From Conexibacter arvalis (GTDB lineage: Bacteria; Actinomycetota; Thermoleophilia; Solirubrobacterales; Solirubrobacteraceae), in contig NZ_JACHNU010000001.1 of NCBI RefSeq assembly GCF_014199525.1, positions 1,032,182 through 1,096,181 of the forward strand: a stretch of 64,000 nt of DNA. The letters are read 5' to 3'. Position 1 is the stretch's first letter; the number at the start of each line of letters is the position of its first letter. A program made the position numbers and the translations under genes. The notes beneath the pieces were generated by a model. The model did no database searches. It saw only the letters and a list, made by a program, of their open reading frames with translations, and had not been told where the DNA came from. This document shows positions 1-64,000 of the stretch, piece by piece.

Positions 1-1
1 C

Positions 2-184
2 GACCACGACCACGACGAGGAGGTCCTGATCGTGCGCGGCGCGTGCCGCAACGGCGAGGAGCTGCACCCGGCCGGGACCTACACCTTCAACCCCCCGCAC
101 GCCGTCCACGGCCCGTTCGACATCTACGAGCCGCTGCTCTGCTACGAGATCAAGAACGTCCCCCGCAGCGAGGACCTGCGATGA
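2..184 (+). CDS. Cupin-fold protein, C-terminal end (cut by window edge)
   Basis: Only the last 60 codons are in the window. They read as the second cupin barrel of a bicupin: a His-Asp-rich strand (DHDHDEEVLIVRG) followed by the AGTYTFNPP...HGPF motif, which supplies the usual metal-ligand His. The same ending recurs in the two full-length cupins at 11287 and 17658, so this is a paralogue of them. The stop overlaps the next start (ATGA at 181-184), so it is translationally coupled to the DUF1989 gene. Function is not known; cupins of this sort are often small-molecule dioxygenases, isomerases or sensors. The 5' part and true start lie upstream. Confidence 0.75.
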   Translation, partial: DHDHDEEVLIVRGACRNGEELHPAGTYTFNPPHAVHGPFDIYEPLLCYEIKNVPRSEDLR

Positions 185-825
185 GGCAGGACGTGCTGCT
201 CGAACCGCGGTCGTACACCGCGTCGGAGGTCGAGGTCGGGGAGTCGCTGCGCATCACCGTCGTCGACGGTCAGCAGGTGCCCGACATCGTCCTGTGGGCG
301 CGGGAGGACGCCGGCGAGCGGCTGTCGCCCACCGCGTCGCAGCTGCTCAACGGCAGCCACCTGATGGTGCCGGGATGCGTCCTCTACTCCCACCGCGCGT
401 CCGGGCTGGCCCGGGTCGACGCATGCACCGCGGGCGCCGGGGTGATCGTCGGCGGCTCCTGCAGCGCGCCCCTCAACTACGCCCGCTTCGGCATCCCCGA
501 CACGCCGAACTGCCGCAGCAACCTGCTTGCCGCCGGCGCGCCGTACGGCGTCGAGGAGGCCGACGTGCAGCACATCTACTGCCCCTTCATGACGATCCGT
601 CGCGACGACGACGGGAGCTACGTGATCGACCTTCCCGAGGCGGAGCCGGGGGACTACGTCGAGCTGGCGGCGCTGGTCGACCTCGTGGTCCTGACCTCCA
701 ACTGCCCGCAGGAGCGCACTCCGACCAACGCATTCAACCCGTCGCGCCTGCACCTCTGGGTCGGTCCCTCCGACGCGTCCCGGCCGACGCTCGACGCGAT
801 CGTCGCGGAGGCCGCCCATGCCTGA
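181..825 (+). CDS. DUF1989 (urea carboxylase-associated) family protein, first of a pair
   Basis: A 214-aa protein of the DUF1989 family. Family hallmarks are visible: GGSCS, PNCRSN and TSNCPQE, whose three cysteines are the presumed metal ligands, and the C-terminal NPSRLHLWV strand. Characterised members CgdA/CgdB form a heteromer that deiminates carboxyguanidine to allophanate, and this gene is likewise followed by a divergent second copy. There is no guanidine/urea carboxylase or allophanate hydrolase nearby, so a different amidine- or amide-like substrate is likely. The reading frame stays open upstream, but the ATG at 181 overlapping the cupin stop is the natural start. It overlaps the next gene by 8 bp. 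Confidence 0.82.
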   Translation: MRQDVLLEPRSYTASEVEVGESLRITVVDGQQVPDIVLWAREDAGERLSPTASQLLNGSHLMVPGCVLYSHRASGLARVDACTAGAGVIVGGSCSAPLNYARFGIPDTPNCRSNLLAAGAPYGVEEADVQHIYCPFMTIRRDDDGSYVIDLPEAEPGDYVELAALVDLVVLTSNCPQERTPTNAFNPSRLHLWVGPSDASRPTLDAIVAEAAHA

Positions 826-1408
826 CGTCACGCTGACAGCCGGCAGCGCGGCCGCGATCTCGCTGTCGCCGGGCGACGCCCTCAGCGTCCGCGCGATCGT
901 CGCCGGTCAGGTCGCCGAGCTGGTTGCCCACAGCGCCGCCGATCCGCGCGAGCGGCTCTCGACGCTGCTGACCGGGCTGGCCGAGGAGGCCCACACGCTG
1001 CGCGAGGGGATGACCCTCTGGAGCCAGGAGTACCGCCCGCTGCTCCGCGTCGAGGAGCTGACCAACGACGAGCACGACCTCGCCCTGGAGGCGTGCACGC
1101 CGTGGCTCGGCCGCGCGCTCGGAGCGGAGCTGGTCGGCGACTGCTGCTGGACGAGCTTCCGCGCGTGGCTGGAGGGCGAGGGGCTGCCGGAGAAGTGGGT
1201 GCCGTATCCGGTCGGGATCTTCAAGCGCGCCGACGAGCGCGACGGGCGCTACGGCCTGCGCCCGGGCTCCAGCAGACCGGGCGACCTCGTCCGCTTCAGC
1301 GCCGCGAGCGCCTGCACGGTGCTCGTCTCCGCCTGCCCCCTGACCCGGGGCGCCGCCGATCCGGCCGCGCCCGTCATCGAGGTGACATGGAATGAACAGA
1401 ACAGTTGA
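818..1408 (+). CDS. DUF1989 family protein, second, divergent subunit
   Basis: A 196-aa paralogue of the preceding DUF1989 protein and probably its partner subunit. It keeps the cysteine pattern in altered form (EACTP, GDCCW, SACPL) and the RPGDLVRF strand that matches EPGDYVEL in the first copy, but is otherwise very different. This asymmetric pairing is typical of the two urea carboxylase-associated proteins that work as a heteromer. The ATG at 818 lies inside the previous gene (8-bp overlap), and the gene itself overlaps the next by 17 bp, so the four genes from 2 to 1592 form one translationally coupled unit. The substrate is not known. Confidence 0.75.
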   Translation: MPDVTLTAGSAAAISLSPGDALSVRAIVAGQVAELVAHSAADPRERLSTLLTGLAEEAHTLREGMTLWSQEYRPLLRVEELTNDEHDLALEACTPWLGRALGAELVGDCCWTSFRAWLEGEGLPEKWVPYPVGIFKRADERDGRYGLRPGSSRPGDLVRFSAASACTVLVSACPLTRGAADPAAPVIEVTWNEQNS

Positions 1409-1592
1409 AGCGCGCGACCTCGAGCTCGACGAGGTGCGTGTGATCGTGCTCCCTCCGCCGCAGACGGCCGCGGTCAACCGCCTGTTGCGCGAGGAGCGGG
1501 GCTGGCGGCTGCTCGAGGTCAAGGTGGCCGAGGGCGCCGGCGGCGCGGTGCAGGTCGTCTACGTGCTCGGGCACGAGAGAGAAGGAGCGTGA
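1392..1592 (+). CDS. Small hypothetical protein
   Basis: A 66-aa protein starting inside the second DUF1989 gene. No signal peptide or membrane segment is seen. The sequence looks like a small alpha/beta fold: a beta-rich start (LDELDEVRVIVLPPP-like), a helix (AAVNRLLREERGW), then a strand ending VVYVLGHE. I do not recognise a family. Its support is the operon position, 17-bp overlap with the upstream gene and 6-bp spacing to the next. It could be a small accessory or stabilising subunit for the DUF1989 pair, but nothing in the sequence proves that. Confidence 0.55.
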   Translation: MNRTVEARDLELDEVRVIVLPPPQTAAVNRLLREERGWRLLEVKVAEGAGGAVQVVYVLGHEREGA

Positions 1593-1598
1593 TCGGTC

Positions 1599-2390
1599 GT
1601 GGATCTCGGTCTCGAGGGGCGCGTCGCCCTGATCGGCGGCGGCAGCGAGGGCCTCGGCTTCGGCGTCGCGGAGGTGCTGGCGCACGAAGGCGTCAGGCTG
1701 GCGATCTACGGGCTCGACGACGCCCGTCTGCGGGAGGCGCAGGCGGAGCTGAGCGCGATCGCCGTCGAAGAGGTCCTGGCGCTCCCGTGCGACGTGCGGG
1801 TCGCCGCGGACTGCGAGCGCGTCGTGCGCGAGACGGTCGCCCGGTTCGGGCAGCTCGACTTCCTGCTGACGAACATGAAGGGCTCCTACGGGACTCCCTT
1901 CCCCGACGACGACGCGATCTGGGCCGACGCCTGGGAGATGTGGGCGATGGGGCCCGTGCGGCTGATGCGCAGCGCGGTGCCCGAGATGCGCCGCAACGGC
2001 GGCGGCAGCATCGTCAACCTCACCTCCTGCGGCGTGCACCAGACGATCCACGAGACGCGCTTCTCGGAGATCCCCCGACTGGCGCTGACCGGCTACGCGA
2101 AGTACCAGGCGACCGAGCTGGCGCCGGCGAACGTCCGCGTCAACAACATCCTGCCCGGCTGGGTGATGACGCCGCGTGCCGAGCAGCGCTTCCGCGCCGA
2201 GGCGCAGGAGCGCGGCGTCAGCCCGGAGGAGATCGAGCGCGAGGAGGCGGCGCTCGTCCCGATGGGGCGCTTCGCCACCACCGCGGAGATCGGCAAGGCG
2301 GTCGCCTTCCTCTTCTCCGACGCCGCCTCCTACATCACCGGCACCAACCTGCGGGTCGACGGCGGCTGGTGTGAGAACCCGGTCGTGTGA
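1599..2390 (+). CDS. SDR-family protein with atypical active site
   Basis: A 263-aa classical-length short-chain dehydrogenase/reductase fold. The N-terminal nucleotide motif is GGGSEGLGFG, followed by the CDV loop, and the C-terminal half has NNILPGWVMTPR and the terminal VDGGW. When the region before ELAPANVRVNN is lined up with ordinary FabG-type SDRs, the catalytic Tyr-x-x-x-Lys falls on Ser-Glu-Ile-Pro-Arg. This fits the BKR-like SDR subgroup known to lack the canonical tetrad. The GTG at 1599 is chosen because GAAGGAG sits 11 bases upstream. The second SDR of the cluster (9215) has the same kind of replacement. Activity as an oxidoreductase is uncertain. Confidence 0.85.
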   Translation: MDLGLEGRVALIGGGSEGLGFGVAEVLAHEGVRLAIYGLDDARLREAQAELSAIAVEEVLALPCDVRVAADCERVVRETVARFGQLDFLLTNMKGSYGTPFPDDDAIWADAWEMWAMGPVRLMRSAVPEMRRNGGGSIVNLTSCGVHQTIHETRFSEIPRLALTGYAKYQATELAPANVRVNNILPGWVMTPRAEQRFRAEAQERGVSPEEIEREEAALVPMGRFATTAEIGKAVAFLFSDAASYITGTNLRVDGGWCENPVV

Positions 2391-2469
2391 GCAGCGGTCG
2401 CCCGACGGCGACCGGCGCGAGCGCGCGAACGCGCGCGGCCCAGGCGGGCGGCCTCGTGCGTGACGGCTG

Positions 2470-3312
2470 ATGGGCGTGCTGCTCGCGCTCTGCGCCGCGG
2501 TCGGGTGGGGCTGCTCGGGCTTCCTCGGCGGGCTCGGGGCCCGACGCGTCTCGGCGGCGACGGTCGTCGTCGCCGGCCAGGGCGTCGGGCTCGCGCTCGG
2601 TTTGGCCGCGATCCCGCTGCTCGGCGCCGACTGGCCCGGCGCCGCGGTCGCCGGCGCGGCCGTGGCGGTGGGGATGGCCAACGGCCTCGGCCTCGCCGCG
2701 CTGTACCACGCATACGGCCACGGCGAGATCGCTCGCGCCGCGCCGCTGCTCGCCGCCGCGCCGCTGGTGCCGCTGGCGGTCGGGACGCTCAGCGGCGAGG
2801 CCCCGCGATCGCTCCAGCTCGCCGGCGCGCTGGTAGCGATCGCCGGCATCGTGCTCGTCTCCGCGCCGGCGCCCGGCACCGCCGCGCCGGTCGCCGAGGC
2901 CCGCCTGCGGCTGCTGGTCGTCTTCGCCACCGTGACGTTCGGATTCGTGCTGCTGGGAATGGCGGAGGTCTCCCGGCACGATCCGCTGATCGCGCTCGTC
3001 GCCTCGCGGCTCGGCGCCGCGGTCGCGCTGCTGCTGCTCGCGGCGGCCGGCGCGGTCGGGGCGATCGAGCGTCCGCGCGGGGCGGCGCTGGGGCTGCTGA
3101 TGGCGATGGGCGCCGTCGACCTGGTCGCGACCGGCCTCTACGGGCTGGCGGCGCGGGCGGAGCTCTACAGCGTCGCGGCCGTCCTGGCGTCGTTGTTCCC
3201 GGTCGTCACGACCGGGCTGTCGCTCGCCCTCCTGGGCGAGCGCCTCAGCCGCGTCCAGCTCGCCGGCGTGGCCTCCACGTTCGCGGGCGGGGCGCTGGTG
3301 GTGGCCGGATAG
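2470..3312 (+). CDS. EamA/DMT-family transporter
   Basis: A 280-aa, strongly hydrophobic protein with about ten predicted membrane segments in two similar halves, the normal layout of drug/metabolite transporters of the EamA type. It begins MGVLLALCAAVGWGCSGFLGG, a typical first segment, and the second half repeats the pattern with the SLALLGERLS motif seen near the end of EamA repeats. It follows the SDR gene after 79 bases and precedes the flavoprotein gene, so export or uptake of a pathway metabolite is likely. Substrate cannot be read from sequence. Confidence 0.85.
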   Translation: MGVLLALCAAVGWGCSGFLGGLGARRVSAATVVVAGQGVGLALGLAAIPLLGADWPGAAVAGAAVAVGMANGLGLAALYHAYGHGEIARAAPLLAAAPLVPLAVGTLSGEAPRSLQLAGALVAIAGIVLVSAPAPGTAAPVAEARLRLLVVFATVTFGFVLLGMAEVSRHDPLIALVASRLGAAVALLLLAAAGAVGAIERPRGAALGLLMAMGAVDLVATGLYGLAARAELYSVAAVLASLFPVVTTGLSLALLGERLSRVQLAGVASTFAGGALVVAG

Positions 3313-3334
3313 TGAATCGCTACGAGATCGGTAG

Positions 3335-4672
3335 GTGACTCGGTTGGACAGGTTCCAGGAACCGGAGACGGCGGTCGTCGTCGGCGCCGGCGCCGCGGGG
3401 CTGTGGGCGGCGATCGCCCTCGCCCGCCGCGGCGTCCGCGTGACGCTGCTGGACGGCGCGGCGGTCGGCAGCGGCGCCTCCTGGGGGAACGCGGGCTGGC
3501 TGTGCCCGTCGCAGGCGGGGCCGCTGCCCGAGCCCGGGCAGATCGCCTACGGGCTGCGCTCGCTGGCCGACCGGCGCTCGGCGCTCTACATGGCGCCGAC
3601 GTCGATCCCGGGGATGGCGCTGTGGCTGGCGGCGTTCGCGCGCCGTTGCAATCGACGCGACTACGCCGCGGGCGTGCGGGCGATGTCGCATCTCGGCTAC
3701 CCGTCGTTCGCGCTCGTCAGCGCGCTGTTGGCCGAGGAGGAGGACGCCCCGGCCGCCGAGCGCTCGGGCCTGATGGTCGCCGCGGCCGAGGCCGCGCCCG
3801 TGCAGGCCTTCCTGGCGGCGGTCAGACCGCTGCGCGACCAGGGGCACGAGCTGCCCGATCGGCTGCTCGACGACGACGAGCTGGGCGAGCTGGAGCCGGG
3901 CCTCGTCGGGAAGGCGAAGGCGGTGCACGTCGCCGACCACTGGCAGGTCGATCCAGCCCGCTTCCTCCAGTACCTCGCGCGCCGCGCGCGAGCGCTCGGC
4001 GTCGACATCCGCGAGCGGTGGGAGGTCAGCGGCTTCGAGGTCGCCGGCCGGCGGGTGACGGCGGTGCGCTGCCTCAACGCGACGATCCCGGCCGACGCGC
4101 TGGTGATCGCCGCGGGCGCGGCGTCGCGCTCGCTCGCCGCCGACCTCGGCGTGCACCTCCCCGTGGTCGCCGGCAAGGGCTACAGCCTCGACGTGGTCGA
4201 GCCCGACTGGATGCCGCGGCACGCGCTGATGTACATGGACACCCACCTGGCCGTCTCTCCCTACGGCGACCGCCTGCGGGTCGCCGGGACGATGGAGTTC
4301 AGCCGCCGCCGCTCGCCCGATCCCGAGCGCGTCCGCGCACTGGAGGACGTCGCGCGCGACACCTTCGGCGGCTGGCGCGACGCCGCACCGGCCTGGATGG
4401 GCGCGCGGCCGATCGTCCCCGACGGCCTGCCGGTCGTCGGGCGCCTGCCCGGACTGGTGAACGCCTACGCCGCGACCGGCTACTCGATGCTCGGCATGAC
4501 CATCTCACCGGCATCGGGAGAGCTGCTGGCAGAGGAGGTGATGACCGGCTCCAAGCCGGCGATCGCCGCGCCGTTCGACCCCGCTCGCTTCGCGCGCTGG
4601 CTGCGGCCGCCGCTGCGGCGCTGCGGCGCCCGCCGAGCGACCGTCAGCACCCGAACCACGGAGACACGATGA
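3335..4672 (+). CDS. FAD-dependent amine/amino-acid oxidoreductase (DadA-like)
   Basis: A 445-aa flavoprotein of the DAO/DadA type. The N-terminal Rossmann motif VVVGAGAAGLWAAIALARRGVRVTLLD binds FAD, GASWGNAGW is the second conserved patch of the family, and the C-terminal GLVNAYAATGYSMLGMTISPASGELLAEEV closes the FAD site. Such enzymes oxidise an amine or D-amino acid to an imine. RidA, encoded next with a 4-bp overlap (ATGA), removes reactive imines or enamines, which supports that role. The GTG at 3335 gives the expected N-terminus; the ribosome site in front is weak. The substrate is unknown, but the surrounding importers suggest a polyamine- or peptide-derived amine. Confidence 0.85.
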   Translation: MTRLDRFQEPETAVVVGAGAAGLWAAIALARRGVRVTLLDGAAVGSGASWGNAGWLCPSQAGPLPEPGQIAYGLRSLADRRSALYMAPTSIPGMALWLAAFARRCNRRDYAAGVRAMSHLGYPSFALVSALLAEEEDAPAAERSGLMVAAAEAAPVQAFLAAVRPLRDQGHELPDRLLDDDELGELEPGLVGKAKAVHVADHWQVDPARFLQYLARRARALGVDIRERWEVSGFEVAGRRVTAVRCLNATIPADALVIAAGAASRSLAADLGVHLPVVAGKGYSLDVVEPDWMPRHALMYMDTHLAVSPYGDRLRVAGTMEFSRRRSPDPERVRALEDVARDTFGGWRDAAPAWMGARPIVPDGLPVVGRLPGLVNAYAATGYSMLGMTISPASGELLAEEVMTGSKPAIAAPFDPARFARWLRPPLRRCGARRATVSTRTTETR

Positions 4673-5046
4673 AGCGACAGGTCAGGACCGACAAGACGCC
4701 GGCCCCTTCGGGCTCCTACTCGCAGGCGATCGTCAGCGGCGGAGTCGTCTACACGGCGGGCCAGGGGCCGTTCAGACCCGGCAGCGACGAACCGGTCGGC
4801 GAGGACGTCGCCGCGCAGACGCGCCAGACGCTCGAGAACCTCGCGGCGGTGCTCGAGGCGGCCGGGTCGAGCATGGAGGCGGTCGTCAAGACGACGGTCT
4901 TCCTGCACGACCTCGGCGAGTTCGCCGAGTTCGACGCCGTCTACGCCGAGTACTTCCCGGACCCGAAGCCGGCGCGCTCGACGATCGGATGCGACCTCGG
5001 CTTCTTCAAGGTCGAGATCGAGGCCGTCGCAGCCGTGACGAGCTGA
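4669..5046 (+). CDS. ridA: RidA-family enamine/imine deaminase
   Basis: A 125-aa member of the RidA (YjgF/YER057c/UK114) family, of usual length. Family features include GSYSQAI near the N-terminus, YTAGQGP, the TLENLAAVLEAAGSS helix, and PARSTIG, whose arginine binds the carboxylate of the imine substrate. RidA proteins hydrolyse reactive enamines and imines to ketone and ammonia. The start overlaps the stop of the DadA-like oxidase, so the two are co-translated and most likely act in sequence. Whether it is RidA itself or an Rid1-7 relative specialised for this pathway cannot be decided by eye. Confidence 0.88.
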   Translation: MKRQVRTDKTPAPSGSYSQAIVSGGVVYTAGQGPFRPGSDEPVGEDVAAQTRQTLENLAAVLEAAGSSMEAVVKTTVFLHDLGEFAEFDAVYAEYFPDPKPARSTIGCDLGFFKVEIEAVAAVTS

Positions 5047-5058
5047 GCTCCGCCTGGC

Positions 5059-5084
5059 GGCGGCCTCCCGGAGCGGAGGCCGCC
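5059..5084 (+). terminator. Hairpin terminator after ridA
   Basis: Perfect 10-bp inverted repeat (5059-5068 and 5075-5084) with a 6-base loop, 13 bases after the ridA stop. There is no T-run, as is common in very GC-rich genomes. It separates the DUF1989/oxidase genes from the PotABCD-type transporter genes. Confidence 0.65.
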
Positions 5085-5136
5085 CGCGATGGCCGCATGT
5101 CAAAGCGCCATGAGCGTTCTTCGTCCTTAAGTATAG

Positions 5137-5165
5137 TTGCAGTCATCCTACAGTGTGGTTAAACT
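5137..5165 (+). promoter_or_regulatory. Candidate promoter for the PotD-type transporter operon
   Basis: An AT-rich island in GC-rich DNA holds TTGCAG (5137-5142), a 17-base spacer and TAAACT (5160-5165), about 60 bases before the transporter start. The arrangement closely resembles the site at 12027-12055 in front of the second importer (TTGCAT-N17-TAAATA). A TATAGT also occurs at 5132-5137 without a matching upstream box. Prediction by eye only. Confidence 0.4.
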
Positions 5166-5224
5166 CCTCGCCACGACCGATCAGTCCCGTCGCGCACCGC
5201 GGCAGGCGAGGTGAGGAGGAAGTG

Positions 5225-6319
5225 GTGAAGATCTCTCTGTGGAAGCGGGACGTCCGATGGCCGGCGATCGCCGGAGCGGCGCTCGCCTCCGTCGCGCTGG
5301 CGGCCTGCGGCAGCAGCGACGACGCCGGCGACGGCGGCTCCGCCACCGGCAGAAGAGGCGGCAAGGTCACGATCGCCACCTACGGCGGCAAGACCGAGGA
5401 AGTGATGAAGGCGGTCTACTTCACGCCCGAGTTCACTGACAGAACCGGCATCGCGGTGAGCTTCGACGCACCGCTCGATTACGCGAAGCTCCAGACGCAG
5501 GCGGAGTCCGGGAACATCCAGTGGGACATGACGAGCGGCGATCCCTACATGGCGATCGCCCAGTGCGGGACGGTCTTCTCGAGAATCAGATCGGACCCGT
5601 CGATGTTCAAGGAGAAGTACCGCGACATCGTCGGCGACTGCGTCCTGCCGCGAGACGCCGGCTCGTTCATCAAGGCATACAACAGCGAGAGGTTCGCGGA
5701 CGACCCGCCGTCGAGCTGGGCCGACTTCTTCGACGTCGAGAGATACCCGGGCAAGCGGGCGATCCCGAGCTTCTACTACAACGGGATCATCGAGGGTGCC
5801 CTGCTCGCCGATGGTGTCTCGCCCGAGGATCTCTATCCGCTGGACCTCGATCGCGCCTTCGCGAAGATGGACACGATCAGAGACGACATCCTCGTCTACA
5901 ACACGCTGGCGCAGTCGATCCAGCAGCTGGTCTCCGGCGACGTCGCGATGGGCATCTACACCGACTCGGCCGCCTGGCAGGCCGCCGACGCCGGCGCGAC
6001 GATCGAGCCGATCTGGGACGAGGCGTTCATCTACATCAACCTCTGGACCGTCACCGAGGGAACGCCCGACCGGGCCGCCGTCGAGGAGGTGATCGACTAC
6101 GTGCTCGACCCGGAGCTGCAGACCGCCGCCGCGGAGATGTGGCCGGTCTCGCCCGCGCTGAAGGACGCCAGACAGCCGAGATACCCCGACGAGCAGTTCA
6201 AGAAGTACAGCCTCGCCGTGCCCGAGCACGAGGAGGTCGCGATCCCGTTCGACCAGCAGTGGTACGCGGACAACCACGAAGAGCTCAACCAGCGATTCAC
6301 CGCGTGGATCTCCGGCTGA
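5225..6319 (+). CDS. Extracellular substrate-binding lipoprotein, spermidine/putrescine (PotD) type
   Basis: A 364-aa ABC-importer binding protein. The N-terminus has basic residues, a hydrophobic stretch and the lipobox ALAAC with the lipidated Cys at residue 28. The mature part starts with KVTIATYGGKTEE, the opening strand of PotD/AfuA-like binding proteins. Two GTG codons stand in tandem at 5222 and 5225; the second is preferred because GGAGG (5215-5219) is then five bases away. It leads an operon with two permeases and an ATPase (6343-9222). The family takes up polyamines, iron complexes or other amines; the ligand here is not known. Confidence 0.88.
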   Translation: MKISLWKRDVRWPAIAGAALASVALAACGSSDDAGDGGSATGRRGGKVTIATYGGKTEEVMKAVYFTPEFTDRTGIAVSFDAPLDYAKLQTQAESGNIQWDMTSGDPYMAIAQCGTVFSRIRSDPSMFKEKYRDIVGDCVLPRDAGSFIKAYNSERFADDPPSSWADFFDVERYPGKRAIPSFYYNGIIEGALLADGVSPEDLYPLDLDRAFAKMDTIRDDILVYNTLAQSIQQLVSGDVAMGIYTDSAAWQAADAGATIEPIWDEAFIYINLWTVTEGTPDRAAVEEVIDYVLDPELQTAAAEMWPVSPALKDARQPRYPDEQFKKYSLAVPEHEEVAIPFDQQWYADNHEELNQRFTAWISG

Positions 6320-6342
6320 GCGTCGGCTGAACGAACGAGACC

Positions 6343-7260
6343 ATGTCGATCGTGCAGCGCGTGGGTCACGCGGGCGCGCCTTCCCGGCCGGCGGGGCCGG
6401 GAGGGCGCGCCCTCGCCGCGCTCTTCTCCCGCGAGTTCGCTCTCACCATCCCGGCGCTCGTCCTGCTCGGGTTCGCGATGGGCTATCCGCTCGCGACCAT
6501 CGTCGAGCGCAGCGTCACCGACTTCCCCGGCGGCAGTGGGGCGTTCCTCGACAACTACAAGTGGTTCTTCGAGGAGGAGCTCAACCGCGTCGTGTTGCTG
6601 CGGACCTTCCGCACCGCGGCGATCGTCACGCTCGCCTGTCTGCTGATCGCGTACCCCTATGCCTGCGCGATGACGGTGGTCGGCTGGCGGATGCGCCTGG
6701 TGATGCAGGCGGCGGTCGTCGCCCCGCTGCTGGTGGGAACGATGACGCGCAACTACTCCTGGGTGATCCTGCTCCAGGACAAGGGCCCGATCAACGACGC
6801 GCTCGGCGCCGTCGGGCTGGGGCCGCTGCACATGATCGGCTCGCTCAGCGGCGTGATCATCGGCCTCGTTCAGATCAGCCTGCCGTTCATCATCCTGCCG
6901 CTGTACGCCTCGCTTCGCGAGATCGACGGCCGCCTGATGGGGGCGGCCCGCTCGCTCGGAGCCACGCCGGCGCAGGCCTTCACACGCGTGTACCTGCCGC
7001 TGTCGCTGCCCGGCGTGGTGGCGGGGTCGCTCGTCGTCTTCGTCGTCACGCTCGGCTCGTTCATCACCCCGGCGCTGCTGGGCTCGCCGCAGCAGAGCCT
7101 GCTGCCCCAGCTGATCGCGCAGCAGGTCAACCAGCTGCTGGCATGGGGTCGCGGGAGCGCGATGGGCGTGATCCTGCTGTTGGTCACGCTGCTGCTCATA
7201 TGGGTCGGATCGCGTGCGAGCCGCGGCAGCGCGGCGCTGAGCGGCGGAGGTCGCAGATGA
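6343..7260 (+). CDS. ABC importer permease, PotB type
   Basis: A 305-aa inner-membrane permease with about six membrane segments. The cytoplasmic EAA loop that docks the ATPase is visible (GRLMGAARSLGATPAQAFTRVYLPLSLPG). About 35 polar N-terminal residues precede the first segment. It lies 23 bases after the binding-protein gene and overlaps the second permease by 4 bp (ATGA at 7257-7260). By family it forms the membrane channel as a heterodimer with the PotC-type partner. Confidence 0.9.
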   Translation: MSIVQRVGHAGAPSRPAGPGGRALAALFSREFALTIPALVLLGFAMGYPLATIVERSVTDFPGGSGAFLDNYKWFFEEELNRVVLLRTFRTAAIVTLACLLIAYPYACAMTVVGWRMRLVMQAAVVAPLLVGTMTRNYSWVILLQDKGPINDALGAVGLGPLHMIGSLSGVIIGLVQISLPFIILPLYASLREIDGRLMGAARSLGATPAQAFTRVYLPLSLPGVVAGSLVVFVVTLGSFITPALLGSPQQSLLPQLIAQQVNQLLAWGRGSAMGVILLLVTLLLIWVGSRASRGSAALSGGGRR

Positions 7261-8060
7261 GCGCGCGCAAGGGGCGGGCCGCCCTGATGGTCTTCTGCGG
7301 GCTCGTGATGGTGCTGCTGATCGCGCCGGCGCTCGTCGCCGTGCCGATGGGCTTCAACGGCCGCGCGACCTTCGAGTTCCCCCCGCAGTCGTGGTCGACG
7401 CGGTGGTACGAGAACCTCGTCACCGACGTCACGTGGCGCGACGCGATCGTCAACTCGTTCAAGGTCGCGGCGATCGTCGCGATCGTGACGACGGTGATGG
7501 GCACCGCGGCCGCCTACGGATTGGCGCGGGGTCGGTTCCCCGGCAGAGGGGCCGTGATGGCGCTGGCGACCGCGCCGATGATCATCCCGATCGTCCTCGT
7601 CGCGATCGCGCTCTACGCGATCTTCCTGGAGCAGAAGATGGTCGGGACGCTGGAGGCGTTCGTGATCGCCCACTCGCTGATCGCGCTGCCGTTCGTGATC
7701 GTCACCGTGACGGCAGGGCTGAAGTCGCTCGACGACGGGCTCGAGCGAGCCGCACGCACCCTCGGCGCCAGCCCGGCGGTCGCGTTCTTCACCGTGACGC
7801 TGCCGTTGCTGAAGCGATCGCTGGCGGTGGCGGCCGCGCTGGCGTTCGCGGCGTCGTTCGACGACGTCGTGGTGGCGATCTTCATCTCCAGCCCGGAGTT
7901 CCAGACGCTGCCGGTGAAGATCTACTCGAGCCTGACCGACACGGTCGACCCGACGGTCGCGGTCGCGTCGACCATCACGTTGGCGATCGCGGCGCTGGGC
8001 ATGGCGGTCGCGTTCGTGGTCATGACGAAGAGAGGAGTCGAAGGCGATGCAGCCAGATGA
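7257..8060 (+). CDS. ABC importer permease, PotC type
   Basis: A 267-aa permease with six predicted membrane segments and an EAA loop (DDGLERAARTLGASPAVAFFTVTLPLLKRS). It is the second channel subunit and follows the common PotB-PotC order. The late motif SFDDVVVAIFISSPEFQTLPVKIYSSL is typical of PotC-like proteins. It starts within the end of the PotB-type gene and overlaps the ATPase gene by 14 bp, showing tight coupling of the operon. Confidence 0.9.
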   Translation: MSARKGRAALMVFCGLVMVLLIAPALVAVPMGFNGRATFEFPPQSWSTRWYENLVTDVTWRDAIVNSFKVAAIVAIVTTVMGTAAAYGLARGRFPGRGAVMALATAPMIIPIVLVAIALYAIFLEQKMVGTLEAFVIAHSLIALPFVIVTVTAGLKSLDDGLERAARTLGASPAVAFFTVTLPLLKRSLAVAAALAFAASFDDVVVAIFISSPEFQTLPVKIYSSLTDTVDPTVAVASTITLAIAALGMAVAFVVMTKRGVEGDAAR

Positions 8061-9222
8061 TCGGAGCATGGCCGTCGGGGCCCGCGTGGAGATCAGGAAC
8101 CTGACGAAGCGGTTCGGCTCCGTCGTCGCCGTCGAGGACACGTCGCTGTCGATCGAGCCCGGTCAGTTCGTCACCTTCCTCGGGCCCAGCGGCTCGGGGA
8201 AGACGACGACGCTCAACGCGATCTCCGGCTTCACGGACGTCGACGGCGGCGAGATCCTGCTCGACGGGACCTCGATCCTCTCGCTGCCGGCGCACAAGCG
8301 CAACATCGGCGTCGTCTTCCAGCACTACGCCCTCTTCCCGCACATGACCGCGGCCGACAACGTCGCGTTCCCGCTGAAGCGGCGCAGGGTGCCCAAGGCG
8401 CAGGTGAGGGAGAAGGTGCGCAGAGCGCTGGAGCTGGTGCACCTGGCCGACTACGGCGGGCGCCTGCCGCGGGAGCTGTCGGGCGGCCAGCAGCAGCGGG
8501 TCGCGCTGGCGCGAGCGCTCGTGTTCGAGCCGCGGCTGCTGTTGATGGACGAGCCGCTCGCCGCGCTCGACCGGCGCCTGCGCGACGCCATGCAGGTGGA
8601 GATCAAGCGGATCCAGGAACAGCTCGGGATCACCGTCATCTACGTGACCCACGATCAGGACGAGGCGATGACGATGTCGGACGTGGTCGCGATCTTCAAC
8701 GAAGGGCGGATCGCGCAGATCGGCACCGCCGCCGACCTCTACGAGCGGCCGGCCGACCTGTTCGTGGCGCGCTTCATGGGCGAGTCCAACCGCCTCCCGG
8801 TCATCACATGCGACGAGGGCGCGGTCGCGTTCGCCGCGGGCGCGGAGACGTTGCGGCTGCGTGCGCGCAACGCCACGGAGGCGGGCGTCCGCGGGATGCT
8901 GGTCGTGCGGCCGGAGAACGTCCTCGTGGGCCGCGAACGGGATCCCGGCCTCGACAGCTCGCTGACCGGTCGCATCGGCCGAGTGCGCTACTTCGGCGCC
9001 TACTGCGTCACCGAGGTCGTGCTCGACGACGAGCTGATCGTCCGCTCGCGCCAGCCGGTCGAGGTCGCGCTGGAGGCGGTCGAGGGGGACCGGGTCCACG
9101 TGCAGTGGAACAGCCGCCACGCCCTCTTCCTGCGCAGCGGCGAGGGCGACCAGCTGAGCGGATCGGCGTCGAGCTTCCTCGACGCCGCCGACGGCGGGGC
9201 GGAGGCGGTCGCGCATGGTTGA
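8047..9222 (+). CDS. ABC importer ATPase, PotA type
   Basis: A 391-aa ATPase. Walker A is GPSGSGKT, the Q-loop is VFQHYALFPHMT, the signature is LSGGQQQRVALARAL, Walker B is LLLMDEPLAALD, and the H-loop is YVTHDQDEAM. About 130 C-terminal residues form the TOBE-like regulatory domain of PotA/MalK-class ATPases (VVRPENV). It energises the permease pair at 6343-8060. It overlaps the following SDR gene by 8 bp, which ties the transporter operon to the downstream enzymes. Confidence 0.92.
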   Translation: MQPDDRSMAVGARVEIRNLTKRFGSVVAVEDTSLSIEPGQFVTFLGPSGSGKTTTLNAISGFTDVDGGEILLDGTSILSLPAHKRNIGVVFQHYALFPHMTAADNVAFPLKRRRVPKAQVREKVRRALELVHLADYGGRLPRELSGGQQQRVALARALVFEPRLLLMDEPLAALDRRLRDAMQVEIKRIQEQLGITVIYVTHDQDEAMTMSDVVAIFNEGRIAQIGTAADLYERPADLFVARFMGESNRLPVITCDEGAVAFAAGAETLRLRARNATEAGVRGMLVVRPENVLVGRERDPGLDSSLTGRIGRVRYFGAYCVTEVVLDDELIVRSRQPVEVALEAVEGDRVHVQWNSRHALFLRSGEGDQLSGSASSFLDAADGGAEAVAHG

Positions 9223-9955
9223 CCTCGATCTCAGCGGTCGCACGGCGCTGGTCTGCGGCGCGTCGCGCGGCATCGGCCGCGCCTGCGCGGAGACGCTGGC
9301 GCAGGCCGGCGCCGAGGTGATCTGCTTCGCGCGCAACCCGCAGCGGCCCGCCGCGGCGAGCGAGCACCGGTCCCTGCTGGTCGGAGGCGACCTGACCGAC
9401 GCCGGCGACCTCGACCGGCTCGTCGCCGAGGTCGAGCGGTGGGGCAGGGGCCTCGACATCCTCGTCCACAACGGCGGCGGCCCCGGCGACGCGACGACCG
9501 AGTCGGTCACCCGCCGCGAGCTCGACGAGGCGATCGACCTCGTCCTCTGGCCGGTCGTCGAGCTGACGCGCCGGCTGCTGCCGGCGCTGCGGCGGTCCGG
9601 GCAGGGCCGCGTGCTGTCGATCGGCTCGCCGACCTTCCGCGAGGTGCAGGACGGCCGCGTGCTGTCGAACTCGCTGCGCCCCGCCGTCGTCGGCTGGCTG
9701 ATGACGCTGGCGCGCGAGGTCGCGGCCGACGGGATCACCGTCAACTCGATCGCACCCGGCCGCATCGAGACCGACAGCTTCAAGGAGTACTACGCGAACC
9801 GCTCGCCGGAGGCCGACCTGGCCGCGATCCCGGCAGCCAGGTTCGGGGCGCCCGCGGACATCGCCGACCTCGTCGCCTTCCTCTCCTCCGCGCGCGCCTC
9901 CTACCTGACCGGGACCGTGATCCCCGTCGACGGTGGGCTGATGCGGTCGTGGTGA
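9215..9955 (+). CDS. SDR-family protein with atypical active site, second copy
   Basis: A 246-aa SDR with the cofactor motif CGASRGIGRA, the HNGGGPG strand end and the VNSIAPGRIETD region. At the place of the catalytic Tyr-x-x-x-Lys it has Ser-Asn-Ser-Leu-Arg, as in the FabG-like subgroup that often reads SNxxR there. It shares this change with the SDR at 1599 although overall identity is low. The ATG overlaps the ATPase gene by 8 bp. Reductase activity is therefore not certain, and a non-classical or binding role is possible. Confidence 0.87.
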   Translation: MVDLDLSGRTALVCGASRGIGRACAETLAQAGAEVICFARNPQRPAAASEHRSLLVGGDLTDAGDLDRLVAEVERWGRGLDILVHNGGGPGDATTESVTRRELDEAIDLVLWPVVELTRRLLPALRRSGQGRVLSIGSPTFREVQDGRVLSNSLRPAVVGWLMTLAREVAADGITVNSIAPGRIETDSFKEYYANRSPEADLAAIPAARFGAPADIADLVAFLSSARASYLTGTVIPVDGGLMRSW

Positions 9956-9970
9956 GGCGGCCCGCGCGCG

Positions 9971-11176
9971 ATGCTGGCGTATCGGCAGGTCCTCGCGGTG
10001 CCCGGCCTGCCGCGGCTGCTGGCGACGGCGCTCGCGGCGCGCATGCCGATGGGCGTCACGACACTGGCGATCCTGGTTGCCGTGCGCGAGGCGACCGGCT
10101 CGTTCGCGCTCGCGGGCGCGGCCGTGGCCGCCTATTCGGCGGCGAGCGCGGTCGCGCTTCCGTTCCTGGGCGGCGTGGCGGACCGGCGCGGGCGACGGCA
10201 GGTGCTGCTGCCGTGCGCGCTGCTCCACAGCGGCCTGCTGCTGGCATTCGCGCTGGCGGCGCGTCTCGGCGCGCCCGGCGCGGCGCTGGTCGGCGCCGCC
10301 GCGCTCGTCGGCGCGACGCTGCCGCCGGTCTCGGCCTGCCTGCGGTCGCTGTGGCCGCAGGTGCTGCCGGCGCCCGAGCAGCGCCAGTCGGCGTACGCGC
10401 TCGACGCGATCGCGCAGGAGGTCGTCTTCGTCAGCGGGCCGCTGCTGGTCGCGCTGATCGTCGCGGTGGCCGCGGCGCCGGAGGCGCTGGCGGCGGCGGC
10501 GGGCTTCGCGCTGGCGGGCACGCTCGCCTTCGTCGCGGTCCCGGCCGTGCGCCGGGCCCGGCCGGCGCCGCGCCGGCCCGCCGGTCGTCGCAGCGCCGTC
10601 TCGCTGTCGGCGCTGCGGACGGTCCTCGTCGCGGTGCTGCTGACCGGCGTCTACTGGGGGCTGCTGCAGGTCGGCATCTCGGCGCGGGCCGTCGAGCTGT
10701 CCGGCGCCGGCCTCGCGGGCGTGCTGCTCGCGTTGTTCAGCGCGGGCAGCTTCGCCGGCGGCCTCTGGTACGGGGCCCGCAGCTGGCGAGCAGGGGCCGT
10801 CGCGCGCTACGCGGCGGCGTTCGCCGCGGTCGCGGCGGCGACGGCGCCGCTGGCGGTCGCCGACGGTGCGCTGACGGCCGCGCTCTGCGCGCTGCTGGCC
10901 GGCTCGGCCTTCGCGCCCGCGGTCTCGACGGAGTTCCTCGTGCTGAGCGAGATCGCTCCCGCCGAGCTGCTGACCGAGGCGTTCGCATGGGCCAGCTCGG
11001 CGATGGTCCTCGGCGTCGCCGCCGGCTCGGTCACGGCCGGCTGGTTGACCGACCACGTCGGGGTCGCGGCCGCGCTGGCGGCCGCGCCGGCGGCGATCGC
11101 GCTCGCCGCAGCCTGGATCGCGCTGCGCCGCGACGCGCTGGCGGTCGGCTCCGTCCCCGCGGGCGGCGGGATGTGA
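9971..11176 (+). CDS. Major facilitator superfamily transporter
   Basis: A 401-aa hydrophobic protein with about twelve membrane segments. The loop between segments 2 and 3 has the MFS-type motif GGVADRRGRRQVLL, and the centre has a basic cytoplasmic loop (RRARPAPRRPAGRR). It follows the SDR by 15 bases. Likely an exporter or uptake carrier for a pathway compound; the substrate is not readable from sequence. Confidence 0.85.
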   Translation: MLAYRQVLAVPGLPRLLATALAARMPMGVTTLAILVAVREATGSFALAGAAVAAYSAASAVALPFLGGVADRRGRRQVLLPCALLHSGLLLAFALAARLGAPGAALVGAAALVGATLPPVSACLRSLWPQVLPAPEQRQSAYALDAIAQEVVFVSGPLLVALIVAVAAAPEALAAAAGFALAGTLAFVAVPAVRRARPAPRRPAGRRSAVSLSALRTVLVAVLLTGVYWGLLQVGISARAVELSGAGLAGVLLALFSAGSFAGGLWYGARSWRAGAVARYAAAFAAVAAATAPLAVADGALTAALCALLAGSAFAPAVSTEFLVLSEIAPAELLTEAFAWASSAMVLGVAAGSVTAGWLTDHVGVAAALAAAPAAIALAAAWIALRRDALAVGSVPAGGGM

Positions 11177-11203
11177 GGCCGCGATGACGAACCCCGCCCA
11201 CCA

Positions 11204-11251
11204 CCGTTCCACACGTTCAACCCGTCCGGAAGCGCGCACGGTCCGTCCCGG
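11204..11251 (+). pseudogene. Short relic of a cupin C-terminus
   Basis: In the gap between the MFS gene and the next cupin, one frame reads PFHTFNPSGSAHGPSR. This matches the AGTYTFNPxGTxHGPF signature shared by the three cupins of the cluster (1, 11287, 17658). Nothing else of a cupin is present, and there is no start or suitable stop, so it looks like the remains of a deleted fourth copy or of an unequal recombination between cupin genes. Confidence 0.5.
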
Positions 11252-11286
11252 TCCGACCGCGCGCCGCCGGCGAGACAGGAGGCATC

Positions 11287-11979
11287 GTGCCGACGATCGT
11301 TGACCACCCCGTCCAACTGCTGCCCGAGCAGGTCGCGGCGCTCGCGTGGGAGCCGCTGAGCGCCGGCGTGCACGCCCGCGTGCTGGCCGCCAGCAGCGAG
11401 AGCGGCGCGCAGACGCGGATGCTCCGGCTTGCCGGCGGCGCGCGACTGGAGCCGCTCGACGCGCGCCTCTGGCAGGAGTTGTACGTGCTCGACGGCGAGG
11501 TCGCGATCGCCGGGCGCGTCCATCGCGCCGGCTCATACCTCTGTTGGCGGCCGGGCGACGCCGTGCCGATCGAGGCGCGGGCGGATGGCGCGACGGTCCT
11601 GCAGCTCGAGGACGCCGGCGCGCGCATCCGCAAGCCGGCGGTCGCGCTGACGGCGGAGGAGGTCGAGGCGATGCCGTGGCAGCCGATGGCCGGCCGCAGC
11701 GCCGGCTTCTACGAGAAGGTGCTGTCAGAGGGCCCGTGCGGCTCCAAGACCCACCTGGTGAAGATCGAGCCGCTCGGCGACGGTGCGCCCAATCACCGGC
11801 ACGCCGAGCTGCACGACCACGGCGAGGAGATGCTCGCGCTCGAGGGCTGTTACTTCTCGGGCGAGGAGCGGGAGCGGCACGCGGCCGGCACCTACACGAA
11901 CAACCCGCCCGGGACCCATCACGGGCCGTTCGAGTTCAGCGAGCCGTACTGCTGCCTCGAGGTGAAGAACTACGCCTGA
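11287..11979 (+). CDS. Bicupin protein (ChrR-like cupin family)
   Basis: A 230-aa protein with two cupin halves. The first ends with ELYVLDGEVAIAGRVHRAGSYLCWRPGD. The second carries NHRHAELHDHGEEMLALEG and GTYTNNPPGTHHGPF, which give a full His/His/Glu/His-type metal site. Between them is KPAVALTAEEVEAMPW, also found almost unchanged in the cupin at 17658. Start is GTG at 11287 with AGGAGG upstream (11276-11282 area). It is paralogous to the truncated cupin at the window start. Role unknown; enzymatic (dioxygenase/isomerase) or ligand-binding functions are both possible. Confidence 0.8.
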   Translation: MPTIVDHPVQLLPEQVAALAWEPLSAGVHARVLAASSESGAQTRMLRLAGGARLEPLDARLWQELYVLDGEVAIAGRVHRAGSYLCWRPGDAVPIEARADGATVLQLEDAGARIRKPAVALTAEEVEAMPWQPMAGRSAGFYEKVLSEGPCGSKTHLVKIEPLGDGAPNHRHAELHDHGEEMLALEGCYFSGEERERHAAGTYTNNPPGTHHGPFEFSEPYCCLEVKNYA

Positions 11980-12026
11980 CGACCACGGCCGTCGACGATG
12001 CCGCGCCGACCAGCGTTACATTGCTC

Positions 12027-12055
12027 TTGCATCTGCATTTCAATACTGCTAAATA
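12027..12055 (+). promoter_or_regulatory. Candidate promoter for the oligopeptide-type importer operon
   Basis: TTGCAT (12027-12032), a 17-base spacer and TAAATA (12050-12055) lie in an AT-rich stretch about 85 bases before the binding-protein gene. The match in layout and sequence with 5137-5165 suggests that both importer operons use the same sigma factor or are co-regulated, perhaps by the FCD regulator at 18365. Prediction by eye. Confidence 0.45.
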
Positions 12056-12095
12056 TCTTCGGGCCGCGGGTCGCCAGCGCGGCCGAGAGAGATGT

Positions 12096-12120
12096 GGAGC
12101 GCGCCGAGCTCGGGCGCTCC
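12096..12120 (+). other. Hairpin in the leader of the importer operon
   Basis: Two nested inverted repeats: outer arms of 7 bp (12096-12102 with 12114-12120) around a self-complementary 10-base core (12104-12113). It lies between the candidate promoter and the start at 12141 and may stabilise or attenuate the transcript. It is not clearly a riboswitch. Confidence 0.35.
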
Positions 12121-12140
12121 CACAGGAAAGGCTGGTTGTG

Positions 12141-13799
12141 ATGCAGTTGCGCACTCGATCCTACGGTCCCGGGTGGAGCCTGTCGGCGCGGCTGCGCGCC
12201 AAGTGTCGGGCGCCGCGCGCGAGCGTCGCGCTGGCCGGCCTCGCGCTCGCGGCGGCAGCCGTCTCCGGATGCGGGACCAGCGTGCCGGCGGGGGTGGGCG
12301 GCGGCGCCGACGGCCCGCGGACGCTCGACGTCGCGTACAACACCGGCCTCACCAACATCGACCCGGCGCTCGCGTGCTCCTCGCCGTACGACTACCACGT
12401 CGTCACCGCGGCGTACGACAACATCGTCGAGCTGTCGCCGAGACGCGAAGCCTCCGGCGCGCACGAGGTCGCTCCGGCGCTCGCCGAGCGATGGAAGGTC
12501 AGCAGGGACGGCAAGACCTACACCTTCTTCCTGCGCAGAGACGCGACCTTCGCGAGCGGCAACCCGGTCACCGCCGACGACGTCGTCTACAGCCTCCGCC
12601 GCCTGCTCGACAGAGACGGCTGCCAGGCATACGTGCTGACGATGGGCGAGTCGGGCCTCTTCCGCGCGATCGAGAAGGTCGACGACCACACGGTGCGCGT
12701 GCGCATCGCGCATCGCGACCCGCTCTTCCTGCTGCGGATGACCTCGCGCGGGAACGGCCCGATCGACCGCAGAGTGCTGGAGCGGCACGGGGGGCTCACG
12801 AGAGCGGGCGACCAATGGCTGGCGCGCAACACGGCCGGCGCGGGCGCCTACGAGCTCGAGTCCTACGACCCCGACAGCGAGGTGCGCCTGAGAGCGCGCG
12901 CGGACTACTGGCGCGAGCCGGTCGGCGCCGAGCACGTCGTGATGCGCATCGTCACCGACCCGACGACGCTGCAGACGCTGACGGCGTCGGGCGAGGCCGA
13001 CCTCGCGTTCGGCGTCGCACTGAAGGACCTCAGGGCGCTGGAGCAGCAGGGTCGGCAGATATTCGCCGACCCGAGCAACCGCTACACGTACGTCGGGCTC
13101 AACAACGACAAGGCGCCGGTCGACGACCCGCGGGTGCGCGAGGCCCTGTGGCTGGCGATGCCGCACAGAGAGCTGCTGGAGCGGTTCGGCTACGGCTACG
13201 CGAGAGCGTTCGCCGGCATGATCCCGCCCGCGATGCCGTTCCACCCCGGCTTCGACGTCCCCGAGCGCGACGTCGAGCGGGCGAGACAGCTGATCGAGGA
13301 GGCCGGCGCGAGCGGCGAGCGGATCTCGCTCGCCGTCAAGAGCGGCGAGACCGAGCAGCTGCAGATGGCGACCGCGCTGCAGTCGGCGTGGAAGGAGATC
13401 GGCGTCGATCTCCGCATCGACACGCTCAGCGCGTCCGCCTTCTCGGACACCGTCTCCAACTTCAAGACGCAGGCGTACATCCTGCGCGACGGCTCCTCGG
13501 TCAACGACCCGGCCTTCTTCCTCGGCTTCTTCGCCGTCTGCGGGAACCCGTTCAACTGGTCGAGATACTGCGACAGAGAGGTCGACCGGCTGATCGACGC
13601 GGGCCGCACCGAGCCCGACCCGGCCAGACGCGAGCGGATCTACCGCCGGATCTCCGAGCGGATCGTCGCCGACAACCCGATCCTGCCGATCTTCGCGAGC
13701 GACACGATCGCGGTCGCCAGCCCGCGGCTCAGAGGCTACGAGTACTACGACGACCAGCAGCTCGTGCTGCGCAAGCTGACGGTCGACGAGGCGTCGTGA
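12141..13799 (+). CDS. Peptide/nickel-type extracellular solute-binding lipoprotein (SBP family 5)
   Basis: A 552-aa binding protein of the DppA/OppA class. The N-terminus ends in the lipobox AVSGC. Family features are WKVSRDGKTYTFFLRRDATFASGNPVTADDVVYSLRRL near residues 115-150 and the late NPFNWSRYCDREVDRLI region. The frame is open far upstream; ATG 12141 is chosen because it gives a proper lipoprotein signal and follows AGGAAAG. The gene leads a five-protein import operon (12141-17632). Ligands of the class include peptides, opines and other organic amines. Confidence 0.9.
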   Translation: MQLRTRSYGPGWSLSARLRAKCRAPRASVALAGLALAAAAVSGCGTSVPAGVGGGADGPRTLDVAYNTGLTNIDPALACSSPYDYHVVTAAYDNIVELSPRREASGAHEVAPALAERWKVSRDGKTYTFFLRRDATFASGNPVTADDVVYSLRRLLDRDGCQAYVLTMGESGLFRAIEKVDDHTVRVRIAHRDPLFLLRMTSRGNGPIDRRVLERHGGLTRAGDQWLARNTAGAGAYELESYDPDSEVRLRARADYWREPVGAEHVVMRIVTDPTTLQTLTASGEADLAFGVALKDLRALEQQGRQIFADPSNRYTYVGLNNDKAPVDDPRVREALWLAMPHRELLERFGYGYARAFAGMIPPAMPFHPGFDVPERDVERARQLIEEAGASGERISLAVKSGETEQLQMATALQSAWKEIGVDLRIDTLSASAFSDTVSNFKTQAYILRDGSSVNDPAFFLGFFAVCGNPFNWSRYCDREVDRLIDAGRTEPDPARRERIYRRISERIVADNPILPIFASDTIAVASPRLRGYEYYDDQQLVLRKLTVDEAS

Positions 13800-15733
13800 A
13801 CCTGCACGGCAGCGAGCCGGCGCCCGCAAGCGCCGGTGCGGTCGGCGCGACCGGGCGGGAGACGCTCCTGCGGGTCCGGGGCCTGAACGTGACGTTCGGA
13901 CCGGCCGCGGACCCGATTCGCTCCGTGCGGGGCGTCGACCTCGACGTGCGCTCCGGCGAGGTCGTCGCGCTCGTCGGCGAGTCGGGGTCGGGCAAGACGG
14001 TCAGCGCGCTCGCGCTGCTCGGCCTGCTCCCAGCTGGGGCGCGCGTGACGATGGACGAGGCCGTCCTGGCCGGCGAGGACCGGGCCGCGATGAGCGACGA
14101 GGAGCTGCGCCTGCTGCGCGGCGCGCGCGTCGGGACCGTCTTCCAGGACCCGCTCTCCAGCCTCAACCCGGTGCAGCGGATCGGCGACCAGATCGTCGAG
14201 GCGATCCGGCTGCACAGACGTGTCGGCGTGCGCGAAGCGCGCCGGCTCGCGGTCGCGAGACTGGCCCAGGTCGGCATCCCCGACCCCGAGCGCCGCTGCC
14301 GCGACTACCCGCACCAGTTCAGCGGCGGCATGCGTCAGCGCGCGATGATCGCGATGGCGCTCGCCTCCTCGCCGCCGCTGCTGATCGCCGACGAGCCGAC
14401 GACGGCGCTCGACGTCACCGTCCAGGCGCAGATCCTCGACCTGCTCCAGGAGCTGCGGCGCGAGCTGTCGATGGGCGTGCTGCTGATCACCCACGACCTC
14501 GGCGTCGTCGGTCGCGTCGCGGACCGCGTCGTCGTGATGAGCCGCGGCGAGGTCGTCGAGCGGGGCGAGACGGAGCAGATCCTCAGCCGGCCGAGCGACC
14601 CGTACACGGTCAGGCTGCTGGACTCGCTGCCGCGGCTCGACGTCGCGAAGAGCGCCCCGCCGGCGGCCGGCGACGCGGCCGAGGAGATCGCGCTGGAGAC
14701 CTCCGGGCTCGAGGTCGTCTTCAGCAGACGCCGCGGGCCGCTCGGCGGCAGAGCGCTCGGCGTGCGGGCCGTCGACGACGTCTCGCTGACGGTCGGCGCC
14801 GGCCGCACGCTCGGGCTGGTCGGAGAGTCCGGCTGCGGCAAGACGACGCTCGGTCGCGCGATCGTGCAGCTGGTCGAAGCGACCGCCGGTCACGTCACGA
14901 TCGGCGGGACGCGGCTGGGCGGCGAGAGCGCCCGGCGTCTGCGCGACCTGCGCCGCCACTTCCAGCTCGTCTTCCAGGATCCGCGGGCGAGCCTCGACCC
15001 GCGCCAGCGGATCGGCCGGATCCTCGAGGAGCCGCTCGCCCTGCACGGCCTCTGCGGCGACGGCGAGCAGCGCCGTCGGCGCGTCGCGGAGCTGCTGGAG
15101 CTGGTCGGCCTCGGTCCCGAGTTCGCGACGCGCCTGCCGCACGAGCTGAGCGGCGGCCAGCGCCAGCGCATCGGCATCGCCCGCGCGCTCGCGCTCGAGC
15201 CGTCGCTGATCGTGCTCGACGAGTCGGTCAGCGCGCTCGACGTCGCGATCCAGGCGCAGATCCTCGCGCTGCTCGAACGGCTGCAGCGCGAGCTCGGCAT
15301 CGCCTACGTCTTCATCTCCCACGACCTCGCCGTCGTGCGGCAGATCGCCGACACGGTCGCCGTGATGTACCTCGGCCGCGTCGTCGAGAGCGGCCCGTCG
15401 GAGGCGATCTACCGTGGGCCGCGGCACCCGTACACCGCCGCGCTGCTGTCGGCGGTTCCCGTCGCCGACGTCAGACGCGAGCGGGCGCGCGAGCGGATCG
15501 CGTTGCACGGCGACCCGCCCAGCCCCGCCGACCCGCCGTCCGGCTGCGCCTTCCACACACGCTGCTGGCTGCGGCGCAGACTCGACGACCCGGCGGTCTG
15601 CACGACGACGCGGCCCGCGCTGGGCGGCCGCGCCGACAGCAGCCAGCATCGCGCCGCCTGTCACTTCGCCGACCGCCAGGCCGCGCTGCTGCCGGCATCG
15701 CTGCTCGGCGCGACGCAGGGTGCCTCGGCATGA
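13796..15733 (+). CDS. Fused two-domain ABC importer ATPase (DppD-DppF type)
   Basis: A 645-aa protein with two complete ATPase domains. The first has Walker A GESGSGKT, signature [12 protein letters not shown] and Walker [13 protein letters not shown]. The second has [20 protein letters not shown] and [12 protein letters not shown]. The C-terminus has the [20 protein letters not shown] motif of oligopeptide ATPases, with cysteines that may bind a metal cluster. Family systems normally use two separate proteins; here one chain serves both permeases. GTG 13796 overlaps the binding-protein stop by 4 bp, and the gene overlaps the next by 4 bp. Confidence 0.93.
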
Positions 15734-16638
15734 GCGCGACGGTGCCAGAAGCCGCGCGTCCGGCGCCCGGCCCGCGCGGCGGCGGACGGTCGCCGGCGCC
15801 TGTCCGCCGCGCGTGGGCGGCGGTCGGCGAGGCGGGGCTGCGCGTCGTCGCGATCGGCCTGGTCGCGTTCCTCGCGCTCGCCCTCGTCGGGCCGCCGCTG
15901 TGGGGGAAGGACCCGCTTGCGGTCGCCCTTCCCGACGCCCTCCAGCCGCCCTCGGCGGCGCATCCGTTCGGCACCGACGAGCTCGGCCGCGACGTCCTCG
16001 CACGCTTCCTCGTCGGGGCGCGGATCTCGCTTGCCGTCGGCGTCTGCGCTGTCTTCGCCTCGTCGGTCGTCGGCACGCTGATCGGCGCCTTCACGGGCCT
16101 GGTCGGCGGCGTGGTCGACGCCGTGATCGGCCGCGCGCTCGACGGCGTGCTCGCCTTCCCGGCGCTGATCATGGGCATGGCGCTCGCGGTCGCGATGGGG
16201 CCCGGGCCGCTCTCGGTCGGGCTCGCGATCGCCGTCACCGGGGTGCCGTGGTACGCGCGGACCGTCCGCAGCGAGGTCCTCTCGCTGCGCTCGCGCGAGT
16301 TCATCGACGCCCAGCGGGTGCTCGGCGCGCCGACCGGCCACATCCTCACCCGGCACGTGCTGCCGTCCGTGCTCGGCGGCGTCGCGGTCCAGGCCTCGCT
16401 CGGCATCGCCTACGCGGTGCTCGCGATCGCCGGCCTCGGCTTCCTCGGCCTCGGCATCCAGCCGCCGACGCCCGAGTGGGGCGGGATGATCACCGCCGGC
16501 CGCACCTACCTGATCTCGGGCCAGTGGTGGATGTCGATCTTCCCCGGCCTCGGCATCCTCGCCCTCGTGACCCTCAGCATGGCTCTCGGCGAGGGCCTGC
16601 GCGACCACCTGGACCCTCATGGCAAGCTTCGTCGCTAG
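15730..16638 (+). CDS. Oligopeptide-type ABC permease, DppC type
   Basis: A 302-aa permease with about six membrane segments. HPFGTDELGRDVLARFLVGARISLAVG is the classic DppC/OppC N-terminal motif, and RSREFIDAQRVLGAPTGHILTRHVLPS is the EAA loop. It starts inside the ATPase stop (ATGA) and overlaps the DppB-type gene by 20 bp. The order ATPase-DppC-DppB is the reverse of many dpp operons. Confidence 0.92.
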   Translation: MSATVPEAARPAPGPRGGGRSPAPVRRAWAAVGEAGLRVVAIGLVAFLALALVGPPLWGKDPLAVALPDALQPPSAAHPFGTDELGRDVLARFLVGARISLAVGVCAVFASSVVGTLIGAFTGLVGGVVDAVIGRALDGVLAFPALIMGMALAVAMGPGPLSVGLAIAVTGVPWYARTVRSEVLSLRSREFIDAQRVLGAPTGHILTRHVLPSVLGGVAVQASLGIAYAVLAIAGLGFLGLGIQPPTPEWGGMITAGRTYLISGQWWMSIFPGLGILALVTLSMALGEGLRDHLDPHGKLRR

Positions 16639-17632
16639 ACGCGTCCTCGCGACGCTCGCGGTCCTCTTCTTCGCCTCGCTGATCGCGTTCGTGCTGCTGC
16701 GCGCCTCGCCCGGCGACCCGGCGCGCAAGCTGCTCGGGCCGCAGGCGAGCGAGCAGGCGGTCGCGGCGCTGCGCGCCGACATGGGCGTCGACCGCCCGTT
16801 GCTGGAGCAGTACGGCACCTACGTCGCCGACCTCGCGACCGGCGATCTCGGCTACTCGTGGCGCACGCGCACGACGGTTACCGACGAGCTGGCCGCGCGC
16901 CTCCCGGCGACGTTGGAGCTGGCGGCGTCCGCGATGGTCTTCGCGCTGCTGCTGGCGATCCCGATCGGCGTGCTGTCGGCCGGCCGGCGACGATGGGTCG
17001 ACCGCGTCTCCCGCTCGGCGGCGATCGTCGGGCTCGGCATGCCGCAGTTCTGGCTCGGCCTCGTGCTGATCCTCGTCTTCTTCACCTGGCTGGGCATCGC
17101 GCCGGCGCCGTTCGGGCGGATCGACGACACCGTCGCGCTGCCGGCGAGAACGACCGGCCTGCTGCTCGTCGACTCGCTGCTCGCCGGCGATCTCGCCGCC
17201 TTCCGCAACGCGCTCGCCCACCTCCTGCTGCCGGCGCTGACGCTGGCGATCCCGCTGGCGGCCTACCTGTCGCGGATCGTGCGGCGGAGCACGATCGACG
17301 TCTATCGCAACGACTACGTCCGGACCGCCCGCGCGAAGGGCGCCAGCGAGGCGCGCGTGCTGTTCCGGCACGCGCTGCCCAACGCGCTGCTGCCGATCCT
17401 GACGCTGAGCGGCATGTGGTTCGGCGAGCTGATGGCCGGTGCCCTGCTCGTCGAGGCGGTCTTCAACTGGCCGGGGATCGGCGGTTGGGTCGCGCAGTCG
17501 ATCCAGGCGCAGGACTACGCGCCGGTCCAGGGGGCGATCCTGCTCGGCGCGCTCGTCTACAGCGTCGTGAATCTCGTCACGGACCTGCTCTACGGGGTCG
17601 TCGATCCGCGGATCCGCCTCGCCACCTCCTGA
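16619..17632 (+). CDS. Oligopeptide-type ABC permease, DppB type
   Basis: A 337-aa permease. The N-terminal segment with RRVLATLAVLFFASLIAFVLLRASPGDPAR and the downstream EAA loop YRNDYVRTARAKGASEARVLFRHALPNALLPIL are diagnostic for DppB/OppB. About six membrane segments are predicted. It pairs with the DppC-type protein to form the channel and ends the importer operon; 25 bases later comes the third cupin gene. Confidence 0.92.
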   Translation: MASFVARRVLATLAVLFFASLIAFVLLRASPGDPARKLLGPQASEQAVAALRADMGVDRPLLEQYGTYVADLATGDLGYSWRTRTTVTDELAARLPATLELAASAMVFALLLAIPIGVLSAGRRRWVDRVSRSAAIVGLGMPQFWLGLVLILVFFTWLGIAPAPFGRIDDTVALPARTTGLLLVDSLLAGDLAAFRNALAHLLLPALTLAIPLAAYLSRIVRRSTIDVYRNDYVRTARAKGASEARVLFRHALPNALLPILTLSGMWFGELMAGALLVEAVFNWPGIGGWVAQSIQAQDYAPVQGAILLGALVYSVVNLVTDLLYGVVDPRIRLATS

Positions 17633-17657
17633 CACACCACCAACGAAGGAACCAGCT

Positions 17658-18359
17658 GTGCCCAAAGAACTGACCCGCTTGTACCCGGAGGACATCGCAC
17701 GCCTCGATCCGACCCCGATGCCCGGGTGGGACGGCGTCGAGCAGCGACTGCTCGCCCGCGATCCCGACAACGGCTCCGTGACGGCCCGCGTCGACGTGCG
17801 CGCGGGCGCCGCCGTCGAGACGGCCTCGTCGGAGGGCTGGCGCGAGACGTTCGTGCTCGCCGGCGCGCTGCTGCTCGACGGGCGCAGCTTCGCCGCGGGG
17901 GCGTACCTCTGTCGGCCGCCGGGCGAGGGCGAGCAGGCGGTCGCCGCCGAGGAGGGCGCCGTCGTCCTGCAGCTGCGCGAGGTCAACGGCGCGCTCGACA
18001 AGCCCGCGGTCGCGCTGACGGCCGAGGAGGTCGACGCGCTGCCGTGGACGCAGAAGCCCGACGGGACGCCGGGCCAGGCGTTCGAGAAGATCCTGACGCG
18101 CGGCCCGTCGGGCTCCTTCGCGCGGGTCCTGAGATTGGACGGCGTCACCCCGGGGGTCGCGCTCCACACCTATGACGAGGACTGCCTCGTGCTCGCCGGC
18201 GCCTGCCGCGTCGGCGACGAGACGCACGTCGCGGGCACCTACACCTTCAATCCCGCGGGGACGCCGCACGGCCCGTTCGCGTTCATCGAGCCGCTGCGCT
18301 GCGTCGAGTTCGCCAACCATCCGCCCGAGGCCACGACGGCCGCCGACTCCGAGACCTGA
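17658..18359 (+). CDS. Bicupin protein, third paralogue of the cluster
   Basis: A 233-aa protein similar to the one at 11287, with the linker DKPAVALTAEEVDALPW and the ending HVAGTYTFNPAGTPHGPFAFIEPL. In its second half the metal-binding strand reads VALHTYDEDCLVLAG, so one or two of the usual His ligands are replaced. It may therefore bind metal less well or act as a sensor. GTG start at 17658 with AAGGAA upstream. The regulator gene follows after 5 bases, suggesting co-expression. Confidence 0.78.
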   Translation: MPKELTRLYPEDIARLDPTPMPGWDGVEQRLLARDPDNGSVTARVDVRAGAAVETASSEGWRETFVLAGALLLDGRSFAAGAYLCRPPGEGEQAVAAEEGAVVLQLREVNGALDKPAVALTAEEVDALPWTQKPDGTPGQAFEKILTRGPSGSFARVLRLDGVTPGVALHTYDEDCLVLAGACRVGDETHVAGTYTFNPAGTPHGPFAFIEPLRCVEFANHPPEATTAADSET

Positions 18360-18364
18360 GCGCG

Positions 18365-19084
18365 ATGGGTGCGAGCAGCCCGCCGCGCGTGACCGGGCGG
18401 CTGCGGCGGACGTCGCTCGTCGACCAGGCGATCGCCGCGCTGCAGGCCGAGATCGACTCGGGAGCCTGGGCGGTCGGGGAGAAGATCCCGACCGAGCCGC
18501 AGCTCGTCGAGCGGTTCGGGATCGGACGCAACGCGCTGCGCGAAGCGATCCGGGCGCTGGTCCACTCGGGGCTGCTGGAGACTCGCCAGGGCGACGGCAC
18601 CTACCTGCGAGCGACGAGCGAGTTCGCGGGCGCGCTGCGGCGCCGGACGAGCTGCTCCGAGCTGCTCGAGCTGGTCGAGGTCCGGCGCGCGATCGAGGTC
18701 GAGGCCGCCCGGCTGGCCGCGAAGCGCCGCAGCGACCGACAGGCGGCGGAGCTCGAGCGGCTGCTGGCGGAGAGCGCCGCGGCGTGGAGAGCAGGCGACG
18801 TCGGACGGCTCGTGGGCGCGGACGTCGCCTTGCACACCGAGATCGTCAGGGCCAGCGGCAACGCGATGCTGCTCGAGCTGTACGAGAGCTTCGGCGGCGC
18901 GATCGCGGAGGCGATCCGCACCGAGCTCCTCGACACCGCCACGTACTCGCGGCCGACGCACAGCGCGCTTGTCGCGGCGATCGTCGCCGGCGACCCGCAG
19001 GCCGCGGCGGCGGCGACCGCCGCGGCGCTCGACGAGGTGCGGATCGGGCGGGAGCGACGGTCGATCGGACAGCCGAGTCGCTGA
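18365..19084 (+). CDS. GntR-family regulator with FCD ligand domain (FadR subfamily)
   Basis: A 239-aa repressor-type protein. The N-terminal winged helix (about residues 17-80) contains EKIPTEPQLVERFGIGRNALREAIRALVHSGLLETRQGDGTYL, and the C-terminal helical FCD domain has ADVALHTEIVRASGN and the late PTHSALV histidine that normally complete a metal/ligand pocket. FCD regulators usually sense a carboxylate or amino-acid intermediate. Placed at the end of the cluster and 5 bases after the cupin gene, it is the likely local regulator of the catabolic/transport genes. Its operator is not proven. Confidence 0.88.
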   Translation: MGASSPPRVTGRLRRTSLVDQAIAALQAEIDSGAWAVGEKIPTEPQLVERFGIGRNALREAIRALVHSGLLETRQGDGTYLRATSEFAGALRRRTSCSELLELVEVRRAIEVEAARLAAKRRSDRQAAELERLLAESAAAWRAGDVGRLVGADVALHTEIVRASGNAMLLELYESFGGAIAEAIRTELLDTATYSRPTHSALVAAIVAGDPQAAAAATAAALDEVRIGRERRSIGQPSR

Positions 19085-19159
19085 AGCCGCCGCCCGTCCC
19101 GGGACGGCTGGCTGGAGGGCCCGGCGCCCCAACGGGGGCCCTGCGACCCAGAGAAGTGC

Positions 19160-19177
19160 TACGCAATGGGCTGCGTA
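19160..19177. promoter_or_regulatory. Inverted repeat upstream of pntA
   Basis: TACGCA and TGCGTA face each other across 6 bases, about 55 bases before the pntA start and 75 bases after the regulator stop. It could be an operator for pntAB or for the neighbouring GntR-type regulator, or simply a short hairpin ending the upstream transcript. No partner site was found elsewhere in the window. Confidence 0.35.
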
Positions 19178-19230
19178 AAGAGACCTGCAGGAGAAATGGA
19201 TGGTGTTGTCATGAGGAGTCTGAGATCTCG

Positions 19231-20766
19231 ATGGTGATCGGAGTGCCCCGCGAGACCAGTGCCGGAGAGACGCGCGTCGCCGCGACCCCGGCGACGGTCA
19301 GACAGCTTGTGGGACTTGGCTATGACGTGGTGGTCGAGGGAGGAGCCGGCGCGCTCGCGAGCTTCGACGACGACGCGTACGCGGCGGCGGGAGCGACCGT
19401 CGGGTCGGCCGAGCAGGCGTGGCGGGCCGACGTCGTCTTCCGCGTCAACGGCCCCACCGTCGAGGAGATCGGGAAGCTGAAGGACGGCGCGACGATCGTC
19501 GCGCTGCTGCAGCCGGCGATCAGACCGGAGCTGGTCGAGGCGCTCGCGCGGCGGCCGATCACCGCGCTGGCGATGGACGCCGTCCCGCGCATCAGCCGCG
19601 CGCAGTCGCTCGACGTGCTCTCCAGCATGGCCAACATCGCCGGCTACCGCGCGGTGATCGAGGCCGCCCACGCCTTCGGCCGCTTCTTCACCGGGCAGGT
19701 GACGGCGGCGGGCAAGGTCCCGCCGGCGAAGGTGCTGGTCGCCGGCGCCGGCGTCGCCGGCCTCGCCGCGATCGGCGCCGCCAGCAGCCTCGGCGCGATC
19801 GTGCGCGCGACCGATCCCCGTCCCGAGGTCGCCGACCAGGTCAGATCGCTCGGCGGCGAGTTCCTCTCGGTGATGGAGCTGGAGGTCTCCGCCGACGGCT
19901 ACGCGAGAGCGACGAGCGAGGATTACGACCGTCTCGCCGGCGAGATGTACACCGAGCAGGCGAAGGACGTCGACATCATCGTGACGACGGCCCTGATCCC
20001 GGGCCGTCCGGCGCCGAAGCTGATGACGGCCGACCAGGTCGCGCTGATGAGACCGGGCTCGGTGATCGTCGACATGGCCGCCGCGATGGGCGGCAACGTC
20101 GAGGGCTCGGTGCCCGGCAAGGCGGTCGTGACCGACAACGGCGTCACGATCATCGGCTACACCGACCTCGCCGGCCGCCTGCCCGCGCAGGCATCGCAGC
20201 TCTACGGCACGAACCTCGTGAATCTGATGAAGCTGCTGACGCCGGAGCGAGACGGGCAGCTCGTGCTCGACTTCGACGACGTCGTGCAGCGCTCGATGAC
20301 GGTCGTGCGCGACGGCGAGAGAACGTGGCCTCCGCCCCCGGTGCAGGTCTCGGCCGCGCCGGCGGCGAGAGCCGAGCCCGCGAGAGCGGACGAGGCCGCG
20401 CCGGCGCGGGAGCCGCGCCCGGGCTGGGTCAGATACGCCGCGATCGCCGTGGGCCTGCTCGCGTTCGGGCTCGTCACCGCGCTCGCGCCCGACCCACTGC
20501 CGCAGCACTTCACGGTGCTGATGCTGGCGATCGTCGTCGGCTACTACGTGATCGGCAAGGTCCACCACGCGCTGCACACGCCGCTGATGTCGGTCACGAA
20601 CGCGATCTCGGGCATCATCGTCGTCGGCGCGATCCTCCAGCTCGGCGAGCAGGGCGACACCGTCATCCGAGTGCTCGCGACGGTCGCGATCCTGTTCGCG
20701 TCGATCAACGTCTTCGGCGGCTTCGCCGTGACCCGGCGCATGCTCGGCATGTTCAACAGAGGCTGA
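19231..20766 (+). CDS. pntA: NAD(P) transhydrogenase, alpha subunit
   Basis: A 511-aa protein, the length of E. coli PntA. Residues 1-380 form the NAD(H)-binding dI domain, including VPRETSAGETRVAATPATV at the start, VAGAGVAGLAAIGAASSLGAIVRATDPR (Rossmann) and the mobile-loop region. After an Ala/Pro-rich linker (about residues 370-405) come four membrane segments of the dII domain. With PntB it couples hydride transfer from NADH to NADP+ to proton entry. ATG 19231 follows GAGGAG at 19213-19218. Four bases separate it from pntB. Confidence 0.96.
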   Translation: MVIGVPRETSAGETRVAATPATVRQLVGLGYDVVVEGGAGALASFDDDAYAAAGATVGSAEQAWRADVVFRVNGPTVEEIGKLKDGATIVALLQPAIRPELVEALARRPITALAMDAVPRISRAQSLDVLSSMANIAGYRAVIEAAHAFGRFFTGQVTAAGKVPPAKVLVAGAGVAGLAAIGAASSLGAIVRATDPRPEVADQVRSLGGEFLSVMELEVSADGYARATSEDYDRLAGEMYTEQAKDVDIIVTTALIPGRPAPKLMTADQVALMRPGSVIVDMAAAMGGNVEGSVPGKAVVTDNGVTIIGYTDLAGRLPAQASQLYGTNLVNLMKLLTPERDGQLVLDFDDVVQRSMTVVRDGERTWPPPPVQVSAAPAARAEPARADEAAPAREPRPGWVRYAAIAVGLLAFGLVTALAPDPLPQHFTVLMLAIVVGYYVIGKVHHALHTPLMSVTNAISGIIVVGAILQLGEQGDTVIRVLATVAILFASINVFGGFAVTRRMLGMFNRG

Positions 20767-20769
20767 TCC

Positions 20770-22218
20770 ATGACCGCAACCCTCATCTTCGGTTCCATCG
20801 ACACGCAGTCGATCGCGACGGCCTCGTACATCGTCGCCGCGCTGCTGTTCATCCTCTCGCTCGCCGGCCTGTCGAGGCACGAGTCGGCCCGCCAGGGCGT
20901 CGCGTTCGGGATCGCCGGCATGGCGATCGCGCTCGCCGCGACGATCGCCCTCGCGACCGAGGACGCCGCGACGGTCGCGGTCGTGCTGCTCGTCGTCGCG
21001 GTCGCGATCGGCGCCGCCATCGGCCTCTGGCGCGCCCGCGTCGTCGAGATGACGGGCATGCCCGAGCTGATCGCGCTGCTGCACAGCTTCGTCGGCCTCG
21101 CGGCCGTGCTCGTCGGCTGGAACGGCTACTTCGCCGTCGAGAACGGCGACCACCACGACCTCGTCGGATCGCTGCTCGACATCCACCACGCCGAGGTCTT
21201 CATCGGCGTCTTCATCGGCGCGGTCACGTTCACCGGCTCGATCGTCGCCTACCTGAAGCTGTCGGCGAGGATCAAGTCGGCGCCGCTGATGCTCCCGGCC
21301 AAGAACTGGCTCAACCTCGGCGCGCTCGTCGCGTTCGTCGTGCTGACGGTGATCTTCGTGATCTCGCCCAGCCTGCCGCTGCTGATCGCGGTGACCGTGC
21401 TCGCGCTCGCGCTCGGCTGGCACCTCGTCGCCTCGATCGGCGGCGGCGACATGCCGGTCGTCGTCTCGATGCTCAACTCCTACTCGGGCTGGGCCGCGGC
21501 GGCGTCGGGCTTCCTGCTCGGCAACGACCTCCTGATCGTGACAGGCGCGCTCGTCGGCTCCTCCGGCGCCTACCTCTCCTACATCATGTGCCAGGCGATG
21601 AACCGCTCGTTCATCTCCGTGATTGCGGGCGGTTTCGGCATCGAGGCCGCGGCCGCGGCCGACACCGACCACGGCGAGCACCGGGAGATCGACGCGGCCG
21701 CCGCCGCCGAGCTGCTGACCGAAGCGAGCTCGGTCATCATCACGCCCGGCTACGGGATGGCGGTCGCGCAGGCGCAGTACCCGGTCGCCGAGCTGACCCG
21801 CCAGCTGCGCGACCGCGGGATCGAGGTCCGCTTCGGCGTCCACCCGGTCGCCGGCCGCCTGCCCGGCCACATGAACGTGCTGCTCGCCGAGGCGAAGGTC
21901 CCGTACGACATCGTGCTGGAGATGGACGAGATCAACGACGACTTCGCCGACACCGACGTCGTCCTCGTGATCGGCGCCAACGACACCGTCAACCCCGCCG
22001 CGACCGAGGACCCGGGCAGCCCGATCGCCGGCATGCCGGTGCTGAGGGTGTGGGAGGCGAGCAACGTGATCGTCTTCAAGCGCTCGATGGCCTCCGGCTA
22101 CGCCGGCGTCCAGAACCCGCTGTTCTTCCGCGACAACACGCAGATGCTGTTCGGCGACGCCAAGGCCAAGGTCGACGAGATCGTCGGCGCCCTCGTCGCC
22201 GAGCGCGTCCCCGCCTGA
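20770..22218 (+). CDS. pntB: NAD(P) transhydrogenase, beta subunit
   Basis: A 482-aa protein with about nine N-terminal membrane segments, including [24 protein letters not shown] and [27 protein letters not shown], and a C-terminal NADP-binding dIII domain with [49 protein letters not shown] and [12 protein letters not shown]. These are the conserved nucleotide-site segments of PntB. It forms the membrane enzyme with PntA. A strong hairpin follows 29 bases after the stop. Confidence 0.97.
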
Positions 22219-22247
22219 TCCCCGCCGCGACAGACCACTCGTGACGT

Positions 22248-22282
22248 AGGAGGAGCCCGGCGCCGCGCGCCGGGCTCCTCCT
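22248..22282 (+). terminator. Terminator hairpin after pntB
   Basis: Perfect 15-bp inverted repeat (22248-22262 with 22268-22282) with a 5-base loop, followed by only a short T-containing tail. It marks the end of the pntAB transcript. Its 5' arm contains an AGGAGGAG stretch, and the kinase GTG start lies just 13 bases after the hairpin. Confidence 0.8.
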
Positions 22283-22294
22283 TAGTGTGACACC

Positions 22295-23362
22295 GTGACG
22301 CTGCTGCAGAGCCAATACGCCGGCCGGTACACGTTGGAGGAGCTGTTAGGGGAAGGGGCTCACGCCGTGGTGTATCGAGCGTGGGACGCCGTCAGTGCGA
22401 CGGAAGTCGCGCTGAAGCTCTACAACGAGGATGCCCTCGATCATCAGACGGCCGAGGCGGCGACGAATGCAAAGGTGGCCGATTGCGCCGCGGTGATGCC
22501 TTTGTTCGAAGTGTTCACGGATGTGCTCCCCCGTGAGGCGACTTCGATGCCTCTCGCAAAGCCGTCTGTGAGACGGTTCGAGTCGCTGTCGTGTGCCGAG
22601 GTCCGCCTTGCTGGTTTGCGCCTGTTCACGGCGCTCGCGTTCTGCCACGGTCGCGGCGTCGTGCATGGAGACATCAAGCCGGCCAATCTCTTTCGAGATC
22701 GACACGGCCATCTTCAACTTGGAGATTTCGGCGTGGCTGATTTTCTCCCTGGCGCACGACGTGGGCACACGCTGGAATACGCTGCGCCGGAGTTGCTCGC
22801 TGGTGAGCCGCGCAGCCCCCAGACAGACGTTTGGGCTGCCAGCGTGACGCTCTTCGAGCTGATGTGCGGCGAGCTGCCGTTCGGATCGACGCTCGACTCA
22901 TCCGAGGCGGAGGTCGCTGAGAGGATCAGCAGCGGGCAGGCGCAGAAAGTGGCAGATCTTCGGCCATTCCTTCCGCGTCGGCTGCAGAGCTACTTCAGAT
23001 CGGCATTCAAGGTGGATCCGGCGCAACGAGAGAGCACGAGCGCGATCGTTGCTCACAATGCGATTTCGGAGGTCGCCGCGCTTGCAGACTGGGTCAGGAT
23101 CGGCGGGAGCGGCGCGATCGAGCGGTGGGAAGGCGTTGAACGCGATCGCGACGGGAATCCCACGGGAGTTCAGTTAGCGGCCGAGCTTGTGTTTCGTCCA
23201 AACCTGCGCCGATATGAGGCACACATCTATCGCCAACGACCAGGTGGTCAACTCCGCAGAATTCCTGGAGCAAGAGGTTTCCAGGTGCCTAGCGAGGCGA
23301 CAGTTCGGCAGCTCATGTACGCGCGAATGCGCGCTTTGACCGAAGGACGATCGTTGCGTTGA
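22295..23362 (+). CDS. Serine/threonine protein kinase, cytosolic, non-RD type
   Basis: A 355-aa protein. Residues about 12-250 form a Hanks-type kinase: glycine loop GEGAHAVV (19-26), VALK with the ATP-binding Lys41, catalytic HGDIKPANL (124-132), DFG (144-146) and APE (164-166). The catalytic loop has HGD, not HRD, so it is a non-RD kinase unlikely to need activation-loop phosphorylation. There is no membrane segment or PASTA repeat. About 100 C-terminal residues form an unrecognised domain. Base composition is clearly less GC-rich than pntAB, which suggests transfer. An in-frame stop just upstream forces the GTG at 22295; no ribosome site precedes it. Confidence 0.85.
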   Translation: MTLLQSQYAGRYTLEELLGEGAHAVVYRAWDAVSATEVALKLYNEDALDHQTAEAATNAKVADCAAVMPLFEVFTDVLPREATSMPLAKPSVRRFESLSCAEVRLAGLRLFTALAFCHGRGVVHGDIKPANLFRDRHGHLQLGDFGVADFLPGARRGHTLEYAAPELLAGEPRSPQTDVWAASVTLFELMCGELPFGSTLDSSEAEVAERISSGQAQKVADLRPFLPRRLQSYFRSAFKVDPAQRESTSAIVAHNAISEVAALADWVRIGGSGAIERWEGVERDRDGNPTGVQLAAELVFRPNLRRYEAHIYRQRPGGQLRRIPGARGFQVPSEATVRQLMYARMRALTEGRSLR

Positions 23363-23382
23363 CGGAGAGCACGTCCGGTCCG

Positions 23383-23940
23383 TCACGTCGGGCGAAGCCC
23401 AGACACCAGCTCCTGCACCAGCGCCCACGTCGCATCTGCGACGAGCTGCGGATCGCCGACGTTCTGCTCGGTGCGTCCGGCCATCGTCGGGATGGGCGCT
23501 GCGGGATCGGCGGCGAGGTGCCGGAGCCAGCGGAGGGCGTCGCTGGTGACGGCGGCGCTGGTGCGGGCGGCGCGCTTTGAGTGCGGTGGGATGCGAGCGC
23601 CGCGTCGGCCGCCGCCTCTGTGCAGGGCGGCGGGCACGAGCAGCTCGACCGGGATCCCGTCAGGTGAGAGCCATGCGCCGGGCTGATGCTCGGTGACGTC
23701 CTGGAGGAAGCCGGCCGCGTGCATCGCGTCATCGAGCTTCGGCGCGTCGTGGAGGTCAGCGGGGATGACGGCGAGGTCGCTGTCCCTGGTCTGTGTTGCG
23801 ATCGGGACGTCGGCCTCGCCGGTGTAGAGGTAGACGGCCTGGGCGCCGACGAGCACGAGCGCGTCGTGCTGGGCCTCCAGTGCCTGGAGTGCGTCGAGCA
23901 GCGTCCGTCGGGCGGCGATCGTCGTCGGGGTGTAGGTCAT
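23383..23940 (-). CDS. Nucleotidyltransferase-fold toxin candidate (AbiEii-like)
   Basis: A 185-aa protein with the nucleotidyltransferase hallmarks: an LVGAQAVYLY strand-helix and, after about 15 residues, TRDSDLAV, whose two aspartates would bind metal. Proteins of this kind paired with AbiEi-type regulators act as toxins that block growth during phage infection (type IV toxin-antitoxin). The start overlaps the stop of the upstream antitoxin gene by 4 bp, the normal antitoxin-toxin order. It converges on the kinase gene, with 20 bases between stops. Toxicity is inferred from family and context. Confidence 0.7.
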   Translation of the reverse strand: MTYTPTTIAARRTLLDALQALEAQHDALVLVGAQAVYLYTGEADVPIATQTRDSDLAVIPADLHDAPKLDDAMHAAGFLQDVTEHQPGAWLSPDGIPVELLVPAALHRGGGRRGARIPPHSKRAARTSAAVTSDALRWLRHLAADPAAPIPTMAGRTEQNVGDPQLVADATWALVQELVSGLRPT

Positions 23941-25001
23941 CTCGCGCGCCAGTCGCGTTTGTTGGTGCGCATCCAGTCGAGCAGCGCGCGGCCTTCCTCG
24001 GGGTTGCGGCCGGGCCCGTTGAGCAGGTCGACGACGGTCTGTGACGGGGCGGTGTAGGCGACGTCGTCGCGACGCTGGGCGCGGACGAGTGGGAGGTCGT
24101 CGCGCGGTTCGATCAGGAGGACGTTCGCGCGCGTCTGCGCGGGTGTCAGTCTGAGCGCGCGCTGGAGTCTGTCGGCGTCGGGGGCGTAGACGAGCGCGGT
24201 CGTCGGCTCGGCGTAGGGGAGCTGCCAGCGGGCGGCGAGCGAGCCGCCGACGGCGTAGGGCTGGCGGACCTTGGCCAGCGTGCGCTCCACCGCCTCGAGG
24301 CCGCGAGGTGCGAGCAGCCGGATCACGCGACGGCCGCGGGTGAGGTCGTAGTCAGCGGCCCAGCGCTCCAGCAGCTCGTCCCACGTGGCGGATTGGATCG
24401 TGCCGCGTCTGTCGCGCTCGATCAGCCCCTCCCGGTCGAGCAGGTCGACCGCGCGCGCGGTCGAGCCCAGCGACGTGCCCGCGGCGGCCGCCAGATCGCG
24501 CATCTTCCACGGTGCCGGCAGGTCGACCAGCGCGCGCACGACCCGCGCCGCCGGCAGTCCCTGCAGGCTGCCGATCGGACTCTCCGGTGTCCGCCACGGA
24601 TCGCGGTCGGCACCCACAGCGCGAAGTGCGACAGCCGGCTCGTCGACGCTGACGTTCACGTTGCCGGTCGCGTCCACATAGGACAGGCCCTCAGCGCGCA
24701 GCGCCTCCCGCGCACGTGGCGACAGGTACCGGGCCGCAACCAAGCCGGTGGACGCTTCGATCTCGCGCAGTTGCCGAGCGACCGACGGGACGTCGCGCGC
24801 CTCTATGCGCTGCTTGGCCTCGACCGCAAGATCGGCCGAGCGCCCGTCGGGGGCGGTCAGGCGCAGCGTGGCGTCCACGTCGCGTCGGCGAGCCGCTCTG
24901 ACCGCGACCTTCCACGAGGCGGGCAGCAGCGCGCGGACCGCGTCTGCTGCGACGGTCTGGAGCTGGCGGTCGGTGGGGGCGGCGAGAGCGGTTGCTTCCA
25001 T
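23937..25001 (-). CDS. AbiEi-type antitoxin/regulator with N-terminal nuclease-like domain
   Basis: A 354-aa protein. The N-terminal third resembles a restriction-endonuclease-like fold (ADLAVEAKQRI, then LVAARYLSPRAREALRAEGLSYVDATGNVNV). A winged helix follows (WKMRDLAAAAGTSLGSTARAVDLLDREGLIERDRRGTI), then a C-terminal AbiEi-like domain. Such proteins neutralise an adjacent nucleotidyltransferase toxin and repress their own operon. The ATG at 25001 is preferred; the frame runs on upstream into an operator region of TGTTCC/GGAACA repeats (25012-25125), consistent with autoregulation. Confidence in family is good, in detailed function moderate. Confidence 0.75.
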   Translation of the reverse strand: MEATALAAPTDRQLQTVAADAVRALLPASWKVAVRAARRRDVDATLRLTAPDGRSADLAVEAKQRIEARDVPSVARQLREIEASTGLVAARYLSPRAREALRAEGLSYVDATGNVNVSVDEPAVALRAVGADRDPWRTPESPIGSLQGLPAARVVRALVDLPAPWKMRDLAAAAGTSLGSTARAVDLLDREGLIERDRRGTIQSATWDELLERWAADYDLTRGRRVIRLLAPRGLEAVERTLAKVRQPYAVGGSLAARWQLPYAEPTTALVYAPDADRLQRALRLTPAQTRANVLLIEPRDDLPLVRAQRRDDVAYTAPSQTVVDLLNGPGRNPEEGRALLDWMRTNKRDWRAR

Positions 25002-25011
25002 ATCGCTAGAC

Positions 25012-25125
25012 GTTCCGTTGTGCACGGAACAGGCGGTTCCGTGGAACAAGTGTAGCGCGCGGGCAGTTCCGTTCCGCAAATCTGCTTGTTCCAGTGAATG
25101 CGGAACAGCGATAATGTCGGAACAA
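25012..25125 (-). promoter_or_regulatory. Operator/promoter region of the AbiE-like operon with TGTTCC/GGAACA half-sites
   Basis: Starting 11 bases before the AbiEi start, the region holds at least six GTTCC or GGAAC half-sites, several as inverted pairs (for example GTTCCG and CGGAAC at 25012-25030). The 39 bases 25012-25050 match, without gaps and at about 31 positions, the block at 36775-36813 in front of the DprA-like gene. The further half-sites (25066-25125) lack a counterpart there. On the minus strand a TACACT -10-like box sits just before the nearest pair, so a bound protein could block transcription. Confidence 0.6.
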
Positions 25126-25131
25126 CCATGC

Positions 25132-25218
25132 CTGGGAGAGCGAGCGGCGGGCGCGCGTCTCGCGGACGGCGAGGCCGAGCACGCGGTGCTCGGCGCTCTG
25201 GACCGGGTGCGGGCTCAT
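25132..25218 (-). pseudogene. Truncated XRE-family regulator gene
   Basis: The first 29 codons (MSPHPVQSAEHRVLGLAVRETRARRSLSQ) match the start of the intact XRE regulator at 37084-37338, then homology stops abruptly at 25131 before the recognition helix. The remaining frame reads into the AbiE operator region. It starts 4 bp inside the 151-aa gene, as in the intact copy. It marks a recombination or deletion joint. Confidence 0.8.
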
Positions 25219-25670
25219 GGTCGCTCGTCCTCGGGCTCGAAGGCGGCGGCCTCGGCGCGCTCGCGACGGTAGCGGAGCATCGCCTCCTCGACGTCGGTGC
25301 CGACCAGTTCGACCAGCACGTCGCCGCAGACGGCGACCGTCAGCATCGCCTCCCACAGCGCCTGGCGCTCCTCGGCAGCCGTCTTGAGCTGGCCTTCGAT
25401 CTCCTCGCCGGCGCGTTCGTGCAGGCGGGCAAGCACGCGCATGAGCGGCGCCGGCTCCATCGTGATCGGGAACTCCTCGGCCGGGTCGTCCTCGCGCCAG
25501 CCGAGGTCGTCGAGCAGGCGCATGCAGCCCTCGTAGCGGCGGCGCAGCGACAGCGCGGTGCCCGACTGGTCCTCGTGGACGGCGAGGTAGATGTCGCCGA
25601 TGCCCGACAGCTCGGTGAGGAGCTGCTCGCGCAGGACGGCGCGCGTCGCGGGCTTGATCGTCAGCGCCAC
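25215..25670 (-). CDS. Hypothetical protein of the element end, copy 1
   Basis: A 151-aa, acidic, largely helical protein with no recognised domain. It differs from its copy at 37335-37790 at only about ten residues. Features include a positively charged start (MALTIKPATRAVLREQLL) and a C-terminal helix rich in Glu and Arg. In both copies it is the first gene read away from the tRNA end and overlaps an XRE regulator gene by 4 bp, so it is probably a conserved regulatory or maintenance gene of this element family. Confidence 0.65.
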   Translation of the reverse strand: MALTIKPATRAVLREQLLTELSGIGDIYLAVHEDQSGTALSLRRRYEGCMRLLDDLGWREDDPAEEFPITMEPAPLMRVLARLHERAGEEIEGQLKTAAEERQALWEAMLTVAVCGDVLVELVGTDVEEAMLRYRRERAEAAAFEPEDERP

Positions 25671-25966
25671 GCGACCACCGCCCTCCGGCCGCCATGGACG
25701 AGGACGTCAAGAATCTCCGCGCGCCAGGCGGCGCGTCGGGAACAATGGAAGTGCATCGAAGTCACCCTTCGGTGCCGGGCCCGGGGGTGTGCAACCACCC
25801 GCCGGGCCGCTTTACGGGATGGACAGCGGCGGCGACGCTAGGTGGAAGGGGCGCCGATGGCAAGGTCCCGTGCCAGCGGGCGCACCTCCGCGCGGTGCCG
25901 AATGCCAGCCGCGCGACGCGCGATCACACCTCAGCGCACCGGGCGGATCTCAGACGATCTGAGGCC

Positions 25967-26002
25967 ACGAGCAAGCGGAACTTGCGCTCCGTCTTGCGCT
26001 CT
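25967..26002 (-). terminator. Hairpin next to att, copy 1
   Basis: The arms pair around GCAAGCGGA and TCCGtCTTGC. The matching place in copy 2 (38086-38122) has a different sequence that also folds into a long hairpin, so structure appears kept while sequence changed. Read on the minus strand it lies downstream of the tRNA 3' end copy, as a tRNA terminator would. Confidence 0.45.
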
Positions 26003-26062
26003 GTAGCACCTCGGACCCTCTCCGAAAGCCGAAAAACACTGCCAGCACTGGGATCGCGGAAA

Positions 26063-26082
26063 TGGCGACTCCCAGACTCGAA
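26063..26082 (-). other. Left attachment site: copy of tRNA-Phe 3' end
   Basis: These 20 bases equal the last 20 of tRNA-Phe (38195-38214): part of the T arm, the acceptor arm and the discriminator base. The tRNA match stops at 26082, where the sequence departs from the T arm. This is the classic att core for a tyrosine integrase targeting tRNA genes and marks the left end of the 12-kb element. Confidence 0.88.
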
Positions 26083-26092
26083 TCCGGAAGAG

Positions 26093-26143
26093 GGGGTGGT
26101 GCTCAGGCGTTTCCGCTGCAAATGGGTGGTATGGGGTGGTGCT
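26093..26143. repeat. Short direct repeats inside the left element end
   Basis: GGGGTGGTGCT occurs at 26093-26103 and 26133-26143, exactly 40 bases apart, with a partial GGGTGGT at 26124. TGGCACCT occurs at 26168-26175 and 26180-26187. Placed 11-105 bases from the att core, these are candidate arm-type binding sites for the integrase or excisionase. Confidence 0.45.
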
Positions 26144-26238
26144 GGATGCGCTGAGATCAGCGGGGTGTGGCACCTGCGGTGGCACCTTGGGCCGGCTCGG
26201 CCCGGATCGGGAGAGGAGCCCTTAGACGCTGCTCGTCC

Positions 26239-28185
26239 TTATCTCGCTTGCGCCGGTCTGCGAGCAGGGCGTCTGCCCGTCGTGTGCGGTTTCGCGTCAT
26301 CGAGACACGCGTTCAACGCGGCGAACAGGCGCTCGGCTCGGTCGAGCAGGGCTCTCGGGAATGCTCCGTTGTTCCCGTTGAGTTGCAGAGCAGGCTTAAG
26401 GTGGTCGAAACCGTCGAAGTTCCAGCTCTTGAGGGTCGCCTCGACCCGCTTGGCCAACCGGGGGTTCCCGTTGCCATCGACCGCCTCGGGCGTGAGTGCG
26501 GCTGCCTGAGTGTTGGGATAGGCAGCCTTCACGAGATCGACATAGACGTCCGTTGGGAAGAGGTCCTCTATGTCTGCTTCCGCCTGTCCGCTATCAAGGG
26601 CGGAGGCGACGGAAACAATCTGATCTCTTGAAAGCTGCCCCGTCTCGACGAGACGAGCAACCTGCTCCTCATGCTTCGTTGAGCCGTCCAGCAAGACAGC
26701 CGTATGCAGCTGATTCGCGCCGTAGAGCCGAACGAATGTCTCGACCTTGCTGACGCCGCCAACAGGCACTATGACCCATCGAGGATCCAGGGACGTTCGT
26801 CCGGATTCCCGCAAGACTCGACTCCAAGCTTGCAGATAGAGCATGTCCGACGGACCTTCGACGAGCAGGGCGTTCGGAGCAACGAAGAGCGTCTGACCGA
26901 TGCTGTAACCCAATGCCGCCTGGAGCGGAAACAGCGTATCGCGATCAATGCGGACGACCTGGTTGCTTATCACCGTGCCGGCAGTCGTGTCGTCCGTAAC
27001 GATGCGCACCCGCTCCAGATGGTTCGCGTCAACCATGAAGGGCGAATGCGTCGTATACAGGACTTGCGCGACGGGCGCCAAGCGTTCTTCCACCACGCGG
27101 AGAAAGTCTGCTTGGGCCAATGCATGCAGGGCACTTCCAGGCTCGTCGAGAAGGAGGACAAGTGGCTTATCGCCCACCATGTCGCGGATCCTTGTGAAGT
27201 ACACAAGGAACGAGAAAAACCACCGGAATCCGTGAGACCCTTGGTCGATTGGGACCGTGACCCCTCGGCGACCCTTCGCACGGACGTGGAGATTGATGCC
27301 TGCGGCAAGTTCGCCGCTTTCGGTCGCGTCGGCGGCAGATTTGTCGAATTCGATGCTGCTGTCGCGGTTCTGCTGCCAGAACTCGAAAAGCTCATTGGTG
27401 ATCCGGAGGCCTGCAGCTTCCAGGCGGCTCTTCTGGCGCTCATAGCCAGCGTCGTCAGTAAACGACTCGGGAGGAGTGTTTGCGATATCGAGGAGTGCAA
27501 GGAAGGTCTGATCCTCGCGTTGCAAATCACCACCCTCACGACGCTCGATCAGGGCCGGCACGGAGACCCGTCCAGGCATCAGGCTGTACTCGCCAAAGTA
27601 GAGATATTTTGGCTCGTACGATGAGAAGAACGCGACCATCGAGCGTCGAAGATCGTCTTTCACGCTCCAGCCGAGCTGGGCGTTGTCGAGTCTCTCCTCA
27701 AGAGGGGTCGTAGCTACCGCAGCGCGGAGCCCCTCCAGCGTGGTGACAGCTCTAAGCTCATCCGGCGAGCCGATCCGTTCGACCAAGTGCTTTACCGCGG
27801 CGGCCTCGTCAGAATTGAATACCCAGACGTGGCTGTTGTCGTAGGCGATGCGCGTTCTCAAGTCCGACGTCAGCGCTCCCGCGCCGAAGCGGCCGGCGAA
27901 GAAACCCAGCTCCTGGTCGGTGAGGACATACGTGGCTTCGACGACAACCGGAGGCCTGCCTGCGTCGAGCTCGGCCTCACCCTCTCCGAGCACCCACCGT
28001 GGATAGTCTCGAACGAGATCCAGGCTTCGTCTGCCGTCAGCAGGATTCAGTTGTTCAAGGGCCGTAAGGAAGCTCGTCTTGCCCGATTCGTTCTTGCCGA
28101 CGAGACACGTGATGGCGTCGGTTTCTACGCGGCCGCCGTCCACGATCGAGCGAAAGTTGGTCACGTGGACGTCGGTCAGGCGCAT
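26239..28185 (-). CDS. OLD-family ATPase-TOPRIM nuclease
   Basis: A 648-aa protein. The ABC/SMC-like ATPase part has Walker A GKNESGKTS (Lys36) and a later PLVLLLDEPGSALH Walker B with signature region. The C-terminal TOPRIM nuclease part starts with ALLVEGPSDMLYL and continues with a VLLDGS strand. OLD proteins (P2 Old, GajA and relatives) cut DNA and act in phage defence. No GajB-like helicase or reverse transcriptase is adjacent, so it looks like a solitary class 1 OLD. ATG 28185 is chosen: GAGGAG lies 7 bases upstream and the following MRLTDVHVTNFRSI is the family's start. GC content is low for the window. Confidence 0.85.
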   Translation of the reverse strand: MRLTDVHVTNFRSIVDGGRVETDAITCLVGKNESGKTSFLTALEQLNPADGRRSLDLVRDYPRWVLGEGEAELDAGRPPVVVEATYVLTDQELGFFAGRFGAGALTSDLRTRIAYDNSHVWVFNSDEAAAVKHLVERIGSPDELRAVTTLEGLRAAVATTPLEERLDNAQLGWSVKDDLRRSMVAFFSSYEPKYLYFGEYSLMPGRVSVPALIERREGGDLQREDQTFLALLDIANTPPESFTDDAGYERQKSRLEAAGLRITNELFEFWQQNRDSSIEFDKSAADATESGELAAGINLHVRAKGRRGVTVPIDQGSHGFRWFFSFLVYFTRIRDMVGDKPLVLLLDEPGSALHALAQADFLRVVEERLAPVAQVLYTTHSPFMVDANHLERVRIVTDDTTAGTVISNQVVRIDRDTLFPLQAALGYSIGQTLFVAPNALLVEGPSDMLYLQAWSRVLRESGRTSLDPRWVIVPVGGVSKVETFVRLYGANQLHTAVLLDGSTKHEEQVARLVETGQLSRDQIVSVASALDSGQAEADIEDLFPTDVYVDLVKAAYPNTQAAALTPEAVDGNGNPRLAKRVEATLKSWNFDGFDHLKPALQLNGNNGAFPRALLDRAERLFAALNACLDDAKPHTTGRRPARRPAQAR

Positions 28186-28326
28186 GCTGGCACTCCTCGT
28201 TCGCTCGCCGCGTACTGCGGCCTGAAAATCGGGATGACGACAGACCGCAAGCTTGTCACGCCGGGCTGACGGGTATCGGCAGTTCCGGTGCGAGGCCACG
28301 TGGCTCATGCCGAGCGCGGGTCTGCG

Positions 28327-29556
28327 TCACTCCACCAACCGCAGCGGCACCTCTGCACCCGCACTCCGTGCCTCCCGCCCGAACGCCGCCGCCACCATCT
28401 CCTCCTCGTGCGGGCTCGGGGCGTAGTCCGCGTACCGCTGCGTCGTCGCAATATCGCGGTGCCCCATCCATTCCTGCAACGTCCGCATGGGGACGCCGGT
28501 GGCGGCCATGTGGGTGCCGAAGGTGTGGCGGAGGTCGTGGAAGCGGTGTCTGGTGTCGAGGCCGGCGGCTTTGAGGGTTTGCTGCATGCGGCGGTAGACG
28601 CTGCATTTGGCGAGGACGCCGCCGGTGGCGGGGTGGGCGAAGACGAGGTCGTCGGGGTCGCGGCGGTGGGTGCGGCCGTAGACGGTTCTCAGCTCGTCGG
28701 CGAGTCTGCTGATCATCGGGACCGAGCGGCTGGAGCGGCGGGACTTGGGTGTGCCGAATTCGCCGCGTGAGTAGTTGCGGCGGACGCGGATGCGGTTGGC
28801 GTTCCAGTCGACGTCGCGCCAGCGGAGGGCGATCAGCTCGCCTTGGCGCAGGCCGGTCATGACGGCGGTCATGTAGAGCGCGTGGTCCAGGTCCTGGCAG
28901 TCGCCGGGTTGGGTGTGGGCGAGGAGGCGGTCGACCTCGGGGAGGGTGAGGTAGCGGATCTCGGCGGGCTCGGGGATGGCGGGCAGTTCGATGCCGTGGC
29001 AGGGGTTGGATCTGACCCAGCGGCGCTGGGGTGTCATCGCGAAGTTGAAGAGCGCGGAGATGGTGCTGATGACGCCGCGGATGGTGCGTGGGGCGAGGTC
29101 CTTGGCTTCGAGGACGCTCATGAGGTCGAGGATGTCTTCGGGGCGGTATTGGTGGACGGGGCGGTCGCCGAAGAAGGGGACGATGTGGTTGCGGAGGTTG
29201 CAGTCGATGTTCTCGCGGGAGGCGCGTTTGCGGCCTCGGCGTTCTGAGTTCTTGATGTAGCGGGCGCCCAGTTCGGTGATCGTGAGCGGCTCGCCCATGA
29301 CGGGCAGGTCGTCTTCGGTTTCGAAGATGAGGCGGCGCAGCTCGACTTCGGCTTGGGCTTCGGTGAGGCCGGTGCGCTCGCCGCGTTGGCGTTTGGGGCC
29401 GAGGTGGCGCTTGACGCGGCGGCCGGCGGTGTACCAGGAGCCGTACCAGGCTTCGGTGCCGTCGGCGAGTCTGCGGACGAGGAGGCTGCCGGTGCCGGCG
29501 ATGCGTCTGACGGAGCGGACGGTGCGCTCGGGGTTGGTCAGGCTGGTGCGCGGCAT
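28327..29556 (-). CDS. Tyrosine recombinase (site-specific integrase)
   Basis: A 409-aa phage-type integrase: N-terminal DNA-binding region with GTEAWYGSWYTAGRRVKRHLG, a SAM-like core-binding domain, and a C-terminal catalytic domain. Catalytic residues are visible as TGLRQGELIALRW (Arg), HDLRHTFGTH (His-x-x-Arg), a GH pair and TQRYADY with the nucleophilic Tyr. The start at 29556 has GAGAGG just upstream. It should recombine the element's attP with the 3' end of tRNA-Phe. It lies 2.2 kb from the left att copy, with the OLD gene between. Confidence 0.93.
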   Translation of the reverse strand: MPRTSLTNPERTVRSVRRIAGTGSLLVRRLADGTEAWYGSWYTAGRRVKRHLGPKRQRGERTGLTEAQAEVELRRLIFETEDDLPVMGEPLTITELGARYIKNSERRGRKRASRENIDCNLRNHIVPFFGDRPVHQYRPEDILDLMSVLEAKDLAPRTIRGVISTISALFNFAMTPQRRWVRSNPCHGIELPAIPEPAEIRYLTLPEVDRLLAHTQPGDCQDLDHALYMTAVMTGLRQGELIALRWRDVDWNANRIRVRRNYSRGEFGTPKSRRSSRSVPMISRLADELRTVYGRTHRRDPDDLVFAHPATGGVLAKCSVYRRMQQTLKAAGLDTRHRFHDLRHTFGTHMAATGVPMRTLQEWMGHRDIATTQRYADYAPSPHEEEMVAAAFGREARSAGAEVPLRLVE

Positions 29557-29590
29557 CCGTTCCTCTCCGGGCTCGTGACGGCAGGGGCGA

Positions 29591-29620
29591 GCGTCCTCGC
29601 GCGCGGGTGCGCGAGGACGC
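29591..29620 (-). terminator. Hairpin between excisionase and integrase genes
   Basis: Perfect 12-bp inverted repeat (29591-29602 with 29609-29620) with a 6-base loop, 35 bases before the integrase start. It may terminate or attenuate the long transfer transcript so that integrase is made at a separate level. Confidence 0.55.
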
Positions 29621-29715
29621 ATGGCGGGCTGGGCCGGAGCGGCGCTGCTCCGGGGCTGGGACCGCGCGCCGCAGAAGCGGTGGCGGGGCGTGTCAAAGCT
29701 GCTTCGCGCACGATG

Positions 29716-29964
29716 CTAGGTGGAGCGCTTGCGGGTGCCAAGGGATGTGCCAGGACCCTGACGTCGGGTCGTGCACCAGGCGGCGAGCTGGCGGCGCTCG
29801 AAGCGGCCGTAGCGGCCGAGACGGATGTGCGGGATGCGGCCTGAGCGTGCCTGGCTCAGCACCCAGGAGGGTGGGACGCTGAGCAGCCGGGCGGCCTCCT
29901 CGGCGTCGATCAGCTCGCCGTCCAGCTCCTCCCCGCCGTGGGGCTCTCGGGTCGGGGCGGTCAT
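29716..29964 (-). CDS. Excisionase-like small helix-turn-helix protein
   Basis: An 82-aa protein with a MerR/excisionase-type helix-turn-helix: LIDAEEAARLLSVPPSWVLSQARSGRIPHIRLGRYGRFERRQLAAWC. Proteins of this size and fold next to tyrosine integrases act as directionality factors that promote excision. It starts inside the stop of the upstream replication-relaxation gene (4-bp overlap) and ends 160 bases before the integrase start. Confidence 0.82.
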   Translation of the reverse strand: MTAPTREPHGGEELDGELIDAEEAARLLSVPPSWVLSQARSGRIPHIRLGRYGRFERRQLAAWCTTRRQGPGTSLGTRKRST

Positions 29965-30863
29965 CGGTCGAGCCAGCCGACCGCTCTGGCGGGGTCGTGG
30001 GTGGTCTTGAGGATCGGCGCGAACGGGCCGCGGTCGATCAGGTCGGCGAGCAGGCAGGCGGCGATCTTCACGGCGGGCGTCGCGGTGAGCTGAGGGTTGG
30101 TGCGGCAGAGCGCGATCGCGTTGCTGCGGCGGCGCTCGAGCGCGGGTCGGTCGCGGCCGGTGAGGACGAGCAGGACGCCGGGGAAGATCGCGTAGCTGTG
30201 GGTCCACAGCGGTCTTGGCCGGTCGGTCGGGCCGGTGGGCGGGAGGGTGTGGTGGTAGAGGGTGGCGTAGCGGGCGAGCTTTGCGGCGAGGTCGTCGACG
30301 GGCATCGTCGCGCGGTCGAGTTCGATGAAGCGGTAGTGGAAGGTGGTGGTGCCGTCGGGCTGGTTGCGCTGGTAGGTGAGCAGCGCGTCGGCGATCAACT
30401 GCTCGGGCGTGCGGCGGCCCGGGGCGGGTCCGATCGGGTGGGCGATCTCGTGGCGCCAGGCGAGCGGTCCGCATTCGTCGCCGCGGGCGCGGGCGGCGCG
30501 CACGAGCGCGAGCCCGACCTCGTTGACGGCGAGGGTGTGGTGGCGCAGCGGCCCGGTCGCCTGCGCGTGGGTGATCTGCTTGCGGCGCCGCTCGGGCCGC
30601 GAGGGGATCAGCTCGATCGCCTCGGTGCCCTGCTCGGTCAGGAACCACAGCCCGAGCCCGCCGGGCAGTCGGGCGGCGTCGACCAGCTCGGCGGCGTGGA
30701 GTCTGCGCAGGACGTGCCGCGTCCAGTGGGTGGTCTTGTCCGGGGTGTGGAGTTCGTGGATCTGGAGGGTGGTGAGGAGCCGGTGCTGCGCGAGGCTCTC
30801 CATGATCGGGACCGCGACCGGCGGCAGCGGCCCGGTCGCGGTGTCGGTGACGGTGACGATCAC
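29961..30863 (-). CDS. Replication-relaxation family protein
   Basis: A 300-aa protein matching the Replic_Relax family of actinobacterial plasmids and integrative elements. The N-terminal winged helix (LLTTLQIHELHTPDKTTHWTRHVLRRLHAAELVD, then LWFLTEQGTEAI) is followed by HHTLAVNEVGLALVRAARARG and the acidic, nuclease-like FHYRFIELDRATMP region. Family members sit beside TraG/FtsK-like ATPases and are thought to start plasmid transfer or replication. The overlaps with both neighbours (4 bp each) show one transcript. Enzymatic activity is not established. Confidence 0.8.
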   Translation of the reverse strand: MIVTVTDTATGPLPPVAVPIMESLAQHRLLTTLQIHELHTPDKTTHWTRHVLRRLHAAELVDAARLPGGLGLWFLTEQGTEAIELIPSRPERRRKQITHAQATGPLRHHTLAVNEVGLALVRAARARGDECGPLAWRHEIAHPIGPAPGRRTPEQLIADALLTYQRNQPDGTTTFHYRFIELDRATMPVDDLAAKLARYATLYHHTLPPTGPTDRPRPLWTHSYAIFPGVLLVLTGRDRPALERRRSNAIALCRTNPQLTATPAVKIAACLLADLIDRGPFAPILKTTHDPARAVGWLDR

Positions 30864-33520
30864 TGCGGCGCCTCCGCTTGGATCGTCACCTGCTCCTCCG
30901 CCGGCGCGTCCGCTCGCTCGCCGGCCGGCGCGAAGTGCGCCGCGATCTCATCGTCCAGCGTGGCGAGACGGTCGAGCGTCTCGGCGATCGGGATGCCGTG
31001 CGCGGCGGTGAACGGAAGCGGACCGGCGGGGTAGGTCGTCGGTTCGGGGTAGAGGTCGCTGACGGGGACGCCGTGGAGGAGGAACGGCGGGGTTGGGTGG
31101 CCGTCGAGGGTGACGGAGGCGAGGAAGGTGAAGCGGTCGAGGTTGACGATCGTCTGCGGCTCGATTCTGCCGGCCCATTCGCGTGCGATCTGGTTGGCCG
31201 CGGAGGCGTCCAGCGCGGTGGTGAGCAGGTGGGAGCGGTTGGTCGTGATCGCGTCACGGGTCGCTCTGGTGAGCCGCTCGGGGTTCTGGTTGAAGAGGAA
31301 CCCGCGGATCCCGTACTTCGCGGTCTGCTCCAGCAGCGCCGCGAGGTTGCCCGAGGTCGCGCCGTCGTAGATCTGGATCTCGTCCAGGAAGACGTGGAAC
31401 GGCTTGTGGGCGGACGGGTGGAGGGCGGCGCGCTGCTTGGCGGTGTGGAGCAGGTCGTAGACGAGGAAGTTCGCCAGCAGCCGGTCGCGGCTCGATCCCG
31501 AGCCGGGGCAGGCAAGCACGATCGCGCCCGCGTCCATCGCGGCGCCGACGTCGTAGGCGGACTGCGGGTTGCCGAGGACGGCGGCTGCGGCCGGGGCGGT
31601 GCGCAGGCGGTCGATCAGGTTGGTGACCGGCGTGATCGCCTCGGGGCTCAGGCGCGCGAAGCGCTGCTCGAAGAACTGCCGGACCGGTGGTGAGACGTGC
31701 GGCAGGACGGTGGCGCGCCAGTCGTCGTCGCCGAGCAGGGTCGGGATCTGGAAGACGGTCGGTGCCTTGGCGGCGGGGAGCCTGTCGGCGAGGTCGGCGA
31801 GCGCGTGGGCGGCTTGGGCGGTGAGGTTGATCGCGCGGGCGTTGACCTCGTCCCACCGCATCGTGGACGAGAACGCGTCGACGATCGCGTCGACCCGCTG
31901 CTGGGTCGTTCGGTGTCCGGTCCTGGCGAGCGGGTTCCAGCCGATCTGCGGTCCGGCGTGGTGGTCGGTGAGGTCCAGCTCGATGACCCGATCCAGCTGG
32001 TCGCCGAGGTGGCGTTTGATCTTCTCCAGCGCGTCGGCGTGGGGGTCGAGGAAGAAGCAGCCGTGGCCGTTGCGCGCGAGGTGCAGGAACTGGCCGATCC
32101 CGGTCTCGGTCTTGCCGAACCGCGAGCGGCCCGCGACGTAGGTGAAGAACGACCCCCGGAGCGGCACCCCCACCAGCCGCTCACCCGCCCGCGCCGAGAC
32201 GACGCGGCCGAGCGGCAGCAGGTCCGGCTGATGGTCGAAGGTCGGCAGCCCGCGCGGCGCCGCCGGAACCCGCCCGCCGGAGCGGACGACGTTCTCGGAC
32301 TCGCAGCTCTTGGTCGGCGGCTTGAGCAGCGCCGCGACCTCCTCGGCGTTGACCAGCCGCTTGCGGGCAGGGGCGAACAGCCCGCCGGCGACACGCGCGT
32401 CGAACCGTCCGCGGCGCCACGGCGCGTCGGCGCCGGCGAACCCGAACGGGACGCGCTGCCCGACGACGCGGAAGTGGTTCTCGCCGTCGAAGGCGCGGAA
32501 CGCGGCGACGAGCGCCCCGACCTGCTCGACCGCCCGCCCCGCGAGCGGGCTCGACGCCCGCACCAGCACCTGCACGCCGAAGAGCGGCAGCGGATCGCCG
32601 AGCTTCCCTGCCAGCGACTTGTGCTCGGCGCGCCGCGCGACCAGCTCTGCTCGTGTCGGCGGGGTGCGGTGAGCGGGCTCGCCGCGCATGATCTCGCCGA
32701 GCGTCTTCTGCTCGCGGCGCTCCTCACGCCGCGCCTTGCGCAGCAGCTTGCCCTGCAGCCGGCGCCGCTCCGACGGCTTCAGCGGCAGCAGGTCGACGCA
32801 GACCTCGGCCGACTCGTCCTTGGGGATCAGCGGTTCGAGCGCCTGCGCGAACCCGGTCAGCGGGTCCGGATCGACGCCGGTCTCCAGCAGCGGGTGACGG
32901 CTGTCGCGGGCGAGGATCAGCTCGGCGCGGGCGACGTGGGGCTCGGCGTCGACTTGGGTGCTGTTCGGCGCGACCGTGGCGTGCTGGGCGGGCGGCGTGG
33001 GGGCCTGGGTCGGGTTCGGTTCGGGTGGGCGTGCCGGGGCGGGCGCGGGCAGCTCGCGCAGCTCGACGCCGCCGTAGCTGCCGACGCCGACCTCCAGCGC
33101 GCGGCGGGCGTGCCGGGGCAGCTCGACGCTGTAGCGCAGCCGCCCGTCGGGATCGTTGTCGAGCCGCACGCGGACGGCGTGCGCGCGCTTTGCCAGCAGC
33201 CCGCCCGTCGCGCGCCGCGCGGCGGTCAGGGTGGAAGCGAACGCGAGCACCGGTCTGATCTCCGGCGCGAACGAGTCCGCCGGCACCAGCTCCAGCCGCA
33301 CCCGGTCAGCCAGCGCACGGCGCTCCAGCACACAACGGACGAGGAGCACCGCGACGAGGCCCGCGACCAGCACACCGGCGAGCACGGGCACGAGCGGAGA
33401 GCGAGCAAGCTCGACCGCTGCGTCCAGCACCTCCCCAGCCATAGCATTGACCACGATCAGCCCGACCACGGCCGCCATCGCGACCATGACCATCATGTCC
33501 TTCGGTTCAGTCGGTCTCAA
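30860..33520 (-). CDS. TraG/VirD4-like coupling ATPase
   Basis: An 886-aa protein. Two N-terminal membrane segments (VMVAMAAVVGLIVVNAMA and VLAGVLVAGLVAVLLVRCVL) are followed by a long variable region and an ATPase domain with GRSRFGKTETG (Walker A), CFFLDPHADALEKIKRHL, and FHVFLDEIQIYDG (Walker B). The late part resembles the TraM-recognition region of coupling proteins (LLEQTAKYGIRGFLFNQNPERL). It probably docks element DNA at a conjugative channel supplied by another element. TTG 33520 is taken as start: GGAGG lies 6-7 bases upstream, and the codon overlaps the stop of a small upstream frame. Confidence 0.85.
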   Translation of the reverse strand: MRPTEPKDMMVMVAMAAVVGLIVVNAMAGEVLDAAVELARSPLVPVLAGVLVAGLVAVLLVRCVLERRALADRVRLELVPADSFAPEIRPVLAFASTLTAARRATGGLLAKRAHAVRVRLDNDPDGRLRYSVELPRHARRALEVGVGSYGGVELRELPAPAPARPPEPNPTQAPTPPAQHATVAPNSTQVDAEPHVARAELILARDSRHPLLETGVDPDPLTGFAQALEPLIPKDESAEVCVDLLPLKPSERRRLQGKLLRKARREERREQKTLGEIMRGEPAHRTPPTRAELVARRAEHKSLAGKLGDPLPLFGVQVLVRASSPLAGRAVEQVGALVAAFRAFDGENHFRVVGQRVPFGFAGADAPWRRGRFDARVAGGLFAPARKRLVNAEEVAALLKPPTKSCESENVVRSGGRVPAAPRGLPTFDHQPDLLPLGRVVSARAGERLVGVPLRGSFFTYVAGRSRFGKTETGIGQFLHLARNGHGCFFLDPHADALEKIKRHLGDQLDRVIELDLTDHHAGPQIGWNPLARTGHRTTQQRVDAIVDAFSSTMRWDEVNARAINLTAQAAHALADLADRLPAAKAPTVFQIPTLLGDDDWRATVLPHVSPPVRQFFEQRFARLSPEAITPVTNLIDRLRTAPAAAAVLGNPQSAYDVGAAMDAGAIVLACPGSGSSRDRLLANFLVYDLLHTAKQRAALHPSAHKPFHVFLDEIQIYDGATSGNLAALLEQTAKYGIRGFLFNQNPERLTRATRDAITTNRSHLLTTALDASAANQIAREWAGRIEPQTIVNLDRFTFLASVTLDGHPTPPFLLHGVPVSDLYPEPTTYPAGPLPFTAAHGIPIAETLDRLATLDDEIAAHFAPAGERADAPAEEQVTIQAEAPQ

Positions 33521-33726
33521 AGACCCACCTCCGCTTCGCGGATATATGCCAGCGACCTTCGGCCGCCGCGATCGCCGGCACCGCCGACGATCAGCACCCC
33601 TCGCGCCGACACAGCGCGGGAGCGGTGATGAACCCGCGCACGGACGCGCGGGTGAAACTTGAGAGCGAAGCGCAGGCGAAACCGCGAACGGACCCCGCCC
33701 GCCCCGCTGAAGGCAATCAACGACAT
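33517..33726 (-). CDS. Possible small basic protein coupled to the TraG-like gene
   Basis: A 69-aa, strongly basic frame whose TGA overlaps the TTG start of the coupling ATPase, an arrangement typical of translational coupling. A GGAGG lies upstream of its ATG, though at a long 12-base spacing. No domain is recognised, and third-position GC is only moderate. It may be a real leader or regulatory peptide of the transfer operon, or chance. Confidence 0.35.
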   Translation of the reverse strand: MSLIAFSGAGGVRSRFRLRFALKFHPRVRARVHHRSRAVSARGVLIVGGAGDRGGRRSLAYIREAEVGL

Positions 33727-33997
33727 GGAATGAAACAACCTCCGATTAGGAACACGATCCGGCGCGAGCGCCGGTACTGCGTCACCGCGTCGAGCGGTGC
33801 TGTGCGGGGCCAACAGGACCCGCGAACCTGGCGGCGGCCACGGGCCGCCCCAAAGCGTCATCTTCTGCACGTCGGGTACCTCGGTGAATTAGCGGCCTGA
33901 ACGCGTTCGGCGTGGCCTGGTACGTAAGTTGTAGGTGGACCCGACGACCATGTCTAGGCCCCCGAAATCGAGCGGTCCTTTAGGTTTCGTCGTCTAG

Positions 33998-34057
33998 GGT
34001 GCGCTCAGGCACGAACGGGCACATTTCGGCGCATTTGGGCACGCTCAGATACGAAGA
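33998..34057. repeat. Six tandem 10-bp units (iteron-like array)
   Basis: Consecutive 10-base units: ggtgcgctca, ggcacgaacg, ggcacatttc, ggcgcatttg, ggcacgctca, gatacgaaga. Units share GGCRC at the start, and the first two repeat almost exactly as the last two (CGCTCAGRYACGAA, 40 bases apart). One unit per helical turn suits a row of proteins on one DNA face, as in replication iterons, oriT or an operator. The rest of the 33727-34269 gap shows no convincing gene. Confidence 0.6.
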
Positions 34058-34269
34058 AATTTAGGTTCGCGCGCTGGTGCTGGCGCGTGGGCGCTCTAGT
34101 CAGGCGGACTATTTTCAGGCTGCTGCCAAGCGACCTAACAGTCGTAGAGAGTCCTCGGTCTCCGAAGCCGGTCTGGCTGGAGAATCGGTGCGATCCCACG
34201 GAGGCATCGCTGTCGTCGATCGCGTTGCCGCGGCTCCCGATCGAAGGCCTCTGCGCGGCTGCGCCCTAG

Positions 34270-34836
34270 TTACGGAGGTGGCGGGGCCTCTGTCTGCCAG
34301 GTCGCCATCAGGTTGTCGTGCATGTCTCTGATTCTCGAAGTCAGATGTTCTCGCGTGACTCTGCGGCGTTTGCGCGAGTGGTACCCAAATTTCGAGATCT
34401 CATCGAACATCACATAGCAGTCCATGGCGGACGCGCCCGCCTCCTTGACATGAAGACGATCTCGTTCGTCCAGCGCCTGGGCACTGAGGCGTGCCGCGAT
34501 CGCGATCGTCATCTCGACTCGTCGCATCGTTACTCGGATCAGTCGCCATTCCTGATGTCTCAGAAGACCTGCCAAGAGGACGTCGTGTCTGCGCCATCGG
34601 TCAAGCTCGGTGAGGCGCATTGTGCTAAATGGAAGCCAGCTTCCGGCGTCGAGCGCCATGTTTGAGGCCGTGGAGAACAGGAAGAGATCGTCACCGATGA
34701 GACGGGCCGCTGTGCGCGCATCGCGAGACACACGGCGGCGCTCCAGTAGGGCAGCCCAGCCCACGCTGATGGACGCGCCCAAGAGCACACCCACGAGTGG
34801 CAGGATTGCCCCTAAAGTCGGGCTTAACCCGTTCAA
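34270..34836 (-). CDS. Hypothetical protein with N-terminal membrane segment
   Basis: A 188-aa protein. Residues 8-30 (LGAILPLVGVLLGASISVGWAALL) form one membrane segment, and the rest is helical and basic with an Arg-rich stretch (SRKRRRVTREHL) near the C-terminus. I do not recognise the family. It follows the phosphoribosyltransferase gene on the same strand after a hairpin. Composition is less GC-rich than the chromosome. It could be an extra component of the defence pair upstream, but there is no direct evidence. Confidence 0.6.
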   Translation of the reverse strand: MNGLSPTLGAILPLVGVLLGASISVGWAALLERRRVSRDARTAARLIGDDLFLFSTASNMALDAGSWLPFSTMRLTELDRWRRHDVLLAGLLRHQEWRLIRVTMRRVEMTIAIAARLSAQALDERDRLHVKEAGASAMDCYVMFDEISKFGYHSRKRRRVTREHLTSRIRDMHDNLMATWQTEAPPPP

Positions 34837-34930
34837 CCTCTAGTTCCTTTAGTTCCCGGTCGTTGTTCTGACGGCGGAGAGCGTAACGCACAGAAAGCCG
34901 GTTGGGGGCCGGTCTTGCCGTAGCCCTCGT

Positions 34931-34973
34931 GGCATGAGAGACCAGACCTGGGATGGAGCTGGTCTTTCATGCC
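34931..34973 (-). terminator. Hairpin after the DprA/phosphoribosyltransferase operon
   Basis: 15-bp arms (34931-34945 with 34959-34973) with a single G-T type mismatch and a 13-base loop. The right arm covers the stop codon of the phosphoribosyltransferase gene. It probably ends the minus-strand transcript. Confidence 0.6.
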
Positions 34974-35746
34974 TCTTCCACGCTTCGCAGACGCAGCTGA
35001 TGCACCCGGCACGTCCCCCAGTCAAAGGCTCTGGGCAGCGCTCTGAAGCGGTCGCCGCAGGTGACACCGCCGACTTCCCAGTCGGGGTTGACGTGGCGCC
35101 CTATGACGATCAGCGCGACAGTCGCCGCGCCGGCTTGGCGAAGGGCGTGAGCTGCTGACTGGGCGTGGCCGCCGCGGGTCCAGGTGTCGTCGATCAGCAG
35201 GACGTGACGGCCGTCGAGGCGTTCGGTCGTCTTGTAGCGATCGGGGGCGAAGCTGCGATCGTTGGGATCGGCGTCTCCGGTCGCGAGCAGGGCGCGCTCG
35301 TAGCGCTTCTTCAGCGGTCCGCATCTCTTGACGATCCAGCGGAGATTGCCGCGATCTTCGTCCTTCTTCGGTGAGCTGGAGGGGACTGTCGTGACGAGGT
35401 CGAACTCGGGTGCGCCGGCTGCGTCGGCGACGCATTGCTCGTGCTGGAGCGCGAAGCGCCAGAGCATCGCGCAGAGGCGGATTCGCATTCGGTGGCGGTC
35501 GCTCGGCGGACCGTCCTTGTAACGGCGCAGCGCAAGGTGCATCTGCCCGAGGTGCTCGCTGTAGGTGATCGGAACGACGGCCGCCAGCTCGGACGGCTGG
35601 CTGTTGCAGGGGTAGCAGTAGGTGTAGGCCGGTTCGATCCACGTTCCGCAGGTCGCGCAGACGCCGTCGCCGGCGGGCAGTACGTTGCGCATCGCGCTCT
35701 CGTACGTCTCGCTCGCCTCGTTGACGGTGAGCTGCGGTTTGGCCAC
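34967..35746 (-). CDS. ComF-like phosphoribosyltransferase, ShosT-like toxin candidate
   Basis: A 259-aa protein. Near the N-terminus is a zinc-ribbon-like CATC...CYPC, and residues about 185-215 hold the PRPP-binding loop HVLLIDDTWTRGGHAQSAAHALRQAGA of type I phosphoribosyltransferases. Both features occur in ComF. In ShosTA, a toxin-antitoxin and anti-phage pair, the toxin has this domain and the antitoxin is a DprA homologue, just as found here. It starts 2 bases after the DprA-like stop. No other competence genes are near, which argues for defence, not DNA uptake. Confidence 0.72.
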   Translation of the reverse strand: MAKPQLTVNEASETYESAMRNVLPAGDGVCATCGTWIEPAYTYCYPCNSQPSELAAVVPITYSEHLGQMHLALRRYKDGPPSDRHRMRIRLCAMLWRFALQHEQCVADAAGAPEFDLVTTVPSSSPKKDEDRGNLRWIVKRCGPLKKRYERALLATGDADPNDRSFAPDRYKTTERLDGRHVLLIDDTWTRGGHAQSAAHALRQAGAATVALIVIGRHVNPDWEVGGVTCGDRFRALPRAFDWGTCRVHQLRLRSVEEA

Positions 35747-35748
35747 GG

Positions 35749-36651
35749 CTACGCGATCAGGGTCAACTGCTCGGCGTAGAGCCGATCCAGGTGGCCGATG
35801 ATCTCGGCGCCGCTGTCAACGACGTAGGAGCCCGCCCGCTGTGCCTGGGTCTGCGCCCATCTGTGTTCAAGCAGCGCTCTGAGCAGGAAGACCGGACGGC
35901 CATGCTCGCGTGCGAGTCGCGCTTGCATGCGGGCACCGCTGGTGTGCGATGCCTCGACCACGACCGTCGCGCGCGAGAAGCCGGACATGACCGCGTTGCG
36001 CTGCGGGAAGGTCCAGCGACGCCCTTCCTGGCCGGGCCAGAACTGGGAGATCACGGCATGCTCGCGGCCGATCTGCTCCTGAAGTCGTGCGTTCGCTCTC
36101 GGGAAGCTGTGGCGCAGGCCGGTGCCGATGACGGCGACCGTTCGGCCGCCGGCCTCAAGGGCGGCGGTGTGGGCGGCGGTGTCGATGCCTGCGGCGAGGC
36201 CGCTCACGACGACGTACTCGGCAGCGACCAGCTCGCGGGCGATCTCTCGTGCCTTCTCCAGGCCTTCGGGCGAGGCGGAGCGTGTGCCGACCAGCGCGAC
36301 CGAGCGCTCGTCGTGCTCCTGCAGGCGCCCGCGGACGAACAGCGCCGGCGGGCGGTCGTAGACCGTCCGGAGGTTGGCGGGGTAGTCGTCGTCCAGGACG
36401 GTCACGACGCCGAAGCCCTCCCGCTCCCACGCGTGGACGTGCTCCTCGAGCTGGTCGAGCGTCACAGGTCTGCGATCGATGTCGAAGAGGCGGTCGGCGC
36501 TGCTGGCGTCGAACTGCTCCAGCAGTCGCAGCGCGCTGCCCTCTTCCTCAATCGCGCCGGCCAGCCGTCTGGGCGGCATCGCTCTCCGCGCCATCAGGGC
36601 GAGAACCGCCGCCGTCTCGCGGCTGCTCATGAGAGATCGATCGTCGAACAT
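35749..36651 (-). CDS. DprA-family protein, ShosA-like antitoxin candidate
   Basis: A 300-aa DprA/Smf protein. The Rossmann-like core shows VALVGTRSASPEGLEKAREIA, VVSGLAAGIDTAAHTAALEAGGRTVAVIGTGL, WTFPQRNAVMSGFSRATVVVEASHTSGARMQARLA and GRPVFLL, all DprA signatures. DprA loads RecA on single-stranded DNA in transformation, but in ShosTA a DprA homologue acts as antitoxin to the adjacent phosphoribosyltransferase. Start chosen at 36651 (MFDDRSL); 36630 is an alternative. The frame is open further upstream, but that part overlaps the palindromic operator block, so it is unlikely to be coding. Confidence 0.75.
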   Translation of the reverse strand: MFDDRSLMSSRETAAVLALMARRAMPPRRLAGAIEEEGSALRLLEQFDASSADRLFDIDRRPVTLDQLEEHVHAWEREGFGVVTVLDDDYPANLRTVYDRPPALFVRGRLQEHDERSVALVGTRSASPEGLEKAREIARELVAAEYVVVSGLAAGIDTAAHTAALEAGGRTVAVIGTGLRHSFPRANARLQEQIGREHAVISQFWPGQEGRRWTFPQRNAVMSGFSRATVVVEASHTSGARMQARLAREHGRPVFLLRALLEHRWAQTQAQRAGSYVVDSGAEIIGHLDRLYAEQLTLIA

Positions 36652-36771
36652 GTGTTCGTAGGGTACCTCGGCGATACGCAAGACACTACCCGAGGGATGG
36701 GTGAAATCTTCGCCTGCCGACCGGACGCGACGGACAAGGCTGAAGGCGGCATCGCGTGTTCCGGAAATCGC

Positions 36772-36813
36772 CCTGTTCCGCTCTGCACGGAACAGGCCGA
36801 TTCCTGGAACAAG
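36772..36813 (-). promoter_or_regulatory. Palindromic operator block before the DprA-like gene
   Basis: A perfect 9-bp inverted repeat (36772-36780 with 36788-36796, loop 7) is followed by a second TTCC/GGAA pair near 36801. A further TTCCGGAA lies at 36759-36766. Bases 36775-36813 match 25012-25050 in front of the AbiE-like operon. It sits 11 bases downstream of the RHH stop and about 125 bases upstream of the DprA-like start, so it is probably bound by a regulator encoded in the element. Confidence 0.6.
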
Positions 36814-36823
36814 CACGCGCCGG

Positions 36824-37084
36824 TCACGCGTGTGGCTGCGCGCCGCGCGCCAGCCGCCCCACGACCCGCGCCATGCGCTCACCGCGGTCGGCGACCGCCT
36901 CGACGCGCTGCTCCAGGCGCGTGAGGCGGTCGGTGTGGTCGAGGTGGACGAGGCGGTGGTGGACGGCGCCGCGGATGAACTCGGCGTGGGCGATGCCGAG
37001 GCGGTGGCTGTGGTGCTCGATCGCGGCCCACATCTCGGCGTCGAAGCGGGCGGTGGTGGTGTGGAGGGTGCCGGGCGCGGTCAT
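36824..37084 (-). CDS. Ribbon-helix-helix-like small DNA-binding protein
   Basis: An 86-aa protein. TTTARFDAEMWAAIEHHSHRLGIAHAEFIRGAVHHRL has the strand-helix-helix pattern of RHH (CopG/Arc) regulators. The C-terminal half is a predicted amphipathic helix (DRLTRLEQRVEAVADRGERM) suited to dimerisation. It starts at the XRE stop (one-base overlap) and ends 10 bases before the operator block, making it a good candidate for the protein that binds it. The gene is absent from the second copy of the element end. Confidence 0.65.
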   Translation of the reverse strand: MTAPGTLHTTTARFDAEMWAAIEHHSHRLGIAHAEFIRGAVHHRLVHLDHTDRLTRLEQRVEAVADRGERMARVVGRLARGAQPHA

Positions 37085-37338
37085 CAGCCGGTCTCCTGGC
37101 GGCGTTGCTCGTAGAGGGCGAACAGCTCGGAGAGCGGGAGGGTGAGGCCGTCGGAGAGCTGGAGGAGGATCCTGAACGTGGGGTTGATCTCGCCGCGTTC
37201 GATCGCGCCGATGTAGTTGCGGTGCAGTCCGCTGGTGAACCCGAGGCGCTCCTGGGAGAGCAGGCGGCGGGCGCGCGTCTCGCGGACGGCGCGGCCGAGC
37301 ACGCGATGCTCGGCGCTCTGGACCGGGCGCGGGCTCAT
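37084..37338 (-). CDS. XRE-family transcriptional regulator
   Basis: An 84-aa single-domain helix-turn-helix protein: RAVRETRARRLLSQERLGFTSGLHRNYIGAIERGEINPTFRILLQLSDGLTLPLSELF, the Cro/C1-type fold. It starts within the last codons of the 151-aa gene (ATGA). It is the intact counterpart of the truncated copy at 25132-25218. Such proteins usually control element excision or cargo expression. Confidence 0.85.
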   Translation of the reverse strand: MSPRPVQSAEHRVLGRAVRETRARRLLSQERLGFTSGLHRNYIGAIERGEINPTFRILLQLSDGLTLPLSELFALYEQRRQETG

Positions 37339-37790
37339 GGGCGCTCGTCCTCGGGCTCGCAGGAGGCGGCCTCGGCGCGCTCGCGACGGTAGCGGAGCAT
37401 CGCCTCCTCGACGTCGGTGCCGACCAGTTCGACCAGCACGTCGCCGCAGACCGCGACCGTCAGCATCGCCTCCCACAGCGCCTGGCGCTCCTCGGCGGCC
37501 GTGTCGAGCTGGCCCTCGATCTCCTCACCGGCGCGTTCGTGCAGGCGCGCGAGCACGCGCATCAGCGGCGCCGGCTCCATCGTGATCGCGAACTCCTCGG
37601 CCGGATCGTCCTCGCGCCAGCCGAGGTCGTCGAGCAGGCGCATGCAGCCCTCGTAGCGGCGGCGCAGCGACAGCGCGGCGCCCCACTGGGCCTCGCCGAC
37701 GGCGAGGTAGATGTCGCCGATGCCCGACAGCTCGGTGAGGAGCTGCTCGCGCAGGACGGCGCGCGCCGCGGGCTTGATCGTCAGCGCCAC
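37335..37790 (-). CDS. Hypothetical protein of the element end, copy 2
   Basis: A 151-aa helical, acidic protein, nearly identical to the one at 25215-25670; the substitutions cluster around residues 32-38 and near the C-terminus. It heads the operon with XRE and RHH genes. No domain is recognised. Conservation in two elements with different cargo suggests a function in element biology, such as attachment-end control, rather than in one particular defence system. Confidence 0.68.
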   Translation of the reverse strand: MALTIKPAARAVLREQLLTELSGIGDIYLAVGEAQWGAALSLRRRYEGCMRLLDDLGWREDDPAEEFAITMEPAPLMRVLARLHERAGEEIEGQLDTAAEERQALWEAMLTVAVCGDVLVELVGTDVEEAMLRYRRERAEAASCEPEDERP

Positions 37791-38085
37791 GCGACCACCG
37801 CCCTCCGGCCGCCATGGACGAGGACGTCAAGAATCTCCGCGCGCCAGGCGGCGCGTCGGGAACAATGGAAGTGCATCGAAGTCACCCTTCGGTGCCGGGC
37901 CCGGGGGTGTGCAACCACCCGCCGGGCCGCTTTACGGGATGGACAGCGGCGGCGACGCTAGGTGGAAGGGGCGCCGATGGCAAGGTCCCGTGCCAGCGGG
38001 CGCACCTCCGCGCGGTGCCGAATGCCAGCCGCGCGACGCGCGATCACACCCCAGCGGATCCAGCGGATCTCAGACGATCTGAGAC

Positions 38086-38122
38086 GACGAACAACCGGAA
38101 TCTGTCTTCCGGTTTGTCGTCT
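38086..38122 (-). terminator. Hairpin downstream of tRNA-Phe
   Basis: Arms ACCGGAA and TTCCGGT around a 6-base loop, extended after a 2-base mismatch by five further pairs. It lies about 75 bases beyond the tRNA 3' end on the minus strand and may end the tRNA transcript. The copy at 25967-26002 keeps a hairpin with changed bases. Confidence 0.5.
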
Positions 38123-38194
38123 GTAGCACCCCGGCTGGCACCTCGGACCCTCTCCGAAAGCCGAAAAACACTGCTAGCACTGGGATCGCGGAAA

Positions 38195-38267
38195 TGGCGA
38201 CTCCCAGACTCGAACTGGGGACACCACGATTTTCAGTCGTGTGCTCTACCAACTGAGCTAAGTCGCC
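38195..38267 (-). tRNA. tRNA-Phe (GAA)
   Basis: The 73-base minus-strand sequence folds as a full cloverleaf: acceptor GGCGACT/AGTCGCC, D arm GCTC/GAGC, anticodon arm CACGA/TCGTG with loop CTGAAAA (anticodon GAA), 5-base variable loop and T arm CCCAG/CTGGG with TTCGAGT. The discriminator is A; CCA is not encoded. The 3' end serves as the integration site of the neighbouring element, and the gene remains intact. Confidence 0.97.
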
Positions 38268-38337
38268 GAGATCGCCGATGGTACCGAAGTTCGCGCCGGC
38301 GGTGACGGCTCGTCGGAGGGGCGGTCGGCCCGCCCGG

Positions 38338-38853
38338 TCAGTCGAGCACGACGACGGCGGCGCGGGGCGGGCCGCAGACGCCGATGCGGGCCGGGATGCG
38401 GACGCCGAAGACGTCGGCGGGACGGACCGTCATCCGCGTCGGCTCCTCCTCGCCACCGGCGGCCGCGGCGGAGATCGCGGTGGGGAGGGCGCCGCTCGGG
38501 CCTGCCTCCGCGTCGGCGGCCGACAGCAGCTCGGCGATCGGGCGGCCGATCGCCTCCTCAGGCGCGACGGCGAGCAGGTCGACGGCGGCCGGGGAGAGGG
38601 AGCGGACGGTCAGCGCGGCATCGACGAGCAGGAACGCCTCGCCCGGGCGCGGGGCCAGCGCGTCGGCGGCCTCGAGCAGCAGGCCGTCGCCGCACGCTTC
38701 GCAGCCGCGGGCGAACGGATGCGGGGTCGCGTCGGCCGGACCGGGCGCGCCGCAGGCGCCGCAGAACCAGCGGTGCGGACGCGCCGACTCGCCCGTTTCG
38801 GGGACGAGCCGCAGGTGGGCCGCGGCGCGGTTGTTCTGGCTTGGATTCGTCAT
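38338..38853 (-). CDS. PAS-domain protein with zinc-ribbon-like N-terminus
   Basis: A 171-aa protein. Residues about 30-60 have two Cys pairs (CGACGAPG and CEACGDG), a likely zinc ribbon. The second half is PAS-like: GEAFLLVDAALTVRSLSPAAVDLLAVAPEEAIGRPIAELL. No kinase or output domain follows, so it may be a stand-alone sensor acting on a partner protein. It lies 70 bases from tRNA-Phe and is divergent from the membrane-protein gene. Confidence 0.7.
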   Translation of the reverse strand: MTNPSQNNRAAAHLRLVPETGESARPHRWFCGACGAPGPADATPHPFARGCEACGDGLLLEAADALAPRPGEAFLLVDAALTVRSLSPAAVDLLAVAPEEAIGRPIAELLSAADAEAGPSGALPTAISAAAAGGEEEPTRMTVRPADVFGVRIPARIGVCGPPRAAVVVLD

Positions 38854-38952
38854 CGCTTCGTCACTGCGTCGCCGGACCGGCGCCGGCTCCCCCCGGTGGG
38901 TTCGGGATCGACCCGGCGCGCCGCCCGCATCGCCGTGGCTAGGATCGCCGGC

Positions 38953-39327
38953 ATGAGTCCTCGCACGCTCGTGGCCGGGATCGCGCTCGGCCGGCTCGCA
39001 CTCGGCGCCGCCCTTCTCGCCGCGCCGCGCAAGGTCGTCGGTCCCGGCTGGATCGGCGGAGAGGCGGAGCGGCCCGCGGCCGGCGTGCTGCTGCGCGCCG
39101 TCGGGGCGCGCGACCTGGCGCTCGCCGTCGGCACGCTCGCCGCGCTCAAGCAGGGCTCGTCGCTCTCCCCGTGGATCGTCGGCGGCGCGCTCGCCGACGG
39201 CGCCGACTTCGCTGCGACGCTCGCCGCCGGTCAGGCGATCCCCACGCAGGGCCGCGCGAGCGTCGGGCTGCTCGCCGGCGGCGCCTTCGGCGCGCAGCTC
39301 GGCCTGCTGCGCGCCGTCAACGGGTGA
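38953..39327 (+). CDS. Small hypothetical membrane protein
   Basis: A 124-aa hydrophobic protein with three or four predicted membrane segments and repeated Gly/Ala-rich stretches (VAGIALGRLALGAALLAAPRKVVGPGWIGG). The layout recalls DUF4267-like actinobacterial membrane proteins, but I cannot assign it firmly. ATG 38953 follows a weak AGGATC site. It is convergent with the rhomboid gene. Confidence 0.6.
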   Translation: MSPRTLVAGIALGRLALGAALLAAPRKVVGPGWIGGEAERPAAGVLLRAVGARDLALAVGTLAALKQGSSLSPWIVGGALADGADFAATLAAGQAIPTQGRASVGLLAGGAFGAQLGLLRAVNG

Positions 39328-39357
39328 CGCGCGCGCCCGCCCGGCCGCTCAGCCGCC

Positions 39358-40083
39358 CTAGATCAGCAACGCGCCCGCGAACAGCACCACGACCAGCCCC
39401 ACCACCAGGCCGGTCGCGGCGCTCTCGCTGCGCAGGCGCGCGCCCTCGCCGACCAGCAGCGAGCCGGCCAGGCCGCCGGCGACCAGCCCGCCGAGGTGAC
39501 CGGCCTGCGAGATGCCGGGCACGAACAGGGTGCTGCTGAGCGAGTAGACGGTCCACGCCGCGGCGAAGACGAGCAGCAGGATCCGCCGCTGCCGCACGCC
39601 GACGAGCAGCGCGCCGCCGGCGAGGCCGAAGATCGCACCGGAGGCGCCGACGGTCAGCGCGTTCGGGTCGAAGGCCAGCACGGAGAAGGCGCCGCCGAGC
39701 AGGCCGGCCGCGTACACCAGCAGCATCCGCAGCGGCCCGACCGCGACCGACAGCACGCCGCCAAGGATCAGCAGCGCGACCAGGTTGCCGAACAGGTGCG
39801 GGCCGTTCGCGTGCAGGAAGCCGCTCGTCACGACCCGCCACCAGTCGCCGTGATCGACCTGCCAGCCGTTCAGGCCGCCGTGCTCGACGAGGCTCCCGTC
39901 CATCATGTCGCTGAACGGGGCGCTCGCCAGCTGCACGAGGAAGACGCCGACGTTGACGAGCACCAGCAGGACGAGCGCGCCGAAGACCGACCCGCCGCGC
40001 GCGCCGCCGCTGCCACCGCCGCCTCTCGGGCGCTGCGGCGGCGAACCGGGCGTGGTCGGCACGTAGCTCACGCGACCCATCAT
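39358..40083 (-). CDS. Rhomboid-family intramembrane serine protease
   Basis: A 241-aa membrane protein with six to seven segments. The catalytic dyad is Ser149 in GASGAIFG and His196 in AGHLGGLVAG, and the HxxxxHLFGN region (residues 91-100) supplies the oxyanion-side His/Asn. About 30 Gly/Arg-rich cytoplasmic residues precede the first segment. Rhomboids cut single-pass membrane proteins; the substrate is unknown. A start at codon 2 (40080) is equally possible. Confidence 0.92.
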   Translation of the reverse strand: MMGRVSYVPTTPGSPPQRPRGGGGSGGARGGSVFGALVLLVLVNVGVFLVQLASAPFSDMMDGSLVEHGGLNGWQVDHGDWWRVVTSGFLHANGPHLFGNLVALLILGGVLSVAVGPLRMLLVYAAGLLGGAFSVLAFDPNALTVGASGAIFGLAGGALLVGVRQRRILLLVFAAAWTVYSLSSTLFVPGISQAGHLGGLVAGGLAGSLLVGEGARLRSESAATGLVVGLVVVLFAGALLI

Positions 40084-40194
40084 CGCGCAGCGACCTGAAG
40101 CGACGCGAAAGAGCGCCAGTTGGCTCGGCGCCCGAGAGCGACCGCCGCGACCGCCCGCACGCTGCCGGCTCGCCGACGGCGGCGGCCCGCGCGC

Positions 40195-41016
40195 CTACGC
40201 CGTCCCGGCCGCCCAGCGCTGCAGCTGCGGCAGCGGGTCGATCGGCGCCCCGCCGCTCGCCTGCCAGCCGCCGACCCAGATCTCGAAGTGGAGATGGGGA
40301 CCGGAGGAGGCGCCGGTCGAGCCGACCTGCGCCAGCGCGTCGCCGGCCGCGACCGCCTGACCCGGCGCCACGACGACCGACCCGCGCTTCAGGTGCATGA
40401 AGACGTAGTCGCGGCCGTCGGCCGCGCCGCGAACGACGATGTAGATCCCGGCGCCCTTCGGCTGGTTGGCCTTCCACGTCACCGTGCCGTCGACCGGCGC
40501 GACGATCGGCGTCCCGCTCGCGGCCGCGACGTCCTGACCCTGATGGACGTGACCGGGACGGCCGGCGCCGAAGCGCGAGCCCTCCCCGCCGAAGGTGTAG
40601 GAGCCGACGACCGGGAAGCGGCCGGCGACGGTGCCGGGGTCGGGCGTCGAGGGCGCGGCGACTCTCCGCGGCGGCGTCTTCCTCGCCGGCCGTCTCGCCG
40701 CCGCTCTGCGCTTCGGGGCGGCCCGTCTCGGCGGCTTCGCGCGGCGCGGCGCGACGCCGACCGCGGCGCCGCCGGTGCGGCGGCTCGACGCTCTCCCGCC
40801 GCTCGGGGCAGGCCGGTCCGCCGGCGCGCCGCCGCTCCGACCGCCGTTGCCGGCGGCCGTCGCAACCGTCGTCGCCGCGCCGCCGCTGCCGGCGCCGGGC
40901 GCGGCCGTCGGAGCCGCGCCGCCGTTGCCCGCCGACGCGGGGGATGCCACGACGAGCAGGGCGAGCGCGGCTCCGAGAGCCACTGCGAGGGGGAAGGCGC
41001 GAAGGAACCGAGCCAT
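40195..41016 (-). CDS. Secreted M23-family metallopeptidase
   Basis: A 273-aa protein with an N-terminal signal peptide (RFLRAFPLAVALGAALALLVVASPASA), a basic Ala/Pro/Arg-rich linker (about residues 30-130) and a C-terminal peptidase M23 domain: GHVHQGQDVAA gives the first His/Asp zinc ligands and GPHLHFEI the catalytic and third ligand His. Such enzymes cut peptidoglycan cross-links. ATG 41016 is chosen since it directly begins the signal peptide; the frame is open 14 codons more. Confidence 0.9.
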   Translation of the reverse strand: MARFLRAFPLAVALGAALALLVVASPASAGNGGAAPTAAPGAGSGGAATTVATAAGNGGRSGGAPADRPAPSGGRASSRRTGGAAVGVAPRRAKPPRRAAPKRRAAARRPARKTPPRRVAAPSTPDPGTVAGRFPVVGSYTFGGEGSRFGAGRPGHVHQGQDVAAASGTPIVAPVDGTVTWKANQPKGAGIYIVVRGAADGRDYVFMHLKRGSVVVAPGQAVAAGDALAQVGSTGASSGPHLHFEIWVGGWQASGGAPIDPLPQLQRWAAGTA

Positions 41017-41156
41017 CACCACGAACGTCGCCCGTCGCGATGCACCGGCCAGCGGCATGCAGGCCCGTGCACAACTTCACGGCGCAGAAGCTGCAGCGCG
41101 GCGGCCGATCCCCGCGAAGCTGCAACGGATCGCCCAGCTCAGGCGCCCCGGCGTCG

Positions 41157-41930
41157 TCACCGCACGCGCACGCTCAGCGGACCGGCGCTGCTCGCCTGAT
41201 ACGCCGAGTCTTCGTCGCGTCGCACGGTGAGGCGAACGACCTTGCCGCGCGCAGAACGCGGCAACCGCATGCGGAACCGCAGCTTGCCGCTCCTGCTACT
41301 GGCCCACCGCATTCGGCTCTGTCGATCCCACCTGAGCGTCATCTGGGCTCTGAGGCCATCCGGCGCGGGGCGGTTGTCGCCGGTGGAGACGGTCGCGACG
41401 AACGTGCCCCGACGGCTGATCGACGGGGTCCGCCGGACACCGATCCCGATCCAATGCTGGATCGCCTCGACCGTGAATTCGTACGGCTCATCGTATGGGC
41501 TCTGGCCGCCCCACACAGGATCGTCGAACACCAGGAACGCATCGGGGTGGGACTGCTCAGCGGTGAGGACGAAGCGGCGACCGTTCTCGTCGCCGTAACC
41601 GTCACCGCAGAGACGCGCCTCGCCCGTGTCCCACGAGTAGTCGTCGATGGCCTGTTTGAGGCACATCGTCGTCAGATCGGTCGTTCTCCACGCGACGGTC
41701 ACGCGATCACGCGCGATCAGAGCAGGGAGCCGCCAGAACTCGGTGCGGTGATCGCGCCCGATGCTTCCGAAGTAGCGCTGGCCGATCGTTGCGCTTGGTG
41801 CGACGGATGGGTGGACGCCTCCTGCTGCGACAGCTGGCGCGGACCATGTCAGCAGGAGCGCAGCAGTGACTGCGGCGGCCGCTGCGATGCTTGCTGGGCG
41901 GCGCCTGTACGCGGGTCCAGAGGGAGTCAT
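41157..41930 (-). CDS. Secreted hypothetical protein
   Basis: A 257-aa protein with a clear signal peptide (RRRPASIAAAAAVTAALLLTWSAPAVA). The mature part has no recognised domain. It contains an Asp/Cys-containing central stretch (CLKQAIDDYSWDTGEARLCGDGYGDENG) and looks beta-rich at the C-terminus, which ends with strands as in carbohydrate- or pre-peptidase-type domains. ATG 41930 follows GGGAGT on the minus strand. Its GC content is lower than its neighbours. Confidence 0.65.
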   Translation of the reverse strand: MTPSGPAYRRRPASIAAAAAVTAALLLTWSAPAVAAGGVHPSVAPSATIGQRYFGSIGRDHRTEFWRLPALIARDRVTVAWRTTDLTTMCLKQAIDDYSWDTGEARLCGDGYGDENGRRFVLTAEQSHPDAFLVFDDPVWGGQSPYDEPYEFTVEAIQHWIGIGVRRTPSISRRGTFVATVSTGDNRPAPDGLRAQMTLRWDRQSRMRWASSRSGKLRFRMRLPRSARGKVVRLTVRRDEDSAYQASSAGPLSVRVR

Positions 41931-41965
41931 CGGCGCAATGTAGACAAGCGCCCGCTCGCGATGTC

Positions 41966-44272
41966 TCAGTTCGTGGAGTGACGGGGCTGCTCGCTCAGCA
42001 GCCGCCGCATCAGCGCGTCGGCGCCGCCCTTCGACAGCGGCTCGTTGAGGTTGCCGCACTTCGGCGATTGCACGCATGACGGGCAGCCGTGCTTGCAGCC
42101 GCACTCGGACACGAGCCGGTGGGCGTCGGCGACGAGCCGTTCGAAGCGCAGATAGCCCTGGCGCGTGATCCCGACGCCGCCGGGATGGCCGTCGTAGATG
42201 AAGATCGTCGGCCGCCCCGTCTGCGGATGGGCGTTGGTCGACAGCCCGCCGATGTCCCAGCGGTCGCACATCGCCAGCAGCGGCAGCACCGCGATCTGCG
42301 CGTGCTCGGCCGCGTGCAGCGCGCCGAGCAGCCGCTCGCTGTAGGCGTCGGGCCCGAGCACCGGGTCGTCGAGCTCGTACCAGAGCGCCTGCGTCGTGAA
42401 CGCGGTCTCGGGCATGTCGAGCGCGGTGAAGTCGATCGTCTCGTGGTCGGCGAGCGACTTTCTCTGGTAGCCGGTGACGAGGTCGGTGACGACGACCGTC
42501 CCGAACGACAGCGTCACGCCCATCGTCTCGCGCCGCTCGCCGAGCCGCTCGATCGCGGTCATCGTCTCCTTCCGCGGCTGCGTGAACCAGTCGCCGTCGA
42601 ACGGCTCCAGGAACGCACGCCGGTCGTGCAGGTCGAGCTGCTTGACCTCGTACGCTCTGCCCATGTGCAGGTAGACGGCGCCCTCGTGCGCGGTCGAGAA
42701 CGCCCGCGCCGCCTCCATCGTCCCGATCACCTCGCCGACCGTCACGTCGATCAGCGCGAACGTGTCGGTCGAGGAGGAGCGCAGCGGCACGCGCGCCGCC
42801 GGGTACTCCTCCGGTCTGCGCAGCTGGAACCGCCCGCGCCGCTCGACCAGCAGGCCCGCGCTCACCAGCCGCTCGGCATGCGCCCGCCACGACGGCCCGA
42901 GCACCTCGGCGTCGCCGGGCGCGAGCGGCCCCTCGTGGGCGGCGCAGAGCAGGTGCGCGGCGTGGATCTGCTCGCTCTCGTGGTCGAGGATCGCCGCCTC
43001 GACCGGCCGCTCCAGGAACTCCTGCGGATGACGGCAGAAGAACTGGTCCAGCGCGTCCTCGCCGGCGACGTAGACCGCGAGCCCTCTGCCGCGGCGGCCG
43101 GCGCGGCCCCACATCTGTCTCAGCGACGCGACCGTCCCGGGGAAGGTGACGCAGATCGCCGCGTCGAGGTCGCCGATGTCGATCCCCAGCTCGAGCGCGT
43201 CGGTCGCCACCACGCCGCGCAGGTCGCCGCGCGACAGCCGCTCCTCCAGCTCGCGCCGCTGGTAGGCGGCGTAGCCGGCGCGGTAGGGCGCGATCTTGTC
43301 GACGAGGTCGTCGTGGCCGGACTGGCGCAGCCGCGCGCTCGCGCTGCGGAGGATCACCTCGACGCCCTTGCGCGACTTCATGAAGCAGATCGTCCGCGAG
43401 CCGGCCGCGACGAGGTCGGCGAACAGGTCGGCCGCCTCGCTCAGCGCCGAGGCCCGCGTCCCGAGCGCCTCGTCCATCAGCGGCGGGTTCCACATCGCGA
43501 TCTTGCGCTGCGACGCCGGCGCCCCGTCGCGGTCGACGAGCGCGATCTCCTCCAGGCCGGTCAGCCGCTGCGCCAGCTCCAGCGGGTTGGCGACGGTCGC
43601 GCTCGCGAGCAGGAAGCGCGGCTCGGTCCCATACGCCGCCGCGATTCGCCGCAGCCGCCGCAGCACGTTCGCGACGTGGGAGCCGAACACGCCGCGATAG
43701 ACGTGCGCCTCGTCGACGACGACGACCGCGAGGTTGGCGAGGAAGTCGGCCCACGCCCGATGGTTGGGCAGCACGCCGACGTGGAGCATGTCCGGGTTGG
43801 TGAGGACGACGTTGGCCGATCTGCGGATCGCCGAGCGCTCCTGCGCCGGCGTGTCGCCGTCGTAGATCGCCGGTCGCAGCCGCGGCAGTCTCAGCGCCGC
43901 CAGCGCGCGCGCCTGGTCCTGCGCCAGCGCCTTCGTCGGGTAGAGGTAGAGCGCCCGCGCGCGCGGGTCGACGTGCAGCATCTGCAGCGTCGGCAGGTTG
44001 AAGCAGAGCGACTTGCCCGACGCCGTCCCGGTCGTGACGATCATCGGCCCGTCGATCGCGGCGAACAGCGCGTCGCGCTGGTGGGCGTGGAGCGCGCCGA
44101 CGCCGATCCGCGCCAGCGCCGCGCGCACCTCGTGGTGCAGCTCGTCGGGGATCGGCGCCGCGCTGCCGGCCCGCGGCGGCACGACCGACTCGTGCACGAG
44201 CCGCTCGTCGGCCCGCCCGCGCGCGAGCAGCCCCTCCCAGGGCTCCACGATCTCGTCGGTGGCGGCCATCAC
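41966..44272 (-). CDS. MrfA/YprA-like DEAD-box DNA helicase
   Basis: A 768-aa superfamily 2 helicase. Motif I is TGTASGKSLCF, motif II DEAH in VVVDEAHVYRG, motif III SAT in LLASATVAN, and motif VI QMWGRAGRRGRG. The C-terminal quarter has the DUF1998-type ending with four cysteines (ECGCKHGCPSCVQSPKCG) that bind zinc. This is the layout of Bacillus MrfA and yeast Hrq1, which act in mitomycin C and crosslink repair. No MrfB exonuclease gene is adjacent. The start may be codon 1 or 2. Confidence 0.9.
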   Translation of the reverse strand: MMAATDEIVEPWEGLLARGRADERLVHESVVPPRAGSAAPIPDELHHEVRAALARIGVGALHAHQRDALFAAIDGPMIVTTGTASGKSLCFNLPTLQMLHVDPRARALYLYPTKALAQDQARALAALRLPRLRPAIYDGDTPAQERSAIRRSANVVLTNPDMLHVGVLPNHRAWADFLANLAVVVVDEAHVYRGVFGSHVANVLRRLRRIAAAYGTEPRFLLASATVANPLELAQRLTGLEEIALVDRDGAPASQRKIAMWNPPLMDEALGTRASALSEAADLFADLVAAGSRTICFMKSRKGVEVILRSASARLRQSGHDDLVDKIAPYRAGYAAYQRRELEERLSRGDLRGVVATDALELGIDIGDLDAAICVTFPGTVASLRQMWGRAGRRGRGLAVYVAGEDALDQFFCRHPQEFLERPVEAAILDHESEQIHAAHLLCAAHEGPLAPGDAEVLGPSWRAHAERLVSAGLLVERRGRFQLRRPEEYPAARVPLRSSSTDTFALIDVTVGEVIGTMEAARAFSTAHEGAVYLHMGRAYEVKQLDLHDRRAFLEPFDGDWFTQPRKETMTAIERLGERRETMGVTLSFGTVVVTDLVTGYQRKSLADHETIDFTALDMPETAFTTQALWYELDDPVLGPDAYSERLLGALHAAEHAQIAVLPLLAMCDRWDIGGLSTNAHPQTGRPTIFIYDGHPGGVGITRQGYLRFERLVADAHRLVSECGCKHGCPSCVQSPKCGNLNEPLSKGGADALMRRLLSEQPRHSTN

Positions 44273-44326
44273 TCGATGGTACGCGCCCGGGGTCCGAGCG
44301 CTCGACGCCGCCGCCCGCCCCGGCGC

Positions 44327-44764
44327 CTACCCCCGCCCGCGCGCGACCAGGCGGGAGAGGACGATCTGCGAGCGGGTCCGCACCACCGAGCCGTCCTGCT
44401 GGAAGGCGCGGATCAGGCGCTCGAGGTCGCGCGCGTCGGCGACCCGCACGCGCGCGATCGCGTCGGCGTCGCCGGTGACGCTCCACGCCTCGACGACCTC
44501 CGGATGCGCGTCGAGGCGAGCGGCGACCTCGTCGAGCTGGATCCCGGGCGCGAAGAACAGCTCGACCAGCGCCTCGGTCGCCGCGCCGAGCGCGTCGTGG
44601 TCGACGACCGCGGTGAAGCCCTCGATCGCGCCGCTGGACCGCAGCCGGTCGACGCGGCGCTTCACCGCCGGCGCGCTGAGCGCGACGCGCCGGCCGACGT
44701 CGCCGTACGAACGGCGCGCGTCCTCGACGAGCAGCGCAACGATCTGCCGGTCGGTCTCGTCCAT
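44327..44764 (-). CDS. Lrp/AsnC-family transcriptional regulator
   Basis: A 145-aa regulator: N-terminal helix-turn-helix (DETDRQIVALLVEDARRSYGDVGRRVALSAPAVKRRVDRLRSSGAIEGFTAVVDH) and a C-terminal RAM domain with AWSVTGDADAIARVRV. It is divergent from the 44874 gene with 109 bases between, so it probably regulates that operon, including threonine aldolase, in response to an amino acid. The ATG at 44764 starts the usual MDETDRQI; the frame extends upstream without support. Confidence 0.9.
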   Translation of the reverse strand: MDETDRQIVALLVEDARRSYGDVGRRVALSAPAVKRRVDRLRSSGAIEGFTAVVDHDALGAATEALVELFFAPGIQLDEVAARLDAHPEVVEAWSVTGDADAIARVRVADARDLERLIRAFQQDGSVVRTRSQIVLSRLVARGRG

Positions 44765-44873
44765 TCGTTCGATTCTTGCACCGACGCGCACGATCGAACC
44801 CTCGACCGCGTCGCGCTCCGGTTCTACCGTCAAAGGCAGCCCGACCTCACACAGGAAGCCGGAGGGAAGCGCC

Positions 44874-46970
44874 ATGCCCGATCGTCCCGCGTCGGCCCGG
44901 ATCGTCTTCGACGAGGCCCACGGGGAGGCATGGACCGTCCGCCCCGAGGTGGCCCGCGCGATCCAGCCGGCCCACCCCGCCGACGCCTCCTACGCCCGCG
45001 CCGCCGAGCTGCTCCGCGCGCACGACCTCGCGGTCGCCGCCCACGCCGACGGACCGCTCGACGCGGCCGCGCTCGACGGCGCCGACGTGCTCGTGATCGC
45101 CCACCCCTCCGAGCCGGCGTGGGAGCGCGTCGTACCCGGCGGCTCGCCGCGCCTGTCAGCGGACGAGCTCGACGCGATCGAGGCGTTCGTCGCGCGCGGC
45201 GGCGGGCTGATCGTGCTCGGCGAGGAGGAGCAGGCGAAGTACGGCAACAACCTCGACGCGCTGCTCGGCCGCTTCGGGATCGAGATCGAGAGCCGCGCCG
45301 TCGCCGACTGGGAGCACCACGAGGCCAGCCCGCACTGGATCGTCGCCGAGCTGTCCCGTCCGGCCGGCGGCGTCGACCTGCTCGCCCGCGTCGAGCGGGC
45401 CTGCTTCTACCGCGCCACGACGCTCCGCGCGCGCGACGGCGCGCAGGTGCTCGCGCGCACTTCCGCGACGGCGTCGGAGCCGCACGCGCCGCTGCTGGCG
45501 GTCGCCGAGCACGGCGCCGGCCGCGTCGTCGCGCTCGCCGACTCCGACCTCTTCGGCGACGACTGCATCGACCTCCACGACCACGCCACGCTGTGGCTCA
45601 ACCTCGTCCACTGGGCCGCCGGCCGCGCCTTCGCCGCGCCGCTGGCGCCCTCGCCGCAGGCCGTCGCCGCGAAGGACGACCTGCACTGGCGGGCGCTGAA
45701 GCGCGAGGTCGACGCGCTCCGCCTCCAGCAGGAGCCCGACGGCAGCGTCGACCTGGCCGTCCACGACCCCGCCGCGCTGCACGCACGCGTCGAGGCGATC
45801 GCGGCCGCCGTCACCGGCCTCGCGCCGCGCTTCCCCCATCAACACGACTACCTCGACGCCGTCCTCGCCGACCTGGCGCGCTGGGCCGGCGACGGCTTCG
45901 GCCGCCCCGACTTCACCGCCGCGCTCGAGCGCTTCCGGCCCGACCTGCAGCGCCGCGACGGGATCGAGCACCTCGTCCTCTTCCCGATGTACAAGCAGAA
46001 CGGCCCGCGCGAGAAGAGCTTCGAGGCGCTGATCGTCGAGGTGCCATGGCCCGGCTGGCTCGCCGAGCTTGAGCGCGACCGCTATGACAACGCCAAGTTC
46101 GTCCCGGTCTGCCTCGTCGACCACACCGCCGGCTACGACTCCGACTGCGCCGTCCTCTTCCCCGAGACGGTCTCGGTCGCCGGCACGCCGGCCAACCACT
46201 TCGGCGGGATCTTCTGCGACCGCGAGGCCGAGCGCTTCCGCCGCACCTCGACGCGGGCCGCCGCGGTCCTGCGGCTCAACCTGCCGCCCGACGCCGCTGC
46301 GCTGCTGCGCTCCGAGCGGCTGTCGCGCGACGCCTACGAGCTGTGGGACCTGATCCACGACCGCACCCACAGCCACGGCGACCTGCCGTTCGACCCGTTC
46401 ATGATCCGCCAGCGGATGCCGTACTGGATGTACGCGCTGGAGGAGCTGCGCTGCGACCTGACGGCCTTCGGCGAGGCGGTGCGGCTGGAGTCGGAGGGGT
46501 TCGCCTTCGCCCGCCACGTCCAGTACGCGATCCTCTTCGACCGCCTCTTCCGCTTCCCGATCACCGGCCCGCGCAGACGCAACTACGACGGCCTCGGCGG
46601 CCAGCTGCTGTTCGGCTTCCTGCACGCGACCGGCCGCCTGCACTGGACCGACAACCGCCTCACGATCGACTGGGCGGCGGTCGCCGGCGGCGTGCTGGAG
46701 CTGCGCGAGCGGGTCGAGGCGCTCTACCGCGCCGGCATCCAGCGCACCAAGCTGCAGCACTGGGAGGCGGCGCACGACCTCGTCTCCGCCTACGTGCCGC
46801 CGGCCGCCGGCTCCCGCTGGGCCGCCGGCGCGCGCGACTTCGCCGAGACGCCCGAGCCGAGACCGTACGTCGACGAGGTGCTCGACGACGAGTTCCCGCT
46901 GTCGCTCTTCTACGTCTCGCTGCAGCGGAAGCTCGCCGATCGGGCCGAGGCTGCGACCATCGCCGCATGA
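44874..46970 (+). CDS. Large hypothetical protein resembling DUF6421, with possible metal site
   Basis: A 698-aa protein. Residues about 1-240 look like a glutamine-amidotransferase-like or DUF4350-type Rossmann domain (ADVLVIAHPSEPAWERVV, FVARGGGLIVLGEEEQAKYGNN, GAGRVVALADSDLFGDD). Residues about 260-698 resemble the actinobacterial DUF6421 family. There HDRTHSH (495-501) and, about 24 residues on, EELRCD (523-528) recall the zinc site of some metallopeptidases, but with Asp in place of the catalytic Glu. ATG 44874 follows GGAGGGAAG. It overlaps the threonine aldolase gene by 4 bp, suggesting amino-acid related metabolism. Confidence 0.7.
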   Translation: MPDRPASARIVFDEAHGEAWTVRPEVARAIQPAHPADASYARAAELLRAHDLAVAAHADGPLDAAALDGADVLVIAHPSEPAWERVVPGGSPRLSADELDAIEAFVARGGGLIVLGEEEQAKYGNNLDALLGRFGIEIESRAVADWEHHEASPHWIVAELSRPAGGVDLLARVERACFYRATTLRARDGAQVLARTSATASEPHAPLLAVAEHGAGRVVALADSDLFGDDCIDLHDHATLWLNLVHWAAGRAFAAPLAPSPQAVAAKDDLHWRALKREVDALRLQQEPDGSVDLAVHDPAALHARVEAIAAAVTGLAPRFPHQHDYLDAVLADLARWAGDGFGRPDFTAALERFRPDLQRRDGIEHLVLFPMYKQNGPREKSFEALIVEVPWPGWLAELERDRYDNAKFVPVCLVDHTAGYDSDCAVLFPETVSVAGTPANHFGGIFCDREAERFRRTSTRAAAVLRLNLPPDAAALLRSERLSRDAYELWDLIHDRTHSHGDLPFDPFMIRQRMPYWMYALEELRCDLTAFGEAVRLESEGFAFARHVQYAILFDRLFRFPITGPRRRNYDGLGGQLLFGFLHATGRLHWTDNRLTIDWAAVAGGVLELRERVEALYRAGIQRTKLQHWEAAHDLVSAYVPPAAGSRWAAGARDFAETPEPRPYVDEVLDDEFPLSLFYVSLQRKLADRAEAATIAA

Positions 46971-48016
46971 CGACATTCGCGAGCGACAACTACGCGCCCG
47001 CCCACCCGGCGGTGATCGACGCGATCGCCGCGGCCAACGACGGACACGCAGGCGCCTACGGAGCCGACCCCTGGACCGCCCGCGCCGAGCAGCTGCTGCG
47101 CGCGCAGCTCGGCGACGACGCGCGCGTCTTCCCCGTCTTCAACGGCACCGGCGCCAACGTGCTCTCGCTGCGCGCCGCCTGCACGCCGTGGGGCGCAGCG
47201 ATCTGCACGACCGTCGCCCACCTGACGCGCGACGAGGGCGGCGCCCCCGAGCGCGTCGGCGGCATCAAGCTGCTGACCGCGCCGACGGCCGACGGCAAGC
47301 TGTCGCCGGCCGACGTCGAGCGTCTCTGCGCCCGGCTCGGCGACGAGCACCAGGCGCAGGCGCAGGTCGTCTCGATCGCGAACGCGACCGAGCTGGGGAC
47401 CGTCTACACGCCTGAGGAGACGCGCGCGCTCGCCGACGCCGCCCACGCCCGCGGCCTCGCGCTCCACGTCGACGGCGCCCGCATCTGCCAGGCGGCGGCA
47501 TCGCTCGGCGTGACGCTGCGCGCGCTGACCGCCGACGCCGGCGTCGACCTGCTGTCGTTCGGCGCGACGAAGGCCGGCGCGCTCGGCGCCGAGGCGGTCG
47601 TCGTGCTCGGCGGCGGCGCGCACGTGCGCAACGCCGACGGCCTCCCGTACCTGCGCAAGCAGTCGCTCCAGCTCGCCTCCAAGGGCCGCTTCCTCGCCGC
47701 GCAGCTCGTCGCGCTGCTCGAGGACGGGCTGTGGGAGCGGCTCGCCGCGCACGCCAACGCGATGGCGCGGCGGCTCGCCGACGGCGTGCGCGACGCGCCC
47801 GGCCTGGAGCTGGCGCAGGCGGTCGAGTCGAACGCCGTCTTCGCGCGGCTCCCGGCCGAGGCGATCGTCGAGCTGCAGCGCGACTGGCGCTTCTACGTCT
47901 GGGATGCCGCCGCCGGCGAGGTCCGCTGGATGTGCTCCTGGGACACCGACCCCGACGACGTCGACCGCTTCGCCGCCGCCGTCCGCGACGTCCTCGCGGC
48001 CCACGCCGCCGCCTGA
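46967..48016 (+). CDS. Threonine aldolase-family PLP enzyme
   Basis: A 349-aa fold-type I PLP enzyme of the beta-eliminating lyase/threonine aldolase family. ASDNYAPAHPAVIDAI opens the fold, HVDGARI (168-173) contacts the cofactor, and Lys202 in SFGATKAGALGAE should form the PLP aldimine. It would split L-threonine or L-allo-threonine to glycine and acetaldehyde. It overlaps the upstream gene by 4 bp, and a bidirectional hairpin follows. The Lrp regulator at 44327 is the probable controller. Confidence 0.9.
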   Translation: MTTFASDNYAPAHPAVIDAIAAANDGHAGAYGADPWTARAEQLLRAQLGDDARVFPVFNGTGANVLSLRAACTPWGAAICTTVAHLTRDEGGAPERVGGIKLLTAPTADGKLSPADVERLCARLGDEHQAQAQVVSIANATELGTVYTPEETRALADAAHARGLALHVDGARICQAAASLGVTLRALTADAGVDLLSFGATKAGALGAEAVVVLGGGAHVRNADGLPYLRKQSLQLASKGRFLAAQLVALLEDGLWERLAAHANAMARRLADGVRDAPGLELAQAVESNAVFARLPAEAIVELQRDWRFYVWDAAAGEVRWMCSWDTDPDDVDRFAAAVRDVLAAHAAA

Positions 48017-48034
48017 CCCGGCCCGCCTGCGGGG

Positions 48035-48081
48035 ACCTTTGTCATCCGATGCACGCTGAGCCGGCATCGGATGACAGAGGT
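48035..48081. terminator. Bidirectional terminator hairpin
   Basis: 18-bp arms (48035-48052 with 48064-48081) with one T-G type mismatch and an 11-base loop, placed between the convergent threonine aldolase and PBP genes. Confidence 0.75.
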
Positions 48082-48107
48082 CTCCGGCCGGCGCGGGCGG
48101 CAGCGGC

Positions 48108-49142
48108 TCAGCCGGCGAGCGCCTTCAGGACCTCTCGCGCGATCGGGGCGGCGGCGGTCCCGCCGGTCTGGTCGGGGTTGGCGCGCAGCGAGACGGCGAG
48201 CGCCCAGCGGGGACGCGCGAACGGGGCGAAGGCGATCGTGCTCGCCTGGATCGCGCCGTCGGGCAGCCGCACCGTGCCGGTCTTGCCGGCGATCGCCAAA
48301 CGCGGATCGTCCATCGCCGCGCCTGTCCCGTCGGTGACGGCGAGTCGCAGCCCGCGTCGCAGCTCGCGCGCGACCGCCGCTCGCCACAGCCGGCCGCCGC
48401 TCGCGCGCGGCGGTCGCTGCGCCAGCCACGGACGCGGCACCGTGCCGTCGCCGGCGACCGCGGCGGCGAGCAGCGCGAGTTGGAGGACGGTCGTGCGCTG
48501 CAGCTCGTCGACGTCGACGTAGCGCCCGTCCGGGCCGATCGGCTCCGCCACGTTCGCGACGCTCGCGGCCAGCCGCGTCGGCGGCAGGTCGACCTCGACC
48601 GGGCTGCCCCAGCCACCGCGCCGCAGGCCGGCCTCGATCCGCGCGGCGCCGAGCGCGACGGCGACGTGCGAGAAGGCGGTGTTGCTCGAGTGCGCGAGCG
48701 CCTGCGCGAGCGTCAGCGGGCCGAGTCGCACGCCTCTGTAGTTGTCGGCGCCCGGCGCCGCCGGCATGTCGCCGTCGAGCGGTCCGTCGGCGTCGATCAG
48801 GCCCTCCTCCAGCGCCAGGCCGCCGAGCAGCGTCTTCAGCGTCGAGCCCGGCGGGACGGCGTCGCGCGTCGCCGACCCGCCGCCGCTGCCGGTGAGCACG
48901 ACGATCCGGCCGTCGCGCAGGTCGAGCGCCGCGACCCCGCCGCGGCGGCCGGCGAGCGCGTGGCGGGCCGCCCGCTGCGCCGCGGCGTCGAGCGCGGGAG
49001 CCGGCGGCGGCGCGTCGGGGTCGGTCACGGTCGGCGCCGGGCGCTCGACGCGGTCGTCGTCGGGCGCGGAGCCGCCCCCGCACGCGGCGAGGGCGACCGT
49101 CGCGAGCAGCAGGAGCAGGGCGTGCGGCAGGCGTCGGAGCAT
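48108..49142 (-). CDS. Compact penicillin-binding-protein transpeptidase lipoprotein
   Basis: A 344-aa protein. A lipobox (LAAC, Cys21) ends the signal sequence. The transpeptidase domain shows all three active-site motifs: Ser100-Thr-Leu-Lys103, Ser-Ser-Asn (152-154) and KTGT near residue 292. Class B PBPs normally carry a 200-residue N-terminal pedestal domain, which is missing here; only a Pro/Ala-rich linker separates the lipid anchor from the catalytic domain. It may cross-link peptidoglycan or act as a beta-lactam sensor. The frame is open upstream, but the ATG at 49142 starts the signal peptide. Confidence 0.88.
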   Translation of the reverse strand: MLRRLPHALLLLLATVALAACGGGSAPDDDRVERPAPTVTDPDAPPPAPALDAAAQRAARHALAGRRGGVAALDLRDGRIVVLTGSGGGSATRDAVPPGSTLKTLLGGLALEEGLIDADGPLDGDMPAAPGADNYRGVRLGPLTLAQALAHSSNTAFSHVAVALGAARIEAGLRRGGWGSPVEVDLPPTRLAASVANVAEPIGPDGRYVDVDELQRTTVLQLALLAAAVAGDGTVPRPWLAQRPPRASGGRLWRAAVARELRRGLRLAVTDGTGAAMDDPRLAIAGKTGTVRLPDGAIQASTIAFAPFARPRWALAVSLRANPDQTGGTAAAPIAREVLKALAG

Positions 49143-49220
49143 GCGCTGCAGTCTGACGCGGGCAGGCTGCGCTCGCGGTGCGGGACGCCGGCTCCCGTGC
49201 CGAGCCGTCACACTGGAGCG

Positions 49221-50042
49221 ATGCCCCTCCGCTGCCTCTACGTCGACCTCGACGGAACCCTGCTCGGCCCCGGCGCGTCGCTCCTGCGCGGTGCCGACGG
49301 CTCCTTCTCGAACGCCGGCGTGCGCGCGCTGGAGGCCTGTCACCGCGCCGAGGTCGAGGTCGTGATCTACACCGGCCGCCGGGAGACGCAGGTGAGAGAG
49401 GACGCGCGCCTGATCGGCCAGACCGCCTACATCTTCGAGGCCGGCGCGGGGCTGGTCGTCGACGGCGAGCTGGAGTGGCTGACCGGCGGCCTGGAGCCGA
49501 CCGCCGAGCAGACGATCCACGCGCAGATCGAGGCGAGCGGCGCCCCGGCGCTGCTGCTGGAGCGCTTCCCGAGACAGCTCGAGTACCACGCGCCGTGGCA
49601 CGTCAACCGCGAGGTCTCGCATCTCTTCCGCGGCCTCGTCGACGCCGAGGAGGTCGCCGCGCTCCTGACCGAGCACGGCCACGACGAGCTGCGCCTCGTC
49701 GACAACGGCACCGTCCACTCGCGCAGCGCCGCGCTCGCCGCGCTGCCGCAGGTGCGCGCCTACCACCTCGTCCCGAGAGCGGCGTCGAAGGCCGGCGCGG
49801 TCGCGCGCCACATGCAGATCCGCGGCTACCGCCCCGACGAGTGCATCGCCGTCGGCGACTCGCGCGAGGACCTCGGCGCCGCCGTCGCGGTCGGGACGTT
49901 CTGGTTCGTCGCCAACGCGCTCGAGAAGGACCCGACGCTGCGCGAGGCGATCGCGGGCAGGCCGAACGTCCGCGTCGCCGAGGGCGCCCACGGCGAGGGC
50001 GTCTACGAGGCGGTCGTCACCACGCTCGCCGAGCGGCGCTGA
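49221..50042 (+). CDS. HAD-superfamily phosphatase (Cof-like)
   Basis: A 273-aa HAD hydrolase. Motif I is Asp9-Leu-Asp11-Gly-Thr, motif II is IYTGRR, the lysine motif is RAASKAGAV and motif IV is GDSREDLGAA. The cap region between motifs II and III (about residues 80-190) suggests the type IIB cap of Cof or mannosyl-3-phosphoglycerate phosphatases. Substrate unknown. It is divergent from the PBP gene and convergent with the GpsA-like gene. Confidence 0.88.
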   Translation: MPLRCLYVDLDGTLLGPGASLLRGADGSFSNAGVRALEACHRAEVEVVIYTGRRETQVREDARLIGQTAYIFEAGAGLVVDGELEWLTGGLEPTAEQTIHAQIEASGAPALLLERFPRQLEYHAPWHVNREVSHLFRGLVDAEEVAALLTEHGHDELRLVDNGTVHSRSAALAALPQVRAYHLVPRAASKAGAVARHMQIRGYRPDECIAVGDSREDLGAAVAVGTFWFVANALEKDPTLREAIAGRPNVRVAEGAHGEGVYEAVVTTLAERR

Positions 50043-50075
50043 GCCGAACCGAGCCGCGGGGCCGGCGGCGATCCG

Positions 50076-51206
50076 CTACGCCGGCCGCTCGCGCTCGCTG
50101 GGGGCGTCGGCGCCGAACCAGCCGCGGATGCGGCTGCCTGCGCGCGAGAGGAGGCCTCTCGGCACCGCTCTGGAGACCCGCCGCCGGGCCGGCTGCGGCA
50201 CCGTCGCGCGCACGAGCGCGACCCAGTCGGGCAGCGGCAGCTGGCCGCGGATCAGGCGGCTGAGCGCGTCGGTGACCGGCGCCTCGACGCCGGCGTCGGC
50301 GAGCGCTCTGGCCAGCAGCGGGACCGACTCGAGCGCCTCGACCGCCTGGCCGATCCGCTCGGGGATCTCGCCGGCGGGGACGCCCTCGGCGAGCAGCTCG
50401 CCCGCGCGGCGGTTGCGGCTCTGCGGCGCCAGCGCGGTCGCGACGAGGTCGCCGGTGCCGGCCAAGCCGATCATCGACTCCGGCCGCGCGCCCTGGCGCT
50501 CGGCGAACCGCCACACCTCGGCGAAGATGTGCCCGGCGGCGGCGCCCGCGGCGTTCAGGCCCTGCGCCTCGGTCGCGCCGGCGGCGAGCGCGGCGGCGTT
50601 CTTGGCGGCGCCGGCCAGCTCGACCCCGACCGGGTCGTCGGACTGCTCGCAGACGACGCCGGCCCGTATGAAGACGCTGGCGATCAGTCTCGCCAGCTCC
50701 TCGTCGGTCGCGGCGGCGACGAGCCCGGCACCCTCGCGCACCATCTCCTGCGCGTGCGCCGGCCCGCCGACGCAGGCGACCCGCTCGGCGCCGAAGCGCG
50801 AGCGCAGCAGCACGGTCGGGGCCGTGCCGGCCGGCGGTACGAGCCCCTTCGACAGCGACACGAGCGAGGCGCGGCGGCTCAGGCCGGCCGACTCCAACCC
50901 CGCGATCACCTGCTCGACGCGCGCGGAGGGGACGGCGAGGAAGACGAACTCGGCGCGCGCCAGCCCGGCCGACGCCGGCTCTATCCGCAGCTCCTTCGGC
51001 AGCTCGACCCCGGGCAGGTAGACGCGGTTCTCACGCCCCTCGGTCAGCTGACGCGCCTGCTCGACCGTCCGCGTCTGCAGCGTCGTGCGCAGCCCGCCGC
51101 GCGCCAGCAGCACGGCGACGGCCGTCCCGAACGAGCCGGCGCCGACGACGACCGCCCGCCGCAGCGGCGGCGGGACGGGGATCTGTGGGCGCGGCAGCGG
51201 AGGCAC
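50076..51206 (-). CDS. gpsA: Glycerol-3-phosphate dehydrogenase [NAD(P)+]
   Basis: A 376-aa protein. VVVGAGSFGTAVAVLLARGG binds NAD(P)H, RENRVYLPGVELP matches the GpsA substrate region, SLSKGL is the family motif, and the catalytic Lys lies in GVELAGAAKNAAALAAG. GpsA reduces dihydroxyacetone phosphate for phospholipid synthesis. About 60 basic C-terminal residues extend beyond the usual length. The GTG at 51206 gives VPPLPRPQIPV before the Rossmann motif; a GTG at 51257 is an alternative. Some actinobacteria have two gpsA copies, so this may not be the only one. Confidence 0.88.
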   Translation of the reverse strand: MPPLPRPQIPVPPPLRRAVVVGAGSFGTAVAVLLARGGLRTTLQTRTVEQARQLTEGRENRVYLPGVELPKELRIEPASAGLARAEFVFLAVPSARVEQVIAGLESAGLSRRASLVSLSKGLVPPAGTAPTVLLRSRFGAERVACVGGPAHAQEMVREGAGLVAAATDEELARLIASVFIRAGVVCEQSDDPVGVELAGAAKNAAALAAGATEAQGLNAAGAAAGHIFAEVWRFAERQGARPESMIGLAGTGDLVATALAPQSRNRRAGELLAEGVPAGEIPERIGQAVEALESVPLLARALADAGVEAPVTDALSRLIRGQLPLPDWVALVRATVPQPARRRVSRAVPRGLLSRAGSRIRGWFGADAPSERERPA

Positions 51207-51290
51207 GTCGCGGGCGAGCGTAGCGGTCCGGCGGCGCCCGCAGCGCCTTCGGAGCACCGCTGAGAGCGATCGTGCGCCGTCCCGGCGCGC

Positions 51291-51665
51291 TCACCGTCGC
51301 GGCGCGTCGAGGTCGCGCGCGTCGACGACGACGATCTCCCCGTCGACGACCTCGCTGCGGAAGCACGGATGGCCGCTGACCATCAGCGTCCGCGGGTCGT
51401 CGCGGTCGTAGAGGACCCGCGCCGGCTCGCCGGGCGCCAGGCCGTGGCGCGTGAAGCGGTTCATGAACTGGCGGTGGACGACGCGCACGGGCGGGCCGCC
51501 GGGCACGGCGACGTCGAGCGTCAGCTCGACCTCGCGCGCCTCTCCGGCGCGGGTGGCGCCGGTCTCGCGCAGCGCGACGACGGTCGCGCGGCCGGCGACG
51601 CCGCGCGCCGCGAGCGCGGCGGCATGCGCGCGCTCGCGGGTGGGCCTGCGCCGGAAGAGCCGCAT
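51291..51665 (-). CDS. Small hypothetical protein
   Basis: A 124-aa protein with a basic start (MRLFRRRPTRERAHAAALAARG) and a beta-rich remainder (GRATVVALRETGATRAGEAREVELTLDVAVPGGPPVRVVHRQFM, then GEPARVLYDRDDPRTLMV). The pattern resembles DUF3592-like or OB-type small domains, but no assignment is safe. The ATG at 51665 gives the shortest complete frame. It lies between gpsA and the glycerate kinase gene on the same strand. Confidence 0.55.
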   Translation of the reverse strand: MRLFRRRPTRERAHAAALAARGVAGRATVVALRETGATRAGEAREVELTLDVAVPGGPPVRVVHRQFMNRFTRHGLAPGEPARVLYDRDDPRTLMVSGHPCFRSEVVDGEIVVVDARDLDAPRR

Positions 51666-51694
51666 CGGGCGCAGCGTAACGCCTGACGGCGGGC

Positions 51695-52540
51695 TCAGAC
51701 GATGGTTGCCAGCTGCCGTCCGGCCAGCTCCAGCTGCTCGGCCGTCGACGCCTCCAGCACCGCCTGCAGGTCGAGGATCCGGCCGCCGAAGGCGTCGAGC
51801 GTGCGGCTGCCGACGACGGCGAAGCATGGGACGCCGCTCTGGCGCGCCCGCGTCGCCAGCTCGCCGGGCGCCTTGCCGGCGAGCGTCCGCAGGTCGAGCA
51901 GCCCCTCGCCGACGATCACCGCCCGCGCCGCCCGCATCCGCGCGTCGGCGCCGAGCTGCTCCAGCACGAACGCCGCGCCCGATTCCAGCCGCGCGTCGCA
52001 CGCCCTCGCCAGCGCGGCCGCGATCCCGCCGCCGCTGGCGCCCCACGCGATCCCGCCGGCCGGCGTGCGCACGTCGCAGAGGACGACGAGCGGCTGCTCG
52101 ATGCCGCCGCCGGAGGCGATCGCCTCGACCGCCCCCTCGCCGCCGTCGCCGGCGGCGACGTCCCCGGCGCCGACGATCAGCACCTTGGCGCCGGTCTCGG
52201 CGGCCGCCAGCAGCAGCTCGCCGGCCGGCGCGCTCGACCGCGGCGCCCCGTCCGCGGCGTCACGCGAGCACCCGAGCACCGAGCAGAGCTCGACGATCGC
52301 CGTGCCGCCGTCCTCGATCAGGCCGATCCCGACCGCTCTGCCGCCGACCTCGACCGCGGCGGTCTCGCCGCCGAGCGCGGGCAGCAGCACCTCGAGCGTG
52401 CCGAGGCCGCCGTCGGCGAGCGGGCAGCGATCGACCTCCCAGCCCTCGCGTTCGAGCCCGCGCGCGAGCGCGGCCGCGACCTCGGTCGCGCGCAGCGTGC
52501 CCTTGAACGGGGCGGGGGCGACGAGGAGCGGGGCCGGCAT
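51695..52540 (-). CDS. Glycerate kinase-family protein
   Basis: A 281-aa protein. APAPFKGTLRATEVAAALARGLEREGWEVDRCPLADGGLGTLEVLL is the typical N-terminus of class II glycerate kinases, and IVGEGLLDLRTLAGKAPGELATRARQSGVPCFAVVGS matches their late conserved part. It is about 90 residues shorter than usual, with the middle reduced, so the substrate may differ. ATP-dependent phosphorylation of D-glycerate is the family reaction. ATG 52540 opens the conserved part directly. Confidence 0.82.
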   Translation of the reverse strand: MPAPLLVAPAPFKGTLRATEVAAALARGLEREGWEVDRCPLADGGLGTLEVLLPALGGETAAVEVGGRAVGIGLIEDGGTAIVELCSVLGCSRDAADGAPRSSAPAGELLLAAAETGAKVLIVGAGDVAAGDGGEGAVEAIASGGGIEQPLVVLCDVRTPAGGIAWGASGGGIAAALARACDARLESGAAFVLEQLGADARMRAARAVIVGEGLLDLRTLAGKAPGELATRARQSGVPCFAVVGSRTLDAFGGRILDLQAVLEASTAEQLELAGRQLATIV

Positions 52541-52718
52541 CGCCGCGCATCCTAGTGCCGCGGCGGCGGGCGGGCCGGTGCGCGCCGGCCGCGGCGGGTC
52601 GCTGGGCATCCGGCGGCTCCCGGAGCCGCCCTGCGGGTGATTCCGTCTTGTGAGGACCGGTCGGCCGCCGCACAATCGCCGGCGTCACCGCCCTCCCTCC
52701 GTCGATCGGAGCCCAGAG

Positions 52719-53576
52719 ATGAGAAGACTGCGCCTGCTGGCGGCGGCCGTCGTCGTCGTGCTCGCCGCCGTCGCGCTCGACGGCGCCCTGACCGGCTCGG
52801 CTGCCGACCTCGACCGCGGCGGCGGCCGCTCGGCGGCGCCGCCGCCGGGGCTGCCGCCGCACACCGCCGCGATCGTCGCCGACGCCGAGACCGGCGAGGT
52901 GCTGTACGCCGACCAGCCCCACCGCGGCGTGCTGATCGCCAGCACCGCGAAGCTGATGACCGCGCTGATCGCGCTCGAGCGCCTGCCGCTCGACGCGGTC
53001 GTGACCGCGCCGGGCTACGTCGGCGACGGCAGCGAGTCGACGATGGGGCTCGGCAACGGCGAGCGGATCGCGGTCGCCGACCTGCTCCGCGGCCTGCTGA
53101 TGGCCAGCGGCAACGACGCGGCCGTCGCGCTCGCCCATGCCGTCGCCGGCTCCCAACCGGCGTTCGTCGCGCTGATGAACGAGCGCGCGCGAGAGCTGGG
53201 GATGCACGACACCAGCTACGGCAACCCGATCGGCCTCGACCACGGGACCCGCTCCAGCGCCGCCGACCTCGTCACCGTCACCCGCGCGCTGCGCCGCCAC
53301 GGCTTCTTCCGCGCGACCGTCGCCGCACCGCGGGCGACGCTGGAGAGCGGCGCCTGGCGGCGCACGCTGCACAACACCAACCGGCTGCTCGGCGGGTCGC
53401 TCGCCGTCGACGGCGTCAAGACCGGCCACACCGAGGCCGCCGGGTACGTGCTCGTCGGCTCGGCGACGCGCGGCCGGCGGGCGGTCGTCTCGGTCGTGCT
53501 CGGCGCGCGCAGCGAGGCCGATCGCGACGAGGCGACGATCCGGCTGCTGCGCTACGGGCTGAAGCGGCTGCGGTGA
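52719..53576 (+). CDS. D-alanyl-D-alanine carboxypeptidase (S11 family)
   Basis: A 285-aa secreted or membrane-anchored low-molecular-weight PBP. After a hydrophobic N-terminus (LRLLAAAVVVVLAAVAL) come the three motifs: Ser75-Thr-Ala-Lys78, Ser130-Gly-Asn132 and Lys234-Thr-Gly236. DacA/DacF-like enzymes trim the terminal D-Ala of peptidoglycan pentapeptides. The C-terminal beta domain of longer homologues is missing. A perfect 14-bp hairpin follows. Confidence 0.92.
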   Translation: MRRLRLLAAAVVVVLAAVALDGALTGSAADLDRGGGRSAAPPPGLPPHTAAIVADAETGEVLYADQPHRGVLIASTAKLMTALIALERLPLDAVVTAPGYVGDGSESTMGLGNGERIAVADLLRGLLMASGNDAAVALAHAVAGSQPAFVALMNERARELGMHDTSYGNPIGLDHGTRSSAADLVTVTRALRRHGFFRATVAAPRATLESGAWRRTLHNTNRLLGGSLAVDGVKTGHTEAAGYVLVGSATRGRRAVVSVVLGARSEADRDEATIRLLRYGLKRLR

Positions 53577-53579
53577 GCG

Positions 53580-53615
53580 CGGTCGCGCCTCCGGGAGATC
53601 ACGGAGGCGCGACCG
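53580..53615 (+). terminator. Terminator hairpin
   Basis: Perfect 14-bp inverted repeat (53580-53593 with 53602-53615) with an 8-base loop, 4 bases after the carboxypeptidase stop. No T-run follows. Confidence 0.75.
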
Positions 53616-53655
53616 TGCATTCCCGGATGGCGGCGGCCGCGCGCCGACCTGCACA

Positions 53656-54837
53656 ATGGTGGCAGTGACCGCTGGCCCGTCCCACCGAGGCGCGCCGCTG
53701 CCCCAACCGCTGCGCCGCGCCCACGAAGGCCGGTGGCTCGGCGGCGTCTGTCGCGGCATGGCCAACCGCTGGGCGACGCCCGTCGCGCAGCTGCGCGCGC
53801 TGTTCGCCGTCGCCGCGCTGTTCGCCGGGCTCGGCCTGCTCGTCTACGCCGCCTGCTGGCTGGTGCTGCCGAGCGACGCCGAGGACGACCGGCCGTCGCT
53901 GCTGCGCGGCGTCGTCTCCGTCGCGGTGCTCGTCGCCGTGCTCGCCGGGCTGGCGACGCTCGCCGCGCTCTCCGCCGCCGCGACGCTGTTCGGCTTCGGC
54001 TGGGCGGTCGCGGTCGCGCTCGGCGCCTTCCTCGCCGGCGCGCTGGTGCTGCTGCCGGCGACGCGCCCGGCGTGGGCGCTGCTCCCGCTGGTCGCGGCGG
54101 CGCTGCCGGCGGTCGTCGTCGCGGCGAGCGGCGTGCGCGTCGCGGCGCAGGCGGGCCTGCAGGTCGCGGCGCCGCGGACTCCCGCGGAGATTCCCGGCGC
54201 CGGCTATCGCGCCGGGCTCGGCGAGCTGCTGGTCGACCTGCGCGGGCTGCGGGCGCCGCGCGACGCGACCGTGTCGCTGCCGATCGAGACCGGCTTCGGG
54301 CGCACGGTGGTCGCGCTCCCGGACGACCGCTGCTTCGACGTCGAGCTGCGCTACGGCTCGACGCTCGGCGGCTGGCCCGCGGTCCGCTCGCTCGCGCAGC
54401 GGATCAGCGCATCCGGCGAGTCGCAGGTGGTCGCCTACGGCGAGCCGCTGCGGCAGGACGGCGGGGCCTGGTCGCGGCGCAGCGACGACCCGCACGCGCC
54501 GACGCTGCAGATCGACTTCCGCAGCTTCGGCGGCGACCTGTTCGTGCGCGACTACCCGACCGCCGTCGGCCCGCTGTACCAGCCGGAGTGGCCGTACGGC
54601 TCCGTCTACTACGGCCCCGCCGGCGAGGCGCAGCTGGAGCGGCACCTGCGCGGCGCCTGCGCGCCGGGCGCGAGACGGCGCGAGCGCCTGGAGCGCAGAC
54701 GGCGCGCAGCGCAGCGGGCGCAGGCGGAGCGACTGCGCGTGAGACCGCGCTGGACGCGGCCGCGAGCCCGTCCGCCGCGGCAGACCCGGCCGGCCGCTCC
54801 GGCGCCGCGCCCGACTCCGCGGGAGGAGACGCGATGA
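53656..54837 (+). CDS. PspC-domain membrane protein with LiaF-like C-terminus
   Basis: A 393-aa protein. Residues about 18-75 are a PspC domain (EGRWLGGVCRGMANRWATPVAQLRALFAVAALFAGLGLLVYAACWLVLPSD). Four or so membrane segments follow, then a beta-rich region (DATVSLPIETGFGRTVVALPDDRCFDVELRYGSTLGGW) like the LiaF/DUF2154 fold, and a very Arg/Pro-rich tail (about residues 335-393). It overlaps the histidine kinase gene by 4 bp. In Gram-positive bacteria LiaF-like proteins hold such kinases inactive until envelope stress. Confidence 0.88.
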   Translation: MVAVTAGPSHRGAPLPQPLRRAHEGRWLGGVCRGMANRWATPVAQLRALFAVAALFAGLGLLVYAACWLVLPSDAEDDRPSLLRGVVSVAVLVAVLAGLATLAALSAAATLFGFGWAVAVALGAFLAGALVLLPATRPAWALLPLVAAALPAVVVAASGVRVAAQAGLQVAAPRTPAEIPGAGYRAGLGELLVDLRGLRAPRDATVSLPIETGFGRTVVALPDDRCFDVELRYGSTLGGWPAVRSLAQRISASGESQVVAYGEPLRQDGGAWSRRSDDPHAPTLQIDFRSFGGDLFVRDYPTAVGPLYQPEWPYGSVYYGPAGEAQLERHLRGACAPGARRRERLERRRRAAQRAQAERLRVRPRWTRPRARPPRQTRPAAPAPRPTPREETR

Positions 54838-56045
54838 GCGCCCGCCTCGGCGATCCCGCCTGGCGCGCGACGGCCGTCACCGGACTGGCGCTGCTCGCCG
54901 CGCTCGCGCTCGCGCTCGTCGCCCACGACCGCGGGCCGCGGGTCGCCGCGGTCGCCGTCGCGGCCGGCACGCTGCCGGTCGTCGCGCTCGTGCTCGTCCC
55001 GCGGGCGGTGCGGCACCTGCGCGGGGACGCGGGCCGGTCGCTCCTGCTCGCGCTGCCGGTCGCGGCGCTCGCGCTCGCGCTGCTCGTCGTCGCCGGTCTC
55101 GACGGCCGCCGCGCCGTGCTGCTGCTGGCGATGGCGGCGCTCGGCGCCGCCGCCGGGGTCGTGCTGATCGGCAGCGAGCTGCGCCAGCGGACCGCGAACG
55201 CGGGCCGTCGCGCGGCGCGGACGCCGTGGCAGCGGCTGACGGCGGTAGAGCGGGTTCGCTCGCTGCCGTGGCAGGCCGGCGCCGGGGCGCTGCTGATCGG
55301 CTGGTCGGCGCTCGTCGGGATCGGCACCGCCGGGCCGCGGCTGTCGGGCTCAGGCGTCGCCTGGACGGCGCTGCTGATCGCGCTGATCGGCCTCGGCGCG
55401 CTCGTGCTGGTGCTCGTCCCGCTGCTGGTCGGCGCGGCCGCGCGCGGCGACCGCGACCGGCTCGCGCAGGCGCGCGAGGACGAGCGGCTGCGGGTCGCCG
55501 CTCACCTGCACGACTCGGTCCTGCAGACGCTCGCGCTCGTCCAGCGGCAGGCGTCGGACCCGGCGGCGGTCGCGCGGCTGGCGCGCGGCCAGGAGCGGGC
55601 GCTGCGGGCGTGGATGGCCGGCGAGGCCGAGCTCGACGCCGCGACGCTCGGCGGCGCGCTGCACGCGACCGTCGACGAGGTCGAGCGCCACGAGGAGGTC
55701 GAGATCGAGGCGACCGTGCTCGGCGACCGCGCGCTCGACGAGGCGGGGCGGGCGCTGGTCGCCGCCGCCCGGGAGGCGCTGCGCAACGCCGCCCGCCACG
55801 CGCCGGGCAGCGCGATCGTCGTCTTCGCGGAGCTGTCGCGCGACGGCGCCGCCGTGTGGGTGCGCGACGAGGGCGGCGGCTTCGACCCCGCGCGGATCCC
55901 GTCCGAGCGGCGCGGCGTGCGGGACGCGATCGTCGGCCGCATGGCCGGGGTCGGCGGGGAGGCGGCGATCGACTCGTCGCCGGGAGCGGGGACCGAGGTC
56001 GCGCTGCGCCTCGGCGACGCGATCGACAGGAGCGCAAGCGCATGA
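54834..56045 (+). CDS. Sensor histidine kinase, HisKA_3 (NarL/LiaS type)
   Basis: A 403-aa protein with six or so membrane segments in residues 1-200. DERLRVAAHLHDSVLQTLALVQRQA contains the phosphoacceptor His226 of the HisKA_3 family, and a HATPase region follows (AAREALRNAARHAPGSAIVV, VRDEGGGFDPARI, GAGTEVALRLG). It probably senses envelope stress together with the PspC protein and phosphorylates the regulator encoded next, which it overlaps by 4 bp. Confidence 0.93.
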   Translation: MSARLGDPAWRATAVTGLALLAALALALVAHDRGPRVAAVAVAAGTLPVVALVLVPRAVRHLRGDAGRSLLLALPVAALALALLVVAGLDGRRAVLLLAMAALGAAAGVVLIGSELRQRTANAGRRAARTPWQRLTAVERVRSLPWQAGAGALLIGWSALVGIGTAGPRLSGSGVAWTALLIALIGLGALVLVLVPLLVGAAARGDRDRLAQAREDERLRVAAHLHDSVLQTLALVQRQASDPAAVARLARGQERALRAWMAGEAELDAATLGGALHATVDEVERHEEVEIEATVLGDRALDEAGRALVAAAREALRNAARHAPGSAIVVFAELSRDGAAVWVRDEGGGFDPARIPSERRGVRDAIVGRMAGVGGEAAIDSSPGAGTEVALRLGDAIDRSASA

Positions 56046-56722
56046 CCGGCGACAGCGGACGGCGGCCGTCGGGCGCGAGGCGCCCGACCGTCGTGATCGT
56101 CGACGACCACCAGCTCTTCCGCGCCGGCGTCCGCGCCGAGCTGGCCGCGGCGTGCGAGGTCGTCGGCGAGGCGGCGGCGCCGGCGGAGGCGATCGCCGTG
56201 ATCGCGGCCGCCGCGCCCGACGTGGTGCTGCTCGACGTCCATCTCCCCGACGGCGGCGGGCTCGCCGTGCTGGAGGCGTTCCGCGGCCGGGCCGACGCGC
56301 CGGCCTTCCTCGCGCTGTCGGTCTCCGACGCGGCCGAGGACGTCGTCCCGATGGTGCGCGCCGGCGCCCGCGGCTATGTCACGAAGACGATCGAGACGCC
56401 GGCGCTGCTCGACGCGATCGCGCGCGTCCGCGACGGCGAGCCGTACCTCAGCCCGCGGCTGGCCGCCTTCGTGCTGCAGGCGTTCAGCGCGCCGGAGGAG
56501 CGGGCCGACGACGAGCTCGACCAGCTGACGCCCCGCGAGCGCGAGGTGCTCCACCACCTCGCGCGCGGCTACCCGTACAAGCGGATCGCCCAACGGCTGG
56601 GCATCAGCCCGCGGACGGTCGAGACGCACGTCGGCTCGGTGCTGCGCAAGCTCCAGCTCTCCTCCCGCCACGAGCTGAGCCACTGGGCGGCGACGCGCGG
56701 CCTCCTTGGCAGGGAGGAGTGA
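56042..56722 (+). CDS. LuxR/NarL-family response regulator
   Basis: A 226-aa regulator. The receiver domain has VIVDDHQLFRAGV, phosphoacceptor Asp65 in VVLLDVHLPDGGG, LALSVSDA and the switch Lys in GYVTKTIE. The C-terminal LuxR helix-turn-helix is LTPREREVLHHLARGYPYKRIAQRLGISPRTVETHVGSVLRKLQLSSRHEL. It is the partner of the kinase upstream; the three-gene unit is of the LiaFSR kind. Confidence 0.95.
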   Translation: MTGDSGRRPSGARRPTVVIVDDHQLFRAGVRAELAAACEVVGEAAAPAEAIAVIAAAAPDVVLLDVHLPDGGGLAVLEAFRGRADAPAFLALSVSDAAEDVVPMVRAGARGYVTKTIETPALLDAIARVRDGEPYLSPRLAAFVLQAFSAPEERADDELDQLTPREREVLHHLARGYPYKRIAQRLGISPRTVETHVGSVLRKLQLSSRHELSHWAATRGLLGREE

Positions 56723-56735
56723 GGGGCGCGAAGCC

Positions 56736-57683
56736 CTACTCGAACAGCTGCTCGATGCGGCAGTCGCGCGGCGGCTTGTCGTCGCGCCACCGTCTCAGCT
56801 TCGCGCCGTGGCGTATGCGGCGGCCGCTGATGTGGTCGCAGGAGACCTCGACGACCAGCTCGGGCCGCAGGCCGACCCACTCCAGCTCCTTGTCGCTGCG
56901 CCAGCGGCTGGGGTCGGCCGAGCCGGACTCGCCCGACCCGTACGGCGCCAGTCTGCCGACCAGCTCCCGTCTCTCCGCCGCTCTCAGCGACGAGGTGTGG
57001 CCGACGACGTGCAGCTCGCCGTCGTCGTCGTAGAGGCCAAGGATCAGCGAGCCGACCGTCGCGGGCTCCTTGCCCGGACGCCAGCCGACGATCACGCAGT
57101 CGAGCGTGCGGACGCGCTTGATCTTCGCCATCCCCTTGCGCTCGCCGGGCCGGTAGGGCGCGTCCCACTCCTTCGCGACGACCCCCTCGGAGGTCCCCTT
57201 CAGCCACTGCGCCGCCTCCTCCGACGTGCGCACCAGCGGGGTCCGCTCCAGCCCGGGGGCGTCGAGCGCGTCGAGCGCCGCGCGCCGCTCCCCGAACGGC
57301 AGCTCCAGCAGCGTGCGGTCGCCCTCGGCCAGCAGGTCGAACGCGACGAAGCGGGCCGGCGTCTCGACCGACAGCAGCTCGATCCGCGACGCGGCCGGAT
57401 GGATCCGCTGCGAGAGCGTGTCGAACATCTGCACGCCGTGCTCGTCCTCGATCACGATCTCGCCGTCGACGACGTAGCGGCCCGGCGCGAAGCGCAGCTC
57501 GGGGAAGTAGCGCTCCAGCGGTCTGCCGCCGCGCGACTGGATGCGGACCTCCTCGCCGTCGACGAAGACGATCGCGCGGAAGCCGTCGAACTTCGGCTCG
57601 AACGCCCAGCTATCGCCGCTCGGGAGCGACGACCGCGAGCGAGCCAGCTGCGGGCTGAGGGGCGGGTTGAGCGGCAGGGTCAC
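56736..57683 (-). CDS. ATP-dependent DNA ligase (LigC-like)
   Basis: A 315-aa ligase made of the nucleotidyltransferase and OB domains. Motif I is Glu-Pro-Lys31-Phe-Asp-Gly-Phe-Arg with the AMP-accepting lysine; motif III is ARFVAFDLLA; motif IV is EGVVAKEWDAPY; motif V is AKIKRVRTLDCVIVGWRPGKE. Family members (LigC, LigD ligase domain) act in repair and non-homologous end joining. No Ku or polymerase gene is near. Its start lies 74 bp inside the EamA gene on the same strand, an unusually long overlap. Confidence 0.92.
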   Translation of the reverse strand: MTLPLNPPLSPQLARSRSSLPSGDSWAFEPKFDGFRAIVFVDGEEVRIQSRGGRPLERYFPELRFAPGRYVVDGEIVIEDEHGVQMFDTLSQRIHPAASRIELLSVETPARFVAFDLLAEGDRTLLELPFGERRAALDALDAPGLERTPLVRTSEEAAQWLKGTSEGVVAKEWDAPYRPGERKGMAKIKRVRTLDCVIVGWRPGKEPATVGSLILGLYDDDGELHVVGHTSSLRAAERRELVGRLAPYGSGESGSADPSRWRSDKELEWVGLRPELVVEVSCDHISGRRIRHGAKLRRWRDDKPPRDCRIEQLFE

Positions 57684-58638
57684 GCTCGTGCGAGCCTACC
57701 GGCTCGGCGAGATCGACCCGCGCGCGGGCGCGCAGCCGCAGCGCTCTCACGCCGGGCACCTGCAGCACGACGACGGCGGAGACGATCAGCAGGCCGCCGA
57801 GCAGCTGGACCGGCCCAAGGCGGTCGCCGAAGACGATCGCGGCCGCGACGACGGCGACGAACGGGTCGAGCGCCGACATGATCGACGCCCGGCTCGGTCC
57901 GAGCCGCTCGACGCCCGCGGTGAAGGCGGTCATGCCGATCGCGGTCGACACGACGGCGATCGCCCCGATCCACAGCCATGCCTCGGCGTGGAGGGCGTCG
58001 ATCCGCAGCTCGCCGGTCGCGCCGCCGAAGACGGTGAACGAGATCGCGGCGCCGGTGCAGACGAGCGCGACCAGCTGCAGCGGATGGAGGCGGGCGCCGA
58101 TCTCGTGGGTGCTGAGCACGTAGGCGGCGTAGAGGACGGCGGCGGCGAGCGCGAGCCCGGCGCCGAGCGGGTCGACCGCGCCGATCGAGCCGCCGAGCAG
58201 CACGAGCACGACCCCGCTCGTCGCGATCGCGACGGCGCCGAGCCGACGGCGCGACGGCGGCTCGCGCCGCAGCGCGATCGCGGCGACGACGACGATCGCC
58301 GGATAGGCGTAGATCAGCAGCTCGGCGAGTGACGCGTCGATCCGCGTCAGCGCTGTCGCGTACAGGCCCGACTCGAGGCTGTAGAGCAGCAGCCCCATCG
58401 TCAGCGCGGCCGCGGCGGCGCGCGGCGCGCCGATCCGGGCCACGCCGCGACGGGCGGCGATCGCCCACAGCAGCGCGGCGCCGATCGCGAAGCGGACCGA
58501 CAGCAGCGTCAGCACGCTGGCGCCGGCGGCGTAGGCGAGCTTCGCCATCACGCCCATCGCGCCGAAGGAGGCGGCGGCGAGCAGGCAGAGGACGATGCCT
58601 TGGCGCTCGCGGCGGATCTGCGGGGCGGCGGGGGACAC
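57610..58638 (-). CDS. EamA/DMT-family transporter
   Basis: A 342-aa protein with ten membrane segments in two EamA repeats; GERLGPSRASIMSALDPFVAVVAAAIVFGDRLGPVQLLGGLLIVSAVVVLQ is the typical end of the second repeat. About 45 soluble, Pro/Ala-rich residues follow and overlap the ligase gene. It is divergent from a LysR regulator, a usual arrangement for a regulated exporter. Confidence 0.88.
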   Translation of the reverse strand: MSPAAPQIRRERQGIVLCLLAAASFGAMGVMAKLAYAAGASVLTLLSVRFAIGAALLWAIAARRGVARIGAPRAAAAALTMGLLLYSLESGLYATALTRIDASLAELLIYAYPAIVVVAAIALRREPPSRRRLGAVAIATSGVVLVLLGGSIGAVDPLGAGLALAAAVLYAAYVLSTHEIGARLHPLQLVALVCTGAAISFTVFGGATGELRIDALHAEAWLWIGAIAVVSTAIGMTAFTAGVERLGPSRASIMSALDPFVAVVAAAIVFGDRLGPVQLLGGLLIVSAVVVLQVPGVRALRLRARARVDLAEPVGSHERDPAAQPAPQPAAGSLAVVAPERR

Positions 58639-58670
58639 GTCCTCGACGGTAGGGGCCGAGGGGCCATCGC

Positions 58671-58695
58671 GTTACCCTTGATGTACTTGAGTAAC
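58671..58695. promoter_or_regulatory. LysR-type operator between EamA and LysR genes
   Basis: GTTAC (58671-58675) and GTAAC (58691-58695) form an interrupted palindrome with a 15-base spacer in the 71-base divergent gap, as expected for the recognition site of the adjacent LysR regulator. Confidence 0.55.
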
Positions 58696-58709
58696 CAAAG
58701 GTTTTGCCT

Positions 58710-59630
58710 ATGACGCTGCAGCAGCTCCAGTACTTCCTCGCCGCGATCGAGCACGGCACCTTCAGCGCCGCCGCCGACGCGCTCTACCTCGCGCAGCCGT
58801 CGCTGTCGGAGCAGATCCGCCGGCTCGAGACCGAGCTCGGCGTCGCGCTGTTCGTGCGCGCCGGCCGCAGACTGGTGCTGACGGAGGCCGGGCGCGCGCT
58901 GCGCCCCGAGGCCGAGCGGACGCTCGAGGCGGCCGGCCGCGCCGCCGCCGCGGTCGCCGACGTGCGCGAGCTGCGCGGCGGGACGGCGACCTTCGGCACC
59001 TTCGGCGACGCGCCTGACTGGCTCGTCGGCAACATCGCCGCCAGCTTCCGCCGCCGCCACCCCGACGTGCGCCTGCGGCTGGTCGGCCTCAACTCCAGCG
59101 AGATCGCGGAGGAGGTGCGCGAGGGGCGCGTCGAGGCGGCGCTGATCGTCCTCCCGGTCGACGATGCCGGCCTCGACGTCCGTCCGGCGATGGAGGACGA
59201 GCTGGTCTACGTCAGCGCCGAGCCGGAGCTGACCGAGCGGCCGGTCCCGATCGAGCGGCTCGCCGAGCGGCCGCTGATCTTCTACGACGCCCGCTGGGGC
59301 CTGCAGGACCCGACCCGCCGCGCGCTCTTCGACCGCGCGCAGCGGGCCGGCGTGCGGCTCGAGCCGGCGATCGAGGTCGAGGAGGTCGGCGCCGCGCTCG
59401 ACCTCGCCGCGCGCGGCTTCGGCGACGCCGTCATCTCGAGCTCGATCTCGCTCCGACGCCGCGCGCTCCCGAGCGCGCTCGGCCACGTCTCGTTCGACCC
59501 GCCGCTGCACGAGACCTTCGCCTTCGTCACCCGCCGCGGCGCCCCGCTCTCGCCGGCGACGAGGGAGCTGGTCGCGCTGGCCGAGCGGCAGCTCGCCGAC
59601 CTCGAGGCTCGCCGCGCCGCGGCGCAGTGA
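58710..59630 (+). CDS. LysR-family transcriptional regulator
   Basis: A 306-aa regulator. The N-terminal winged helix reads LQQLQYFLAAIEHGTFSAAADALYLAQPSLSEQIRRLETELGVALFVRAGRRLVLTEAG, and the rest is the LysR substrate-binding fold. ATG 58710 is preferred to the TTG at 58704. It is divergent from the EamA transporter and probably controls it and itself through the palindrome at 58671-58695. Confidence 0.94.
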   Translation: MTLQQLQYFLAAIEHGTFSAAADALYLAQPSLSEQIRRLETELGVALFVRAGRRLVLTEAGRALRPEAERTLEAAGRAAAAVADVRELRGGTATFGTFGDAPDWLVGNIAASFRRRHPDVRLRLVGLNSSEIAEEVREGRVEAALIVLPVDDAGLDVRPAMEDELVYVSAEPELTERPVPIERLAERPLIFYDARWGLQDPTRRALFDRAQRAGVRLEPAIEVEEVGAALDLAARGFGDAVISSSISLRRRALPSALGHVSFDPPLHETFAFVTRRGAPLSPATRELVALAERQLADLEARRAAAQ

Positions 59631-59718
59631 GCCTCAGCACAGTGATGACTGGTCTGCTGCCGCGAATCTCCGTCGCCCCGTCACAACGCGGCTCCGTTCT
59701 CCGAACAACGAGTCAGAT

Positions 59719-60816
59719 ATGGAGAGCGACAGAGCGGGGCGATACAACGCGCTCGACGGACTGCGCGGCATCGCCGCCGCGGGCGTCGTGCTGCTGCACG
59801 TGTGGATGTACAGCGGTCGCGGCCGGGGCGAAGGGGGCCCGACGCTCATCGACCAGATCGCGCGGGAGGCGCGGCTGGGCGTCGTGCTCTTCTTCGTCCT
59901 CTCCGGCTTCCTGCTCTACCGGCCGTGGGTGTCCGCCGCGCTCGACGGGCGCGTGTCGCCGCGCCTGTCGACCTACGCGCTGCGCCGCGCGGCGCGGATC
60001 CTGCCGGCCTACTGGTTCGCGCTCGCCGGCGCCTTCGCGCTGACGCGCGCGCTCGACCATCCGCTCGCGCGCGAGCCCGAGCAGCTGTGGATCTACGCGC
60101 TGATGGTGCAGAACCAGTTCGCCTCCGCCGCCGGCGGCATCGACCCGCCGATGTGGAGCCTCGGCATCGAGGCCTCGTTCTACGTCGCGCTGCCGCTGCT
60201 CTGCCTCGTCGCCGTCCTGCTCGGCGGCGGCGCCCGGCGCGGCATCCGGCACGGGACGGCGGTGCAGCTCGCCTGCTGCGGCCTGCTCGTCGCGCTCGGC
60301 GTCGCGCTCAACACGGCCGACCATCTCGGCGACTGGCCGCGCACGACGACCAGCTCGCTGCCGTTCTTCGTCCAGTACTTCGCGCTCGGGATGGCGGCCG
60401 CCGTCGTCGTCCACCGCCGCTCCTGGTCGCGCCGCGTCGGCATCGCGCTCGTGCTGCTCGGCTGCGCGCTCGTCGTCGCCGACGGCGCCTGGCACGTCCG
60501 CCCGCACCTCCCGCTGCGCCACGAGCTGCGCGACGTGCCGGCGGCGCTGGGCTTCGCGCTCGTGATCGCGGCGCTGGTCGCCGCGCCGCTGCGCGCACGG
60601 CTCCTCACCTGCGCGCCGATCGCGCTGCTCGGCACGCTCTCCTACGGGATCTACCTGTGGCACTTCCCGGCGATCATCCTGCTGCGCAACCGCGACCTTT
60701 GGCCGGACGGGATGTGGCCGCGGTTCGCGGCGGTGATGGCGCTCTCCGCGGCGGTCGCCGCGATCAGCTGGCTGCTCGTCGAGCGCCCGATCCTGCGCTG
60801 GGCGCAGCGGCGCTGA
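59719..60816 (+). CDS. Acyltransferase 3 family membrane protein
   Basis: A 365-aa protein with about ten membrane segments. NALDGLRGIAAAGVVLLHVW contains the catalytic-type His and RGIA motif of the family, LGVVLFFVLSGFLLYRPW and PPMWSLGIEASFYVALPLL follow, and SYGIYLWHFPAIILLR lies near the end. Such proteins transfer acyl groups to sugars or lipids of the envelope (OafA-like). The acceptor is unknown. It is convergent with the SDR gene, with 3 bases between stops. Confidence 0.9.
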   Translation: MESDRAGRYNALDGLRGIAAAGVVLLHVWMYSGRGRGEGGPTLIDQIAREARLGVVLFFVLSGFLLYRPWVSAALDGRVSPRLSTYALRRAARILPAYWFALAGAFALTRALDHPLAREPEQLWIYALMVQNQFASAAGGIDPPMWSLGIEASFYVALPLLCLVAVLLGGGARRGIRHGTAVQLACCGLLVALGVALNTADHLGDWPRTTTSSLPFFVQYFALGMAAAVVVHRRSWSRRVGIALVLLGCALVVADGAWHVRPHLPLRHELRDVPAALGFALVIAALVAAPLRARLLTCAPIALLGTLSYGIYLWHFPAIILLRNRDLWPDGMWPRFAAVMALSAAVAAISWLLVERPILRWAQRR

Positions 60817-60819
60817 GAC

Positions 60820-61617
60820 TCACCGCCGCGGCGCCGCGGTCGCGCCGCGCAGGCGCCGCAGCACGGCGTCGGCGAGGCGCGGGGAGAGGCCGTGGGCGAT
60901 GCCGAGCAGGCCGACGATCCGCGGAAAGGCGACGGCGCGGCGGTCGTCGCCGATCGCCGCCAGCACCGCCTCGGCGAGCGCGTCGGGGTCGGCCGCGCGC
61001 GGGCCGCCGCGGTACCAGACCGGCATCCGCTCCTTCTCGTGGTCGTGGAGCGCCGTCGCGATCTCCCCCGGGTAGACGACCGTCAGCCCGACGCCCGTCC
61101 CGGCCAGCTCGTGCCAGAGCGCCTCGCCGAAGGCGCGCTGCGCCGACTTCGTCGCGCCGTAGACGGCGGCGTCCGGGAACGATCGCTGCGCCGCCCCGGA
61201 GGAGACGATCGCGAGGTGGCCGCGGCCGGCGGCGACCATCGGCTCAAGCGCCGCGCGCGCCGTCCAGACGGTCCCGAGCCAGTTGACGGCCGTCATCCGC
61301 TCGATCCGCTCGGGCGCCAGCTCGCGGAACGGCCCGTAGAAGGCGACGCCGGCGTTGGCGACGGCGAGGTCGAGGCCGCCGGCCCGCTCGGCGAAGGCGG
61401 CGACCGCCGCCTCGACCGCCGCGCGGTCGGCGACGTCGCACGGCAGCGCGACGTGGCCGTCGCCCGGCAGCTCGGCGGCGAGCGCCTCCAGCTCCGCGCG
61501 CGAGCGCGACACCAGCCCGACGCGCGCGCCGCGCGCCGCGAGCTGCCGTGCCAGCGCCCGCCCGATCCCGCTCGACGCGCCCGTCACGAGCGCGCGCGTG
61601 TCCGCTCCGACCTCCAT
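60820..61617 (-). CDS. Short-chain dehydrogenase/reductase
   Basis: A 265-aa classical SDR: TGASSGIGRA, NAGVAFYGPF, and an intact active site with Ser in VSSGAA and Tyr-Gly-Ala-Thr-Lys. The C-terminal extension (VAFPRIVGLLGIAHGLSPRLADAVLRRLRG) resembles SDRs acting on lipid-like substrates at the membrane. Unlike the two SDRs in the first cluster, its catalytic residues are complete. The ATG at 61617 is chosen; the frame runs on upstream without support. Confidence 0.9.
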   Translation of the reverse strand: MEVGADTRALVTGASSGIGRALARQLAARGARVGLVSRSRAELEALAAELPGDGHVALPCDVADRAAVEAAVAAFAERAGGLDLAVANAGVAFYGPFRELAPERIERMTAVNWLGTVWTARAALEPMVAAGRGHLAIVSSGAAQRSFPDAAVYGATKSAQRAFGEALWHELAGTGVGLTVVYPGEIATALHDHEKERMPVWYRGGPRAADPDALAEAVLAAIGDDRRAVAFPRIVGLLGIAHGLSPRLADAVLRRLRGATAAPRR

Positions 61618-61726
61618 CGGCGGGAGCCTACCGACGCGACCGTCTAGCATCGGCAGCAGCGGCCGGGTCAGCGCGGCCCCGGGGCGCCGGCCCGGCACCG
61701 GCGGACGACGACGAAAGGCGGCGCAG

Positions 61727-62443
61727 GTGGCGCACGAGCACGTGACGGTGGCGGAGGAGGAGTACCTCCAGATGCTGTTCTGGCTGTTCGAGGCCAACCT
61801 GCCGATGACCGGCGCCAACCTCGCGCGGGCGATGCAGCTGTCGGCGCCGACCGTCCACGAGATGATCGGCCGCCTCGAGCGCGACGGCTACATCACGCGC
61901 GCGAGAGACAAGTCGATCTCGTTCACCGACGAGGGCCGCCGCCAGGCCGAGGAGGTGACCAGCCGCCACCGGCTGATCGAGCGCTTCCTGACCGACGTCG
62001 TCGGCGTCCCGTGGGACGAGGTCCACGAGGAGGCCGAGCGGCTCGAGCACGCGATGACGCCGCGCTTCGAGGCGTACGTGCGCGCCTCGGTCGCCGACGC
62101 GACGACCTGCCCCCACGGCCACCCGATCAAGGTCGGCGAGCGCGCCGCCGGCGTCCCGCTCGCCGACTGCGAGGTCGGCGCGAGGGTGTTCGTGCTGCGG
62201 CTGGAGAACGAGGCCGAGGACGTTCTCCACTACCTGATGGCCCACGGGGTCGAGCCGGGCCTGGAGGGCACGGTCGCCGCCTCCGACGACGACCACGTCA
62301 CGATCGCCGCTGCCGACGGCGGCGACCGCACGATCACGCGGATCGTCGCCGAGACGGTCACCGTCAGAGCCGACCCGTCGCCGCCGCTGCGCACCGCGAT
62401 CCCGGCCGAGCAGCTCGTGATGGGCGACCGCTACGGACGGTAG
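61727..62443 (+). CDS. DtxR/MntR-family metal-dependent regulator
   Basis: A 238-aa regulator. Winged helix: EEEYLQMLFWLFEANLPMTGANLARAMQLSAPTVHEMIGRLERDGYI. The dimerisation/metal domain has SRHRLIERFLTDVVGVPWDEVHEEAERLEHAMTPR, then CPHGHPIK, the usual family landmark. An SH3/FeoA-like domain ends the protein. GTG 61727 is chosen with GAAAGG upstream. It senses Fe(II) or Mn(II) by family; no metal transport gene is next to it. Confidence 0.92.
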   Translation: MAHEHVTVAEEEYLQMLFWLFEANLPMTGANLARAMQLSAPTVHEMIGRLERDGYITRARDKSISFTDEGRRQAEEVTSRHRLIERFLTDVVGVPWDEVHEEAERLEHAMTPRFEAYVRASVADATTCPHGHPIKVGERAAGVPLADCEVGARVFVLRLENEAEDVLHYLMAHGVEPGLEGTVAASDDDHVTIAAADGGDRTITRIVAETVTVRADPSPPLRTAIPAEQLVMGDRYGR

Positions 62444-62484
62444 GCCGGCGTTCGGGGCCGCGCACCCGCGCGGCCCCGGGAAGG

Positions 62485-63585
62485 TCAGCCGACCGGCAGC
62501 GACTTCGCCGCGTCCGCGAGGCGGGCGACGCCCTCGCGGATCTGCTCGACGCCGACGCCCGAGTAGGCGAGGCGGAAGGCGTTCTCGCCGCCCTCGATCA
62601 GGAAGTCGGTCCCCTTCACGATCGCGACGCCGCGCTCGGCGGCCGCCTTGAAGAGCGCGTCGGCGTCGAAGCCGTCGGGCATCTCGACCCACAGGAAGTA
62701 GCCGCCCTCGGGCGCGACGAACCTCGCCTCCGGCAGCTGCGCCGCGAGCGCCTCGCCGAGCGCCTCGGCGCGCTCCTTCAGCGCGACCTTGACGGTCTCG
62801 ATCGAGCGCGCGTAGGAGCCGTTGCGGCAGAACTCGTTGACGATCGACTGGGCGACCATGTTCGGCGAGATGTAGGTGTTGGTCGCCAGCTTCGCGATCC
62901 GCGCGATCAGCTTCTCCGGGCCGACGAGATAGCCGACGCGGATGCCCGGACAGACCGTCTTGGAGAACGACGAGGCGTAGACGACCTGGTCGTCGCTCGC
63001 GAGCGACAGCATCGTCGGCAGCGTCTCGCCGGTGAAGCGCAGCTCGACGTACGGGTCGTCCTCGAAGATCAGGAAGCCGTTGGCCTTCGCCAGCTCGACC
63101 AGCGCCTTGCGCTTCTCCAGGGAGAGCGTGTAGCCGGCCGGGTTCTGGAAGTTGGGGATCAGGTGCGCGAGGCGCGGCTTGACGCCGTCGGCGATCAGCG
63201 CCTCGATCCCCGTGACGTCGACGCCGTCGGGCTGGAGCGCGACCGGGCGCAGGTCGCCGCCGCGCGAGCGCAGCGACAGCAGCGTGCGGTCGTAGGTCGG
63301 CCGCTCGACGACGACCACGTCGTCGGGCTCGACGAGCGCCTCGAACAGGAAGGCGTCGGCCTGCATCGACCCGTTCGTGACGATCACGTTCTCCGGCGCC
63401 ACGCCGTGCTTCTCCGCGATCCACGCGCGCAGCGGCCTGTACCCGATCGACGTGCCGTACGAGAACGTCCCGGCCGGGTCGGCGGCGAAGGCGGCGTCGG
63501 CCGCGGCGCGCAGCCCCTCGACGTCGATGATGTCGAGCGACGGAGCGCCGCGCGCGAAGGAGATCGGAGCGGGTTCGGAGGCCAT
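62485..63585 (-). CDS. PLP-dependent aminotransferase (class I/II, MocR-aminotransferase-like)
   Basis: A 366-aa fold-type I aminotransferase: NGSMQADAFLFEALVEPDDVVVVERPTYDR, the PNFQNPAGYTLSLEKRKALVELA loop, FEDDPYVELRF, and the cofactor Lys in YASSFSKTVCPGIRVGYLVG. It resembles 2-aminoadipate and aromatic/branched-chain aminotransferases. ATG 63585 opens MASEPAPISFARGAPSLD. No amino-acid pathway gene is adjacent, so the substrate stays open. Confidence 0.92.
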   Translation of the reverse strand: MASEPAPISFARGAPSLDIIDVEGLRAAADAAFAADPAGTFSYGTSIGYRPLRAWIAEKHGVAPENVIVTNGSMQADAFLFEALVEPDDVVVVERPTYDRTLLSLRSRGGDLRPVALQPDGVDVTGIEALIADGVKPRLAHLIPNFQNPAGYTLSLEKRKALVELAKANGFLIFEDDPYVELRFTGETLPTMLSLASDDQVVYASSFSKTVCPGIRVGYLVGPEKLIARIAKLATNTYISPNMVAQSIVNEFCRNGSYARSIETVKVALKERAEALGEALAAQLPEARFVAPEGGYFLWVEMPDGFDADALFKAAAERGVAIVKGTDFLIEGGENAFRLAYSGVGVEQIREGVARLADAAKSLPVG

Positions 63586-63635
63586 GCCGCTCAGAGTACG
63601 CAAAACCTGCACCGGGGCGCAGGGCCGTAGACGAC

Positions 63636-63659
63636 GCAGCGCCCCATGCGGGGCGCTGC
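63636..63659. terminator. Terminator hairpin between sucD and the aminotransferase gene
   Basis: Perfect 10-bp arms (63636-63645 with 63650-63659) and a 4-base loop, 30 bases beyond the sucD stop on the minus strand. Probably ends the suc transcript. Confidence 0.75.
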
Positions 63660-63689
63660 CGTGCTACGTGCGCGTGTCGTGACCGTGGG

Positions 63690-64000
63690 CTACTTGGCGC
63701 CCAAGATCTCCATCGCGATCTCGGCCGTCTCGGTCGGCGTGCGGCCGACGCGGACGCCCTTGGCCTCCAGCGCCTCCTGCTTCGCTCTCGCCGTGCCGGC
63801 GGTACCGGAGACGATCGCGCCGGCGTGGCCCATCGTCTTGCCGGGGGGAGCGGTGAAGCCGGCGATGTAGGCGACGACCGGCTTGGTGACGTTGGCCGCG
63901 ATGTACTCGGCGGCCTCCTCCTCGGCCGAGCCGCCGATCTCGCCCGACATCACGATGATCTCGGTCTCCGGGTCCTGCTCGAACAGCTCGATGATGTCGA
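63690..64000 (-). CDS. sucD: Succinate-CoA ligase, alpha subunit, 3' end (cut by window edge)
   Basis: The last 103 codons of Suc[48 protein letters not shown] contains the His of GHAGAI that is phosphorylated during the reaction. The enzyme makes ATP or GTP from succinyl-CoA in the citric acid cycle with SucC, which probably lies upstream, outside the window. Confidence 0.95.

What the first reader, a model, noticed from the sequence alone, without database searches (positions are those of the whole stretch)
25647..25930. 284 identical bases, mostly non-coding, beside a diverged gene
25647-25930 equals 37767-38050 base for base. About 260 of these bases lie outside genes, while the adjacent 151-aa gene differs by several percent. 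A non-coding block more conserved than the coding sequence suggests a functional RNA, attachment or transfer site, a regulatory leader, or recent gene conversion. It contains GC-rich inverted repeats (around GGGTG...CACCC) that could form an RNA fold.
Basis: partly seen in the sequence, partly recalled or inferred. Interest (0 to 1): 0.66.

Follow-up and report, generated by a model that had tools for sequence, protein, structure and literature searches.

The report
Antisense RNA family silencing mobile DNA
The repeated block contains an undescribed small RNA gene, predicted from sequence alone, that faces the first gene of a tRNA-inserted mobile element and probably keeps that element switched off; relatives of the same RNA sit in the same place in mobile elements and phages across a bacterial phylum.

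Summary
The 284-bp identity is real (25647-25930 = 37767-38050, exact ends). It is the unbroken middle of a ~950-bp repeat that runs into the 3' end of tRNA-Phe: two related integrative elements sit in tandem at that tRNA. The identity over 284 bp is best explained by recent homogenisation (gene conversion), because relatives vary freely over most of it. But 66 nt inside (25753-25818 and 37873-37938, + strand) are a genuine structured RNA with no Rfam match. It has an extended -10 element at fixed spacing (67/70 copies), two hairpins with strong covariation (16/20 pairs changed on both sides), G-U but almost no A-C pairs, and a T-run after hairpin 2 (terminator). A second promoter faces it. 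The opposite strand of hairpin 1 carries the Shine-Dalgarno and start codon of the operon's first gene. A covariance model finds it in 110/232 genomes of the order and in sampled genomes across Actinomycetota, where the gene starting inside hairpin 1 is an XRE regulator, integrase, Cas1 (casposon-like) or a helix-turn-helix protein shared with a Streptomyces phage. Best reading: a cis-antisense RNA blocking translation of the element's first gene, built like IS10 RNA-OUT. Transcription and silencing are not shown.

The parts
25647..25930 (.). 284-bp block, left copy, identical to 37767-38050
   Evidence: exact comparison; homogenised tract
37767..38050 (.). 284-bp block, right copy
25131..26082 (.). 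full repeat, left copy (older or remnant element end)
   Evidence: 94% to 37251-38214
37251..38214 (.). full repeat, right copy, ends inside tRNA-Phe
25741..25746 (+). -10 element (AACAAT) of the small RNA, left copy; right copy at 37861-37866
   Evidence: -10 at fixed 6-8 nt spacing in 67/70 relatives, 1-13/70 at other offsets
25753..25818 (+). small antisense RNA, left copy (hairpin 1 25753-25775, hairpin 2 25778-25808, T-run 25811-25813)
   Evidence: covariance model match 65.1 bits; fold -38.9 kcal/mol z -3.4; covariation; terminator T-run
37873..37938 (+). small antisense RNA, right copy
25835..25863 (-). opposing promoter TTGCCA-17-TAGCGT of the leader/operon, left copy; right copy at 37955-37983
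   Evidence: read from sequence; TANNNT enriched on this strand at this place in 48/70 relatives
25754..25770 (-). Shine-Dalgarno GAAGGG (25765-25770) and start codon ATG (25754-25756) inside hairpin 1; right copy +12120
   Evidence: start codon independently annotated at this point in phage Ponzi and a Kitasatospora plasmid
25661..25756 (-). 31-codon leader ORF whose stop overlaps the start of the 151-aa gene; right copy 37781-37876
   Evidence: and sequence
25215..25670 (-). 151-aa gene, left copy (no known family)
37335..37790 (-). 151-aa gene, right copy
37084..37476 (-). XRE (HTH_3) regulator of the 12-kb element; left copy is truncated at 25131
   Evidence: Pfam HTH_3
35749..36882 (-). 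DprA-like gene in the element
29961..30863 (-). Replic_Relax (replication-relaxation) gene
29716..30648 (-). ORF whose C-terminal part is an excisionase-like HTH_17 domain
28327..29622 (-). tyrosine integrase
   Evidence: Pfam Phage_integrase
26239..28308 (-). OLD-like AAA/TOPRIM nuclease (cargo)
26063..26082 (.). distal attachment-site copy (tRNA-Phe 3' end)
   Evidence: compare three att copies in the C. woesei tRNA-His array
38195..38267 (-). intact tRNA-Phe; its 3' end is the insertion site
   Evidence: synteny with three relatives starts here

Best explanation
The block carries a roughly 65-nt small RNA gene on the + strand. It has its own extended -10 promoter, begins at the base of hairpin 1, and ends at an intrinsic terminator (hairpin 2 plus T-run). 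It is transcribed against the leader of the mobile element's leftward operon. In that leader, hairpin 1 holds the Shine-Dalgarno sequence and start codon of the first gene, so the small RNA is perfectly complementary to the 5' leader and start site. Inferred mechanism: the small RNA pairs with the leader, blocks translation of the first gene (here a short leader ORF coupled to the 151-aa gene, then XRE) and so keeps the integrated element quiet, including against read-through from the adjacent tRNA promoter. Shown by sequence comparison: structure, strand, promoter, terminator, start-site overlap and mobile-element context. Inferred: that the RNA is made, that it pairs, and that it represses. 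The 284-bp identity itself is a recent homogenisation between two tandem elements, not constraint.
For: No Rfam family matches at permissive thresholds. Covariation: 18-sequence seed score 0.196 against 0.105 shuffled, 0/500; 70 distinct copies, 16/20 pairs with changes on both sides, score 0.450 against 0.167 (this alignment was fitted to the model). Strand: G-U 92 against A-C 3, and 44 against 3 without the pair at the start codon. Promoter: -10 at a fixed distance in 67/70 against 1-13/70 elsewhere, with the extended -10 G in 76%. Terminator: 80, 79, 56, 51, 53 and 50% T just after hairpin 2 against about 20% further on. Opposing -10: 48/70. Start codon in hairpin 1: 62/70, 29/32 in the distant subset; Shine-Dalgarno of 4 nt or more: 56/70 against 4-30/70 at other offsets. 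Genes that start exactly there: Cas1 3/3, tyrosine integrase and XRE (L144, L132), and a homologous HTH protein in 9 of 10 loci of one genus. Independent annotators put CDS starts at the same base in phage Ponzi and a Kitasatospora plasmid. Element: tRNA 3' end 145-257 bp downstream, always the same way round, in 15 copies; integrase, XRE, att copies and tandem arrays; chromosome synteny starts at the tRNA.
Against: No transcript data were available. Seven or eight of the 70 copies lack a start codon in hairpin 1, so overlap with a start site is not universal. In some Actinomycetota families the integrase lies downstream on the same strand as the RNA, so the antisense target there is another gene. 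The stems are conserved in sequence while the loops vary, which could also mean that a protein binds the stems. The opposing promoter is unrecognisable in about a third of the copies.
Confidence: 0.76

Rival explanations
1. Only the leftward (- strand) mRNA exists: the block is a structured leader whose hairpin 1 hides the ribosome-binding site and start codon (a translational switch), with no separate small RNA.
For: Shine-Dalgarno and start codon lie inside hairpin 1; an opposing promoter precedes it; the - strand also folds.
Against: It does not explain the -10 element at fixed spacing on the other strand, whose phase relative to the hairpin shifts by one base between copies (37 copies at gap 6, 26 at gap 7). 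It does not explain the T-run after hairpin 2 on the + strand, nor the G-U over A-C bias.
Confidence: 0.13
2. The small RNA is real but acts mainly in trans, on a host or helper target or on a protein, rather than on its own element's leader.
For: Stem sequences are unusually conserved across a phylum, and the module is found with unrelated recombinases.
Against: Loops differ among the co-resident copies in this genome. The start codon of the facing gene stays in hairpin 1 even where the stem sequence has changed, which ties the RNA to its own complement.
Confidence: 0.07
3. A DNA-level site: attachment site, transfer origin, single-strand origin or operator, with the hairpins formed in single-stranded DNA or bound as a palindrome.
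For: It lies 145-257 bp from tRNA attachment sites in many copies; G-T pairs also stabilise single-stranded DNA; the element encodes Replic_Relax.
Against: The att core is separate (26063-26082). The motif accompanies tyrosine and serine integrases and Cas1, at different distances from att. Promoter, terminator and start-codon constraints are not expected of such a site.
Confidence: 0.04
4. The 284 identical bases are kept by selection over their whole length.
For: Exact identity beside a gene that differs by about 5%.
Against: Relatives are about 40-60% identical over most of the block and well conserved only around 25731-25810; the identity breaks abruptly at both ends.
Confidence: 0.03

Closest known systems
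RNA-OUT / RNA-IN of insertion sequence IS10 (Rfam family RNA-OUT)
   Same: About 70-nt antisense RNA of a mobile element, transcribed from an opposing promoter and covering the ribosome-binding site and start codon of the mobility gene; works by blocking translation (established for IS10, own knowledge; papers listed).
   Different: No Rfam match. Two hairpins with a terminator instead of one long stem. Facing genes are XRE, integrase, Cas1 or a phage HTH protein instead of the IS10 transposase. Conserved as one structural family across Actinomycetota.
Phage immunity antisense RNAs: P4 CI RNA, P1 c4 RNA
   Same: About 70-nt RNAs of tRNA-integrating or temperate elements that silence an early operon by pairing with its leader (own knowledge).
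   Different: Those are processed from the same leader transcript; this one has its own opposing promoter and terminator. No Rfam match.
Counter-transcribed RNAs of plasmid replication control (CopA, RNAI, ctRNA of pT181/pIP501, RNAII of pMV158)
   Same: Opposing promoters, stem-loop antisense RNA against the leader of the first gene, loops varying between copies.
   Different: No Rfam match. The elements are integrated and the facing gene here is not a replication initiator; in one Actinomycetota genus it is an HTH protein that may be replication-related, which was not tested.
Integrative elements of actinobacteria at tRNA genes (pSAM2-type and similar)
   Same: tRNA 3' end att site, tyrosine integrase, excisionase-like HTH, XRE regulator.
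   Different: This element has Replic_Relax and an 886-aa protein of no known family; the RNA described here lies at the tRNA-proximal end.
Casposons (Krupovic et al. 2014, PMC4046053)
   Same: Three relatives of the RNA face a Cas1 gene without a CRISPR array; one neighbour is a possible family B DNA polymerase. A Streptomyces casposon-like island is already reported in that paper.
   Different: No antisense RNA turned up in the passages of that paper that were read.

Membership tests
Cis-encoded antisense RNA | Transcribed from the strand opposite its target, with full complementarity | tested here: met
   Promoter, terminator and strand bias on the + strand; start codon and Shine-Dalgarno of the facing gene on the - strand. 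Met at sequence level only.
Cis-encoded antisense RNA | The RNA is expressed and changes target expression | not testable with these tools
   No transcript or reporter data on hand
IS10 RNA-OUT (Rfam) | Matches the Rfam covariance model | tested here: not met
   No match at gathering or permissive E-values
IS10 RNA-OUT (Rfam) | Antisense to ribosome-binding site and start codon of a mobility gene | tested here: met
   Works like it: Cas1 3/3 and an integrase start inside hairpin 1. In the window the first gene is a leader ORF plus 151-aa gene, not the integrase.
Plasmid ctRNAs and phage C4/CI antisense RNAs in Rfam | Matches the Rfam covariance model | tested here: not met
tRNA-targeting integrative element | Direct repeat of a tRNA 3' end flanking an integrase-encoding segment | tested here: met
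   synteny break at the tRNA; three att copies in the C. woesei array
Casposon (relatives L150-L152) | Cas1 without CRISPR array plus family B polymerase | tested here: inconclusive
   Cas1 in all three; no CRISPR-like array found; PolB only in L150 and below the curated cut-off; terminal repeats not tested

The most novel reading that the evidence does not exclude
A single portable antisense-RNA silencer (promoter, two hairpins, terminator, with the target's start site embedded in hairpin 1) has been captured by unrelated mobile elements of Actinomycetota (tyrosine- and serine-recombinase elements, temperate phages, Cas1 elements) and acts as a common RNA-based dormancy or immunity switch that protects elements from read-through of the tRNA genes they insert into.
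Probability: 0.45. Interest if true: 0.88.

Novelty: new variant of a known kind. Interest (0 to 1): 0.74.

Why it matters
Antisense control of mobile elements is known from a few model systems whose RNAs are not related to one another. Here one structural RNA family recurs in front of different recombinases, regulators and phage genes across a phylum, including a soil lineage (Conexibacter) with up to nine copies per genome. It gives a marker for finding integrative elements, suggests how elements sitting in tRNA genes may stay silent despite read-through, and is directly testable in Streptomyces phages and Conexibacter.

Tried and rejected
Attachment site as the meaning of the block: the att core is the tRNA end, outside the block. 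Leader peptide as the only reason for conservation: the start codon is missing in 7-8 of 70 copies and the peptides after it differ, so peptide coding cannot explain the motif. CRISPR-related RNA for the Cas1 neighbours: no repeat array. An alternative pairing of the two 3' arms (CGGTGC with GCACCG) was considered from the sequence and dropped because several copies cannot form it. DNA searches for the motif in plasmids and phages by blastn gave one weak plasmid hit (Kitasatospora, later confirmed by the model) and otherwise nothing useful; the first strict pattern on viral contigs found nothing, a looser one found one contig. A genome contigs pattern scan was too loose and returned mostly chance matches, apart from L061. 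A control run of the model in another phylum was not possible because only handles within this phylum were available.

Full report
Observation. 25647-25930 equals 37767-38050 base for base and cannot be extended. It is the middle of a longer repeat, 25131-26082 / 37251-38214, 94% identical, whose last 20 bases are the 3' end of tRNA-Phe (38195-38267, - strand). The differences are clustered; none of 100,000 random placements of the differing positions left a 284-base gap.

Setting. Between the two repeats lies a 12-kb element whose genes with recognised families are all on the - strand: XRE, DprA-like, Replic_Relax, an excisionase-like HTH_17 domain, tyrosine integrase and an OLD-like nuclease, plus the 151-aa protein and an 886-aa protein of no known family. 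So two related elements, the left one reduced to its end, sit in tandem at tRNA-Phe. The C. woesei-sized genome shows the same process at tRNA-His: three copies of the tRNA 3' half and two elements, each with RNA motif, XRE and integrase.

Why 284 bases are identical. Against relatives the block is only about 40-60% identical outside about 25731-25810. Constraint therefore cannot hold all 284 bases; with sharp ends on both sides, homogenisation between the tandem copies is the simplest account. An assembly artefact was not excluded.

What is conserved. The central 66 nt recur in other genomes. The seed alignment of 18 copies gives two helices with compensatory changes (covariation 0.196 against 0.105 shuffled, 0/500). 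The covariance model built from it finds nine copies in this genome, matches in 110 of 232 genomes of the order, 53 of 396 sampled over the phylum, 24 of 39 of one distant family and 21 of 121 of one genus of large genomes, probably Streptomyces. Over 70 distinct copies, 98% of cells are paired and 16 of 20 pairs show changes on both sides (fitted to the model, so it leans that way). No Rfam family matches.

Which strand. On the + strand, non-Watson-Crick pairs are G-U (92) rather than A-C (3). The pair at the start codon contributes half of these and has another explanation; without it the count is 44 to 3. Upstream, a -10 element (TACNNT or GACAAT, with the extended -10 G) sits 6-8 nt before hairpin 1 in 67 of 70 copies and in 1-13 at other offsets. 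Hairpin 2 is followed by a T-run. These are the marks of a short transcript with its own promoter and intrinsic terminator.

What it faces. On the - strand a second promoter (in the window TTGCCA-17-TAGCGT) starts about 15-38 nt beyond the small RNA's end (48 of 70). The Shine-Dalgarno (56 of 70) and start codon (62 of 70, 29 of 32 in distant copies) lie inside hairpin 1. Where the stem sequence has changed, the start codon is kept. In the window it opens a 31-codon ORF whose stop overlaps the start of the 151-aa gene; in L135 the leader ORF's stop overlaps the start of XRE. In L132 the XRE gene itself, in L144 the tyrosine integrase, in L110/L111/L117 (the same places as L150-L152) Cas1, and in nine of ten loci of the probable Streptomyces genus a homologous helix-turn-helix protein start there. 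Depositors of phage Ponzi and the annotation of a Kitasatospora plasmid independently place CDS starts at that base.

Mechanism. The arrangement is that of IS10 RNA-OUT: an antisense RNA over the translation start of the first gene of a mobile element, with convergent promoters. The most likely action is to block that start and keep the element's operon off. In tRNA-inserted copies the tRNA is transcribed towards the operon (15 copies, always the same way round), so an RNA-level silencer would also act on read-through transcripts that a DNA-binding repressor could not stop. That last point is inference. Hairpin 1 loops differ among the co-resident copies here, as expected if each RNA recognises its own leader.

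Limits. No transcript was observed. In some families the integrase lies downstream on the small RNA's own strand, so the controlled gene is not always the recombinase. The model was not run on another phylum as a negative control; its specificity rests on the unmodelled features (-10, start codon, facing gene) that recur at new hits.

Verdict. Observation confirmed; the identity is ordinary homogenisation, but the conserved core is, by all sequence signs, an undescribed antisense-RNA family of mobile elements.

Noticed in passing
L150 7680-14733 (also L151 3340-6176, L152 7284-9785): Cas1 genes without a CRISPR array, each starting inside the RNA's hairpin 1; in L150 near a weak family B DNA polymerase match: possible casposons in Actinomycetota. 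Terminal repeats not checked.
   Followed up: partly
L140 (C. woesei-sized genome G087), oriented positions 4314, 10452, 18458: Tandem array of two integrative elements at tRNA-His with three copies of the tRNA 3' half.
   Followed up: yes
window 26239-28308: OLD-like AAA/TOPRIM nuclease, a typical defence-type cargo gene, next to the integrase.
   Followed up: no
window 35749-36882: A DprA-like gene carried inside the mobile element.
   Followed up: no
window 30860-33520: 886-aa protein of the element with no Pfam or NCBIfam match, just upstream of Replic_Relax in the operon; could be a transfer or replication protein.
   Followed up: no
L141 12644-13985: Three tandem copies of the 151-aa protein family between the RNA motif and XRE.
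   Followed up: no
L206 3211-3286 (phage Attoomi): A weak model match (15 bits) sits exactly at the annotated start of the helix-turn-helix gene, probably a degenerate copy.
   Followed up: partly
G000 C1:258, C1:1837440, C2:807199: Three of the nine copies in this genome lie within about 410 bp of contig ends, suggesting the assembly breaks at these element/tRNA junctions.
   Followed up: no
L193 4098-5611 (viral contig): RNA motif next to a large serine recombinase in a putative viral contig.
   Followed up: partly
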